Shown here: in pieces, positions 1 to 64,000 of the stretch
Numbering within the stretch: position 1 is the first letter of the stretch
How the letters are laid out: each line of letters opens with the position of its first letter
Assembly (NCBI RefSeq): GCF_016097555.1
Contig: NC_054699.1
Location: forward strand, 3,675,039-3,739,038
DNA: 64,000 bases
Reading direction: 5' to 3'
Source: Gigantopelta aegis
Lineage: Eukaryota > Mollusca > Gastropoda > Neomphalida > Peltospiridae
Notes under the pieces: generated by a model
Databases searched by the model: none
What the model was told of the DNA's origin: nothing
Seen by the model: only the letters and a program-made list of their open reading frames with translations
Program-made: the position numbers and the translations under genes

Positions 1-97
1 AGTCGTTAAAACTCGTTCTGGGTGGGAGCCGGTACCGGGCAGCGAACCCAGTAGCTACCAGTCTGATGGCTTAACCACGACACCACCGAGGCCGGTA
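1..97 (-). repeat. tRNA-derived SINE (family B), head fragment
   Basis: Read on the - strand this is a tRNA-like SINE head: an A-box-like segment (gtggttaagccatc) is followed by a B-box-like ggttcgctgcc and a CCGGTACCGGCTCCCACC block. The distal part of the same family (attaaggttcaagcac and cctcagc) seems to recur at 32735, 50783 and 16988. It is a Pol III-type retroposon fragment and not a functional tRNA. Confidence 0.6.
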
Positions 98-952
98 AGG
101 TGGGCTAACGACGAAGCCGCTGATGGTCCATCGTTGGTTTATCGACAGAATGCTATAATTTGGGAGGTGGCGGGGGGGGGGGGGGGGGGGGGGGTAATAA
201 CAACAACAAAAAAACACCCCAACCTTCACAACAACCAACGAAATGTTTTTGGTTAGTGTTGGGAATCACTTAGAATTTAATAATGATGATAGAATAATAA
301 TTCTATAAAAAAATGTTTTATCCCACTGCCCTTTTTCCTTTCTCACCTTTGACTTCCAACGCAACTCCTATCTTTCCTCCTATATTTAAACTTCCTTTGC
401 TGTCCACTTCCACATCCGTGTCCTTGTCTCCCCAACCGCGACATGTGCTTGTCTCTTGTGGCACACCTGCCATTACCCTTCAGTTTTTATCTATAGGTTT
501 AGTCTGACCACTTCAGGGTGTTTAGTAGTTACTTCAGGTGTTGTTAAGAGGCACTTGTTACCACCTACTATACTCCACTACTACCGGCAGTCGGTCAGAC
601 CAGTTTTATTAGCGGCAGAGGACGAGGATGCCAGGTGGGTGCAGGTAAGTAATGGTGGTTCATGTCTACTTACAGAGCGTTCTGTTTGTATTGGTTAACG
701 AATGAATTAATCACCGGCTTTTGGTAATTTTGGTATTTCCCACAGTATTCAGAGGAAACACCAGGCCTGTAGGAACGATTTTGGAAGTGTGTGTGTGGGG
801 GGGGGGGGGGGGGGGGCACTGACGGACCGGGTACAAACTCTATATCAGATTTTGGTTAAAATGGCAAACATTAATGTGATAACAAAAAGGCTCACAAGTG
901 TCCCCCGGATCCTGAACACTACGAGGTTTCGTTAACAGGAAGGGTTATTTTA
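98..952. other. noncoding stretch with two long poly-G tracts
   Basis: I see no convincing coding exon here. The short ORFs have no recognisable domain. Uninterrupted G runs lie at about 172-194 and 799-816. Confidence 0.5.
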
Positions 953-1041
953 TATGCATGTCCTACTTTCACATAGACACGATAGCACATACCACGTACG
1001 GCCTTTGATATACCAATTGTATGGCACTGGTTGGGATAACA
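953..1041 (-). repeat. SINE (family A) core fragment
   Basis: This is a reverse-oriented degraded copy of the core shared by about 20 other places in the window. Shared words are gatagcacatacca, ggcctttgatatacca and gcactggttgg. Confidence 0.6.
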
Positions 1042-1367
1042 ACAGGAAGTTATACAGGAACGTTCATGTAGCCTAATACATCAACATTTTAAATTATGGT
1101 TGTTTGGTGTTTAATTTAACAAATGCTTTGATTTGTTTAGGTTTTCTTAATGGACATTTTATCTAAAGGCTGAAACTCCACTGCTCAAAGCCCTTTTTTT
1201 CTTTTCTTTTTTTATGTATTTGCCAGAAAGCATGACTCGACCCCCCTCCCCCCTAGAAAGAATAAACGTCGATCACTACACTGCACAATTTCATAATTTT
1301 TTGCACACATCCCCTCCCCCCCCCCCCCCCCAAGGTCTTTGATATATCAACCTTGGGGCACTGCTAG

Positions 1368-1399
<32 letters not shown>

Positions 1400-1489
1400 A
1401 ACTAATAAAAAAACCAACCAACCAAACAAACAACCTCCGAGGCCATCAAAAGGGATCGATCCTAAAACACATCAAACCTACGATGAAGA
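1042..1489. other. noncoding, simple repeats
   Basis: There is a poly-C run near 1316-1332, a (TA)n run near 1375-1400, a small SINE-like scrap around 1333-1365 and another around 1436-1470. No gene is seen. Confidence 0.5.
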
Positions 1490-1564
1490 AGGATTAAAGA
1501 AATGGTTTATTTAACGACGTACTCAAAACATTTTATTTACGGTTATATGGCGTCGGACATATGG
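1490..1564 (-). repeat. SINE family A, 3' tail, interrupted by the transposon at 1565
   Basis: This is the reverse complement of the SINE tail (tttatttaacgacg, ttatatggcgtcggacatatgg). The next expected words, ttaaggaccac and agatattga, appear only at 7812 onward. The 1565-7810 element therefore splits a single SINE. Confidence 0.75.
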
Positions 1565-1732
1565 AATATTTTTATTATTTAAGCATTGAGAACAGTTAAT
1601 CCAATCACATTTGGTGCATATAAGACGCCACACTCCGCATTGGATTCGCTATGCTGGCTTTTCCAAGTTAAAAATAAACCCAGTATTTTGAAAGTGGGAC
1701 ACTTTTGACGGGCTTCTATAGAGTGTGTGCGA

Positions 1733-1784
1733 TGACGTCACAGTTTCTGTGTACGCAAGTCCCGGCAGCCATTTTGGAGGACAA
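1733..1784 (+). promoter_or_regulatory. left subterminal inverted repeat with CRE-like site; probable promoter of the YqaJ gene
   Basis: TGACGTCAC at 1733-1741 contains the cAMP-response-element palindrome, and gccattttggaggacaa follows at 1768-1784. The same two words occur in inverted orientation near 7559-7599, in front of the other gene. The segment ends about 55 bp before the ATG at 1840, which fits a promoter or 5'UTR role. Promoter function is inferred. Confidence 0.45.
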
Positions 1785-2175
1785 ACAAAAGAAGTATTAT
1801 CATTGTTAGTGTTCAGCGAAGTAGAAAATTGATGTTATTATGTCTAAACAACTAAAATCATTACCCGTGCCTAAACCAGGTTATGTTGGTACACTGGATA
1901 GTCTATCTAGAGACCGATATTTAAGCAAAATAAGTATTATTAATAATGTCGATCCATATGAAGTGACGAAACTCGAGTGGTCCAACAGTGAGAAAAACTT
2001 TCCGAGTGTTTTGTATCCAGACATTGTAAATTACTTGATATTTACAAAAAGTTTTTATACTATGGACGACATGAAGGCATGGAAAAGTTTAGATGCTTTT
2101 AACCAGCTGACCTCTGGATGGATTAGTGACGTTGCAGTCTGCATTAAGAATGGATTTCACATTGTTCGAGCGAAG

Positions 2176-2732
2176 GTAGGTCACGTGTTCATATAATATA
2201 TATATACTATAGAGATATACCAGGGCTTTAAGTGTCACTAATTTGGGGACTTTGTTTAAGCATAAGAAGGACTTTTTGGTGCAGTAATTATTAAGTTAAT
2301 ATTTTAGTAGGGCTTGAGGTCAGCATGTTTGTACTTAATTTTGGCATACGATATGTATTTGTACTTCACTTCAGTGCAATCAAAAGCCCTGTACATACTA
2401 CTACTATAAGTACGGAAAAATATCCGCCCGGTCCCCCCTAACCCTAACCCCAACCCCTAACCCTAACTAATAATAATAATGGAGGGGACCAGGCGGATAT
2501 TATACCATTTATTGATTAAACAAACCAATACATTGTTATATATACATGTATGAACCTTGACTTAGAAGAAATGCTGTTTGCTGTAATTTATTAAGAATTT
2601 ACTTATCAGATATATAACTATAACCAATATAACTTAAACATGTGGTAAATGATTGTAATATTTTTTATTGCTACTAATAACATACTTTTTATTGAAGTTA
2701 TAAAGTAAAATTATCAATACAAATTATTTCAG
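2176..2732 (+). other. intron of the YqaJ-type gene
   Basis: The intron has a gtaggt donor at 2176 and a ttatttcag acceptor ending at 2732. It is AT-rich and includes the inverted repeat with telomere-like motif at 2419-2501. Confidence 0.65.
2419..2501. repeat. short inverted-repeat element enclosing CCCTAA repeats
   Basis: The arm aatatccgcccggtcccccc (2419-2438) pairs with ggaggggaccaggcggatat (2481-2500), leaving a loop of CCCTAAC-type repeats and (ATA)n. This is a miniature foldback element inside the intron. The loop resembles interstitial telomeric sequence. Confidence 0.6.
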
Positions 2733-4312
2733 GTGTTACATTCGCAAAGACTGAGAGAAAAGCCTTTGCAACCCTGGGTCATTGCGGAGAAGAATGGCAT
2801 GGTCTGCACAACACACTGTGATTGTATGGCAGGGTTAGGTGAGGCTTGCACACACATTGCAACACTACTGTTTGCAATTGATGCAACTGTGAAGATCAGA
2901 GATTCGAAGACTGTCACCCAAGAGCCGGCCTATTGGCTTTTACCGTCTGCACTGAAAGACATAAAGTATCGACCAGTCGGCGAGATTGACTTCACATCAG
3001 CCCAGACCAAACGCTTGAATTTGGACCATTCAATTGCAACTGGGACGCCTGTTGCATGTCGTATTCGCCAGCCTAAGGAAATACCTGCTCCAAGTGCTAA
3101 CAGATTGGACAAGTTCCTGCAGGGACTTAGTATTGGTAGGGTAAAACCTGCTGTCTTATCAGTTATAGAACCGTTCAATGATCACTTCATTCCTCAACAG
3201 GCTCAAAATATTTTTCCAGATGTTCTTTCTGACATGTGCCAAGAAGAACTTTATATGCAACCGTATAACATCATTTTGCAAAAATGTACTTCAGTTAACA
3301 TCAGTGCTACAAGGGAGCAGATTGAAGCCACAGAAATGGCAACTAGGGGTCAATCAAATTCCCGACTGTGGCAGCGTTATCGAGCGGGGCGCATAACTGC
3401 ATCAAAATTCCGAAAGGTTTGTAAAACTGATCCTTCACAGCCATCTCCCAGCTTGATTAAGGATATTTGCTATCCCCGAGAAAAAAAATGTAAATACACC
3501 AGCAACACGATGGGGTCTGTTAAAGGAAAGAAAAGCAAAGGAGCAGTACTTGGAGCTGATGAAAATGAAACATGTCAACTTCAAGATGAGAGATTCTGGT
3601 TTTGTCATTAGTGAGGAGCACCCACAGATTGGAGCATCACCCGATGGATGTGTCACCTGTGACTGTTGTGGTGATGGTTGCTTAGAAATAAAATGCCCGT
3701 ATCTCATCAGAGACAGAGATCTTCAAAATGTTAAATCTGAAGAAATGTGTTTGGTTTTAATGAGGAAGGTAAATGGATGTTGGACAGAAAACATGAATAC
3801 TTTTACCAAGTTCAGTGTCAGCTGTTTGTTTGTGGACGAACGTATGGAGACTTTTATCTCTGGACAACCAAATCCTATCACTGCGAAAGGATTTACAAAG
3901 AGGAGACATTCTGGCCAGATACTACACAAGCAGTTCTATTCATTTTTCAAGTTGGAATTCTGCCAGAGTTGCTTGCGAAATATTATTCACGGATGCCTCT
4001 ACTTGACCACACAAATCAGCAAAAGAAAGCAAGCCCTCAAGCTGAGATTGCCGAAGTGTGGTGTTTCTGCAAAAAGGAAGAATTTGGAGACATGGTTGCT
4101 TGCGACGGTCAGAACTGCCCCATTCATTGGTTCCACTATGGGTGTGTAGGTATATTGACAGAACCTAAAGGCAAGTGGTACTGCCCTGAATGCAGAAAAG
4201 ACAGGAGGAAATCAAGAATGGTGAAGCGATAATGAACAAGGAGAAAATCATGAATGATAAAGGGATAACAGAAATAACATTATTAAACTGAAATGTTAAC
4301 ATTAATAACATT

Positions 4313-4404
4313 ATATGTGGACAAAAACCAAAACATGTCTGTAGTTTTCCATTAATATGGAAATCCAAGCTACACTGAAGAGTCCTGGAGGGACGAAACA
4401 TGTT
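4313..4404 (+). repeat. left arm of a ~92-bp inverted repeat between the two transposon genes
   Basis: Read forward, this segment matches the reverse complement of 5114-5206 with only a handful of differences. The similarity stops on both sides of the arms. Each arm consists almost entirely of a hammerhead ribozyme. Confidence 0.85.
4333..4403 (+). ncRNA. hammerhead ribozyme motif 1 (sense to the YqaJ gene)
   Basis: All elements of a hammerhead are present in order. Helix III is ACATGT (4333-4338) with ACATGT (4398-4403). The cleavage-site C is 4339, after GT. Helix I is TGTAG (4340-4344) with CTACA (4370-4374), extended by a TTTCCAT/ATGGAAA hairpin. The core CTGAAGA (4375-4381) fits CUGANGA. 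Helix II is GTCC (4382-4385) with GGAC (4391-4394) closed by a TGGAG loop, then GAA (4395-4397). Helices I and II are closed and helix III is open (type III topology by the usual convention). Predicted cleavage is between 4339 and 4340. It lies about 100 nt past the stop codon of the upstream gene, so it would sit in that mRNA's 3'UTR. Activity is not shown by sequence alone. Confidence 0.88.
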
Positions 4405-5113
4405 TTAACTTATGTAGTGGCAAAGTATTCACTGTAGCTGTTTTGACATAGTGTTGAAATAACCCATATGCTAGACACAAATTGGCCATTGAACATTTAA
4501 AAAGTTTACTTATAAGTAAGGTCAGGACACTTGGGTCACACAAAACTGATGATGTGCAGTATGAACAATTAACTGATAGAAACATGTAGATAGATGACCA
4601 ATGTACATACTATATGTATTAAATTCCAAACTACTAAACATTTAAATATACACATGTATTTCATTTATTGATATTCATGAATAAAGTATAACTGACCATT
4701 TGTTAATCTGGAGAAAATAAATTATACAAATTTAAACACAAAAATGCTAAATTTGTAGTAAAGTTTTATTTAGTTGACTGAGGTATGTAGTGTCCTGTCT
4801 ATGGGAAAGTTCACATAAAATATTTTATTTTAACAATACCGTACATCAATGCCAGTATAATCACAAGTAAAATGTGTTGAGAGTATTGTTAATAAAACAA
4901 TCCCCCCCCCCCCCCCTCCCATTGGTGTTAAAGAGAAAAAATGAGCTATATATATAGCTGAACAATGGGGAGTCATTTGGATTAGAATATCATGTTTCTT
5001 TCCCAAGTGTGCCACATTTTTTTTTTTAGTCTGTGGCTCATACATGTACTAATAGATGTTCTCACCATATTATTTCAGTTAACTCGATAGAACACTTGTG
5101 TGTCTTTAACAGA
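4405..5113. other. spacer between the two ribozymes; convergent 3' ends
   Basis: No coding sequence is recognised. An AATAAA lies at about 4679 on the + strand, and several TTTATT words give - strand polyadenylation candidates near 4760-4900. A C15 run is at 4902-4916. If both genes use these signals, their primary transcripts overlap in this spacer. Confidence 0.45.
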
Positions 5114-5206
5114 GAAACATGTTTCGTCCCTCCAGGACTCATCAGTGTAGCTTGGATTTCAATATTAATGAAAAAACTACAGACATGTTTTGGTTTTGTC
5201 CACATT
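5114..5206 (-). repeat. right arm of the ~92-bp inverted repeat
   Basis: Reverse complement of 4313-4404, including the ribozyme. Differences are scattered single bases, mostly outside the catalytic core. Confidence 0.85.
5117..5188 (-). ncRNA. hammerhead ribozyme motif 2 (sense to the DDE transposase gene)
   Basis: On the - strand, helix III is ACATGT (5188-5183) with ACATGT (5122-5117). The cleavage C is at 5182. Helix I is TGTAG (5181-5177) with CTACA (5150-5146). The core is the canonical CTGATGA (5145-5139). Helix II is GTCC/GGAC (5138-5135 and 5129-5126) with a TGGAG loop, followed by GAA. Predicted cleavage is between 5182 and 5181. It lies about 280 nt downstream of the transposase stop, again in the sense of the upstream gene. 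It differs from motif 1 at the tolerated N7 position and in the distal part of stem I. Confidence 0.88.
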
Positions 5207-5469
5207 TAATTTCTAAATACTGTCTCACTGCTGATAACTAGAGTTATAGCCTCAATATTTGTAATATGCTTTTTTTTTATAAAGATGTTCAGGATAGGTT
5301 TTGTGGAGTACAACATGTACATTTAGGTCACACATCTTGTTGCTTCACATACATGTAAACATTTGTTAACTGTTATAGCAGAAATGTACATGTACACCAA
5401 ATAAGTATGGCTGCAGTTGAATAGGTTTTTGCAGGATTCCAAATTGTGGTAAGCAGTTGTCAAGTGTTT

Positions 5470-7496
5470 TTAATCAGATGGAACAATCGGCCCATTCAAA
5501 TTAATTAAAGCACAGCAAACAACAGCAATTTTGTCGACAGTGGTAACATCTTTACCATCCTTGACAATCAAATAATCTATTGGAAGAGTTTCAGCAAGTA
5601 AAGTGTATTTCTGCCTCAACAATCCAATAACACGCTCTACATGAATTCGAAGATGGGCAATTTTACGTGATTTTTCCAGTTCCAATGCAGGCATCTGAGT
5701 TTTCCCTTTAGTGAATGCGGGCATTTTTATAGTTGCCATCATAAGTCCAACACTATCAGCGATGTCGAAATCTCTGTCAGCTAAAATAACATCACCAGGC
5801 AGAAGTTTATTGAGAAATCCACAGTGTTCAGTCAAGAACTTATCACTGACTCGACCACCCCAGGCTCTTGAAATGAAGGAAACTGTTCCCTGTGGTGTAA
5901 TTCCAATAAGAAATTTAACAGTATTGTGGTGCTTGTATGTTGACCAAGTAAGGGCCCTTGCCTCCAGATTGGAAGGTGTGTCAATGAAAACCTCAAAACA
6001 GTCTATTATGACAACAACTTTAGATTCTAAGTAACGACGGAATTCCATAGGCATTGTCTTCTTCAATTCATCACGTCCTGGCCAATTGATAAGTGGTTGA
6101 AGCATAACATGTAAAATATCAATTGTATTTAAAAAGGTTCTTGAGACTGTTGTCTTATCAATATTAAAAATAAACCCTAAAAGTACATTTGTAACATTTA
6201 ACCTAAGTTTCATCAGTGTAAGCAATAGCTGTTGAAATCCAGATAATGCTGATCTGGGTGTGACATTTTGATGTATTGAAATGTATTCCAGAAGTTGCAT
6301 TAGAATGTGATGAGTTGGCAGTCCAGTCATAAAGTTAACTTTCTCATCATTGCCTTTCAACCCTTCTTCAGTTAGTTTCATGGAAGCCAAACTCACATTT
6401 CAAATCAATATTTTCAACTGTGAGTCTTCTCATTTCCTCTTCCATTGACACAAGTTGATCACCAGTAGTTGATGTTTTGGCTTTCCTTTGTAGTGGTGTC
6501 GTCAGATGGTTCAACTTCGGTGGACTGGTCTTCAACTATCACGTCTTGGAGAGATAGTAGGACTGAGCTGCTTCAGTCCTTTTCCGTTTTGTGGTGCGGC
6601 CAATGATCCGTTCATGTCGAGAAGAATTTTCTTTTCCTGTGGTCAATTTAAATTTATCATGACCAAGATGTAATGTTGGTGCCCAATCTGGATTAGTCTT
6701 GTCATAAAGGGCTGAAGGTTTACCTGCATAACACAAGAGAATTATAACTTAAAATGATAAAACAAATTTAATATATTAATATCTACATCAAAAAGCAATA
6801 CAAGGCCTATTACAATCACTTACTGTAAAAAAAATAATTAATTTATATTAATTTTAATCAAATGTTAATAAGTATAAAAAAAACTAGTGTGCATGCGAGT
6901 TTATGTAGTATGAATTGTAAAATACCAGTGCAAATGATATAAATAATAAACAACTTTGTTTGGACAGGTTTTAAATGTGGTTTTTTGTTTTTTTATTATT
7001 ATTTTTAATTATTTACTAAATGTCTTTATTTACTAGGCCTACATTTTACTACTAAATCTTGTAAATCTAAATGTCAACATTTCATACAATGTATGCACCC
7101 CAATATTATAATGCAAGCTCTCCCAGAGAGAGAGAGAGAGAGAAGATAGAGATAGATAGAGAGAGAGAGAGAAGAGGGAGAGAGAAGATAGAGAGAGGGA
7201 TAGAGAGAGAGAGACACACACAGACATATACTGACATAGTTTGGATTAGGTAGAAATTAATAAAATGTTAACTCACCATTTATAAAATGCAAAGAACAGA
7301 TGCGAAAATATGGGTAACTTGATGGTTTTATATCGACCCGTCCAATGTTCGAAAGCCACACTCGTCTCCGTTCGTCTGACAATTCGTGGGTCTGTTCTCC
7401 TTGTGACAAACGAACTGTTGGAAGTCTGAAGAAGGAAAATGCACAGTCTCTGCCCGCACGGTTTCCGCAACCAAAAACCCCACAGAATTTTACCAT
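5470..7496 (-). pseudogene. THAP + DDE_Tnp_4 transposase gene (ISL2EU-like), frameshifted
   Basis: Exon 1 (7496-7277) encodes a THAP zinc finger (MVKFCGVFGC at the start and CSLHF near the end), with a gtgagt donor. Exon 2 starts at 6723 after tatgcag in matching phase and continues GKPSALYD and NPDWAPTLHLGH, typical of the segment after a THAP domain. A short coiled-coil-like stretch (MEEEMRRLTVEN) lies near 6440. The catalytic part runs from about 6396 to 5470 (308 residues uninterrupted). Its acidic residues are visible in [16 protein letters not shown] and HVERVIGLL, matching the DDE triad of the DDE_Tnp_4 family. Frame changes near 6545, 6490 and 6397 separate the THAP and DDE parts. An alternative upstream ATG exists at 7535. 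The gene ends facing the YqaJ gene. Confidence 0.78.
6724..7276 (-). other. intron of the THAP-DDE gene with (GA)n microsatellite
   Basis: The intron lies between gtgagt (7276 downward) and the acceptor at 6724. A GA-rich microsatellite occupies about 7120-7214. Confidence 0.65.
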
Positions 7497-7558
7497 TTTA
7501 AGTATATTACAAAACAACAACAACGTATACAACAATGCACAAAGCTTGTGCTCAAAGC

Positions 7559-7599
7559 TTGTCCTCCAAAATGGCGGATCGCAAAAGTGGTGACGTCAC
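7559..7599 (-). promoter_or_regulatory. right subterminal inverted repeat with CRE-like site; probable promoter of the transposase gene
   Basis: This is the mirror image of the 1733-1784 segment: ttgtcctccaaaatggc at 7559-7575 and tgacgtcac at 7591-7599. It lies upstream of the transposase start codons. A further TGACGT lies at 7615. Its role is inferred. Confidence 0.45.
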
Positions 7600-7810
7600 G
7601 CGCACTGGCCCTATTGACGTCAAATACGGCTAAAAATAGCACGGTTTAGCTACTGTTGCATTACAAAATGGCGAGAATTGGTCGAAGTGCGTAGTAAGCA
7701 TTTGACGATATGCGTTAATGGCAACAACTCGCGAGTGAATTAAAAGTGCATTTATGCTTGTATTTGAACTTAGAACTTGATTTTATAAGACTGAAACCAG
7801 AGATGGCAGC

Positions 7811-8055
7811 TTTAAGGACCACGCAGATATTGATGGAGGAAATCCCGCGCTGTTGCCACTTCATGGGCTACTCGTTTCGATTAGCAGCAAGGGATCTTTT
7901 AATATGCACCATCCCACAGACAGGATAGCACGTACGGCATTTGATGTACCAGTCGTGGTGCACTGGCAGGAGCGATAAATAGCCAAATGAGCCCATTAAC
8001 GGGGATCGATCCCTAGCTCACCGCGCACCAAGCGAGCGCTTTACCACTGGGCCAA
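7811..8055 (-). repeat. SINE family A, second half of the copy split by the transposon
   Basis: It continues in register from 1564: ttaaggaccac, agcaagggatctttt, tatgcaccatcccacaga, then the head with ggggatcgatccc and tttaccactgggcc, the inverted B and A boxes. Confidence 0.8.
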
Positions 8056-8689
8056 ACTTACGATGAATGCTAAAACCTAGCCACAGTTTCATCAAAACCT
8101 AAGAATGATATGCACACTTGAAGCGTAATGCGACAGTTACAATATTCACATCACCTTTTATTTTGAACTACGTTATTAACAAAATGTAAGCATATTTACT
8201 ATGAATATAAATTATTATAATAAATGTTTGTTTTTATCAAATTTATGTAACTATAAATAAAAAATAAATAATAATAATTTTGTGTTAGGACTGTATCCAA
8301 AATGTTATCGTTACGTTGGCAAAAACTAAAGTTATTCACGCATCCCATCCACGCCCGACATACACTTATACTCTTGACAAATACTATTTTACCTATAAGT
8401 TCAAGGGTCACATACCTGTCAATTTTAAAAGGTGAAGAAAGTTACCTCACCTTCGGGTCAGAGGCAATGAGGCAGATCATTGTAAAAATGCGCGCAAGGT
8501 GCTTGTTGGTATAGGAATTATTTTAAATGTCTGCAATTATATATTAGTTATGCAGTCATTATTTGATACACTTTACGTCTTGTTTTCTTTATTTCACTAT
8601 AATAATCTATTGTAAATATAATCTATATGTTTGAAATGGAATTGAATGAAGAACTATGTTGTGCGTGTGAACACAAGTTATAAGTAGGG
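8056..8689. other. noncoding AT-rich stretch
   Basis: No gene, RNA or recognised repeat could be supported. The 70-residue ORFs near 8199-8514 lack any known motif. Confidence 0.4.
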
Positions 8690-8951
8690 CACACCCTTGA
8701 AACAAGATGGCGGCAGTCATTCGATGTGGACAAGTGGTCATAAAACATGGAACAGAACATAAAAGTGATGGAATTTAAGTTCTGGAACCCAGCATAGCCA
8801 ATGGTTCAATTACAGCAACAATTTGTTAGCAAACTTTCCTTTCATACAGACAAAAACAATCATTTGTTTTCTTTTATTTCTAAAGTTTTTACCTTGAATC
8901 TTGAAGTAATTTGAGAAATCCTGTTACGGAATGAAAATGGCAGTACAACAG
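8690..8951 (+). promoter_or_regulatory. candidate promoter and first exon ending at a GTGAG donor
   Basis: AAGATGGCGGC near 8703 matches the YY1-type initiator-region motif found at many animal promoters. Downstream, atgaaaatggcagta opens a short frame (MKMAVQQ) that meets a GTGAG donor at 8952 in phase 0. Phase 0 would join in frame to the kinase exon at 56876, so it could be an alternative first exon of that gene. It could equally belong to another gene or be chance. Confidence 0.3.
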
Positions 8952-9779
8952 GTGAGAATAAATTTATGTTAAAACGTGCCTAGTATTCATAGACAGCATA
9001 AATCAATATTGTCAATGTGTTTTTACCGAATAACACATAGTTACCGATCTGTGGTATTCAGGGACATACCGTAGAGTCTACCTGTGAAAGGTTTGTTGAC
9101 AGTGATGATGTTTATTTTGGGTCAAATGTGTCTTATATGCTTTTGCTTTACAGAAAATATGGACTGGTGTTGTGGGTATGACACTAGTTAGTATATGTTC
9201 TTTAGTTCGTTGGTATCAAACCAACAAATGTGTAGTTGTACTAGTTTCCATTTTATGGGAGTTGTGATGCATCATAAATTTGACACATTCTCAAGATTCT
9301 GTTTCAAGTGTTACAAAACAGACCACAACAAAATACATGTAACACTAACCAGGAACATGCTACCAAATTGTCAGGGGTGACCGTGCCAAAGTAAAGTCCT
9401 TCCAAATTGTCTTTGACAAGACCTATTTCATCCTAAGTGCATGCTTTTGTTTAGAATATATTTAGCAATACGTCATGTGTACAACACAAAACTAAAAGGG
9501 GCATGTATATATATTGCATGAAAAAGTGAAAAAAACATTCGGATCATTCATACCATAGCTTACCAGTGTTCGAAACTAGCATTTGTCCATTTGTCCTGAC
9601 AAGTGAAAATCTGCTCAGACAAACAAAATGTACTTTGGTGGTTGTCCAGTGGACAAGTTAAAATGTTCAATGAAGTTTCATTTTGAGCAATAAAAAACAC
9701 CGTCCTTGTACTTGAATACTTGAATAAAACAAACTATTTATTTCTAGACAAGTCGATTTCTAGATGTGTTTGTCCGGTG
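8952..9779. other. noncoding
   Basis: No exon is recognised. The segment around 9570-9680 (dense in ttgtcc and gacaa words) resembles one near 33670-33740 and is probably a degenerate repeat. Confidence 0.35.
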
Positions 9780-10355
9780 GACTGCAGGGGACAATATTTC
9801 GAAATCTGAGGGAACCGGAAGTCGGTTCACGTGGTTTTTACCTAGGTAACCAATTGTTCGGTTACGTGAATAATATTTGCGAAACCCGTGGGTTACCCGA
9901 TCGGTTACCTCAAAATTACGTTGAAATTATATTTTAAATACATAGTTTTTAGCTGAAACATAAAGTTAAAACAAATACAAAAGAAAACATTTTACAAATA
10001 AAAATGTTTTTAATGCTTGCTAAAGTTAACAATATTATAAAAGAACTGAATATCAGCCCCAGTACTGAAACAAAATACAGGGTCGTAGCCAGAAATTTTC
10101 TCAGCATTACGCATGCCAAAGGCCTTCCCCTGTGAACATTTTGAAAATCAGGACGCCTGTAGATGCAATCTGAGCCTTTACGGAGGCATTTTTTAAATAA
10201 TTTTTTTGTAATCTTTTTTAGAGTCAATTTTAAAAGGATATTTTAGAGAACCATCACAGACAGCCTCGACCTATTCCCGGATGTAGTTTTTACATAACGC
10301 ACATGTGTACTGTGCGTAACGGGCGCTACGCCTTTGAAATATATACATAATCATT

Positions 10356-10607
10356 CAGTGTTTCTGCCAGAAAGAAATGTTTGGGTATGGAGCTATGGAA
10401 TTGAATGCAACCACATGCAGTCATCATGGGGTATGGGGGGCCTCCCCCAGAGAGAAAATGGGTTACGTTTAGGGTTATGGTTGAGGAAATCATACAGTAA
10501 TGATAAGAGTAATTAATTTTGTCAAAATATTACCTTAAAAAAATAAAATATGCCACAAAAATTTGGGTATGGCGCCATACCCGTTTTACCCTCTTGCAAA
10601 AACCCCG
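10356..10607. mobile_element. hAT5-like MITE (family b, copy 1), TSD tcatt
   Basis: The element starts CAGTGTTTCTGCCAGA. Its inner right arm (gccatacccgttttaccctc) mirrors the start, and the outermost right bases are mutated. The sequence tcatt flanks both sides (10351-10355, 10608-10612). Other copies are at 60543 and 63322. Confidence 0.7.
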
Positions 10608-11854
10608 TCATTTGGAGGGAATCCCTTTTGCGTTGGCTATGCTACTTTCACTTTATCGATGGTACTTCTATACTACAGAGACGTTCCCATGGCTGTTAAC
10701 TGTCCGTCGTGAGACGGATTTCCGTTGTCAGAGAAATTGTGGAAATTATTTTTTCAGTCAGTTTTTTTTAATATTTTTTAAATGAGAATCCCTTCGGCCG
10801 TTTTCGGTTTCCGTAATGTCAACCCGATCGCTTCGGACGTTTTCTTTGCCCCACTGACCCCCTTTAGGGACCCATCCCAGGGTATAAACTACTATACATT
10901 TTGGGGCCGGTGAACAGCCCCATTCCCCTAACGTAAATTCCCAATCCAATATCAAACTTTTCCCCAATTAGACCCTTCAACCCAACAGTTTCCCAATAAA
11001 GATTCCCAAAGTTGCTCTTATCGTGGACACTTGAACTCATAAAAATGTTTACAAATTTAGCTAATTGTATATATTTTTTAAAAATTACATCGAAAAAGTT
11101 TCGTTTTGGTTTTCCGATCGATTATGAACACGTGACGAACAACTCTGACCTGGATATGCAAATTAGGTGTATCCTGTTTTGATACAGTCTGTTGTATTGT
11201 AGTTTTTAGTGATAATGCCTACATTGTCTGATATAATATATTTTTGGTAGAAGAATATAACTTTTTGTTTTAATCCATCCATTTGCGTTAACACATATTT
11301 GGGATTTACGGACGTAGAAAGTAAAAGTATTGACTTAATGTGCATCCTGCACTACCATTTGCTGTGCTATTTTAAGCAGACCATCTTATTTTGTAAAAAG
11401 GTGTGTACATATATGTTTCGTACTTTTTTTCTTCAGATATTTTATTATTATTTAAAAAAAAATTAAAATCATGTTTGGTACGGTTTTTGTAATTAAACCC
11501 CCCTAAAAAAAAACGTTACTACAGTAGTAGTAAATTAAGTGAAAAAAACCACCCTAATTTAAATGTGCTACTCACTCCCTTTGAAGTAATGGCCGTACCC
11601 GATGTCACACCATGTGACGAACAGCACGTGCGAGTTTGAACATTGTTACAATGTAATAGTTCCGCTGGGAGATTATTAGATTGCGTATTATAGATATTGA
11701 GACTTAATAAAATTGATCCGGTGAACAATTAACATTTACCGACCAGCGGTATGTTACTTCTTTATTATTTACGATTGAATAATGGGGTCATTCGAGAACT
11801 ACTCAACGTGCACTAAGGAGAGTTGGAATTATGGGATGTGTGACAAAACGTAAT

Positions 11855-11876
11855 GGGGGGGGGGGGGGGGGGGGGG
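11855..11876 (+). repeat. G22 homopolymer
   Basis: Uninterrupted run of G. Confidence 0.9.
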
Positions 11877-13017
11877 TGTTGTTATTGTGCAACGTAATGT
11901 TAATTAATAAAGTATACAACCGGTCATTGCCGTTTTATTTTAACATATATGTATTACTAAAGACCCCAAAGTAAAATATGACATGGTCGCAAAACGTTAC
12001 ACGAGCGAGAAGGGTATTAAAACTGCAAGATTTTGCGTTACGTATTGTTAAATGGACACAAAGATCAACAGAGGACTATTCAACGTTACCGTAATGCAGT
12101 ATCAGACATTGGCTTTTACCCCAATTTTTAACGACCATAATGAATTTGCGATAAGACTACAGCGACCCGATGTAAATGTATTTGAATATTTGATTTGCCG
12201 TCCATTAGCTGGCGGTCAAGCCTAAATAAATAATATCAAGTAATAATGCAAACTTTAAAAAAAATGTCCGTAGCTTGTTGAAAGAACACCCCAGCAAATG
12301 TCAGCCTAATAGGACTATTTTTTATTAATATAGGTTCACTGCAGGACCCATGTTTTTGTCCAATAAAAAATAAAATAACGGTTTGGGTTGGGAGAAATAC
12401 ATGTTTAAAGTGGACTACAATTGTCATGTAAAACACTACCATTTTGAATGGTGATATAATCATGGCACTGACATCTGCCATCTAAACCCCCAACCAGGGC
12501 AATGCCCTGTACCTTGAAATTTCAGTCACAACATTTTACTTTTGTTAACAGCCATGCGTTCCAAATGTTTGGGTTTTTTAAAGCTCATTATGCGATGTTT
12601 TTGGATTCCTGTTTTTAACATATGCAAAATTATAGCCAATCTAATATTATATCTACATATATACCTTTAAGAGATAAAATAGCAGTAGATAATTTAGCCG
12701 TCCCTACCGGTCTGAACACATTTCTTTAAACTTTTTTAAAAGTTTAGACTGGTCGCAAGTTACAACTGTTGCAATATAATGTTGTTTACTGGTTTTCTGC
12801 GCATCAAGTATCTAAAATTCAGCCTAAAACATCTGGCGGAATACTAGTACTAGTAGTAGTATGTCTGGATGAATAAACATCCTCTAATCGTGAAGTTTTA
12901 ATTTCTGAACGTTTACAGGTCATGACGTAACCAGTTTGCGGTTTGCGTAAATTTAATTTTGTGTAACCGACACGCGAACAGAACGGCGGTTCGCGTGAAA
13001 TATTATGCCCTGGACTG

Positions 13018-14814
13018 GTGAAAAATTCTGCTTATTTATCACTGCCTACTGGACAAACAGTTAGTTGGGACAGGTATGAAAATCATTCCATAGTTTTATA
13101 AATGTGCAGGGGGTGCAGAAAGTACTCTCCCGCACGCCAAATGTGAAGAAAATTTCTGACAGACAAGTTAAAAATTGCAGCTATCAGTCCTGATGGGCGA
13201 TTTGTCTTTTTATGAATGACTGTAATTGAATCCACAGATCCAAATTAGCCATTCCAAAATTCCAAACCATTTAAACAAATAATTCAGAATTATGACGAAA
13301 TACACAACAATACATGTACCACATTGGGAATACACAACATCAGAGTTCCGAAATACACTAGTGCGACATCTGATCACAGAAACGGGTTATAGCGAAAACG
13401 ATGCTGTGCCAAAACTTACCCCAAACGAAAACGGAACCAAATTGGACACCGCGAAATCCAGCATTGGCTGAAACAGCACCATAATTTAAGGCTATATGGC
13501 TAAAACAGTACCAAAATCATGGCAAGTTGTGAACTATATCTTCAATATAACAACAGAGCTCTATATTAATCATTTCTTACTTCGTTTTATTTTTATGTCT
13601 ATATAGGGCAAATATAAGTATTAAAAGCTAGCTAGATGTCGGTCAACTGCAGACAGTTGTAATCAACCTGCCACTGCAACAAACATTTCTTTAGTTATCT
13701 TCAAATTGCAGTCCACATGTGTTTACAGAAAACATTCTTTGTTTACATTATTCAACATTTAATAATGGATGTTCTGACCAGACATTTGCGTCCCAACACC
13801 GTTTTCGCAAATTGGGAATTGGGAAACTGATTAACGTGCACATTCAAAGCAAGCTGTTGTAGCGCACACCTGTCCTGGGCACAGGTACTGGCCTCAGCCG
13901 GTTCCTCCATTCAGGACTTGCGCAAATAAATTAAAATGTCATTATAGCTGCATTTTTTTCTTGTTTTAAATGGTACCGTTTTCGTCAATACATTTGAGGT
14001 GCAAATCCATTTTTCAGATTAGCCAATTGTTAATGTTAATACAAAGTGATCCGAAGTTAGAAACTTTAATTTTATACTATATCAGTTGATGTCAGTGCAG
14101 TTGTTAATTTCAAGCCTTGGATTTTGGTGATTTTTTTTTTTTTTTTTTGATTTTGTAAGATCATAAACATGATTTTTTAGAGATATCTGGTGATTCCATT
14201 AGAGCTTGGAGATACTGAAATTTCATATTTCTTCGGTATTGGTATTTTGGGGGTGATTTACATCGGTACAGTATTCAGTATTGATACAATACCAATATCG
14301 AGCAGTATATTTGGTATACTCTGCTTTAAATGCATGCCCGAATTAAGTCGCACCTGCTAATTTCATTTAAGTGAAATTAAATTCCATCCACAAAGTCCTC
14401 ATCTCTCTTCTTTTCAGCTATTTTGCGTTTGTTAGATATATTGTTATTGCTTTACTGAATGGCGGATAGCATTTTTCAATACCAAAATTTCGGAATCTTG
14501 AAATTTGGTTGGTGCGGTAAATCGGTATTGACATGATACCTATACCGATACCATCCCAAAATCTGGAATTTTGCTGAGGCACAGAATCATGCTAAATTTG
14601 CAGCTTGTATAACATTTCTCCACATAGCTCATTGGCAGTTTCTGAGAATTCATAACTGACACCAACAGAACAATGGTTTGTTTGTACCCTTGACCCAGTG
14701 TTCCAGTGTGTCAATTAATATTTAACTAGTTATTTTGGGATTCTATCTCATGATCATAAATACAGGTGCAGAGATGGACCATGGATCTTAATTTATATAC
14801 AGATTGAAAAAAAA
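13018..14814. other. noncoding, degenerate repeats
   Basis: No exon is recognised. Around 14230-14560 there are repeated GGTAT/ATACC words in both orientations, suggesting an old inverted-repeat element. A T18 run is near 14130. Confidence 0.35.
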
Positions 14815-15125
14815 GTTTTGTTCAACGACACCACTGGAGCACATCGATTAATTAATCATCGGCTGTTGGATGTCCAACATTTGGTAATTCTGACTCGTAG
14901 TCATCAGAGAAAACCTGCTACATTTTTTTCTAATGCAGCAAGGGATCTTTTATATGCATTTTCCCACAGACAGGAAAACACATACCACAGCCTTTGTCCA
15001 GTTGTGGTGCACTGGTTGGAACAAGACAAAAACCAGTCAGCTGAATGGATTCACCGAAGTGGTTCAATCCTTCGACGCAAGCACCTCAATCGAGCATTCA
15101 ACCGAGTTAAATCCCGCCATATACA
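14815..15125 (-). repeat. SINE family A, type-2 tail, near full length
   Basis: Reverse orientation. The tail has caacgacaccactgg and attaattaatcatcggctg, the core has agcaagggatctttta and tatgcattttcccacagac, and the tRNA-like head (aaccgagttaaatcccgcc) is at its right end. Type-2 copies share the core but not the tail with type-1 copies. Confidence 0.75.
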
Positions 15126-15413
15126 GATAGATCAATGCATTCCAAAATCTTTCTCAATCTCAATTAGTCCTTTTTAATATATACTCTTCAAAAAAAGATA
15201 CGCAAAAGGGTACAAATGGGTTATTTATGTTTCCTACCGGTTCATGCTTTGTGAATATAAGGTCCCAAACACATTCCCACGGTTACATTCGATAAAACGC
15301 AGCTACTGTACAATAAAGTTCCAAAATGTGAATATTCGCAAAAACGCAGCCACGTGCAAACCATGTCACCACTGCACGTGTGTTGTCTGCACGTGCAACA
15401 CGAACACCGACAG

Positions 15414-15420
15414 TATAAAA
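15414..15420 (+). promoter_or_regulatory. TATA box of the Tc1 transposase
   Basis: TATAAAA lies 59-65 bp upstream of the chosen ATG (15479). This is a suitable place for transcription to start just before the gene. Confidence 0.5.
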
Positions 15421-15478
15421 GTGCAGGGTGTTCGCTTGCCTGGCCTCTGTATCTGGCCGACAGTTGACAATCCAGGAC

Positions 15479-16570
15479 ATGCCACGTCTCAGTGAACCGC
15501 AGAGAAACAATGCCATCGGCCGACTAGACGCAGGCGAATCCAGAACGGCCGTTGCCAGGGCATTCCATGTGTCCCCAAGCACCATCTCCAGACTGTGGGA
15601 CCGTTACCAGCAACATGGATCAACACGTGACCTCCCTAGATCCGGTCGACCACGGGTCACTACCCCCGGGCAGGACCGCTACATCCGGGTACGCCACCTT
15701 CGGGAACGATTGACTACTGCCACCTCCACAGCCGCAGAAATACCAGGTTTGCGCAGGATATCCGACCAGACCGTACGGAACCGCCTACGTGAGGTAGGAA
15801 TTCGTGCCAGACGTCCAGTTCGAGGTGTCATCTTAACACCACAACACCGTCGACTCCGACTGCAGTGGTGCCAGATTCATCGACAATGGCCTCAACTGCG
15901 ATGGAGACAGGTGTGGTTCAGTGACGAGTCCCGATTTCTACTCCGACGTCATGATGGAAGATGTCGCGTGTATAGGCGTCGTGGTGAACGTTATGCGGCA
16001 AACTGCGTGCAGGAAGTGGACAGATTCGGCGGGGGTAGTGTCATGGTGTGGGCAGCCATCTCACACACTGGCAGAACTGACCTGGTCCACGTGCAGGGCA
16101 ACCTGAATGCACAGGGCTACATTGACCAGATCCTCCGGCCACACATCGTTCCAGTTATGGCCAACGCCAACGCAGTGTTCCAACATGACAACGCCAGGCC
16201 TCACACAGCACGTCTCACAACGGCTTTCCTACAGAACAACAACATTAATGTCCTTCCTTGGCCATCGATATCACCGGATTTGAACCCAATTGAGCATCTA
16301 TGGGACGAGTTGGACCGACGCCTCCGACAGCGACAACCACAGCCCCAGACCCTGCCCGAGCTGGCAGCAGCCTTGCAGGCCGAGTGGGCCACCATCCCCC
16401 GGGACGTCATCCGTACTCTGGTTGCTTCAATGGGCAGGCAGTGCCAGGCAGTTGTCAAGACACGCGGAGGCCACACCCGGTATTGGATGACCTTGACCTT
16501 GGTGGTGTGTCCTATCACTTACTCACAATGGACTAGAGTGAATTGTGAACAATCCTGCAACATTTGGTAA
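15479..16570 (+). CDS. Tc1-family transposase, DD34E, intact
   Basis: The protein has 363 residues from the ATG that gives MPRLSEPQ. An upstream in-frame ATG at 15428 would add 17 residues, but it sits only just after the TATA box. It catalyses cut-and-paste excision and integration at TA sites. The N-terminus has two helix-turn-helix segments (AVARAFHVSPSTISRLWDRY, then ISDQTVRNRLREVGI) joined by a GRPR-like SGRPRVTT. The catalytic acids are D149 (WFSDESRF), D237 (QHDNARPH) and E272 (NPIEHLWD). The last pair is separated by 34 residues, the DD34E spacing of Tc1. No stop or frameshift interrupts it. The usual C-terminal GGHTRY motif is followed by about 30 extra residues before the stop. Confidence 0.92.
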   Translation: MPRLSEPQRNNAIGRLDAGESRTAVARAFHVSPSTISRLWDRYQQHGSTRDLPRSGRPRVTTPGQDRYIRVRHLRERLTTATSTAAEIPGLRRISDQTVRNRLREVGIRARRPVRGVILTPQHRRLRLQWCQIHRQWPQLRWRQVWFSDESRFLLRRHDGRCRVYRRRGERYAANCVQEVDRFGGGSVMVWAAISHTGRTDLVHVQGNLNAQGYIDQILRPHIVPVMANANAVFQHDNARPHTARLTTAFLQNNNINVLPWPSISPDLNPIEHLWDELDRRLRQRQPQPQTLPELAAALQAEWATIPRDVIRTLVASMGRQCQAVVKTRGGHTRYWMTLTLVVCPITYSQWTRVNCEQSCNIW

Positions 16571-16655
16571 TTATTGGACTCACCATTCAATAATTAAATC
16601 AATTCTCCAAATGTTACGACAATGTGGTTTTGCGTTTCTTCTTTTGAAGAGTATA

Positions 16656-17847
16656 TTTTGTTGCAGGATTTATTTATCATTGGTTAGGATATAATTCATT
16701 GGTAGTGGTATGAAATGTGATTGTCATTGATAGACTCATGTTTTTTTTCTACCCAACCAGTTCCTTTATTTCCTTTTATTAATTTCTTTTTTTTTCCAGA
16801 CAGCAATACTGTCAGTGTTAGTAATTCGGCTGATATTCACTAAAATTGTCTTATTTCCAAAATATCAGCTTGGGATGAAAAGGTTAACGTTACATATTTT
16901 AACTTGTATTTTTTAACAGTCACTATGAAGTCCCACACCCGTGTCCATTTGTTTATTTGATACACAAATAAATGTTATATTTTATTTGAATAATCATTTC
17001 ATTTCAACTTATTTTCGTGCTCATATCCATTTAACTTTACACTCGGTTATACAGGTATTGTTGGCATGTAAACAAATGACCCATCCACAGCAACACATTA
17101 CCTAGAGACCTTGCAAATTTGCATACCATTATTAACTGGGTTAGTATACTAAATTATCACATGGGTTTATGACATGAATATCATGGGTAAGTTATAGGAT
17201 AAATAATATTTACACCACCTTAATAAAAACGAAACTACTGGCGAGATTACACTGATTGAGACATTTGTTGAAAATGGAGATAAAAGGATGACAATAGGGG
17301 ATCATTTTCAAAAATCATTATTCTTTTTCAGCTATCTTGAAATCTTTATTAAAATATAATATTTATACTTTATTTGGTTCACCAAAACGAATGCCCATTC
17401 TGTTAATGACAAACCAACATTATCTCAATATATCTATCAGTACATGTACATTTGTGTCCACATTTCAACTACATGTTATGTTGGCTTAAATTCGTTGTAC
17501 AAACTTTTTTTTTTTTTTAACTAGATATTGATTGGCAGTCTAAGGGGTCGGACTATTCATAGTCGGCTAAATATACCTAATATTACACAGCCAAGCTGTC
17601 AAATGTGTTTTTACATTTTTGGGAGGGCAGGGATGGGTGTTGTGCCCCTCTTTAATTGTCACCAAGTGAGAACACTGATTTGTCTGGGGGTCAGAGATTA
17701 GATATCCAGATACATTATGGTTTCAGATGTCTTAAAGATGTGACACTCATTGTAGTAAGGGAGAATCAGTTTACACATGTATTTTTTGCTACATGCATAC
17801 ACAGGTATATGTAACAACAAAATACTACTGTATTGTACATGTAAGTG
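16656..17847. other. noncoding; SINE-B scrap at 16988-17045
   Basis: AT-rich sequence without recognised exons. The segment cttattttcgtgctcatatc matches the 3' part of the family-B SINE, reverse-oriented. Confidence 0.4.
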
Positions 17848-18055
17848 GTGGGATTTAGCTCAGTTGGTTGAGTGCTCACCTAAGGTGCTTGCATCGCAGA
17901 ATTGAACCACCTCGGTGGGTCCATTGAACTGACTGGGTTTTTTCTTGCTCCAACCAGTTCACCACAACTGGTCAAAGGCCGTGGTATGTGCTTTCCTGTC
18001 TGTGGGGAAAGTGCATATAAAAGATCCCTTGCTGCAATAAGAAAAAAGTAGCGGG
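17848..18055 (+). repeat. SINE family A type 2, first part (tRNA-like head + core)
   Basis: The tRNA-like head has tttagctcagttggttgag (A box) and gaattgaacc (B-box-like). The core follows, ending at gtagcggg, where the 18056-19200 element is inserted. It resumes at 19201. Confidence 0.75.
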
Positions 18056-19200
18056 CAGGGTTTCTGCACATCGCGAGCGGATTTTAGATGCCCAGAGATG
18101 CGAGTTTCTGGCATCTCGGAACACAATCCGGCAGCCAAAACAGTCGGCAAAATTGATCTATTCTGATGCACTAACCGTGAAAATCGTCACAAATTTGGAC
18201 AAAATAAATTATGTACTTCTATTCTGATAATTTATACTTTTAAAAATTTCCTCTCATCGCCGTTGTTTATCATTTGACTGCGCATGCGCCAGCAGCCATA
18301 ATATATAGCCAATGATTTCAGGTGGCAGAGAAGTAAATAATAATACACTGTCGACTATATTAACATGAAAGCAAAAAGTTGTTGTTAATATATGCAGGTG
18401 TAATTATTGTAAAAAATCTAATTTCTTACTCGATTGCAAACCACATTCGTATTTCTTTTTTTTAATGAGCTGAATTAACAGCTTCCTACATTCGTATACA
18501 ACCTAATGCTCATTGGTTGATTTACTTCTCTGCTTCCTTCAAGTTCTCTACGTACAATCACAAATTATCGTTACTATTCATGTATCTTGTGAAATAAAAT
18601 CAGTTGTATACAATTATCGTGTTTGACATTGATTTTGATGTGGTCTTGGATATTTGGAATGCATTCCGACCTCGTCGACTCCTATTCTAATATTATCAGT
18701 AGACTAGTGTGAATTCAGGCAGGATTATCAATTCTATTGTGAAAACCACTCAGTTTTAATTGTGTGTGCAGTGGGATTAATAGATGACTTTGTGTCAGTG
18801 TTTACCTCATACATGTTATCAAAAGAGAGGATGATAGTTAATACAATAAAAGATTGCTGAGGAAATTGTTCTGAAATAGGTTCTCTTTAAGGATGATAAA
18901 TTTGATTCAATGGTTCTCAGAATCTGATGATGAAAGTTGGTTTCATACCATGAAACCAACTTTCATCCGCGTATTGTCTGTTCTTCCCAAGCCAAAAACA
19001 TGCAAAAGAGCTAGATAATTAACATTTGCTAATTAACATTCTCTCTACCTAGCATTTTCTTAGAAAATTTTATGCTAAGAGCTAAAAATTACCTTAAAAC
19101 CCCCCACTGCTCTGCAGATTGATGGGTGGGATATCCCCCCCATTTTAGAATCATGGGAAGGGGGGATAAATCCCCCCATCCCCCTCTGTATGAAACCCTG
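18056..19200. mobile_element. hAT5-like non-autonomous element, TSD gcggg/gcagg
   Basis: The ends are CAGGGTTTC and, inverted, CAGGGTTTC. It is inserted in a SINE whose sequence continues in register at 19201. The 5-bp flanks gcggg and gcagg differ at one base. No coding capacity was seen. It includes a perfect hairpin at 18929-18967. Confidence 0.7.
18929..18967. repeat. perfect 18-bp inverted repeat with 3-nt loop
   Basis: gatgaaagttggtttcat (18929-18946), loop acc, then its exact reverse complement (18950-18967). Confidence 0.9.
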
Positions 19201-19312
19201 GCAGGTTTTCTCTAATGACTATGTATCAGTATTATCAAATGTTGGGTATCCAAGAGCCGATGATTAATTAATCAATGTGCTCTAATGGTGTCGTAAAACA
19301 AAACAAACTTCT
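19201..19312 (+). repeat. SINE family A type 2, tail after the hAT insertion
   Basis: Continues ttttctctaatgac, attatcaaatgtt, gatgattaattaatcaatg and the gtgtcgtaaaacaaa end. Confidence 0.75.
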
Positions 19313-19849
19313 CTTTTTTTGTACATGTAGTGTTAGGATTATTTTATTTATAAATACTGTTAATAGCAAATGCTATTTAAGATTGTTTGTCATTTTTTTG
19401 TGAATTTATCCATGTATAACTCGTGTAGCTTAGCAAAATGATTCTATACTACATTTGTCACTGTTATACATTGATAACTTCAAAAAAAATGGAAAACAAT
19501 TCTTATAATTACAAACACAACTTATTTCAATAAAAATACACACTTGAAAAAACAGTTTCTGTAGTCCTTTACATGATCAGTTTTATGTAATGACATCATT
19601 TTCTGAGCTTCAACAAAGAAAAACATTTGTTTTTTAAGTGGTATTGTACAATTCTAATATTATAATTCTTATACATGTAGCTATTAAACATTGACGTCCA
19701 TCTTTCTGAAGGTATTGAAATTAACACTACCAGAAATAACTTCTCCCCACACCTGAACTGTTTGCATGGCGTGTTTTAGAGATGATCTGCCGTGTTTTGT
19801 AAACATTGTTTATCAATACCTGTCACCTGACTATTCATTTTGATAAACA

Positions 19850-20172
19850 AGGAAGGAAATGGTTTATTTAACAAAGCACTCAACAGTTATGTACGGTTAT
19901 ATGGCGTCGGACATATGGTTAAGGATCATACATACATTGAGAGACGAAACCCGCTGTCGCCACTTCAAGGACTAATCTTTTCGATTTGCAGCAAAGGATC
20001 TTTTATATGCACTATCCCACAGACAGGATAGTACATACCACAGCCTTTGTTACACCAGTTGTGGAGCACTGGCTGGAACGAGAAATAGCCCAGTGGGTCC
20101 ACCAACAGGATTGATCCCAGACCGACTGCACATTCAAGCGAGTGCTTTACCACTGGGCTACATCCCACCCCC
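19850..20172 (-). repeat. SINE family A type 1, full length
   Basis: Complete reverse-oriented copy, from the tail (tatttaacaaagcactcaac) through the core to the head (gctttaccactgggctac and catcccacccc). Confidence 0.85.
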
Positions 20173-20296
20173 TTTTCATAAATAAGGTCAATACTATATC
20201 TACTAGTACATACATACATCTGTATATAAATTACACTATCAATACTTCCTGTTATACGATAACATGGTCGATTGTAAATTCAATGTAAAATAAAAC

Positions 20297-20488
20297 TATA
20301 GTCCATCCTATCCTGCTACAAAAATGTTTTTTTTGTTGTTGTAAATTTCAGTTTGGTTTGATGTAAGAAGAAAGTAAAAGTGGTTTTGAAATAAATAATA
20401 ATATACTATTTTTGTGTGCAATTTAGAAAACAATTGGTTGAGAAATAAATAACTTGTAGTAAATTCCATAGCATGAAAAAAATTATCC
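20297..20488. mobile_element. MITE family p (TATAGTCCATCC ends), copy 1
   Basis: Starts tatagtccatcc and shares ttcagtttggtttgatgtaa and attccatagcatgaaaaa with copies at 60421 and 61264. Its right terminus is missing next to the 20494 element. Confidence 0.6.
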
Positions 20489-20493
20489 CTGTG

Positions 20494-21017
20494 CAGGGCT
20501 TCCTGAATTTTTATAAAATCCACTAGCCATTAGATCAGTGATTTAATACATTTACTAGCCATGATTAAAAATTCACTAGCCCTACTTTAAGTTAATACAG
20601 TTAAACCCTTCTAAACCGAACACCCTCGGAACCATGTAAAATGTCCGGTTTTAAGAGGTATCTGGTTTAGTGAGGTTAAGTTCTTTACTGATTTTTTTTA
20701 AAAGACCGTGAAAGATGTCAGGTTTTGAGAGAATTCCGGTTTACAGAGGGTCCGGTTTTGAGGGGTTTCACTGTATAATTTTACTAAATAGTAATAATCA
20801 GATGTATTACCTAAAGAGGGAGATAGAGCTTAACAACACTAACATTAGGGGTTGGGGTAGGGGCAGGATAGTCATATTTACAAAATAGACTTAACTGCAA
20901 CATTTAAAATAAAATAAAATCACTAGCCATCGGGCATGGCAATAGTAGTTATTTACTAGCCTAACATCGAATATCACTAGCCATGAGAGTGGGGCTATCA
21001 TAATCTAGAAGTGCTAC
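20494..21017. mobile_element. hAT5-like element (family g), TSD ctgtg, with nested MITE
   Basis: Begins CAGGGCTTCC and ends with a mutated version of the inverted repeat. The sequence ctgtg occurs on both sides (20489-20493, 21018-21022). The interior repeats cactagcc words. It matches 58282-58622, except that 20598-20773 is an extra insertion. Confidence 0.65.
20598..20773. mobile_element. TA-target MITE (CAGTGAAACC ends), copy 1
   Basis: Terminal inverted repeats are cagttaaacccttctaaacc and, inverted, cagtgaaacccctc, with TA on both sides. The related element at 58282-58622 shows the uninterrupted target. Other copies are at 52502 and 61943. It looks like a Tc1/mariner- or pogo-type non-autonomous element. 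Confidence 0.75.
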
Positions 21018-21022
21018 CTGTG

Positions 21023-22607
21023 AGAAGGACTAGATAATTTTCACTCTCAGCATTAAAAATTACACCTCTTAAACCCGAACACCATCTTAATATGTGGCTG
21101 CTAGTATTAATATTATACCTATTTTCAATGACAGCATACTACATGCACAGTTGGTATTGAGCAATGCTGCTGATAGCAATAACAAAATACTTTAAAAGAC
21201 TGGGTTGTTAGTATTTGTAAATACTGTACAGGTTAAGCTATTAATATATTATGTAATCACATAACAGTAATTTGGAAAAGCATTTACTATTTCTGTATTT
21301 TATGTTTTTATTAAAACTACATTGAAGTAATAACAAAGAGAATGGTGGTTTGGTGCTGTATAGATTGATAATATTGTGATGTGTTTCCTTGTACAATTAA
21401 CATAATCATTCTAGTACTAGTATTTTTGGTGTTAACATTTATTTATAAATAAAATACAAGTATGACAGGGCAGAATAAGTGTTAATTTATTTGGACAGTC
21501 ATTCAATTACAGAGTTGTTAAAGAAATCACTAGTGGAAACACTGTATATAAAGGATTATATACCTATTGTTTTTTGAGGTACGTTAAAAAGATATTCAAG
21601 ATCATATATATGTATGTATAATGTAGGGCAGTTTTCTCAAGTAATTGGATGCAATAGTTTTGCATGTGTGTTTATAATTCATAAAACTTATATTCAGATT
21701 TACAAAAATTATTGACTCGATGTTAAAATATTTTTCATTGTAATTTGTTAATTAATTTTAAGTACTTTTTTTTTTTAATCAGTATATATTTTTCATGATG
21801 TCTTATAATTAAGGGTATTATGTAAAAAAAACATGACCATTGGATTCTATCATCTGATAACACACCATCCTTATAATATTTTAATTAACGCGTGTCTTAA
21901 TTTAATCTGTCATCTGGCAAATATTTCTGACGCAATATAACCATAATTAAAATGTGTCGACTGTGGTTACATAAAACATTCCTGCCATCCTACCTTCTAG
22001 CAGATATATATATTAATTTACTTTGAAACATGTTTTGTGGAAATTTGTTAGATCATGCCATTAAACATATTAAATTAGAGTAATTACACATTTTCAAGTA
22101 AAATTTCTCATAAAAATTAATATATTTAAAAAAAACCTGGTCAATATGAAACTGTCATGTTTTTATTTTACCAGGATTAAAGCAACTATTATGTCATATG
22201 ATGTCGTATTGTAGGTGAATGACTCATGCAGGCAACTTGGATTCATGATTTCTTGTCATATCTTTGCGGCAGAACAAAATGTTTGGGTAAATTATTTGTT
22301 TATTGATCATTAAAGGATTGTGGAGTTTTAATTTTCAATTCAAATATTGACAGTGGGCAGTACATGGTTTGGATATTATTTCATGGCAATATGGTTTGGA
22401 ATTTTATGTCTGTTTTGTTATTTGCTTGAAAACTTTGTGTTCTTTGGTTGTTTACTTCGATACTCTAAACATGTTGGTAATCTAGATTATATATATTAGC
22501 TAGTTTGACGCCAAAATTCAAATCATGCCAAAAATATTAAATGGATATAGAGTTAAAACTCAACTTTTTCAAGAAAACTAAAAGATATAAAAAAAATTAA
22601 TGACATA
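21023..22607. other. noncoding AT-rich stretch
   Basis: No exon, RNA or repeat family could be supported. Confidence 0.4.
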
Positions 22608-22778
22608 ACTAGAGCAAATTTATTAATTAATCATTGGATACTGGATATAAAATGTAGTAATTATGACATGTCTTTAGAGGAAACAATTTTTCCGTTAGCA
22701 GCAAGGGATCTTTTATATGCACTTTCCCATGAACAGGAACGCACATACCACAACCTTTAATACTGGTTAGAATGGGGG
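22608..22778 (-). repeat. SINE family A type 2 fragment
   Basis: Reverse-oriented tail and core (attaattaatcattgg, agcagcaagggatctttta, acataccacaacctt). The head is lost. Confidence 0.65.
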
Positions 22779-23699
22779 AAAAAACTTTACAATCCCACTA
22801 TTTGGCATCCAATTTCCATATTTCCGTAAATGAAATCAAAGGTCATTAGGAATCCAGTTGCATTTAGCATTTTAAAAGTCTTGCTTAACTGTTCCTTTAA
22901 TCACAATAATTATTTAACATCAAAACACTTTCCTCACAATGTCTGGGATTGTTGCTTATTAAAATGTGTATGTTTTAAGATATACAGGTCTGTAATTCCA
23001 TTATTTATGTTTGGATTTAAGTAAGTACTGTGGCTTATCAAAATTAAAATCAGTTTTTAATATACCTTTCTATTATGAAATTTTCCCTGTTCAGAATGAA
23101 AACATTAAAGATCATTGCTTATGGAAATAGTTTCACCGGTGGCTTTCTCTTATGCAATATTGCTGTTAAAACTTTATTGACATCCTCTTGATGACAGTAA
23201 CAGACCATACGGCTGTGTTTTTATAGCGTTTTTGTTGTCGCTGGATGGAATGAAACGCTGCGACACCATGGTTGTGTTAGCCAGCTGTGCGAATGACCTG
23301 CAGATTTCAGAGACGTCATGCAGTCTGTCTTGTCCCCTGGCTGTGGGGATAAAAGTCTCGTCTCTCTGCTTGGCCCCATTACTCATTTGATTGGCAGGTG
23401 ATTTGCTTTACGGTCAAATAAAGAAACGTTACTGGTGCGGTGGCTGTTGTTACGGTGACGACAAGAGGAGGCACATTGTCAACTACACTTACACATATGT
23501 AACTTTATTATGGGCATGGGTGTTATAAAACTTATATCCAACATGGTGGTGTTAATTATATGTAAAAGTAGGTCACCTACATGGAATCTGTGTGTGTATT
23601 TTGAGATAAACAAGCAAATGGGTGTAAACTGTATGCATTGACTTGTAAAAGTGGTTTTACTACATGGACATGTAGATGTATAGAGATGTGAGTTATTTT
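22779..23699. other. noncoding; GC-richer unique segment at 23160-23470
   Basis: The segment 23160-23470 is richer in GC than its surroundings and resembles no repeat here. A 70-codon - strand ORF (23386-23174) lies in it but has no recognisable domain. It could be a conserved regulatory sequence or an unrecognised exon. Confidence 0.3.
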
Positions 23700-24490
23700 T
23701 AAATTGGGCGTGGTGCATATAGCCCAGTAGTAGAGCTGTTGCCTGAGGTGCAGTAGGTCACAGGGTCAGTAGACTAGTCACGGTTCTTCCTGTTTTGGCT
23801 CTACAAAGTTTGTTTCTGTTTAACATCACCACTAGAGTACATTGATTAATTAATCGTTGGCTGTTAGATGTCAGACATTAGGTAATTCAGGTATGTAGTC
23901 TTTCAGAAGAAAAAAAACTACCCCATAACTAGTGTATCAAGTTAGTTTGTTTTCACATTTAGATATTAATTATTGGCTGTTGGATGTTAAAAATCTGGTA
24001 ATTTGACATATAATCTTAGCAAGGAAATCCACGACATTTTTCCATTATTAGCAAGGGATATTTTATATGCACCATCCCACAGACAGGATAGCACATACCA
24101 TGGCCTTTGATATACCAGTTGTGGTGCTCTGGCTAGAACAAGAAATGAGCCTTGTGTATTTGTTGTCCTGCCCGTGGGGAAGTACATATAAAAGATCTCT
24201 TACTGCTAAAGAAAAGATGTAGCAGGTTTTTTCTTAAGACTTTGTAAGAATTATCAAATAGTTGACATCAATAGCTGATGATTAATAAATCATTGTGCTT
24301 TAGTTGCGGAGTTAAACAAAAAACAAACTTCAATCTTTTGAGGAAAGCTGCTACATATTTTCCATTAGCAACAAGAGGTCTTTTATATGCAGTTTCCCAC
24401 AGTCAGGACGGCACGTACCATGGCCGTTTATATACATTGGGCACTGTTTGAGATGAGAGGAAACCAATAGGTTCACCTTTAAGGTTTGAT
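23700..24490. repeat. cluster of SINE family A fragments in alternating orientation
   Basis: A + strand head at about 23705-23795 (atagcccagtagtagagc) is followed by - strand pieces (23807-23920, 23965-24150), a + strand piece (24155-24330) and another - strand piece (24331-24490). Each has the core words aagggat(c)tttta and gcacataccatggcc or their complements. Confidence 0.65.
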
Positions 24491-26232
24491 GCTATGACCT
24501 AGAGGTAACGTCCTATGGACTTAGCTGATTTAATTTTTCAACTGTTAGTTTAAAGATCATGATCTTTACTGTCATCTCTGTGGAAAATTAATATAAAAGC
24601 TGCTATTTGATAGGAATGCCTTATATGTGACAGTGGGTTTCCTTGTTTCACTTTCAAGACCAAGCGTTAAAATAACTGTTTTACACCTAATAACCATAGT
24701 TTAAAATGTGCCATTGTATTTTTAAAAAGAATGAACAATTAACATTTTACATGCACCATATTTACTATTAAATTAATTGTTTGTTTTACCTATATCAAAT
24801 AAAACATCTATAACTGAGTGGTAAGGTAGGTTTTTTAAAATATATTTATCACTGAAAAAAGAAGACATATACTTTAATTTAGCTTGAATTGCAAAGGTGT
24901 GTTTCCTTATCTCAACTTTTATTGATGCCTGATATTTGTATAACATATCCATGGCATTGAATCAATAACAACTTCTTTCTTTTTTTGTCTTTCTTTTCCT
25001 TTCTGTTTAAAGCGTAACCACTCTCTTTTATTATGCATTATTTGTTCAATACGTGCCCCACCCTACACCCTATCATGTCCAGAGTGCAGTTGCCATTTTA
25101 TCGAGACCTTGCCAAGGCAATATTGTGCCAGTGGAGAGATATGCACTACAAATCATTTGCCTGTTAGGTTTGGCACAACCCTGGACTTTGTAGCCGTGAC
25201 TTTCTCTGTAAAAAGTTTTTATCTCCTATTGTTTGGCAATAAGCAGTAAATCGATCGGTGTGTTCATTATGCACACATTACAGTTTAGGGGTTCAGTTAC
25301 TCGGATCTCGAGTGGCGTCATCTGCACACGTATACACTGTACACTACGTAGTCAGGTGTTCAGTTTCCTACACAGGTCAGCCGTGTGTCTAGGAAGTACA
25401 AGTAAAAGGCTAGTGGTTTCTTTGCCTTGTTGTTGGCAAGTGAAACGGACATACATGTAGTCAGTGGTGAGAGAGATTTGTTTCTGTGAAGAAGAAAACT
25501 TAAAACAACGTCTTGCAGTTTTAAAAGTGAATCTATGTTTAGGGCCTTATTTGTGGAAAGTGTCTTGACATTTTATAAAGTGAATTTATTATTTGAGGTC
25601 TTGATGTATACAAAGAAGAGCTATTCAAGCGTTATCCGTGTGTGAATCATCTCGGAATAAAAAGGTTGTAATGAAATAGCGACTCGTCTATGAATGTGTG
25701 TTGGTAGAAGAGGACCCTGTTTGCGAATTTAGTTTAAAGGGAAAGCTAAAATGTCTTAGTTAAAAATGGATTTACATACATTTTTATATAGAAGAGTTTT
25801 CGTTTGTCTTTGAAGAGGATTTATTTTTCAAGTAACATGCACTAAGAAGTGTAATCTTCATTGTGTGTAAATCAAATTGTATTAAAAAGGTGCAGTTACG
25901 TGTACAGAATAGCTGTATAACAGGGTGCAGTTACGGAATAGCTACTGTCGGAATTTTAGTCAGTACGAAGTGTAATATGTGAAAGAATTCTGTTTTAGGG
26001 GAAAACTACAACACATTGGCTTTAGAAGTCATTTGAAAGTGGATTTATATTTATAAAGTGTTTTTTTGTCATGTTTGTGAATTAACTTGGAATGCGAGGC
26101 ATGGTTATGAAATGGTGACTGCTGTGTTTCAGGTCAATATTAAGGGCACTTAACTGATTGTGCGTTTCACGTTCATGGTGGGCCTTCTGTCATGTGGCTA
26201 AACCTATTGATCTGTGTGTGAATGTACGTGCA
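24491..26232 (+). other. upstream region / possible 5'UTR of the kinase gene
   Basis: No protein match is seen. A tgtgtttcag acceptor-like site near 26124-26133 could begin the exon that contains the 26233 ATG, so part of this region may be promoter or leader. No TATA box or CpG cluster is obvious. Confidence 0.3.
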
Positions 26233-26274
26233 ATGGAACACACGGATGAATCCTCTCCAAGGCGAGATGTTCAT
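26233..26274 (+). CDS. STK24/25/26: STK24/25/26-like kinase, candidate first coding exon
   Basis: The frame ATG to GTT-CAT gives MEHTDESSPRRDVH and ends at a consensus gtaagt donor (26275) in phase 0. This is the phase needed for the kinase exon at 56876. Start regions of group-III GCK kinases are short and variable, so similarity cannot confirm it. The assignment rests on ATG, donor and phase. The 30.6-kb intron that follows is long but not exceptional for a mollusc. An alternative first exon could lie at 8951. Confidence 0.5.
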
Positions 26275-26577
26275 GTAAGTATAAATTGGTCTTCAGTAGT
26301 TAATTTTTAATTATTGTTGTATTTAAAAAAAAAAAGTACATGTACCTGGACACATTGTAATAAAACTCTATCATAAAACATTCCTTTTCAGAAATAATAT
26401 CATCAGCAGTTTATACCTGTGAATGCCTATGATAAAATAATAAAAATAATGCATGGTGATTTCATGAACGGGTGTGTAAGAAATATATAAAAATATCTAC
26501 AGGTACATGTATGTTGATGCTGTTATACAGCAACAGGTGTTTATAAATATATTTTTAGCGACAGTTTTGTTGTACCT

Positions 26578-27056
26578 GGGTTACATGTGTAGCTTAGTGG
26601 TAGGGCGTGCATTAGAGACCAGGGTTACACGTGTAGCTTAGTGGTAGGGCATGTACTGGAGACCTGGGTTACACATGTAGCTTAGTGGTAGGGAGTGTAC
26701 TGGAGATCCGGGTTACACGTGTAGCTTAGTGTTAGGATGTGTACTGGAGACCTGGGTTACACGTGTAGTTTTAGGGTATGTACTGGAGACCTGGGTTATA
26801 TGTGTAGCTTAGTGGTAGGGCGTGTACTACTGGAGACCTGGGTTACACGTGTAGCTTAGTGGTAGAGTGTGTACTGGAGACCTGGGTTACACGTGTTGCT
26901 TAGTGGTAGGGTGTGTACTGGAGACCTGAGTTACACGTGTAGCTTAGTGGTAGGGTGTGTACTGGAGACCTGGGTTACACGTGTTGCTTAGTGGTAGGGT
27001 GTGTACTGGAGACCTGGGTTACATGTGTAGCTTAGTGGTAGGGCGTGTACTGGAGA
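26578..27056 (+). repeat. 44-bp minisatellite built from a tRNA/SINE-head-like unit, ~11 copies
   Basis: The unit includes gtgtagcttagtggtaggg, then gtgtactggagacctgggtt. The first part looks like a Pol III A box, as in the SINE heads. Copies are very similar, with one contracted and one expanded copy. Confidence 0.85.
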
Positions 27057-27186
27057 TGAGATAGTAGTATCCATCCTCATTTGAATATTCGTCATTTCAA
27101 CCCGTGTTGTGAAAGGAAATCAGCCATACAGTTCACTAAGGACTGAATTGAATACATTACGGGGTGGAGCTCGATAACTATTATTG
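27057..27186. other. noncoding spacer
   Basis: Nothing recognised. Confidence 0.4.
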
Positions 27187-27492
27187 TGTGGTGCAATTTA
27201 GCTTAGTTGGTAGAGCGCTCGTCTGAGGGGCATGGGTTTTAGGATCGAACCATGGTGGACCCATTATCTGGTTGTTGTTTTCTCGTTCCAACCCACTGGT
27301 ATATGAACAACTGTGATATGTTCTGTTCTGTCTGAGGGGAAATGGATATAAAAGATCCCTTACTGCTAATGGAAGAAATACAGTGGGTTTCCTCTTTAGA
27401 CTGAGCCAGAATTATCAAATGTTTGACATCCTATAGCTGATGATTAACAAATCAATGTGCTCTGCTAGTGGTGACATTAAACAAGAAAGAAA
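27187..27492 (+). repeat. SINE family A type 2, full length
   Basis: Head with ttagcttagttggtagagcg and aggatcgaacc, core with ggatataaaagatccctt, tail with gatgattaacaaatcaatg and tggtgacattaaac. Confidence 0.85.
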
Positions 27493-28168
27493 CCCTACCC
27501 CCCTAAAAAACAACTCTATCCAACAACAAACAAACCTCGAAACTAAAAAAAAAAAATCCACTCCAACTTTCACTTAAGCATGAATGTATATGGTTCAAAT
27601 ATAATTTTATTTTGTGGATGGTGGAAATAAATTAAAGAATTCCTCCCCATCTGCCATTCTGGAATAGCCTCGAAGGAACAAAGATCCACGATTGTGGCCA
27701 AGAAATGTTCCATCAAATAAACTGATGCTGACCAAATGCATTTGTGAGCCCATGTCCACACGGGGAATTGTGCTCACAAAATGGGGGCTGTTTGCGTTTG
27801 GCATATTTGGGTGGCCCGGCTCCGATTAGAGCCAGACTGGTCATCAGTCCGTTTTACGTCGGTAAACAGCACGCTGAATACACATCGTCAGACTTGTATT
27901 TAAAACATTCCAGTGCCAAATCGCCAAATGAACTTCCATTTTGTTATCAAATACACTCAGCTGGCTGGCTTTATGAGAAGGTCTTAGGTGCATTTAAAAG
28001 TATCGTGGTTTAACGTGGCTGTTAAAATAGCAAACGATTATTTAAAATGGAAACCGCACAGGATTAGACGTGTCACAATTAGAAAGATCTGTTTAACACT
28101 TTTACTGGCTGGCTTATTGTACTTGTAAACAGGTAGTTTAATACTTTCAAAACAAATTTATTTGTAGC
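27493..28168. other. noncoding intronic DNA, partly non-repetitive
   Basis: The segment 27600-27990 is more balanced in base composition and matches no repeat family here. Short ORFs on both strands lack known motifs. It is a candidate intronic regulatory element, with weak support. Confidence 0.3.
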
Positions 28169-28436
28169 TTAAAGGAAACATGACACGAGACCATAATATA
28201 GCTCATTTTAAAAGCAAAATGATATAAAAATAATATACAAATAACTTTATAACAATAAAATACGTGTAGTTAACTTAAAATGAAGAAATTACGCTAATCA
28301 GTATCAAAGTATGATTTATACATATTTATTTGAGAAATTTCGGAAAAAAAGGGAAGTGACGTCAGAGCCGCTGTACTCTTCCATTGTTGTTAACTGTTTA
28401 TATATGGAGTAAGGGGCTTACGATCTTTTCAGTCCA

Positions 28437-28560
28437 ACAGTGCCGTACTGCGCGGCCTTTGGGTGTAAAAAATAAACAGTTTAAACGATCGGGATTGTCT
28501 TTTTATGGTTTTCCAAAGGATTGTATCCGAAGAAAGACACGTGTATTTTATCGCAAAACA
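28437..28560 (+). pseudogene. THAP domain remnant (frameshifted)
   Basis: GTGCCGTACTGC and following bases read VPYCAAFGCK, a THAP-type opening with two cysteines. After a one-base frame change it continues NKQFKRSGLSFYGFPKD, the usual FYxFP motif. The rest of the domain is missing. It would be the DNA-binding start of the element's transposase. Confidence 0.55.
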
Positions 28561-28603
28561 AAAGATTGGACACCAACACCACATAGTACTTTGGTGTCAG
28601 CCT

Positions 28604-28672
28604 ATTTACAGCCCGGAGCCCGAACGTTACCCGGAGACAAAAACAGTACTCGGTTGCGAATGCCGAGGTGTA
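28604..28672 (+). repeat. inverted repeat arm (pairs with 29890-29959)
   Basis: The segment (acagcccggagcccgaac, tgccgaggtgta) is found inverted at 29890-29959 with roughly 85% identity by eye. Confidence 0.7.
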
Positions 28673-28739
28673 CATTGTACATATCTGGCACAAAGATAAC
28701 ACCTCAGCATGATGTATTTATATATGTTAAAACAAAAAT

Positions 28740-28832
28740 GGACCAATTAACTAAAACAACACTCCGATTCTCAAGTCAGCCCGTGGATGAAACATAATAG
28801 TTATTTCGACACCGACAGTAGTGGTTTATTTT
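28740..28832 (+). repeat. 93-bp perfect inverted repeat, left arm
   Basis: Base for base the reverse complement of 29118-29210, separated by 285 bp. It begins ggaccaattaac and ends gtggtttatttt. Confidence 0.95.
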
Positions 28833-29117
28833 TTTTTTGGAATTTTTATTTTTTTTCATGTTACGGCTGTAGGCCTACATAACAAAATCTGTATTCACCG
28901 TCCGAAGAAGGAAACGTCAATAAGTAATTAAATATGGCATATACAAACATGGGATTTGGCATGACGATACATCTCAGTACGATGTATTTAAATATGTTTT
29001 TTTAAAAACATGTAGAAAACAATAATAATTTTAAATAATGTTTTTAATCTTCGGCGGAATACGTCACAAAAACGTTCCTCATCGCCCGAAGCCCCAAAGC
29101 AACACGAAGTTCAAGAC

Positions 29118-29210
29118 AAAATAAACCACTACTGTCGGTGTCGAAATAACTATTATGTTTCATCCACGGGCTGACTTGAGAATCGGAGTGTTGTTTTAGT
29201 TAATTGGTCC
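29118..29210 (-). repeat. 93-bp perfect inverted repeat, right arm
   Basis: Exact reverse complement of 28740-28832. No mismatch was found on reading both arms. Confidence 0.95.
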
Positions 29211-29933
29211 TTTCTTTCCGTGGCCTGCACATGTGATTCCTGATTGGCAGGTGTATATTGCAGGGTATCGACCAGGTAAGTGATTACCACGGTCTAGACA
29301 TATGTACAAAATACGTGCCAGTTTTTTAAAGATCACAGGGTATTGTGGCGTAACCTGTCGCGACTATAGTACAATGTTAATGGACATTATCAGCCGCCCT
29401 GCTTCATTACTGTAAATAATGCTGTAAAACCCTTGATTAAGTAGACTTTCCCATCTAAAATTACAAAACTGACCAATTACGTAGTATCAAAGAAAAGAAA
29501 ATTATCACTTGGGTATCATGAGTGGTCGTTTTTACTCTAACGCACCCTACCAATAGGCCTAATAATATGCTACTTTTTTTATGAGAGAAAAATACTATAA
29601 CCCCCAATTCGTTCTGTTGATGCAAATAGAAATATATTTAGTTTAAAAGTTGATTATACTCAAGTCATTTATGTTGTTTTACAAGTCAGGTTAATGAAAG
29701 TGAAGCGCCTTGTCGTAAATTAGAGCGTTTGTTTACACTGTGCATACAGATTTCATTATGTACAGCCCGAACATAAAAAATGCGATATTTTCTAAAAAAA
29801 ACCCCAATAAATGTTTGTCCTACATTTATATTTTTTACATATTTAAATACATCATATCGAGGGGTATCTTTATGCTAAATATGAACAGTATACACCTCGG
29901 CATTAGCATCCGAGTTTTGGTTTTGTCTCCGGG

Positions 29934-30116
29934 TTACTTTCGGGCTCCGGGCTGTAAATTGGTCGACCGATCTGGTCTGGCACCATCGGTTTCTCCACCC
30001 TCCGACTCGCTATCCGTTTTTTCTTCAGTATCACTGTTGTAAGTAAATGTGTGTCTTTCTTCATTTACTAACAGCTCATATTGATACGGCAAAACGTTTT
30101 GCGAACGAACACTCAT
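29934..30116 (-). pseudogene. start of a second transposon-borne ORF (possibly P2RX7-C-like)
   Basis: From the ATG at 30116 the - strand reads MSVRSQNVLPYQYELL, then an acidic serine-rich segment (DTEEKTDSESEGGE), and stops after 60 residues. A YQ(F/Y)E opening plus acidic region resembles the N-terminus of invertebrate proteins with the P2X7 intracellular (C-terminal) domain. The diagnostic Cys-rich part is absent, so this is tentative. Confidence 0.3.
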
Positions 30117-30384
30117 TGTTTTGGTAAGTTGTGCAAGTCTTAGATTCTTTATGAGTGGTACGGACTAATGCTTTTAAGTGTAAGGCTTCAGATCAAGCGA
30201 CGCGTCTCTGACGTCACGGACCTCGTGATAGCCCTGCTCATTAAAGATCGGCAATTTCCGCTAAGAGCTCGTATCTGGGGTTTTTTTATGGAGATTTTTT
30301 TTTTTTTTTTTTTAGGTGATTCAATTTATAATTAATTGTACATGGTTGGTGCCAAATATGGGTTACGTGACATGTTTCCTTTAA

Positions 30385-30465
30385 TGAAGTGAAGGTCCAC
30401 ACAAAACTTAATGTTAGATTCAACGATATTGTCGGTAGTTTAGGAAATTTTGTTTTAATATCCAG
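30385..30465. other. noncoding spacer
   Basis: Nothing recognised. Confidence 0.4.
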
Positions 30466-30790
30466 GGGGTTGGATTTTGCTCAAATAGGTAGAGTGCTTG
30501 TCTGAGGTATGGTGTCAAAGGAATGAATCCCTTCAGTGGGCCCATACATATTTAGTTTTTTAGTTTTTATGGTCCCAACCAGTGCTCTACGACTGGTATA
30601 CCAATGATTATGGTATGTGCTTTAAACTTTGAATATCCAAATTGAGTTTTGTTGTAGATAAAAGGAATATTTGTTAACCAACATTGATATCAAAATTGGA
30701 ACCCACATTTTAGACACCAAATATCAGTGTATAATATGTAGTATAAATTGTGCTGAGGTGGTATTAAACAAATATTTATTTTAAGAAATG
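30466..30790 (+). repeat. SINE family A, degraded copy
   Basis: Head (tgctcaaataggtagagtgc), part of the core (accagtgctctacgactgg) and a degraded tail (gctgaggtggtattaaac) are recognisable. Confidence 0.55.
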
Positions 30791-31684
30791 GTAAAACTAT
30801 GAGTCACTGTAGTCCAAAATCACAGCTCTGTACCAGACAAAGCAAGTGATATTTTTAGATAACTGAGAAAAAACCCTATGTAATTGAGTCCCTCTAATTG
30901 TAATTCGCAAGTTGACAAGACAGCATTTAATAGGATTTTTCATATGCAGGAAAAAGAAATTATCGAAATGCTATTGTATTTAGTGACTGTTTTCAGTTAT
31001 TATTTTTATTTATATTACAGTTTTCTGTTTTCTTTTGCCAAACATTGCTGTGCAGCGAAAGCATGTAATCGTTCAATCGATAAATGTGTTAATTAATTTT
31101 GTCAGTGGCCCATTGTGTGTGTGCTGCACAACAGCTCCTTGTCATTCATTTATTTTTTTTATTTTTTTAAATGTCGTTACATGAAACAAGATGTTCTGCT
31201 GTGGGAATGTGAATGCACAGTTCTGCTGCACTATGACTAATCGCATTGTGTGCATGGGATGAGGTTTAAATCTAAAATTAAATTGATTTGCAGGATGTGT
31301 TCGAAGCTTGTGTTAGCTCTTCATGATGGATACATACATCGTGTTACATTCGAGTTACACTCGAGTTACAACCCAAAATATGATCTCTGCTGTAGCGTAT
31401 ATGTGCATCATACTGATACATTGTGTATTAACTGGATCACACAAACCATTGTACTGGTGTGTCACCGAGAGATGGCTTTGTTTTATTTTACATGACTAGA
31501 ACTAGAAGGGTGAAAGGTATTGTTTTACACCAGTATCAGATTGTATAACGGGGCTAACCTAGAACATATGACAGAATAATGCTTGCAGTAATCTGACAGG
31601 CTTGTAAAGGAATGTGATATTTATTATTTAATGACACAGCACATTTTAAACTATTTTAGTATATGTGGTCTCTAAGATATTTAA
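30791..31684. other. noncoding intronic DNA
   Basis: No exon or known repeat was recognised. Confidence 0.4.
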
Positions 31685-31880
31685 AAGGCCCAGTGGTAAA
31701 GCTTTCGCCTCATACATGGTTTAATAGTTTAGAATTGATCCTTCTTAGTGCACCCATTGGGCTATTTGTCATTACAGCCAGTGCACCACGATTGTCATAT
31801 AACAAAGGCCATGGTATGTCATGTCCTGTCTAGAAAAGAGGATGTAAAAAGGTTGAGATTATTGCTGTTGTAATACGTTA
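31685..31880 (+). repeat. SINE family A fragment
   Basis: ggcccagtggtaaagctttcg (A-box region), attgggctatttgtc and ggccatggtatg are in order. The tail is degraded. Confidence 0.6.
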
Positions 31881-31974
31881 CTCCTTAAAAAAAAAAATAG
31901 CAAGGAATTTTGTATATATGCATTTTTCTCTATACATTCCTATTATATGTTTGCCTAAGATTACAGAATCTGTT

Positions 31975-32217
31975 GCCCGTGATGGACTCGTGCCCCCACC
32001 CCATTCCAACCAGTGCCAAACAATGGCCATGGTTTGTAATGTCCTGTCTACAAAAATGTCCATATAAAAAGTCCTAGCTTCTTTTTGAAAAGAATAGCAT
32101 GTGTGACTGCCACAGTTCTCCCTTCTCGACCAAACATCAAAATAACCAAATGTTATTACACACCTAATAAACATTGTTTATAATGTGCTGGGGTGACGTT
32201 GAACAAATACTCCTTTC
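31975..32217 (+). repeat. SINE family A variant
   Basis: Contains ccattccaaccagtgcc, atggccatggtttg, ccatataaaaagtcct and a gtgctggggtgacgttgaac end. The tRNA-like head is incomplete. Confidence 0.55.
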
Positions 32218-32536
32218 CTCTGTGGCATAAAGCTATTGTTATTATATACACGCTCGACTGGGTAATATGCATATATGAGCACATTACGACCACACCCATG
32301 GTAGCTTTGAGAGTGGAGATAAAGCACGGTCGTAAATAATATAATGATTCTCTTACCTAGCAGGGTTGTTACTGTCAGGTGGGCTGTTTTCACAGGCAAT
32401 AAGACATGCAGCCATCTGGGTCAGGTTCATTGAATTTCCCTGTGCTGGCAGACTGATCGAAAACTTTAACGTGTACATTGTAGTGTATCGATCACACAGG
32501 AGATGTAATCGTGACATGGCGATATATACATATATA

Positions 32537-32640
32537 TAACGTTAGAGTAGTATATGATATATATAATGTTAGAGTAGTATATTATATATATAACGTTAGA
32601 GTAGTAAATTATATATATAACGTTAGAATAGTATATTATG
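32537..32640. repeat. 27-bp tandem repeat, ~4 copies
   Basis: The unit includes aacgttagagtagtatat followed by tatatata. Confidence 0.85.
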
Positions 32641-32734
32641 TATAAAGGGTTTAGGAATTGCATGAAGTTGGATTTGGGCAATGTATATTACAGCACATTA
32701 ATGTTTGCCACAAAGCATAAAATATTTAATTTTG

Positions 32735-32832
32735 GTTTGATTTTTGAGCTTAATATCCAATTAAGGTTCAAGCACGCTGTCCTGGGAACATACCTCAGCA
32801 TTCTGGATGGTTTGGGTAATTGGGTTGGGTGA
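32735..32832 (-). repeat. SINE family B, distal fragment
   Basis: tatccaattaaggttcaagc, acgctgtcctggg and cctcagcattctgg match the 50783 copy. Confidence 0.6.
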
Positions 32833-32837
32833 ATTTT

Positions 32838-33136
32838 AAGTTTCTTTTGTTTAACAACACCACTAGAGCCCATTGATTTATTAAACATCAGCTATTGGAT
32901 GTCAAACATTTGGTAATTTTGATATATAGAGAGGAAACCTACTGCATTTCTCCAATAGTAGCTAGGGATCTTTTATATACCCCATAGACAGAAAAGGACA
33001 TACCACAGCCTTTGATATACCAGTCGTGGTGCATTGGCTGGAACGAGAAATAGCCCAGTGGGTACACTGATGGAAATTGATCCCAGATCGACAGCATATT
33101 CAAGAGAGCGCTTTATCACTGAGCTACGTCTGTCCC
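32838..33136 (-). repeat. SINE family A type 2, full length
   Basis: Tail (tttaacaacaccactagag), core (agctagggatcttttata) and head (gctttatcactgagctacg) are all present in reverse orientation. Confidence 0.85.
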
Positions 33137-33946
<810 letters not shown>

Positions 33947-34212
33947 CAGTTTGTTTTGTTTAATGACACCACTAGAGCACGTTGATTTATTAATCATGAG
34001 CTATTGGATGTGAGACATTTACTCATTTGATGTATTGCCTTGGAGAGGAAACTCACAAAATTCAATTCCATTAGTAGCAAGGGATCTTTTATATTGAATT
34101 TCCCATAGATAGGACAGCACAACACATACCATGGCCTTTTTTAGTTGTCATGGTGCACTGGTTGGGACTTGAAGAAGGCCAGACATTGGGTCCACTGAGG
34201 TGATTTGAAGCA
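33947..34212 (-). repeat. SINE family A type 2
   Basis: Reverse-oriented tail (gtttaatgacaccactagag) and core (agcaagggatcttttatat). The head is degraded. Confidence 0.75.
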
Positions 34213-34809
34213 AATAGCAATAGTTGCTGCTCAGAGTGCTGTTAATTGTGGGTTTTCTTTCCTGTTTGTAAATACATCCCAAGCACCTTCATTCCCCCTC
34301 CCCTCCCCATCCACCCCCCAAAAGGTATTGCACATTCAAGAAATGATCAGCAAGAAGGTTTGGGGGTTGTTGTTTGTTTGTTGTTGTTTGTTTTTGGGTT
34401 TTTTGGGGGGATTGAATTGTCCACCACTTAAGAACTATTTTACAGCATTAAAAATAGTTGTACATAAAAAATGGTGTCACACCTAATTGCCAACCTTTCA
34501 GTAACCATTTCAGGAATAACCTTTAACACAGTATAATGTGGAACACACATGCTCTGATCATTTCATTGTGGCTATACTAGTATTTAACATTCACGCAGAA
34601 GAAGAAAAACCATGTACTGGCAATCATGCAGCTAACAGGAACCATAGTTTGACTTTGTTTTGGTCCACACCATTGCTTTAATAGTCATGTTTCAAGAGAC
34701 AAATTTCACAAAACATCGTAAACCTTGAAAAGTTACGCACTTAAAAGTAAATCTTCTACTAAACTACATATTCATATTGCTACTAACAGTACAACTAACA
34801 TAATTTAAA

Positions 34810-34810
<1 letters not shown>
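34213..34810. other. noncoding intronic DNA
   Basis: No recognised element. A GT-rich low-complexity segment lies at 34360-34415. Confidence 0.4.
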
Positions 34811-34858
<48 letters not shown>

Positions 34859-34899
34859 TATACATATACACACACACACACACACATACACACACAGTA
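34811..34899. repeat. (TA)n-(CA)n microsatellite
   Basis: A TA run is followed by ACATAT and CA repeats. Confidence 0.95.
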
Positions 34900-35827
34900 G
34901 AATCTCATTGGCTTAATCTCGGAAGGGTCAAACACACCGCAACACTCGAACCATGTATTTCATTTTCTTTAGTTCTTACAATGCAGCAGCTTTCGTAATA
35001 GTGTAATATCTTTGAAACAGATGCCAAACACATGTAAAAATATGACGGGTATAACTGTCTGTTGAAAACAGTAATTTGTGAAATTAGCTCCTGGTGATGT
35101 AAGAGACTTGAACAAATATAGTCAACACTTAACTGTAAGCCTCTACATTAAGTAAGCTAAACAATTATTCTTATGTTAAATTACATTTGATGAATTCATA
35201 ATTAAAATATATTAGCCAGGCTAAAGTTAATTCATATAAATAAATAAATTTATAAAAAAACCCATTCATATTTGGCGAATACTAGTTTAAATTTTGCATA
35301 CAGACACACTCACATATGCACGCATGCACCTTCACACATTGACATGTATTTATATAGACACACATAAATATAGACACACACAAATATAGACACATACAAA
35401 TCTACACACAATGGGCCTGAGTCAGCTGACCTACGTTTTCTTGATTTATTTGCTCATTTTCAATAAGCTTTTATGTGTTTAATAATACTGGCATGCCTGC
35501 TTTCAGGTGTCACAATGTACTGCTCACAGCCATTGTGCTCAACAATGCTGGGTGGGCTGCGACATTTCGTACCAGTCGTTCGCAAACGCATAACAGGCGG
35601 CTCAATAACAAAATTCTGAATGTGTCATCAGTACTTTGGACATCATATGGCTTACCTTTTATGTGTTTTTCACTGATAAGTACAGACATAAATAGGTTTA
35701 ATGTGATTGTTTTTTTTTATGGTATTTGGATTTAGGTTTTACATTAATGAATATGTTTATGGGTACATATATGTGTAGACTTGTGCTGTCTAATCTATCC
35801 TTATTGATGTGGTGCAAGTAATAAGCA
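34900..35827. other. noncoding intronic DNA
   Basis: Contains short CACAC/TATAGACACA low-complexity sequence at 35300-35410. No exon is seen. Confidence 0.4.
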
Positions 35828-37069
35828 TAGAGCAGTAGACAGTTCTCTGCATGATAGGTGAGCAGTTAATGACACTCACCTCAGTGTCTGTGATAGGTGA
35901 GCAGTTGACCATACCTCATAGTGTGTGATAGATGAGCAGTTAATGACACTCACCTCACTGTCTGTGATAGGTGAACAGTTGACCATACCTCATAGTGTGT
36001 GATAGGTGAGTAGTTAATGACACTCACCTCACTGTCTGTGATAGGTGAGCAGTTGACCATACCTCATAGTGTGTGATAGGTGAGCAGTTAATGACACTCG
36101 CCTCAGTGTCTGTGATAGGTGAGCAGTTAATGACACTCACCTCAGTGTCTGTGATAGGTGAGCAGTTGACCATACCTCAATAGTGTGTGATAGGTGAGCC
36201 ACACCTCAGTCTATGATAGGTGAGCAGTGGCTCACACCTTAGTCTATGATAGGTGAGCAGTTACTCATAATCACCTCATAGTTTTATAATAGGTGAGCAG
36301 TTGTTCATACTCACCTTATAGTCTATGATAGGTGAGCAGTTGCTTATACTCACCTCACAGTGTCTAATAGGTAAGCAGTGGCTCAAACCTTGGTGTAATA
36401 GGTGAGCAGTTGCTCATACTCACCATAGTGTTTGATAGGTGAGCAGTTGTTCATGCTCACTTTATAGTCTATGATAGGTGAGCAGTTGCTCATACTGACC
36501 TCAGTGTCTCTGATAGGTGAGCAGTTGCTAAAACTAACTTCATAGTGTCCGATAGGTGAGCAGTTGCTAAAACTCACCTCAGTGTCTGATAGGTGAGCAT
36601 TTGCTAAAACTCACCTCAGTGTCTCTGATAGGTGAGCAGTTGATAAAACTCCTCTCAGTGTCTCTGATAGGTGAGCAGTTACTAAAATTAACCTCAAAGT
36701 GTCTGATAGGTGAGCAGTTGTTAAAACTCACCTCAGTGTCTGATAGTTGAGCAGTTGCCTATACTCACATCATAGTGTATGATAGGTGAGCAGTTGGTCA
36801 TACTCACCTCATAGTGTGTGATAGGTGAGCAGTTGGTCATACTCACCTCATAATGCCTATGATAGGTGAGCATTCGTTCACACTCTTCTCTGAGTCTGTT
36901 TATAGGTGAGCAACTGACACATAGTCTATGATAGGTGAGCAGTTGTGCATATTCACCTCAGTCTGTGATAGGTGAGCAGTTACGCTCTCACCTCATAGTC
37001 TGTTAAGTGAGCAGTTGCTCATATTCGCTCCATAGTGTCTGATAGGTGAGCAATTGCTCATATTCACCT
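35828..37069. repeat. ~40-bp minisatellite, about 30 diverged copies
   Basis: The unit core is gataggtgagcagttgctca, then tactcacctcatagtgt. TGAGCA-gt-TGCTCA forms a small hairpin, and AGGTGAG is complementary to CTCACCT later in the same unit. Copies vary in length (about 35-60 bp). Confidence 0.9.
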
Positions 37070-37071
37070 TA

Positions 37072-37525
37072 TAGGTTGGACTATACCAATTCAAATCCCA
37101 TAGGCGACCATGTTAACGTTTGTGTTTAAAAACACTATATGCAATATATCAACCAAACTGTGACCCATAAATATCAGTACTACAACCCCTAACTCAAAGT
37201 ATTAACTGCAGAAAATGGTACCTTTCATGGCTCATTTTCGGTATAACCAGATGTTTCTGCAACATCCCTAGTTTCGCACAAAAGTTTAATACTTTTTTTT
37301 ACAGGTACCCCATACATGTTCCAAGCACAAGGCTACTTGACACGGTGGTACTACATCAAATAAAATTGCATACATTTTTAGCCCAGATGAAACTAATTTT
37401 TTTTACAACCAACACACTCACATTTATAACCAATCACAGGACTTGTGGTGTTAACTTCTCTAACAAAAGTTTGGTACACCTTGAACTTCGACCCAGCCGG
37501 AAATTAATTGGTATAGTGCAACCTA
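37072..37525. mobile_element. TA-target MITE (TAGGTTG ends), copy 1
   Basis: Inverted ends TAGGTTGGACTATACCAATT and TAGGTTGCACTATACCAATT, with TA at 37070-37071 and 37526-37527. It is about 97% identical to 39133-39586. It sits directly at the end of the minisatellite. Confidence 0.85.
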
Positions 37526-37527
37526 TA

Positions 37528-39132
37528 CTGATAACATACATGTTTCAAAAGGTGGTGAATCATGTGTTTTTATGACAACCAGGATCTGGTGTCTTCTGAC
37601 ATAAACTGACAACCTCACTGAAACTGTTGTTTCTACAGTGCAACCTAATTTAATGTACACCTTACAAAACACATGTATTTTGTACAGTTTTGTACAAATG
37701 CAATATGTCATATTTGAACAAATAATTTTTTTTTAAATAATATTTATTGTCAGATGTGTGTGTGTGTGCTCAGCTATATATGTAGAGACAGCATGGCTAT
37801 TCAGAGTACCTCAACTCCTTAAACTTATTCCATTGAAACACATGTACTTGACTGACCCCTAGATTATGAAGACCTCAATAGGCACATCAAAGAAATATCA
37901 GTATTAAAAAAATACAATGTCTGAGGAAGTGAAAACCAACATGACTGCATCTGTATGAAGTAATGACTTAATGTCCTGCACATCACTGTTGGAAGAAAAT
38001 CCTGTATGCTGAGTGGGGGCATCTTCAAGTTACCATGTGCGGGAATTTCAAATCCATCAGCAATGCAGATTTTCAAATTGGACCATCAAAACCATTGGCA
38101 GCCACCAATATTCCTGACTATATTTTATGTATACCCTACTGTAGTTGGAGGTTTTAAAAATTTGTGATATCTGGAATTATCATGCAGCTTTCGCATATTT
38201 ATTTTTGATTCATTACTAAAAAAACCCTGTTTTTAAGTGACATAATTACCCGAACATCTATTTTATTGCATTATTTTCTAATCCAGATCAATACAATATG
38301 TATATTGGATGTATTCCTACAATCTGTAATCCAGCATATCATTTAGCTATTAACATTGGATAATACAGCATTAACAATAAAATAAATCATCAAATTACAC
38401 CAAGGTAGATAATCAAATCTGGAAAAATTGGTTCCAAATCTAGTATACACTTAAAATACACTTCATGGGAGCAAACTAAGTGATTATTTTAAAAAAAATT
38501 TGATCTGGAGACCTAAAGATATGTTTAACAAGCTTATTGTTATGTATAAATGAGAACAGAAGGCACAATAGTGACAAAAAATTTAATTATGGCTTTGGTA
38601 AAAAAATTCTTCAAAGTAAAAAAATGTTTCCCCTAAAACTACAAATGTGTCTAAAATATGACTTAGCACCCTATAAATATGCCAAAAGGACAATAAAAAT
38701 CAAGGTCTTTAAAAAGTTAAGCTATCAGAAGTACACACATGAAACATTAACTATGTTTATAGAAGTTAAAGACATTATCCCAATATTGGCACATGTTATT
38801 TTTAATATAAAAATAAATTGCTATTAAAATCTAAGTTCAGACTGCCTAGATATATTAACATATTTAAGAGCAGTTGTATATGGCAAGTCAAACACCATGT
38901 AAATAAGAACATTCAAATCTGTATAGTATGAATTATAGGCCAAAACCAACTTTTCCTCGGTGCTAATTTTTGTTCAAACTCCATTCAGAGCTATGTACAG
39001 TAATTATTGTCAAGGTCAAGGTCATTGTGAACTTGCATGGCCGAGTGACGGCTAATTAATCAAATAGTGTAGTTTAATTTAATTAAATCACAAAAATCAT
39101 AATCTTTTTTATTATGCACTGAATATGTGCTA
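37528..39132. other. noncoding intronic DNA between the two MITE copies
   Basis: AT-rich. A 96-codon ORF at 38537-38827 has no recognisable motif and a composition typical of noncoding AT-rich DNA. Confidence 0.4.
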
Positions 39133-39586
39133 TAGGTTGGACTATACCAATTCAAATCCCATAGGCGACCATGTTAACGTTTGTGTTTAAAAACACTATA
39201 TGCAATATATCAACCAAACTGTGACCCATAAATATCAGTACTACAACCCCTAACTCAAAGTATTAACTGCAGAAAATGGTAACTTTCATGGCTCATTTTC
39301 GGTATAACCAGATGTTTCCAACACCCCTAGTTTCGCACAAAATTTTAGTACTTTTTTTTTTACAGGTACCCCATACATGTTCCAAGCACAAGGCTACTTG
39401 ACACGGTGGTACTACATCAAATAAAATTGCATACATTTTTAGCCCAGATGAAACTAATTTTTTTTACAACCAACACACTCACATTTATAACCAATCACAG
39501 GACTTGTGGTGTTAACTTCTCTATCAAAAGTTCGGTACACCTCGAACTTCGACCCAGCCGGAAATTAATTGGTATAGTGCAACCTA
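39133..39586. mobile_element. TA-target MITE (TAGGTTG ends), copy 2
   Basis: Same ends and interior as copy 1, with TA at 39131-39132 and 39587-39588 and only a few substitutions and short indels. It includes the same internal 55-60 codon shadow ORF, which is not a gene. Confidence 0.85.
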
Positions 39587-39724
39587 TAGTCGTATTCAAC
39601 TGAAAAAGTTCTAGTTATAATAAAAGACATTTTATTTTTCCGATTTGTTGAATTGGGGTCCTTATTTGAATTTTGTCACCTAGATTATTCTACTGCTACA
39701 TTGTATTTCCAAATGAAGAGATCT

Positions 39725-39833
39725 GGGCCCCACGTTCCACACAGCAATCTTAGCCCTAAGATCACCTTAAGTGCATGGCTACCTTATGCACTGAGGTGAT
39801 CTTAGTGCTAAGATCGCTTTGTGGAACGGGGCC
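39725..39833. mobile_element. foldback MITE, 109 bp
   Basis: The arm gggccccacgttccacac, with caatcttagccctaag inside it, is mirrored at the right end (tgctaagatcgctttg, tggaacggggccc). The element is almost wholly palindromic, with a loop near ggctacctt. Confidence 0.8.
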
Positions 39834-39984
39834 CTGAACAACAGTATTCAACCAAATGCTGCAAGTACTATATAACTGGCAAGTAAATGTAGTAGCCATT
39901 GATTAAAAAATGTGCTCAAGTGTTGTTAACTGTTACTTTTCTTGGTGACTGCTTCTTATACCTTTGCAATGAACCACCTGTATA

Positions 39985-40503
39985 ATGGACTAGGAGGCAG
40001 CTCTGTGGCACTGTGGCATAGTGTTTACTTGATGTGCGATGGGCTAGGAGGCAGCTCTGTGGCATAGTGTTTACTTGATGTGCGATGGGCTAGGAGGCAG
40101 CTCTGTGGCATAGTGTTTACTTGATGTGCGATGGGCTAGGAGGCAGCTCTGTGGCATAGTGTTTACTTGATGTGCGATGAGCTAGGAGGCAGCTCTGTGG
40201 CATAGTGTTTACTTGATGTGCGATGGGCTAGGAGGCAGCTCTGTGGCATAGTGTTTACTTGATGTGCGATGGGCTAGGAGGCAGCTCTGTGGCATAGTGT
40301 TTACTTGATGTGCGATGGGCTAGGAGGCAGCTCTGTGGCATAGTGTTTACTTGATGTGCGATGAGCTAGGAGGCAGCTCTGTGGCATAGTGTTTACTTGA
40401 TGTGCGATGAGCTAGGAGGCAGCTCTGTGGCATAGTGTTTACTTGATGTGCGATGGGCTAGGAGGCAGCTCTGTGGCATAGTGTTTACTTGATGTGCGAT
40501 GGG
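39985..40503 (+). repeat. 46-bp minisatellite from a SINE-head-like unit, ~11 copies
   Basis: The unit includes gctaggaggcagctctgtgg, then catagtgtttacttgatgtgc. Copies differ at only one or two bases. The last unit runs into gatgggttcgcaggatcgat, a B-box-like sequence, suggesting the unit came from a tRNA-type SINE head. Confidence 0.85.
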
Positions 40504-41354
40504 TTCGCAGGATCGATTTGTTGCTTGGTCAATACTTTTAAGGTTATTTACTCTTCAACCAGTACAAGTAATTGCAAGGAACATTTTGTTTTAACAGTCT
40601 TGATTTGTGATATTTCTAGTCAATTGAAGATTTGTAAATCAATCTTCAATGGACTAGAAATATTAGATCGCGACACGACGTGATACGGAACAAATTATTC
40701 CCTAATTGTGTCAATATATCGGTCACATTTTTCACATTAACATTATTTTGCATTAATTTCATGATTTACAATGTAAGAACACTAATATAAACAACAAGAA
40801 AATGTATAAATATAAGTTTGTAATTTTAGTAGTTAAAAAAAAGGCTTTTTTTAATCAGGGAAAAAAATGATTGTCTAGAGCTTTGACTACCAACAGCAAG
40901 CTTGGATACCAAGTGGCCAGTCGTGGATATTGAGCTGTACAAAAATTAGTCATCATTCAGGTTTTCATTGTTATAGAATGAGTTTTAATCGTTATTGTGC
41001 TAGACACTGGTGTTTTGTTGTAGGCATACTGTCTTTACTTATGACCAGTTCAAATTGATTTATGTAGGACATCTTGTCAGGCACAGCCAAATAAATTATT
41101 TCCAAGTCTGATAAATGTGCAATTTTTACATTCATAAATATGACGGGTAACCAGCTAAGAATGTTGTATTGTAATTTTACACTGGACTTGACATGGTAAA
41201 CAACATATCATTTATAGGTGGTAAACAATAATATTTATTACATGCTTCGGATGATTGAAATGACCGTGTGTTTGAGTATTGTCTGTAAATGTAGCATCCA
41301 TTTTAATTTAATTTTACGTGTATTAATCTTCATATTGATTTATATGTTAAAAGT
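40504..41354. other. noncoding intronic DNA
   Basis: Nothing recognised. Confidence 0.4.
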
Positions 41355-41381
41355 TAGTTTGTTTTGTTTAATGACACGACT
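41355..41381 (-). repeat. SINE family A type 2, tail end before insertion
   Basis: gttttgtttaatgacacgact matches the type-2 tail. It resumes at 43005 (ccactagagcacaaa). Confidence 0.65.
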
Positions 41382-43004
41382 CAGGGCTAGCCCTGGGTTG
41401 CTATTTTTGTTCGCCGAAAAATTCTCTGTAATTTGAAAGAATCAAGTGAATTTTTATCCAATATGTATGTTCCTAAAAAGATTCACCGGACTAAGATATA
41501 CACTATACATATATTTTTGCACCAAAATTGTGAAATGTAAGTACCGGTACATAATGTTTACATATTTAATAGCCTAACAACTTATATCATTCAGTATCTG
41601 AGCTTTCGTGATATGCGTATAAAATGCTGGAATAAATGAGGTCTAGAACAGGACCCAATGCCCTTTTGTTTTTATTACAGTTTTTAAAAAATATGATGAG
41701 ACATCAAAATAATTTGAAAATTACAAAAGAAGTTTATAAATGTCCAATTATGGAGACGTTCAACAATTATATAATGTAAGATCTGGCTTTTTTTGTAACC
41801 CTGCCCACGTTATGTTTTGTAATGATGACAGTACTGTAACTCACCCCTCTAAAGTTCTTTAACAACTGTCTCCCAAACACTTCCTTCTTTCCCTGTCACT
41901 GGCATTAATTTTACCAACATTATAAATTTATAAACATTGGATTTTCTGTTCTTATTTTGGTTATCTTTTTTCTCTTCTGCTTTATATAAAGATAAAACTC
42001 GATAGTCCCACCAGAGAGTGTGCTACCCTCTCCAGATATTGTTCCAATGCCACAGGCCTGTAGGCATGTATCTTTAATCTCTTTGGTAATAAATGTATTA
42101 TTCTATATATAATAGAAAAATCGTATTTTAAAGAAACAAAATGGCCAGACTGGCTGTTTTATTTTATGAAAAAAATAAATTAAAAGTGCGTAACTCTTGA
42201 TCATACCCTACGCCATGACCTCGTTTTGTAACTACCGTCCTAACTTACCGGTATGATTTATAACTGAATACTATTTATAATTAGTATGGTGTCCAACTCA
42301 AGGTTATAGCCAGTCACCCAACATAAAGACAAAGGAAACGTCTTTTTGTTATTGCTATCAAAACACTGGCCTGCGACAGTCTTTCACAAGTGGGGAAAAA
42401 ACCTTTTTCAGTTTCATGCCGGTTTTCGAGTTTTGTATTTCTGTGCAAGGGGTGAAGGGATGTATCATGTCGGCTTTAGTATTATATCAGTAGATATAGC
42501 ACAAATGAAATATAATTTCGCCATTTAATATGTTTGAAATATGATCTGTAAACGTAGAAAGTTAAGTAATAACGATTGTATATAAGTGAGAAACAATATG
42601 TATTCCTCACCAGCGCACCCACTTCGTGGAACTCAACCATGTGACCTAGATTTATAACATGACTAATAAAAAGTAAAACTTGTAGTCGGTAGTTATCAAA
42701 CATTTAGTATCAACAGTGCGACATGTCTTGAACAGTATTTCGTTTTATTTAATCGCATTTTCTAGCTTTACGACAAGCAGCTGGCAGTACACTACTGAAT
42801 AGTAGACTGGCCAAGTGGACATGCAAATAACGCTTATTCACACCACAAGGCGGATCAACTGAACAAAACTGGTTGAACACGTTTGGTTCTAAAAATCTAG
42901 ATGGAAAAATAATATTTAGCAAATTGTTTCACCAAACCGAAAATTCTTTTGCAAATTTTTTGTATTTTTCGCAGTTGGCGACTTTGGCGAATAACAGCGT
43001 GAGC
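41382..43004. mobile_element. hAT5-like insertion in a SINE, TSD cgact/ccact
   Basis: Starts CAGGGCTAGCCCTGG. TTCGCC words are mirrored near both ends (ttcgccgaaaa on the left, ggcgaataacagcg on the right). The SINE target is continuous across the insertion with a 5-bp duplication bearing one mismatch. The outermost right terminus looks degraded. No transposase ORF was found. Confidence 0.6.
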
Positions 43005-43226
43005 CCACTAGAGCACAAATATTAATCATTACCTACTGAATATCAAACATTTGGTAATTTGAGCATATAAGGCCAAATTTACGAAGCCTGTTTTTCTTAA
43101 ACATATGCATTTAAGTATTGTAAACACGTGTATGACATAAACAGGCTTTGTAAATTTGGCCCATAGTCTTAGAGAGGTGACCAGCTACATTTTTCCATTA
43201 GTAGCGAGGTATTTTTTATATACACC

Positions 43227-43230
<4 letters not shown>
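43005..43230 (-). repeat. SINE family A type 2, continuation, with nested foldback element
   Basis: Continues the copy begun at 41355: ccactagagcac, tcaaacatttggtaattt, then (after the nested element) agtcttagagagg and tccattagtagcgagg. Confidence 0.65.
43072..43163. mobile_element. 92-bp foldback MITE inside the SINE
   Basis: ggccaaatttacgaagcctg at the left is mirrored by caggctttgtaaatttggcc at the right. The flanking SINE sequence is otherwise continuous. Confidence 0.8.
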
Positions 43231-43301
<71 letters not shown>

Positions 43302-43358
43302 ATGATAGGTGACTAGCTACATTTTTCCATTAGTAGCGAGGTATTTTTTATATACACC

Positions 43359-43457
<99 letters not shown>

Positions 43458-43523
43458 CCTCTCCCTCTCCCTCTCCCTCTCCCTCCCTCCCTCCCTCCCT
43501 CCCTCTCTCCCTTCCTCTCTCTC
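43231..43523. repeat. (CT)n microsatellite with a duplicated SINE segment
   Basis: Pure CT runs at about 43231-43296 and 43370-43453 are followed by CCCT-rich sequence. The 60-bp SINE piece before the first run (ctagctacatttttccatta) recurs between the two runs at 43310-43367, so the block was duplicated. Confidence 0.9.
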
Positions 43524-43930
43524 CTGTAATGAAAAGAAAATACAGACAGAACCACCACGTTCCATCTTTAGGTGAGTACGGGGTGAACATAGACCATTGC
43601 CCGGCTATCATGGATAGGCATGCAACTGTAAACTATGTACAGTATTTCAGTGTTCAGATATTGTTTGTCCTGTATCAGAACATGTTCAGTTATCAAAGGA
43701 ACGTTGATAAACGCCCACTAGTTATCACACAAGATGCAGTGGATGGGACTTGTTAATCAGACAGATGTGTGCTATACTTGTCAAAAAAAGGAAGTACTTC
43801 TTTTAAAAAAAAATAAGTTATGCAAAACAAAACTATCTTTGACACCAGTTTCAGAGGCATGCTACTCCTTCGCTGTTCACAGCATCTTGCTTTTTGATCC
43901 TTTACTTGTCCAAACCGAAGGAAACTAAAG
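43524..43930. other. noncoding intronic DNA
   Basis: Nothing recognised. Confidence 0.4.
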
Positions 43931-45090
43931 GTTTTATCGTCATCTGTTCCACATATAGTTTATTTGATTTTTTTTGATTTTTTTTAATCTACATGCAATA
44001 ACAAGATATTTGTGTATAGCTTTATAAGGTAGAGTTACAGATCAAGTTTGACTTCCATAGCAAGGTTCGCACACACTTGAAAAGGCCCTAAATTTGAAGG
44101 GTTGCCCTAAAAAGTCCCTATTTTGATGATCTAGCCCTAAAAAGCCCTATACTTTACGGACACATTCACAAAAGACCCTAAATTGGGCCATATAAGCCCT
44201 GAAGTCGATAGATATTTTTCTTCTTCCAGAAACATTAAATAAATTGCCAAAAACACATCGATATCTACTTTCGTTTGTTGATCTCTGTGCTTGCTCAAAT
44301 GTTGGTGTGTAAACAATGTCAAAATGATGCCAATGATTCATTCATAAAACATTGTCTATGTTCGGTATTGTTCGTAACTTTTGGGGAGCGCTTGATTGGT
44401 CATTCTAAAGTGAAACATGTTTCTAAAATACTAATAAGAGTCTTAATCTCAGTGCAAACTAAATAAAACGGAATATTCTAAAATTATCTGAATTAAATCG
44501 GACATTTATGCCTATGTGATTCTACATATTTATGTTAATGAAAATGTGTAGGACAGTAGTTCTCTGTTGATTCTGATGTCCCACTCGAACACTCCCATTA
44601 TTTTGTCAAGTTTGAAGGTCATTGCAAATGGCGGACAGCAAAATTTTAGTTCCTAAATTTTACTTACGTTGACCCTAAAAGTCCCTAAAAAGCCACTAAA
44701 TTTAGGTTTGAAATTTCTGTATGAACTCTGCATAGGGATTTACCTATTTTTGACAGTTACGGCCCTTAAACTTAGGAGATATAAACATTTCTTGGGCCCT
44801 TAGTAAACATGTATTGCTTTAGCAGTACTTTCAGAATGTTTGTTTGTCTCCTACTGGTCCAATTGTCTGTCTGTCCATCTGTCCCACATACAGTTTTCCG
44901 GATGTTTTATTTACAATATTATGAGATACTGAGCTGAAATTTTGTGTATAGCTTTATCATGTTTACAGATCAAGTTTGACTTCCATAGCAATTTACCCAT
45001 TTTTGACAGTTATCACCCTCACACTTAGGAGATACGAAAACAATTTGGGCCCTTAGTAGCCATGTATTTTAGCAGTACTCTCAGAATGCT
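43931..45090. repeat. two copies of an interspersed repeat (gtgtatagctttat family), first copy split
   Basis: ttgtgtatagctttat, atcaagtttgacttccatag and atttttgacagttac occur at 43931-44060 plus 44731-44800 (split by 44061-44730) and again at 44840-45080. A third relative is at 55130-55400. Confidence 0.65.
44061..44730. mobile_element. hAT5-like non-autonomous element, TSD catag
   Basis: The ends are CAAGGTTCGCACA and, inverted, CAGAGTTCATACA. The sequence catag flanks both (44056-44060, 44731-44735). The neighbouring copy of the host repeat at 44984-45010 shows the unoccupied site. Confidence 0.75.
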
Positions 45091-45384
45091 TGTTTTAACG
45101 TTCTTTTTAAATAGTTCATATATAACGTAAAAAAATACACATACTCTCCTCAACAACCAAGTGTAGTTTCTTTTTAGTCCCAGTATGAACTTCCTGATAA
45201 ACAAATTCAGCTGGTGCACTATAAAGGTTTTTGCACGCATAAACAAATTCTTTTTGTGTCAGATGCATAACAAAAGAATAGTTTACCTATAATCAAAAGT
45301 CACGTAACCAACAATGCTATGTTTGTAGGGTGCATGTAAGTGATCAGTTTTAATTAAAGGTGGAAAAACTATTTACTTTTAGTG
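45091..45384. other. noncoding intronic DNA
   Basis: Nothing recognised. Confidence 0.4.
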
Positions 45385-45640
45385 GTGGGGACATAGCCCA
45401 GTGATAAAGCAATCTGATGCCCTGTCGGTCTAGGTTCAATCCTCATCAGTGGACCCATAGGGCTATTTCTTGTTATAGCCAGTACTCGACAACTGGTGTA
45501 ACAGAGGCTGTGGTATGTACTGTCCTGTCTGTATGATACTGGATATAAAAGAATCCGTGCTGCTATTAATTGGATGCCATATAAGCATAATTAAAGTGTT
45601 GTTAAATAAAAACATTCCTTCCTTCCTTCCTTCCTTCCTT
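45385..45640 (+). repeat. SINE family A type 1-like, complete, founder of the adjacent satellite
   Basis: Head (acatagcccagtgataaagc), B-box-like ctaggttcaatcc, core and a (CCTT)n end. The tail is a short variant (gccatataagcataattaaag). Confidence 0.8.
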
Positions 45641-46800
45641 CCTTATTATTAGGGCTATTTCTCGTTACAACCAGTACTCGACAACTGGTGTAACGGAGGC
45701 TGTGGTATGTACTGTCCTGTCTGTGTGATATAAAAGAATCTGTGCTGCTCATCGGATGCCATATAAACATAAAGTGTTGTTAAATAAAAACATTCCTTCC
45801 TTCCTTATTATTAGGGCTATTTCTCGTTACAACCAGTACTCGACAACTGGTGTAACGGAGGCTGTGGTATGTACTGTCCTGTCTGTGTGATATAAAAGAA
45901 TCTGTGCTGCTCATCGGATGCCATATAAACATAAAGTGTTGTTAAATAAAAACATTCCTTCCTTCCTTATTATTAGGGCTATTTCTCGTTACAACCAGTA
46001 CTCGACAACTGGTGTAACGGAGGCTGTGGTATGTACTGTCCTGTCTGTGTGATATAAAAGAATCTGTGCTGCTCATCGGATGCCATATAACACAAAGTGT
46101 TGTGCTAAATAAAAAAAATTCCTTCCTTCCTTTATTATTAGGGCTATTTCTCGTTACAACCAGTACTCGACAACTGGTGTAACGGAGGCTGTGGTATGTA
46201 CTGTCCTGTCTGTGTGATATAAAAGAATCTGTGCTGCTCATCGGATGCCATATAAACATAAAGTGTTGTTAAATAAAAACATTCCTTCCTTCCTTATTAT
46301 TAGGGCTATTTCTCGTTGTGGTACTGTCCTGTCTGTGTGATATAAAAGAATCTGTGCTGCTTATCGGATGCCATATAAACATAAAGTGTTGTTAAATAAA
46401 AACATTCCTTCCTTCCTTATTATTAGGGCTATTTCTCGTTACAACCAGTACTCGACAACTGGTGTAACGGAGGCTGTGGTATGTACTGTCCTGTCTGTGT
46501 GATATAAAAGAATCTCGACAACTGGTGTAACGGAGGCTGTGGTATGTACTGTCCTGTGTGTGATATAAAAGAATCTGTGCTGCTCATCGGATGCCATATA
46601 AACATAAAGTGTTGTGTTAAATAAAAACATTCCTTCCTTCCTTATTATTAGGGCTATTTCTCGTTACAATCAGTACTCGACAACTGGTGTAACGGAGGCT
46701 GTGGTATGTACTGTCCTGTCTGTGTGATATAAAAAATCTGTGCTGCTTATCGGATGCCATATAAATAAAAACATTCCTTCCTTCCTTATTATCAGTCTCT
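45641..46800 (+). repeat. satellite of SINE 3' halves, ~7 tandem units of ~165 bp
   Basis: Each unit runs from ttattattagggctatttc through the SINE core (ggctgtggtatgtactgtcc, tgatataaaagaatctg) to aaataaaaacattccttcc. The head is absent from all of them. One unit is internally deleted and another has a duplicated core. The long - strand ORFs here are only shadows of this array. Confidence 0.9.
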
Positions 46801-47547
46801 CTTATCTAAAAAAATTCCTTCTTCCTTTTCTTTGATAAAAAGATCCCCATAACCTCCTCCCTTCACGTCATACTTTTCATAACCCTACAAAGTGTTTGAC
46901 ATTTTTTGTCTAAAAAATAATTTTCATCTGTGATTATTCATCAGAATTGTGTGTCATTTGATAGGATTATTTTGTTATGCAGACTGTAACCGAGTGTGTG
47001 TAAGTAAACATTTATATCCACCTTCGAGTACGACTATCACATGTCCAGACTGATAAAGGATGTAAACTGATATCCGATACAATGTAACATGATACACTGT
47101 ATGCAGGGTTTATCTGCCTTCCTGTTTTTTTTTTTTGCATTATGCTGGTTCATAATCGCATAATAAAAATATGATAATGTCAAGCGAAACGAGACCATAA
47201 ATAATAAATAATTTACAAACTGCACTGTCCATAAGACCTTGTTGTAACAAAATTTACTGATGTAGTCAGAAAATTTCTAGTTTTGTTACGGCATCGTTAA
47301 TTCATTTGTTAATTTATTCATTCATTCGTTTGTTTGTTCATTCATAAACTTATTCATTGCTTTTGAGGCCCCACCCCCATTTCCGCCCACATTGCTTTCT
47401 TTATGTTTGACAGCACATTTGCCTCATAACTACACCAACCTGGAAACAAATTTTTAAAAATACTGTAGTGATCACACATACTTTCATTAATTCACAGATA
47501 TTGTAGAAATATGTGTATCCTTATATATAGTATATATCTAGTAATAT
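46801..47547. other. noncoding intronic DNA
   Basis: An ATTC-rich low-complexity run at about 47297-47360. Otherwise nothing recognised. Confidence 0.4.
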
Positions 47548-47700
47548 ATAGAGAATAATACACGAGTGGCTGTTAAATACCATTTATCTTACAAGAAGTT
47601 GTTTTAAAATGTATCTAACGAGCGAAAGCGAGTTTGATACGTTTTAAAACGAGTTGTGAGATAAATGGTATCTAAGGGACACGAATGTGTTATTCTATTT
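47548..47700. mobile_element. foldback MITE, ~150 bp
   Basis: gaataatacacgagtggctg and taccatttatctta on the left are mirrored by gataaatggtatct and gacacgaatgtgttattc on the right. The centre is aacgagcgaaagcgagttt. Confidence 0.75.
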
Positions 47701-48497
47701 AGTACATATCCTCAAAAACCAGGTTTTAAGCAAATTTTTACATCTTTTTCGATTAGAAGTTATTTACAGCCATTGCACTTGTAGTATCACAGACATATGA
47801 ATGTCAGATTAACTATACGTCACTGTTTAATCGATTTCCATTGTGTAGTTTTTCATTGGTTGTATGGCATTGGTGACCTGGTCATCACCTAGGAGCAGCC
47901 AGTCGTATGTCTTGAAATTGTTAACATACGTACATGTGTTAACAATCATGTGTTACCAAAAATAACGCATGGTGTTCTCACCAAAAATAACGCATGGTGT
48001 TCTCACCAATGGGTGTGTAAGAAATATGCATTGTGCGTACATGTGGATGTGTACACATATGAGATGATATTTTAATTATATGTATATGTAAAACATTTTA
48101 TTATTATTTTGTCCTGAGGGTTTGAATTGCATTATCTATACCTTACAACAATGATTGATTCTTTTTCTTGCCCATTTAATTACAGTAACAAAACATTAAT
48201 TTTGTAAGCTACGTATGGTTTGTTTATTGTTGAACGATTTGTAAACATTTCACCTACAAACAATGAAACTCATTTAATCATACGCTGAAAAATATAGTCC
48301 AGCTTGTGCAACGACATAAAAATGCAACAACGTAACAATAAATATAAAGTTAAAAATATTAATTTAAATATTTAAATATTTTTAAAACAATGATACAACA
48401 TGAAATGGCAAACAGAATTTTGAAAACCATGAGTTATGATGTCAATCGTCATAAAACATGAGTTACTACACCCCGTATGTACTTGTAGAAATCAGCT
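47701..48497. other. noncoding intronic DNA
   Basis: A short tandem duplication (accaaaaataacgcatggtg) at about 47956-48008. Nothing else recognised. Confidence 0.4.
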
Positions 48498-48630
48498 AGC
48501 CCTCATGTTAGACAGATTTATCTAGCCCTAGGGTCAGACAGATTTATCTAGCCCTAGGGTCAGACAGATTTATCTAGCCCTAGGGTCAGACAGATTTATC
48601 TAGCCCTAGGGTCAGACAGATTTTTCTAGC
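48498..48630. repeat. 27-bp tandem repeat, ~5 copies
   Basis: The unit is tagccctagggtcagacaga followed by tttatc. Confidence 0.9.
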
Positions 48631-48879
48631 ACCTTGCAAAAGCTGCATAACCCTGTCCAGTGGGAAAGAAATATATATATTAGCTAGCATATCCAGTGTA
48701 CTCAAAGTATGTGATGTTTTTCAGATCACATACTTTCAGAATTTGATAACTTGCAAATTAGATGTAAATTAATCGAGGTCAAGTTTATTGACATTTAAAT
48801 AAACATACTACAGTGACACTCCATAACTAACGTAAGCATTTACAGTCATTATAAACAAAAACTTTTGAATAGTAATTTT

Positions 48880-49460
48880 ACACTGAATGTCCAGCATTTA
48901 AAACAAAAATTTAAATTTTATTATTATTACTGAGGACACAAAATGACTTGAGAAGAAATACATCCTCAATAGTATTAAACAACCATTTGTGTTCAAGTTT
49001 CCTTTATCATGAACATAAATCAGTATTTTAAAACTCAAATTTTATTTTTCTTATTATTGAATACATAAAATGAACTAAGAAAAAATACATCCTCAACCAT
49101 TTGGGTTCAACAGTTTTCTTTACCATGAACTTAAATCAGTATTTTAAAACTCAAATGTTAATTTTCTTGTTACTGAGGATATAAAATTTAAGTCAGTATT
49201 TTAAAACTCAAATTTTAATTTCCTTATTACTGAATACATAATACCTGAGAAAAACCCCAAAACATTTCCAATAGTGTACATTCCCTATAGTATTAAACAA
49301 CCATTTGGGTTCAACAGTTTGCTTTACAACGAACTTAAATCAGTATTTTAAAACTCAAATTTTAATTTTCTTATTACTGAATACATAAAATGACCTGAGA
49401 AAAAATACATGCTCAGTAGTATTAAACAACCATTTGGGTTCAACAGTTTGCTTTACCAAT
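48880..49460. repeat. ~125-150-bp tandem repeat, ~4 diverged copies
   Basis: Shared words in each unit: cagtattttaaaactcaaat, cttattactgaatacataaa and caaccatttgggttcaacag. Confidence 0.75.
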
Positions 49461-50782
49461 GATTTGTTTTTTAAACACTGTGCATGCAGAACAACCATGT
49501 GCTTGTATTCCAGACTTCCTAATGCCAAGCCACTTGTCTAAATGTAAACTGCTGGATGGGAATGCAATTTGCAAGGTGTTAATGTTTCCTTCAACCATTT
49601 GGGGGGCAATCTGAACCAATTAGGCCCCGGTTTCAATAGTTTATTCTAAGGTAAAATCTGTTTCTTCTCTTAAGGCAGTTTTTCAGTGTTCATTATAATA
49701 GGTTATGGACCTTGAGCAAAGATGGCTGATTACTGTATTGAAGATCACGTAAATAAGTTAACATAAGGATCATCTTCTGTGATTTAGCAGCTTTTATACA
49801 GAACTGAAATCTTGAGATGGAATTAAAGTCCCTGAACCTAGTATCTACGGTTTAGTCTGTTTACGTGAAAAGGGTACTAATGGATTGGCATAAAACTATA
49901 TATTGAATGAAATTAAAATTCATATAAAAATATATTATTAACTTTTAAACCCAAAGCAACCACAAAAAATGTCATTAAAAAAAAAAAATCTGTGTAAATA
50001 AAAGTTTCTTTACAAATTATTAAATTAGACGGGTTAAATCTTATTTTACAATACAGGTGTGAAGGCAATTGATGGAACAGCCAACCTAAAGTATGCACGA
50101 CTCTATCTTTAGTCTTTGGATACTGCATTATCGATTACTTCAATAACAATGCAGCTAAGGCTTTTCTAGCATTTTGTCTTCACCTCTGTATTAAACATTT
50201 TTTTAAATGTGATTAATCTATATAATTTGATGGTATTTTGTTTAAAAACCTTTTTATTTACATAGAACATTTTAGTAAAAAAAAAATTCAGTTGGTATTG
50301 TTTTAAAACTCAGTAATACATTTTAATATGTTTTAACATTATTCATAATAGTAATTAGCATTACATGCCAGTTCATTGTTTCCCTGTTCACTCAAACGGA
50401 CTGTATGTACTTTTCTGTTTTACATCACATACATTTGGCATTACTACACACACCCAGATGACCAGAAATACAGTGGATTTGCCAAAATTGATAATTTAAT
50501 GGAATGTTGTACATGTATAATTACATGGGCTGATCGACATTTCAAAGACTTAACATGGCAGCATGCCATTTGGCCATCAACTACTTTACACCTTTTACTT
50601 GTATGTTCAGTAGTAATCATTTATTAATATATATTTATAATCTTCTGACCCCGCTGCCCCTCCCTCTCCCCATCCCCTTTCCCTTCCCCCTTCTTTTCCA
50701 AAATGAATGACCTAAACAGTTTCTCTCAGTGATAGAAATGACCAGAAGATTCATTCATTGATTCATTTATAGTTATATCCGT
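49461..50782. other. noncoding intronic DNA
   Basis: No exon or repeat family could be supported. A G-poor, CCCCT-rich run lies at 50650-50695. Confidence 0.4.
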
Positions 50783-51010
50783 GCTTATATCCAATTAAAG
50801 TTCAAGCACACTGTCCTGGGTACACACCTCAGCACTCTGGGCTGTCTGTCTAGGACAGATGGTTAGTGGTTAGTGAGAGAAAGAAGTAAGTGGTGTAGTG
50901 GATTCACTCCAGAGATTTGATCATCACTTTTTTACGTACTTAACCTTTTTTGATACGCAATAGCCAATGTGTTCTGTATGATGGGGTGTCGTTAAACATT
51001 AGTACATTCA
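50783..51010 (-). repeat. SINE family B distal part fused to a family A-type tail
   Basis: tatccaattaaagttcaagc, actgtcctgggtac and ggctgtctgtctaggacag (family B), then gcaatagccaatgtgttctg and ggggtgtcgttaaacatt (family A-type 3' end in the opposite sense). Confidence 0.5.
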
Positions 51011-51998
51011 TTTATTTATTAGTCCAACAGACAGGTATATCAGAAAATCTGCTTGTCTGCCTATATTTTCTTTTGTCTGTATAAATAGTTTGTTTTATTG
51101 CTCATATGGTTAAAAATATCTTGGTAGATATCAAAGTGGTACGTCCCAATAGAACGCCAAGTTAGACGTAACACTTTGACGTCACACAATGACGTCATCG
51201 GTTGGCACACTACAACCTTACAGGAACGTCAACAAAACGAGTTGAGTGATATAAATTAAGATCGATTATGGGTAATAAATAGGACATTAAAGTCGCTACC
51301 ATTTTGAATCATGTGTATGTCCCTTGTGATATAATTTTCATTATCACTCACTAAAGCTCGCGTGACAATTAAACATTATTTCACTCAGAACATAAACATG
51401 ATACGAAATGGAAGCTTGTTTAATATCCTATAATTATTCAAGTGCAAGGATTAATAAAACTAAAACTGCATTGAACAGTTTCACATGTGTGCACTGAATA
51501 ACCATTGAGGTACATTTTGTTTATCAGAGTTGGCTTATATCGAATACTGGCTCTGGTTGGTGATACGGATGTTAGAAGGAATTTTCCACAGCTTAAAGTA
51601 GCATTGATTTATTTTGAACTTGTCTGACTCTTGAGCAACTTAACATGCAAATTAGTTTTACACTAGATATGGAATACCATAAATATCACATAGGTGTGTT
51701 GTGAGGATATAGGCGGTAGATAAGGTAATCCAGAGGTTTTCAATTGGTGTGTCAACATAGCCCTGTCACACGGGACAGGGTGTGATTCAACATTTTTTTT
51801 TTTTTAATGCACAATTTATTTCATGATAAGCTCATTTTATTTAAAATATGGCCTGCTGTTATTTTATTTTTTAAAATGGCAAGCCAAACGAAATATGGTC
51901 CTGCTAAGAACAAATATGTCCTGCTGGAAATAAGACGAGCATGAGATGAGTGGAAGGTAAATTAAAAATGATATGGTACATAATGTCTCTCTCTTGAA
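51011..51998. other. noncoding intronic DNA with two CRE palindromes
   Basis: TGACGTCA occurs at 51178-51185 and again at 51190-51197, 12 bp apart. The region 51120-51390 may be a degenerate MITE (gagttgagtgatata against tatcactcactaaag). Confidence 0.4.
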
Positions 51999-52300
51999 AA
52001 GGGGCGGGACATAGCCCTGTGCTAAAGCAGTCGGTCTAGGATCGATCCCCGTCGGTGGGCCCACTGGGCTATTTCTCATTCCAGCTAGTGCACTACGACT
52101 GGTATATCAAAGGCTGTGGTATGTACTACCCTGCCTGTGGGATGGTGCATATAAAAGATCCCTTACTGCTAATCGAAAAGAGTAGCCCATGAAGTGACAA
52201 CAGCGGGTTTCCTCCCTCAGTATCTGTGTGGTCCTTAACCGTATGTCTGACGCCATATAACTGTAATTAAAATTTGTTGGGTGCATCCTTAAATAGATTT
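51999..52300 (+). repeat. SINE family A type 1, near full length
   Basis: ggggcgggacatagccctgtg, ggatcgatccccgtcgg, gcatataaaagatccctta and a tgtctgacgccatataactg tail. A few bases of the A-box region are deleted. Confidence 0.85.
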
Positions 52301-52501
52301 TTTTTATTTAACCTTCTAGGTCTTAAAATGGACTGCTTTTCGCAGGCCGCTGTTTTGAGACCTGCTATGGCTGTTTGGTGTTTAGCACATTGTCAGTTTG
52401 ACATCGCGTCAGGAGCAAGAGGCAGAGTAAAAAAAGAAAGAAAGATAGACATAGAGAAAAAGAGGAGGAGGAAGGGAAGTCTGGTACTCTTGCTTAATAT
52501 A

Positions 52502-52666
52502 CAGTGAAACCGGTCTAAACTAGGACCCAATATTTATCCGATTTAGAAAAGGTCAGGTGTTTAAAGGGTCAACATTTTAGAATTTAGAAAATTTGGGACC
52601 ATGAAACTTGGCTGATTTTGGCAGAATTCCAGTTTGTTCAGGGTCCGGTTTAGACAGGTTTCACTG
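52502..52666. mobile_element. TA-target MITE (CAGTGAAACC ends), copy 2
   Basis: CAGTGAAACCGGTCTAAAC and, inverted, CAGTGAAACCTGTCTAAAC, flanked by TA on both sides. Confidence 0.8.
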
Positions 52667-53339
52667 TATATATGACATGACATTTATACACGAAAAAATA
52701 TCGCGAAATACCCATTGCGTTATTTATGCCTCTCAGTATAAACATAAAAAAGTATTAACCACCCAACAAGAATATTGTGTGTATAGGTTTTTATTTTATT
52801 ACACACCGGCTATAGGTGGACAGTCATATTGGTTGAATGGCTGTTCTGTACATATTCGATAGGAGTGCTAAGATAACGTCACCTATAGATAACACCAGGT
52901 CACTTACGACTATCACTGGCATCCAGGAAGTAGGTGTATTTGCCATTAACAAAGAGTGTGTCACAAGTTGTATTAATAACATGCAGTGATATTAGATAGT
53001 TGTATGTAGAAGTTCTAGTATGGTAATGGTATTTATTGCCATATATGGTATGTGTACATTTCTTTGCTGATTGATCTGTTCATAAATACTCCCAACTCTT
53101 GTGACAAGCTTTGACAAGACAATACAAGTTCAGTCTGACCCACTGATAATAAATTGCCAGGGTCAGAACATTTTTACAATTTATTAGTTGCCGGCTAGGT
53201 TATTGGGCACATAAAATGTGGTAACCTAGCAACGTGGTGTGACAGTCCTAAAATTAAAGACATAGTATGCATGTGTATTCTGTTTCATATTTCAATGTGT
53301 ATTTAAGAATATTATAGACATGAAGTAGTCATTATTGAA
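52667..53339. other. noncoding intronic DNA
   Basis: A small hairpin gctaggtt/aacctagc lies at about 53190-53232. Nothing else recognised. Confidence 0.4.
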
Positions 53340-53655
53340 GGTACAAGGTTTCAACTTGTAAAAAATGTACACTAAGTTATAGTTAATCTACAAACATGTA
53401 ACTTGTTTGGATAAAGTTACAACAGAGTGAAACAAGAGTGTTAAAACCAGGAAATATCCTTAAAAAATACGTGCATTTTTAAAAATATGAAAAAAATTCA
53501 TTTTGTGGTATTTGAAACACCAGGATGACCAGAAACACGTCGGTTCTACGAAAATGGACAATCTAAAGAATACAATATAAGTAATGTTTGATTTCAGTGA
53601 TCATGATCTAATAGTGAAAAATACGCTTTAGTGTTTAAAAACTAGGGTCTGTCCC
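53340..53655. repeat. interspersed repeat u, copy 1
   Basis: Shares gttaatctacaaacatgta, gatgaccagaaacac and aaaaactagggtctgtc with 61195-61753. Confidence 0.55.
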
Positions 53656-53713
53656 TGGAATTGTTAACTGAGTGGTATTCACTGGTTGTGGATATGATCA
53701 TCATCCGAACTAT

Positions 53714-53870
53714 ACACTGGCGTAGGGAAAGGGGGGGGGGGGGGGGGGGGGGGGCAAGTGCCCCTCCACTTTTCAGATATTTCGCTTTATATTTGCTGTA
53801 TAATAGTGTAAAAGTGTGTAAATATAAAAGTGTGCCCCCTCACTTTTTGGCACCTTCCTACGCTCGTGCT
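53714..53870. repeat. small inverted-repeat element with G22 tract
   Basis: cactggcgtaggga on the left is mirrored by tcctacgctcgtg on the right. A run of about 22 G lies at 53731-53752. Confidence 0.55.
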
Positions 53871-54792
53871 ATATATATATATATTTTTAAAAATAAAAAA
53901 TTGTGTGTCACATGTCATTTTAATACTTTATCATGTTCCCTGCCCTCTCTTAAGTATTCGTAAGTGTGTACTAAACCTGCATTTTATAAACAAATGATTA
54001 TTAACAAAAAGAAGAAAACAAACAATTAAACAAAACCACCCAAGGAAGCAACAGCAAACCTTTTTTTAAAAATCACACAAAAACCTGGCAACATTTGGTG
54101 AATATAAAGACTATAATTTTGAAGTTTTTAAAACATTGATTTCTATACCAAATTTTAAAATATACTTACCTTGATATTTGTCTTTGTATTGTACTTTTAC
54201 ACACAGCTCTTTAGACTGGTTTTTTCACATAATTGTATAAATAATATTTCCATATATTTGTGCTGGGGTGTCCTTAAATATTCATTCATTCATTCATTCA
54301 GCCATACAAATATCAGACCCCCATGATGTATTCTTAAACACGTGAATTTATGTATGATCACATTATATCAGTGTGAGTCTTTGACCTAGTTTATGTTGTG
54401 GTTTTTTGTTGTGGTTCTTTGAAACATGACTTGGGGCATAATATCATCTCGCAATAAAATAATTGACAAATGTAAAAAAAAAATAACTTTAAATGCACCT
54501 AGCAGCATTATGCTACTAACGATTACCTTTCCATCCTGTTATATACTGATAATTAATGGGTTTTGTTTCTGCCTTACTCGTTGAGCAGAGGTACAGGTCT
54601 ACTGTCGTGTATTATACAATTTAATCAGGTATAAGTATAAATATATGAACCAAAAAAAGAAAAGAAACAAACTGTCAAACAAAACCAACCAACCAAACTA
54701 CAGCAAAAGCAAAAGCACACAAAAAACAGGCAACATGGATTGATTTTAAAGACAAAATACCAAACCCCATGATGTGTTCTCAAACACATGAG
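53871..54792. other. noncoding intronic DNA
   Basis: (TA)n near 53871-53885 and an (ATTC)n run near 54286-54300. Two similar CAAACCAACC-type stretches at 54020-54110 and 54660-54770 suggest an old duplication. Confidence 0.4.
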
Positions 54793-55125
54793 AGGGCAGG
54801 ACATAGCCCAGTGGTAAAGCACTCGCTCGATGTGCGGTCGGTCTGGGATCAATCCCCATCGGTGGGCCCATTTGGCTATTTCTTGTTCCAGCCAGTGTAC
54901 CACGACTGGTACATCAAAGGACGTGGTATGTGCTATCTTGTCTATGGTATGATGCATATAAAAGATCCCTTGCTGCTAATCGAAAAGAGTAGGCCATGGA
55001 GTGGCGACAGCGTGTTTCCTCTCTCAATATCTGTGTGGTCCTTAACCATATGTCTGATGCCATATAACTGTAAATAAAATATGTTGAGTATGTCGTTAAA
55101 TAAAACATTTCTTTCTTTCCATCTG
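54793..55125 (+). repeat. SINE family A type 1, full length (best representative)
   Basis: Head with gacatagcccagtggtaaag and gggatcaatccccatcgg, core with gcatataaaagatccctt, tail with tatgtctgatgccatataac and gtcgttaaataaaacatttc. Confidence 0.9.
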
Positions 55126-55400
55126 TATTTCTGTCCCAGCTGTCTATCTCTCCCATATATAGTTTCTCAAATTGTTTTCACAATACCTCAGCTGGCATTT
55201 TGTGTATAGCTTTATCATGTACAATTACGGATGAAGTTTCTTAGTGACTTGAACATTTGAACTTGCACTTGAACTCGGGAGATATTAAATTTTGTTGGCC
55301 TTGGTAAGGGGACATGCTGCTTTAACAGTTCTATCAGAATGATTATTTCAATTCAACGTGTCATATTTCAACAGACATTAATTTTTGACAAAAAGAAACA
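55126..55400. repeat. third copy of the gtgtatagctttat repeat
   Basis: tgtctatctctcccatata, ttttgtgtatagctttatc and cagttctatcagaatg match 44860-45090. Confidence 0.55.
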
Positions 55401-55544
55401 GAACCATGAAAATATGCACTCTTCAAAATGTTGAGAATGGGGAAGTCATACTACTCACAATAATCAGGGGAACAACACCCTTGAATATGATTACAGGTCT
55501 CAAGTGATACTGATTTATAACCTACATTAAGGAAGTTGTCATTG

Positions 55545-55864
55545 CAGGGCACAATATTTCACAAGAACCGTTCTGTTCACGTTTCAGTTATGCAACTTCA
55601 AAATCACGAGAACCGTCAGTCGGTTTCGTGGTGAAAATTACATTCTAATATTAAAGGTGCCATACATGTATATCAGTAATGAAAGAGAAAATCAGTTTGT
55701 TTTTAAATACATTTGAACCACCAATGTAGCACAGAACCGTAGTTCAAGTGTTTTAGGGTTAGGTAGGCCTAATGTGTCAGTTAAGAGAATTATATTCACA
55801 TAACCGAACAAACGGTTACTTGGTTACCTCATGGTTACCTAAGATTTTGATATATTGTCCCCTG
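55545..55864. mobile_element. hAT5-like MITE, TSD cattg (family of 9785-13012)
   Basis: The ends are CAGGGCACAATATTTC and, inverted, CAGGGGACAATATATC. cattg lies on both sides (55540-55544, 55865-55869). The interior is rich in ggttacc words shared with the 3.2-kb element. Confidence 0.8.
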
Positions 55865-56034
55865 CATTGCAGAGTGTATACAGTAAATTAAAATGACTAA
55901 CTTGAAAATAATTAGATGTGCGGTTTCTTCAAAGTAATGGCACAGTGGTTTGCATCATTGATTCCTTCAGATCAATTTGATGGGTGTGACGACATACTCA
56001 TGTTCTTTCCCCTCACAAATAAAAGCTGTTTCAT

Positions 56035-56292
56035 TTATAGCTTTGCCTCCGTCCGTGGGTCCATCAGGCTATTTCTTGTTCCAGCCAGAGCATGACTGGT
56101 ATATCAAAGGCTATGGTATATGCTATCCTGACTGGGAAAGTGCATATATAAAGATGCCTTGCTACTATTGAAAAAAATAACAGGTTTCCTCTCTAAGACT
56201 ATATCAAAATTACCAAATGTTTGACATCCAATAGCCAATGATTAATAAATCAATGTGCCCTAGTGGTGTTGTTAAACAAAATAAAACTTCTT
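56035..56292 (+). repeat. SINE family A type 2, head missing
   Basis: cgtgggtccatcaggctatt, agtgcatatataaagatgcc, gatgattaataaatcaatg and gtggtgttgttaaacaaaa. Confidence 0.8.
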
Positions 56293-56875
56293 TTTCTTTT
56301 ATTTGTAAATTTGCCATATTATTTTTTAGCATGTCATATATATTTTTTATCCTGTAACCACTGTTTATATTGGCAGTTATGATGACCAATTAAAGCAAAG
56401 TGAGAAATGTATACATGAACTAGCAGGTTATGACTTTTGACATTGTGTCATGCATAAATACATTTAGTTCATCATAGAATATAGCTCAAATAAACAAATA
56501 CTAGGTTTTTTTCTGATTAAGTTTTGATGGATTACATAATAAAAATAATAATTAGTTAATGACGTGGGATGTCGGCTTTTTCCTGTTCAGGCTGAATGGG
56601 AAATTCTGCTTGGCAAGCCTCGCGGTATTTCCCATTCTTACCTTCACCAGATAAAGCTGATATCCTACGGTATTAATTCATTATACTCGTTATTTCGCCT
56701 GTTATGTAAAAAAAACAAAAGATCTCATATTTTACTTCCTATATTTCAGTTCAGCTAGAACCACATTTTCTATCTGTCTGCATAACTCTAGTCTTAAATA
56801 TTTAGATTGATTCATCTGTTATTTTTTAATATTTTAGTTTAAAATTAATTTTATCCAATTTATTGTTATTTTCAG
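56293..56875. other. end of kinase intron 1
   Basis: A 64-codon ORF at 56564 has no known motif. A polypyrimidine-rich acceptor (attgttattttcag) closes the intron. Confidence 0.45.
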
Positions 56876-57109
56876 GGTAAAATTTCAGTCGATCCAGAAG
56901 TTCGATTCTCCAAGTTGGAGAGAATAGGTAAAGGTTCTTTCGGAGAGGTGTTCAAAGGAATAGACAATGAAACGAAACAAGTGGTTGCAATTAAAATCAT
57001 TGACTTGGAAGAAGCGGAGGATGAAATTGAAGACATTCAGCAAGAAATCATGGTGCTCTCGCAGTGCGATAGTCCCTATGTTACAAAGTACTTTGGTTCA
57101 TACCTCAAG
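56876..57109 (+). CDS. STK24/25/26: STK24/25/26-like kinase, exon 2 (N-lobe)
   Basis: 78 codons, phase 0 at both ends. This encodes the first half of the kinase N-lobe of a group-III germinal-centre kinase. Members are Ste20-family Ser/Thr kinases that act with CCM3/PDCD10 and STRIPAK in cell polarity and stress signalling. The glycine loop [10 protein letters not shown], the catalytic lysine in [20 protein letters not shown] and the strand [15 protein letters not shown] nearly equal the vertebrate proteins. The donor GTATGT at 57110 is the natural one, because the next exon continues directly (GSKLWII). The last 39 bp of this exon together with the first 15 bp of the intron are repeated 17 times downstream. 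Confidence 0.95.
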
Positions 57110-58048
57110 GTATGTTGTACAAATAGTCAATATATTACAAAATACTATGGTTCATACCTCAAGGTATGTCGTATAAATAGTCAATATATTACAAAGTACT
57201 ATGGTTCATACCTCAAGGTATGTCGTATAAATAGTCAATATATTACAAAGTACTATGGTTCATACCTCAAGGTATGTCGTATAAATAGTCAATATGTTAC
57301 AAAGTACTATGGTTCATACCTCAAGGTATGTCGTATAAATAGTCAATATGTTACAAAGTATTATGGTTCATACCTCAGGGTATGTCGTACAAATAGTCCT
57401 TATGTTACAAAGTACTATGGTTCATACCTCAGGGTATGTCTTATAAATAGTCAATATGTTACAAAGTACTATGGTTCATACCTCAAGGTATGTCGTATAA
57501 ATAGTCAATATATTACAAAGTACTTTGGTTTATACCTCAGGGTATGTCTTATAAATAGTCAATATGTTACAAAGTACTATGGTTCATACCTCAAGGTATG
57601 TCGTACAAATAGTCCCTATATTACAAAGTACTATGGTCCATACCTCAAGGTATGTCGTACAAATAGTCCCTATATTACAAAGTACTATGGTCCATACCTC
57701 AAGGTATGTCGTACAAATAGTCCCTATATTACAAAGTACTATGGTTCATACCTCAAGGTATGTCGTACAAATAGTCAATATATTACAAAGTACTTTGGTC
57801 CATACCTCAAGGTATGTCATACAAATAGTCCCTATATTACAAAGTATTTTGGTTCATACCTCAAGGTATGTCGTACAAATAGTCAATATGTTACAAAGTA
57901 CTTTGGTTCATACCTCAAGGTATGTAGTACAAATAGTCAATATGTTACAAAGTATTTTGGTTCATACCTCGAGGTATGTCGTACAAATAGTCAATATGTT
58001 ACAAAGTACTTTGGTTCATACCTCGAGGTATGTCATACAAATAGTCTA
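57110..58048 (+). repeat. 54-bp exon/intron-junction minisatellite, 17 exact-length units, 18 splice donors
   Basis: From the donor at 57110 to the last GTATGT at 58028 there are exactly 17 x 54 bp with no indel. Each unit has 15 bp of intron start (GTATGT plus nine bases) and 39 bp copied from the exon end. It reads without stop in the exon's frame as variants of [18 protein letters not shown]. Variation is limited to Y/F, I/V, S/P, K/R/E and the bases after GTATGT. The read-through frame stays open until 58117. This is a duplicated donor region and probably not a normal coding domain, since 18 residues per unit would be inserted in the kinase N-lobe. Confidence 0.95.
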
Positions 58049-58117
58049 GGGAAAATTTTGTTCAATATCACTTGGCAATTTGCTACACAGGTTTCAGAGA
58101 TTGCTACACAATTTTAA

Positions 58118-58281
58118 GACATTGAACACTAGTTGCTAATTAATTTTCAGTGGACTAGAAATGATGCTGACAGAAATTTTGAAAACAAAATGTTTCGTGT
58201 AGTCCTGTGTTAAACGTATTATGGTTCATATCTCAGTGCACCCCCTCTGCCAAACAAGGACCTGCAGGGATCAACTGTCCA
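58118..58281. other. kinase intron 2, unassigned part
   Basis: Nothing recognised. Confidence 0.4.
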
Positions 58282-58622
58282 CAGAGCTTCTACAATTGTT
58301 ATAAACAACCACTAGCCATGGGATCAGTGGTAGAAAAAACGTACTAGCCATGATTAAAAATTAACTTGCCCTACTTTTAAGTAAATGCAATTTTACTAAC
58401 AGGAATAATCAGATATGTTGTTTAAAGAAGATGGAGCTTTAAAAATCCTTAGATTTGAGGGGGGTGGGGCAGGATATTCATATTTACACAATACTACTCT
58501 TAAATGCAGAATTTGACCAAAAAATTCACTAGTCATCGGGCATGTCGATAGTAGTTATTTACTAGCCCAATACTGAAACTCACTTGCCGTTTGAGTGGGG
58601 CTACCATAATTTAGAAGCCCTG
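58282..58622. mobile_element. hAT5-like element (family g), TSD gtcca
   Basis: The ends are CAGAGCTTCTA and, inverted, CAGGGCTTCTA. gtcca lies at 58277-58281 and 58623-58627. It is the uninterrupted relative of 20494-21017. Confidence 0.8.
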
Positions 58623-58740
58623 GTCCATTCAAGATTAGCCATTTGCTAATTGTTATACTAAGTGGCTACAAGATTATCCATTTGCTAGTTTGTATATGCC
58701 CATCTATGATCGGTCATATTATGATATGGAGTTGTCCGTC
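58623..58740. repeat. copies of a ~37-bp repeat (gctacaagattagccatttg)
   Basis: Two diverged units. The same unit recurs at 59363-59600 on the other side of the 146-bp repeat block. Confidence 0.65.
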
Positions 58741-58865
58741 CGTACCTACGTCCATCTGTTAATTGTTTCTTGTCCAGACCATATCTTGCATACAAATGCA
58801 TACAGGACCATTAAACCTCACATGTAGGAACAACCTGAGATGGCGATGTGGTGCGTACTATTATT

Positions 58866-58880
58866 AGGTCACTGTGACCT
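58866..58880. promoter_or_regulatory. nuclear-receptor IR3 palindrome 1
   Basis: AGGTCACTGTGACCT: two perfect AGGTCA half-sites inverted with a 3-bp spacer, the consensus estrogen-response-element layout. Further copies are at 59012-59026 and 59158-59172. Function is not implied by sequence alone. Confidence 0.5.
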
Positions 58881-59011
58881 ACTTTTCGTGGTCTACTGCA
58901 CATAACAGTAAATCCTTGTCTGGACCATGTCTTGTATACAGATGCATACAGGACTATCAAACCTCACATATAGGAACAACCTGGTATGGCGGTATATAGC
59001 GTACTATTACT

Positions 59012-59026
59012 AGGTCACTGTGACCT
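59012..59026. promoter_or_regulatory. nuclear-receptor IR3 palindrome 2
   Basis: Identical to the site at 58866-58880, exactly 146 bp downstream. Confidence 0.5.
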
Positions 59027-59157
59027 ATTTTTCATGGTCTACTGCACATAACAGTAAATCCTTGTCTGGACCATGTCTTGTATACAGATGCATACAGGAC
59101 TATCAAACCTCACATATAGGAACAACCTGGTATGGCGGTATATAGCGTACTATTACT

Positions 59158-59172
59158 AGGTCACTGTGACCT
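59158..59172. promoter_or_regulatory. nuclear-receptor IR3 palindrome 3
   Basis: Identical to the previous site, again 146 bp downstream. Confidence 0.5.
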
Positions 59173-59362
59173 ATTTTTCATGGTCTACTGCACATAACAG
59201 TAAATCCTGGTATGGACCATATCTTGCACACAGATGCATACAGGACCATCAAACAACTTGGGATGGTGGTGTATCACATGTGATGCAAGTAAATCAAATA
59301 ATTTGTCTATATTTTCCATCAAATTTCTGACAGGTATATCATGTACCTCACCGGTACTCTTG

Positions 59363-59600
59363 TTATACTAAGTGGCTACAAGACTAGCCATTTGCTAATT
59401 GTTATACTAAGTGGCTACAAGACTAGCCATTTGCTAATTGTTATACTAAGTAGCTACAAGACTAGCCATTTGCTAATTTTATACTAAGTAGCTACAAGAT
59501 TAGCCATTTGCTAATTTTATACTAAATGGCTACAACTTTTAGGATATGCCAAACAAGCCATTGGCTAATTTTTATACCAAGTGGTTGCAACATTTAGTAT
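59363..59600. repeat. ~37-bp tandem repeat, ~6 units
   Basis: The unit is actaagtggctacaagacta followed by gccatttgctaattgttat. Units diverge to the right. Confidence 0.85.
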
Positions 59601-60098
59601 TTGTCTAATACAATTTTCTTTAAATTGCCCACCTGAGAAATGTGCGATTTTAAAAATTATGTTAAATATGGAACTATTTTGAAAGCATGCTGAATAAGAA
59701 AGCTGTTTTTTTTTTTTTTTTTAATGATGTCAGTATTAATAAAGACATCTCTTTCCACCTCCCTACAATAAGAATAAAAATGGGTGCATGACGCTTTGTT
59801 TCTGTTCTTACCGGTTTTGTACAAAAAAGGGAGGTAATTTTTTCTCATGGCTGGAATTTAATTTTTCTACTTTTTTAAATTTAATTTGATGCAGCATTAA
59901 TTTGCCATGCAAGTGGGGATGGTCAATGTGGTTTTCTTTGATTGGGGCTTAATGGTTTGGGGTTTGGGGTTTTTTGAGGGGGGGGGGGGGTTACATTTAG
60001 AATCAATGTGTAATAAAAAAAATTGTCAGTATACATACATGCATAGTATAGTAATATGTGATGGTGAATCATTCTAATATTGTTGTCTCTTCTTCCAG
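59601..60098. other. end of kinase intron 2
   Basis: T18 run near 59706 and a G12 run near 59979. The acceptor tcttcttccag ends at 60098. Confidence 0.5.
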
Positions 60099-60264
60099 GG
60101 TTCCAAGTTATGGATTATCATGGAGTTTTTGGGTGGTGGATCTGCCCTAGATTTAATGAAGGCTGGTTCCTTCTGTGAAAATGACATTGCAATTATTCTT
60201 AGGGAAATATTAAAGGGCTTAGACTACCTTCATTCAGAAAAGAAGTTACACAGAGATATAAAAG
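60099..60264 (+). CDS. STK24/25/26: STK24/25/26-like kinase, exon 3
   Basis: 166 bp, entering in phase 0 and leaving in phase 1. Encodes the hinge and start of the C-lobe: GSKLWIIMEFLGGGSALDL, then ILREILKGLDYLHSEKK and the catalytic-loop start LHRDIK. The HRD aspartate is present. The donor is gtaata at 60265. Reading past it gives a stop about 40 bp later, which is intron and not an alternative end. Confidence 0.95.
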
Positions 60265-60420
60265 GTAATAGAATAATAATATGGTGCCAGGCGTTTCGCC
60301 CCTAGTTTAATCAGTTCTTAGTTGACAAAGGGCAGAACGTGTGTCCAAGTCGGTCATGCTTCCAGATAATATTATTTCTAAAATCTTTGGTAAATAAGTT
60401 AGTTCATGTGATTTTTAACT

Positions 60421-60499
60421 ATAGTCCATCCCATCATTTTATTAAAATGTTATTTTAAAGTAATTTCAGTTTGGTTTGATGTAAGAAGAAAAGTAAAAC

Positions 60500-60512
<13 letters not shown>
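60421..60512. mobile_element. MITE family p, copy 2 (truncated)
   Basis: tatagtccatcccatc start and ttcagtttggtttgatgtaa. The right part is replaced by (TA)n. Confidence 0.6.
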
Positions 60513-60542
<30 letters not shown>

Positions 60543-60546
<4 letters not shown>

Positions 60547-60768
60547 AGAAAGAAAGTTTTGGGTATGGCACTACGAAATTTAATATTTACTATATGTGTG
60601 CTGAATGCAACCACAGTCTATAGGTGGTATTAGGGGCCTCCCCCAGAAAGAAAATAGGTTCGGGTTAAGAAAATCATACAATAATGATAGTCATTGATTT
60701 TGTCTAAAGGTCAGCTTAAAAAAATAAAATCCGCAAAACAATTTGGGTATGGCACCATACCCATTTAT
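60543..60768. mobile_element. hAT5-like MITE family b, copy 2 (both ends lost)
   Basis: gccagaaagaaagttttggg, ggggcctcccccagaaag and tatggcaccatacccattta match copies 1 and 3. Both outermost ends are replaced by TA repeats. Confidence 0.7.
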
Positions 60769-60836
60769 ATATATATATATAAAAGGTCTAATCAGTTTCC
60801 TTGTTTCTACTGTGGTTGTTAAGCCCTTGTTAATAA

Positions 60837-61022
<186 letters not shown>

Positions 61023-61194
61023 TAGTGCCAGTGAGGAAATGAGGTACTGGTGAAAACCCCCCACATTTTTGATTGGATTGGACTGGAAATGTGCCAATCG
61101 TGGGGCACAGGTTGGGACAGAAAACAACCACATTGGTTCAGTCAAGCTGTACTTTTAATATGTAAAACCACAGTAAGCTACACTATTTAAAGGT

Positions 61195-61753
61195 GCAGAC
61201 CCTAGTTTCAGTCCGTGGAAATGGACATTAAGTTTAATTAATCTACAAACATACTGCACATCTACAGTCCATCCCATCCTTCTACAAAAGTGTTTTTTTT
61301 TTGTTAATTTCAGTTTGGTTTGATGTAAGAAGAAAAGTGAAAGTGTTTTGGAAATAACAAAAATATACTATTTTTTATGTACAATTTAGAAAACAATAGG
61401 CTCAGAAATAAATAACCTATAGTAAATTCCATAGTATGAAAAAGTGGGATGGACTATAGATAATGTTATAAAAGAGAGAAGCTAAAGTCGGTGATGTTTA
61501 AGCGGGGAAATACCATCTATATATAACTGGAGCTTATCTCGATGACCATTACTTCTCAGACGAACATGCATTTTTAGAATTATAAAAAAAATGCATTTCA
61601 GAGAATTACAAAAACCTGGAAGACCAGAACCACTTCAGGTGTACAAAAATCAACATTCTAAATAATAAAATGTAAATTCTTCTAACTTAAATGATCAAAA
61701 AGGTCTATAAAAGTGAAAAATATGTTGCAGTGTTAAAAACTAAGGTCTGTCAT
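61195..61753. repeat. interspersed repeat u, copy 2, with MITE nested inside
   Basis: cagaccctagtttcagtc on the left and aaaaactaaggtctgtc on the right form short inverted ends. The interior matches 53340-53655 except for the inserted 61264-61459 element. Confidence 0.6.
61264..61459. mobile_element. MITE family p, copy 3 (complete)
   Basis: Inverted ends cagtccatcccatcc and gtgggatggactata. The interior matches the copies at 20297 and 60421. Confidence 0.75.
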
Positions 61754-61942
61754 TTTAAAACAAAATCTGTCATCTAGGTACATTTTGTTCAGCAGTGCAT
61801 CGTGATTCACTAGGCTATTGAAGTATAAAACATTAAATAGTAGATGCTAATAAATTTTCAGGGTTCGACAAATCCACTAGCACCCGGTCTTGGCTAGTGA
61901 ATTTTTGGTCTGGGCTAGTGGAAATAATCAACTGTATTACTA

Positions 61943-62119
61943 CAGTGAAACCCCTCTAAACCAGACACCCTTAGAACCAAGACAAATGTCTGGTTTTTAG
62001 AGGGATGCGGTTTAGACAGGTTAAGTTCTGTCTTAATTTTTAAAATGGGACTCTGTAAAATGTCTGGTTTTGAGGGAATTTCATTTTACGGAGGGGTCCA
62101 GTTTTGAGAGGTTTCACTG
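61943..62119. mobile_element. TA-target MITE (CAGTGAAACC ends), copy 3
   Basis: CAGTGAAACCCCTCTAAACC and, inverted, CAGTGAAACCTCTCAAAAC, with TA on both sides (61941-61942, 62120-62121). Confidence 0.85.
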
Positions 62120-62268
62120 TATAATACTTGCGGCACTACGACACAAACACTTTTCAAAGACTGTCAATTTTATTCCTAATTTGTACTGTTGCCAATCAAA
62201 TTTTGAAAACAAAATGTTTCCTGTATGCTACAATATGTTTTGTTTTTTTTGTTTTTTTTCTGTTTCAG

Positions 62269-62457
62269 GCTGACATTTGGAGTTTAGGTATTACAGCCAT
62301 AGAGCTTGCTAAAGGAGAGCCGCCCAACTCGGACCTCCATCCTATGCGGGTATTGTTCCTTATTCCAAAAAACAACCCCCCTCAGTTGACGGGCCCGGGA
62401 TACAGCAAATCATTCAAGGAGTTTGTAGAGCTCTGTTTAAATAAGGATCCTAACAAT
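62269..62457 (+). CDS. STK24/25/26: STK24/25/26-like kinase, exon 5 (C-lobe); gene continues past the window
   Basis: 63 codons, phase 0 at both ends. Encodes [19 protein letters not shown], then [19 protein letters not shown] and [15 protein letters not shown]. The first two segments match vertebrate STK25/STK26 almost exactly. The donor gtgagt at 62458 leads to an intron whose next exon (expected to start with the RPTA/ELL motif) is not in the window. The C-terminal regulatory tail is therefore not seen. Confidence 0.95.
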
Positions 62458-62515
62458 GTGAGTGTACTTAAAGTTATTTTTCTCCCACAGATTTTCTTTT
62501 AAAATATTTATTGGC

Positions 62516-62541
62516 GGGGGGGGGGGGGGGGGGGGGGGGGG
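62516..62541 (+). repeat. G26 homopolymer
   Basis: Uninterrupted G run 59 bp after the exon 5 donor. Confidence 0.9.
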
Positions 62542-62544
62542 TTA

Positions 62545-63075
62545 GATACTGTCTGTACTTTGCTGCTATTGTTATAAGTTCTAGTTACGGTCATAATAAA
62601 CTAAATTACTGATTTTTAAAGATATTGTCTGTACTTTGCTGATATTGTTATAAGTTCTAGTTACGGTCATAATAAACTAAATTACTGATTTTTAAAGATA
62701 TTGTCTGTACTTTGCTGATATTGTTATAAGTTCTAGTTACGGTCATAATAAACTAAATTACTGATTTTTAAAGATATTGTCTGTACTTTGCTGATATTGT
62801 TATAAGTTTCTAGTTACGGTCATAATAAACTAAATTACTGATTTTTAAAGATACTGTCTGTACTTTGCTGATATTGTTATAAGTTTCTAGTTACGGTCAT
62901 AATAAACTAAATTACTGATTTTTAAAGATATTGTCTGTACTTTGCTGATATTGTTATAAGTTTCTAGTTAAGGTCATAATAAACTAAATTACCGATTTTT
63001 TAAGATATTGTCTGTACTTTGCTGCTATTGTTATAAGTTTCTAGTTAAGGTCATAATAAAATAAATTACAGATTT
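62545..63075. repeat. 76-bp tandem repeat, ~7 copies
   Basis: The unit has gatattgtctgtactttgct, gttataagttctagttacgg, tcataataaactaaattac and gatttttaaa. Copies are nearly identical, with a single T insertion separating earlier from later units. Confidence 0.95.
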
Positions 63076-63321
63076 TTGTCCCAATTTAGTTTTAAAATGG
63101 TGGTGGGAGGTGAAATTCATGTTTTAATTTTATATATTCTGCACATTGAAAATATTGTATATAGAGTAAAATGTGTTGGTTGGGGTTTTTTTTGTTGTTT
63201 GGTGGTGGGTTTTTGGGGAGAGGGGAGGAGGGGCAGGGAGCAATTTTAAAAAAGTGGCCAGTCCATTATCATTGGGGCAGACAGGGATGAAAATCTAGGG
63301 TTTTATTTCATTGTGGCCTAA
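63076..63321. other. noncoding, kinase intron 5
   Basis: A G/T-rich run lies at 63175-63240. Nothing else recognised. Confidence 0.4.
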
Positions 63322-63564
63322 CAGTGTTTCTGCCAGAAAGAAATTTTGGAGTATGGTGCTTTGGAATTGAATGCAAGCAGTCAACAGGGGGAATGGGGCA
63401 CTTCCCCCAGAAAGAAAATGGGTTATGTTTAGGGTTAGGGTTAAGAAAATCATACAGTAATGACAAGTACTTAATTTTGTTAAAAGGTTAACTTTTTTTT
63501 TTTTAAATCTACTAAAACATTTGGCTATGGTGCCATACCCGTTTACCCTCTGGCAGAAACCCTG
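63322..63564. mobile_element. hAT5-like MITE family b, copy 3, TSD cctaa
   Basis: CAGTGTTTCTGCCAGA and, inverted, CAGGGTTTCTGCCAGA. cctaa lies at 63317-63321 and 63565-63569. This is the best-preserved copy of the family. Confidence 0.85.
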
Positions 63565-63569
63565 CCTAA

Positions 63570-64000
63570 TAGAGCCATGCAACAAATATTTGAAACTTTA
63601 CAATGATCAGCATTTTCATAAGTGTACAACCATATGCTAGGGAGGAAGGTGGGATAATTCCAGCATAAATATAAACCCTAAAATGTTGATAAAAGCATCC
63701 CAGGCAAAATCAACAGGGTTTTTTTTTACGGATATTGATATTATTTTTTTGCTGACAGTTGTTGAGATGGGGTCAATTTTTTGTGTTTATCACCAGTGTT
63801 AAGATTTTTTTGGGGTTTTTTTTCTCATTGAATATACAAATAATAATATTCTGAGCAAGAAAATGTAACATTTTATTGTTTAAAAATGCCACAAACATTG
63901 TACAAAGGCAACAAGTTTGGGATAGTGTCTTTAAATTGATGTATAAATTGTTTACAGTTTTACTATCATTATTGAGTTTTCATACACCAGGGTAGCACGA
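63570..64000. other. noncoding, kinase intron 5
   Basis: T-rich sequence with no exon or known repeat. The expected next kinase exon is not reached. Confidence 0.45.

Follow-up and report, generated by a model that had tools for sequence, protein, structure and literature searches.

Inverted hammerhead ribozymes follow the two convergent genes of an ISL2EU DNA transposon in the gastropod Gigantopelta aegis

The stretch of Gigantopelta aegis DNA analysed here (the window; 64,000 nucleotides, NC_054699.1, positions 3,675,039–3,739,038) raises the question of why two hammerhead ribozyme motifs should stand between the 3′ ends of two convergent genes, and whether they belong to the element that carries them. 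A preliminary description of the sequence had placed the two motifs in inverted orientation, each in the same sense as the gene that precedes it. This arrangement is borne out by matches to the Rfam family RF00008, by predicted folds, by an inverted repeat that holds both motifs and by Pfam matches of the two genes, and the limits given for the block, 4313–5206, are correct within a few bases (Table 1). Each hammerhead thus lies behind its own gene and on the same strand.

Type III hammerheads consist of three helices around a CUGANGA ... GAAA core, with NUH at the cut and an open-ended helix III. Both motifs are of this type by Rfam match, fold and covariation, and self-cleavage is predicted for each. 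In a scan of 4200–5300, RF00008 (Hammerhead_3) matched the left motif at 4332–4404 on the + strand (40.8 bits, E 3.4e-7) and the right motif at 5189–5116 on the − strand (45.2 bits, E 2e-8). A default Rfam scan of the whole window lists neither, since both fall under the gathering score of 48.5; we additionally built our own covariance model for these ribozymes, termed R1. The full core letters are present in both arms, namely GUC, GAAA and either CUGAAGA (+) or CUGAUGA (−). The minimum-free-energy folds are hammerheads (z −3.3 for the left and −2.5 for the right), with a helix III of 8–9 bp, a helix II of 4–5 bp and a helix I of 5 bp, beyond which come an asymmetric internal loop and another hairpin. 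Cutting is predicted after position 4339 on the left (GUC 4337–4339), 107 nt past the stop codon of gene 1, and after 5182 on the right, 288 nt past the transposase stop codon. The two ribozymes are near-identical and inverted, with 709 nt between them, and self-BLAST aligns 4310–4405 with 5210–5115 at 94% identity. In a 12-arm alignment from three families (F1–F3, see below), the UGG of loop II and parts of the stem I internal loop are invariant, which would fit loop-loop contacts. The spacer carries AATAAA at 4680, 4716 and 4891 on the + strand and at 4829, 4770 and 4669 on the − strand, hexamers that are not in themselves evidence of use.

Table 1. Features of the transposon copy in the window (positions count from the first letter of the window).
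Feature	Position	Strand	Description	Basis
Left copy of AT target-site duplication	1718..1719		right copy at 7613-7614	element ends compared across copies
ISL2EU-type DNA transposon	1720..7612		~5.9 kb	limits from alignment with genome copies
Terminal inverted repeats	1768-1784 / 7559-7575		imperfect; positions are those of the inner perfect 17-bp part	inverted repeat I6
Gene 1	1825..4232	+	YqaJ/alkaline-exonuclease-like nuclease with C-terminal PHD finger	Pfam, animal homologues
Left arm of hammerhead-holding inverted repeat	4310..4407	+		self-BLAST, inverted repeats I1, I2, I5
Left hammerhead ribozyme, type III	4330..4406	+	3′ of gene 1, in sense	RF00008, model R1, fold
AT-rich spacer between arms	4408..5112		with AATAAA hexamers; kept in most copies	
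Right arm of inverted repeat	5113..5210	-		self-BLAST, inverted repeats
Right hammerhead ribozyme, type III	5114..5191	-	3′ of transposase gene, in sense	RF00008, model R1, fold
Gene 2, DDE part of transposase	5470..6399	-	HTH_Tnp_4, DDE_Tnp_4	PF13359 E 1.2e-49, PF13613 E 3e-17
Gene 2, THAP domain part of transposase	7257..7595	-		PF05485 E 1.7e-9

Judged by its sequence, the host element is an ISL2EU DNA transposon of G. aegis. The available text of PMC4482050 describes the ISL2EU group of PHIS (PIF/Harbinger-ISL2EU-Spy) as elements of animals with an AT duplication, a THAP-HTH-DDE transposase and a second ORF of YqaJ type. The window element has the AT duplication, a transposase with THAP, HTH and DDE parts and a second ORF with a YqaJ domain. 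AT flanks the window copy on either side and also borders the other copies shown, and the A/AT/T context given in the same text is seen at some ends only. After the AT, the element reads AGAG on the left and AGGG on the right, in place of the GG with which ISL2EU terminal inverted repeats usually start; since the available text says "usually", the missing GG does not exclude ISL2EU. Gene 1 comprises the open pieces 1825–2196, 2709–3611 and 3741–4232, separated by introns or breaks. Its second and third pieces match PF01771, PF09588 and PF00628/PF23011, and the first has no Pfam match. The genes converge on the zone 4233–5469. One in-frame TGA interrupts the transposase match of the window copy, against none in four other copies of the same family, and a G. 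aegis protein that is the product of another copy (P0001) has THAP, HTH and DDE in full length. A copy of the element also lies on contig C3700 of the assembly. Five of the eight ORFs of at least 100 aa in 1–14000 were scanned with Pfam; they matched transposase, nuclease, PHD and THAP domains and showed no match to a reverse transcriptase, the enzyme that would mark a Penelope-like or Terminon element. Elsewhere in the window, 26574–27057 is a tandem repeat with 88-bp steps at about 86–93% between copies (self-BLAST), and 45388–46729 is another, with steps of ~162 bp in part, which shares sequence with dispersed repeats near 15.0, 18.0, 20.0, 24.1 and 33.0 kb.

The same arrangement recurs in other families of this genome, which we grouped by sequence, F1 being the family of the window copy. 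The core pattern CTGANGAGNCCNNNNNGGNCGAAAC has 71 matches in the 1.15-Gb genome and the reversed pattern none. We examined 41 of the 71 (30 fetched loci and 11 matches in ISL2EU copies already known), and 40 of these 41 lie in ISL2EU copies, with 29 ISL2EU loci and one other locus among those fetched. In all 29 ISL2EU loci the left hammerhead is preceded by YqaJ exons of the same sense. An inverted right hammerhead is found in 20 of them (18 of the 27 distinct elements); in 13 of these 20 it is preceded by transposase exons of its own sense, in 7 no transposase exons were detected, and in none are they in the opposite orientation. F2 (for example L027, L028, L032–L034 and L037) includes many copies whose transposase gene is shortened or undetected, and two F2 copies have ends that read AT followed by AGAGGGTT. 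For F3 (L031, L050, L056, L058/L059), a search of one element with simple end motifs did not find its ends. The one fetched locus outside ISL2EU (L051, C7:1966878) spans 3 kb without any piece of an ISL2EU protein; its match at 1474–1532 (+) is hammerhead-like, with a complete core, a short helix I and a poorly pairing helix III. Two further core-pattern matches, C15:31038937 (−) and 31041924 (+), stand 3 kb apart in opposite orientation and point away from each other. At another locus (L025), further YqaJ protein pieces, 24–47% identical, lie at 291–671 and 5053–5813 near a truncated F1 copy, which suggests that several ISL2EU families inserted near each other.

Seen from the transposase side, the trait is less regular. 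A Gigantopelta protein used as query (P0077) gave at least 94 genome matches (89 of 434 candidates scored), and 7 of 20 transposase 3′ flanks of ~550 bp each hold a hammerhead, in all seven in sense and 92–157 nt after the stop codon. These belong to F3 (L070–L072), to F2 copies with a longer transposase (L067 and L074) and to a family F5 (L068 and L073). In the other 13, no hammerhead was found within 550 bp (F4, L061–L064; F6, L065, L066, L069, L077 and L078; and L075, L076, L079 and L080), L069 having a best score of 11 bits (E 0.52). The trait is thus not universal in this genome, or the hammerhead lies further away in these flanks. The F5 hammerhead is less similar, with 22.5 bits against R1 and 34.3 bits (E 2.4e-4) against RF00008, and folds unconvincingly when no constraint is set (z −0.4). 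Both F5 flanks (L068, C13:17849903; L073, C3:3834067) have an A-rich run just before the cut, which in L068 is A14. Transposase and nuclease queries had no match in the viral_contigs database. A contig in a Poribacteria MAG (L060, JAAXGN010000095.1), possibly a stretch of the host animal's DNA that was binned with it, codes for a transposase of animal type with 44% identity; no hammerhead was found in its 3.6 kb (best R1 match 8.0 bits, E 1).

Between families, the hammerheads are conserved with compensatory changes. In an alignment fitted to the structure model (A3; 61 matches, 43 distinct rows), 93.9% of cells are paired and double changes occur at 10 of 21 pairs. Against shuffles that ignore the relatedness of the arms, A3 has 67 double-change cells where 21.8 are expected, and slid structures give 0–4 such pairs. 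A MAFFT alignment of 21 arms (A1), measured against shuffles with the same limit, has double changes at 4 of 23 pairs, a value reached by 28 of 500 shuffles, and 7 double-change cells compared with 1.6 in shuffles (0 of 500). Comparing the F3 locus L031 with F2 loci gave 19 hammerhead matches of 82.6–87.2% identity and 19 YqaJ-side matches of 65.8–79.6%; on the transposase side there are 13 matches (two to F1) at 71.0–80.8%. These counts leave out an L033 match (66.9%) that spans the hammerhead and beyond. Every left hammerhead identity between F2 and F3 is therefore above every coding match. Between F1 and F2, the left hammerheads are 75–76% identical, and the YqaJ pieces share 29–49% of residues. 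Within F1, change over 7 copies amounts to 1.2% in the left hammerhead, 0.8% in the right, 1.4% in the spacer, 0.7–0.9% in the ORF parts and 1.7% in THAP; with so few changes no constraint was found in these 7 copies, which are too young to display it.

The right arms of F2 offer a natural comparison. A G in place of the conserved A of the hammerhead core is expected to stop cutting. Exactly this change (UGGNGA) is found in 11 of the 12 F2 right arms of copies without a long transposase match (L028, L034, L037, L038, L040–L042, L044, L045, L048, L049 and L057, the exception being L037), and two of the 11 have a further core change. CUGAUGA is intact in the right arms of L033, L067 and L074, which stand beside longer transposase matches. 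The cut triplet of F2 right arms is GUU. The UGGNGA arms are probably inactive, and their state fits a loss of selection once the upstream gene is broken. The shortened F2 copies probably share one founder, in which case the break of the right arm may be a single event. Copies with a UGGNGA right arm were amplified (for example L028, with the arm at 3897–4013).

Some of the history of the pair can be read from the arms. A long stem-I hairpin is common to the F2 and F3 right arms (90 of 105 positions) and missing from the left arms of these families; the helix III sequence is ACACGU in most left arms and ACAUGU in the F2 and F3 right arms. From these shared features, the two-arm state is probably older than the split between F2 and F3. 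Identities give a less clear signal, with 72 of 80 positions between the left arms of F2 and F3 and 72 of 82 between F2 right and F3 left. In F1 the left and right arms agree at 73 of 77 positions, as expected from later homogenisation or later duplication. In a midpoint-rooted transposase tree, F1 and F3 fall at different places in a 30-row group that also contains bivalve, priapulid, hemichordate and fish sequences, among them those of Saccostrea, Ylistrum, Sinanodonta, Priapulus and Glandiceps; the inner order of this group is not resolved, and F3 stands beside Priapulus with support of 94/82. If the pair is ancestral to F1 and F3, hammerheads are predicted, or were lost, in ISL2EU relatives from those phyla.

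What could such a pair do? Our preferred reading, to which we give about an even chance, is that it is an inherited part of several ISL2EU families and that the mRNA of each convergent gene is cut by the hammerhead in its own 3′ UTR, keeping the transcripts apart or untailed and/or expression low. As the nuclease (+) or the transposase (−) is transcribed, the hammerhead would fold and cut the RNA about 90–290 nt past the stop codon. This cut would precede entry of the polymerase into the other gene's half of the spacer and would as a rule lie upstream of AATAAA. The mRNA bodies would be freed without overlap and without a distal poly(A) site, and antisense RNA and dsRNA from the tail-to-tail genes would stay low and/or both proteins would be set at a low level. 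We infer that cutting takes place in vivo and during transcription and, likewise, which of these consequences is selected. According to the available texts, a hammerhead placed in a Pol II transcript was found to cut in HeLa cells during transcription (PMC2288634), and the termination exonuclease Rat1p acts poorly on the 5′-OH end that a hammerhead leaves (PMC2702688). On the latter ground cutting need not stop the polymerase, and the cleaner claim is thus separation of the mRNAs and not termination.

The position of poly(A) signals bears on this model. Same-strand AATAAA lies at least 340 nt downstream of the cuts at 4339 and 5182. In 6 of 7 arm types, the 700 nt 3′ of the cut contain AATAAA and the 300 nt before the cut do not; in the seventh, the F2 left arm, the hexamer varies by copy, lying downstream of the cut in L033 and 179 nt before it in L027, with none within 700 nt after. 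The downstream hexamers weakly fit removal of the poly(A) tail, and AATAAA is common in AT-rich DNA. Pairing between the arms may matter as well. Computed without loop cost for F1, F2 and F3, the duplex of one arm with the complement of the other reaches −95 to −120 kcal/mol, compared with −22 to −28 for the fold of the left hammerhead. As the duplex is the more stable in a read-through transcript, uncut read-through would protect itself, and such a transcript could lock each hammerhead in a duplex with the other arm's complement in cis, a complication that is absent from the preliminary description.

The same evidence can be read as self-limitation: the cut would remove the poly(A) tail, the mRNA would decay and the proteins would be scarce, with uncut (for instance arm-paired) transcripts being the productive ones. 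We regard this as possible, with a smaller share of our confidence. The AATAAA positions in 6 of the 7 arm types agree with it, the strong arm-to-complement duplexes could supply an off-switch, and a hammerhead in a 3′ UTR is known from Clec2 mRNAs (available text of PMC6155905). However, ATTAAA precedes the cut in both arms of F1 and in the left arms of F2 and F3, and a trait that only lowers its own element's expression is harder to keep across families. The anatomy is the same as in the preferred model, and nothing here separates the two.

A more speculative proposal, which we consider doubtful, is that a lineage of cut-and-paste transposons, maybe in several animal phyla, ends its mRNAs by hammerheads at a site preceded by a poly(A)-signal-like hexamer and an A-rich stretch, which would free its tail-to-tail genes from overlap and from reliance on host cleavage-polyadenylation, and that arm pairing in read-through transcripts switches the ribozymes off. 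Another reading, in which the hammerhead replaces cleavage and polyadenylation and a templated A/C-rich end stabilises or exports the mRNA, seems to us unlikely. A+C is above the local background in the 30 nt before the cut in all 7 arm types, with 3 of 7 singly below 0.05 and a combined P of about 5e-6 that is post hoc and comes from arms that are not all independent. Five of the 7 arm types have ATTAAA, or a hexamer one mismatch from ATTAAA/AATAAA, at −29 to −31, the genomic A14 of L068 directly precedes its cut, and an engineered reporter was given an A32 tract ahead of a hammerhead to help translation (available text of PMC2702688). Yet both the A+C bias and the hexamers were found by looking and serve as ideas only; A enrichment alone is significant only in F5, and the background P for a near-hexamer is 0.17–0.39 per arm.

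Could the inverted repeat instead act at the DNA level, as a hairpin or binding site, with the hammerheads as baggage that no longer cuts? The likeness of the two F1 arms, which resembles an inverted repeat kept uniform, and the broken core of many F2 right arms point that way. We nevertheless judge this quite improbable: left and right arms differ in F2 (71/85) and F3 (68/82), yet hammerhead pairing is kept with compensatory changes, and the less similar F5 sequence still matches the Rfam hammerhead, albeit with the unconvincing fold noted above.

Comparing genomic copies shows that the pair is part of the transposon and not a later insertion. With 40 of 88 candidates scored, a 1001-bp query matches the genome over more than 400 bases in at least 10 places, and all 10 of these long matches align to the body of this transposon. 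Both hammerheads are present in 8 of the 10 copies, and two copies are without the right one through truncation or deletion. GUC, CUGANGA and GAAA are retained in all 16 arms of the 8 two-armed copies; the arm of one single-armed copy is missing part of CUGA, and that of the other reads GUU. The 7 F1 transposase matches (C1, C2, C3, C9, C10, C849 and C3700; 89 of 434 candidates scored) are all block-holding copies, and no clean empty site was seen among the 10 copies found. The preliminary description had left room for an independent, hammerhead-bearing MITE of ~0.9 kb inserted in the transposon, and a 98-bp inverted repeat does bound the block, but the block was never found outside the transposon among the long matches and in other families the pair occupies the same position, which makes this reading extremely improbable. 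Its other suggestion, an inverted retrozyme pair or circular-RNA element, has next to no chance: type III hammerheads ~700 bp apart recall plant retrozymes (available text of PMC7229834), but these need hammerheads in the same orientation, whereas with inverted arms no strand holds two hammerheads and no unit-length circle is cut out, and the element has a DDE transposase and an AT duplication.

Both the ribozyme class and the transposon group are known, and their combination and placement we have not seen described. In a search that covered subscription journals thinly, we found no paper joining ISL2EU and hammerheads and, among the matches listed, no hammerhead in a cut-and-paste transposon. 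Paired 3′ hammerheads, each tied to one gene and maintained through compensatory changes, would make DNA transposons a new class of hammerhead host element and might give the ribozyme a new use, that of shaping the mRNAs of transposase and partner nuclease alike. The pair also opens to experiment the question of how a compact element whose genes converge escapes making dsRNA against itself.

As far as the available texts go, hammerheads in print come from retroelements, satellites, introns and the Clec2 3′ UTR (PMC7229834, PMC3088659, PMC6155905). The account of ISL2EU in the available text of PMC4482050 mentions no ribozyme, whereas the window element has a hammerhead after each gene and is ~1 kb longer than the average of about 4840 bp given there. 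Among mRNA-borne hammerheads, that of mammalian Clec2 is likewise of type III and in the 3′ UTR of a protein-coding mRNA; however, as portrayed in the available text, it is single, discontinuous, has a very large helix I and belongs to a host gene, while those of the window are compact, paired, convergent and part of a mobile element (PMC6155905). Plant LTR retrozymes share with the window pair the type III hammerheads ~700 bp apart in a mobile element, but theirs are dimeric and serve circular RNA and retrotransposition, in contrast to inverted arms beside cut-and-paste enzymes (available text of PMC7229834). Penelope-like elements, Terminons and metazoan retrozymes, finally, are animal mobile elements with hammerheads, as here; in the same text, their ribozymes are of type I and their hosts retroelements, whereas the hammerheads described here are of type III and reside in a DNA transposon.
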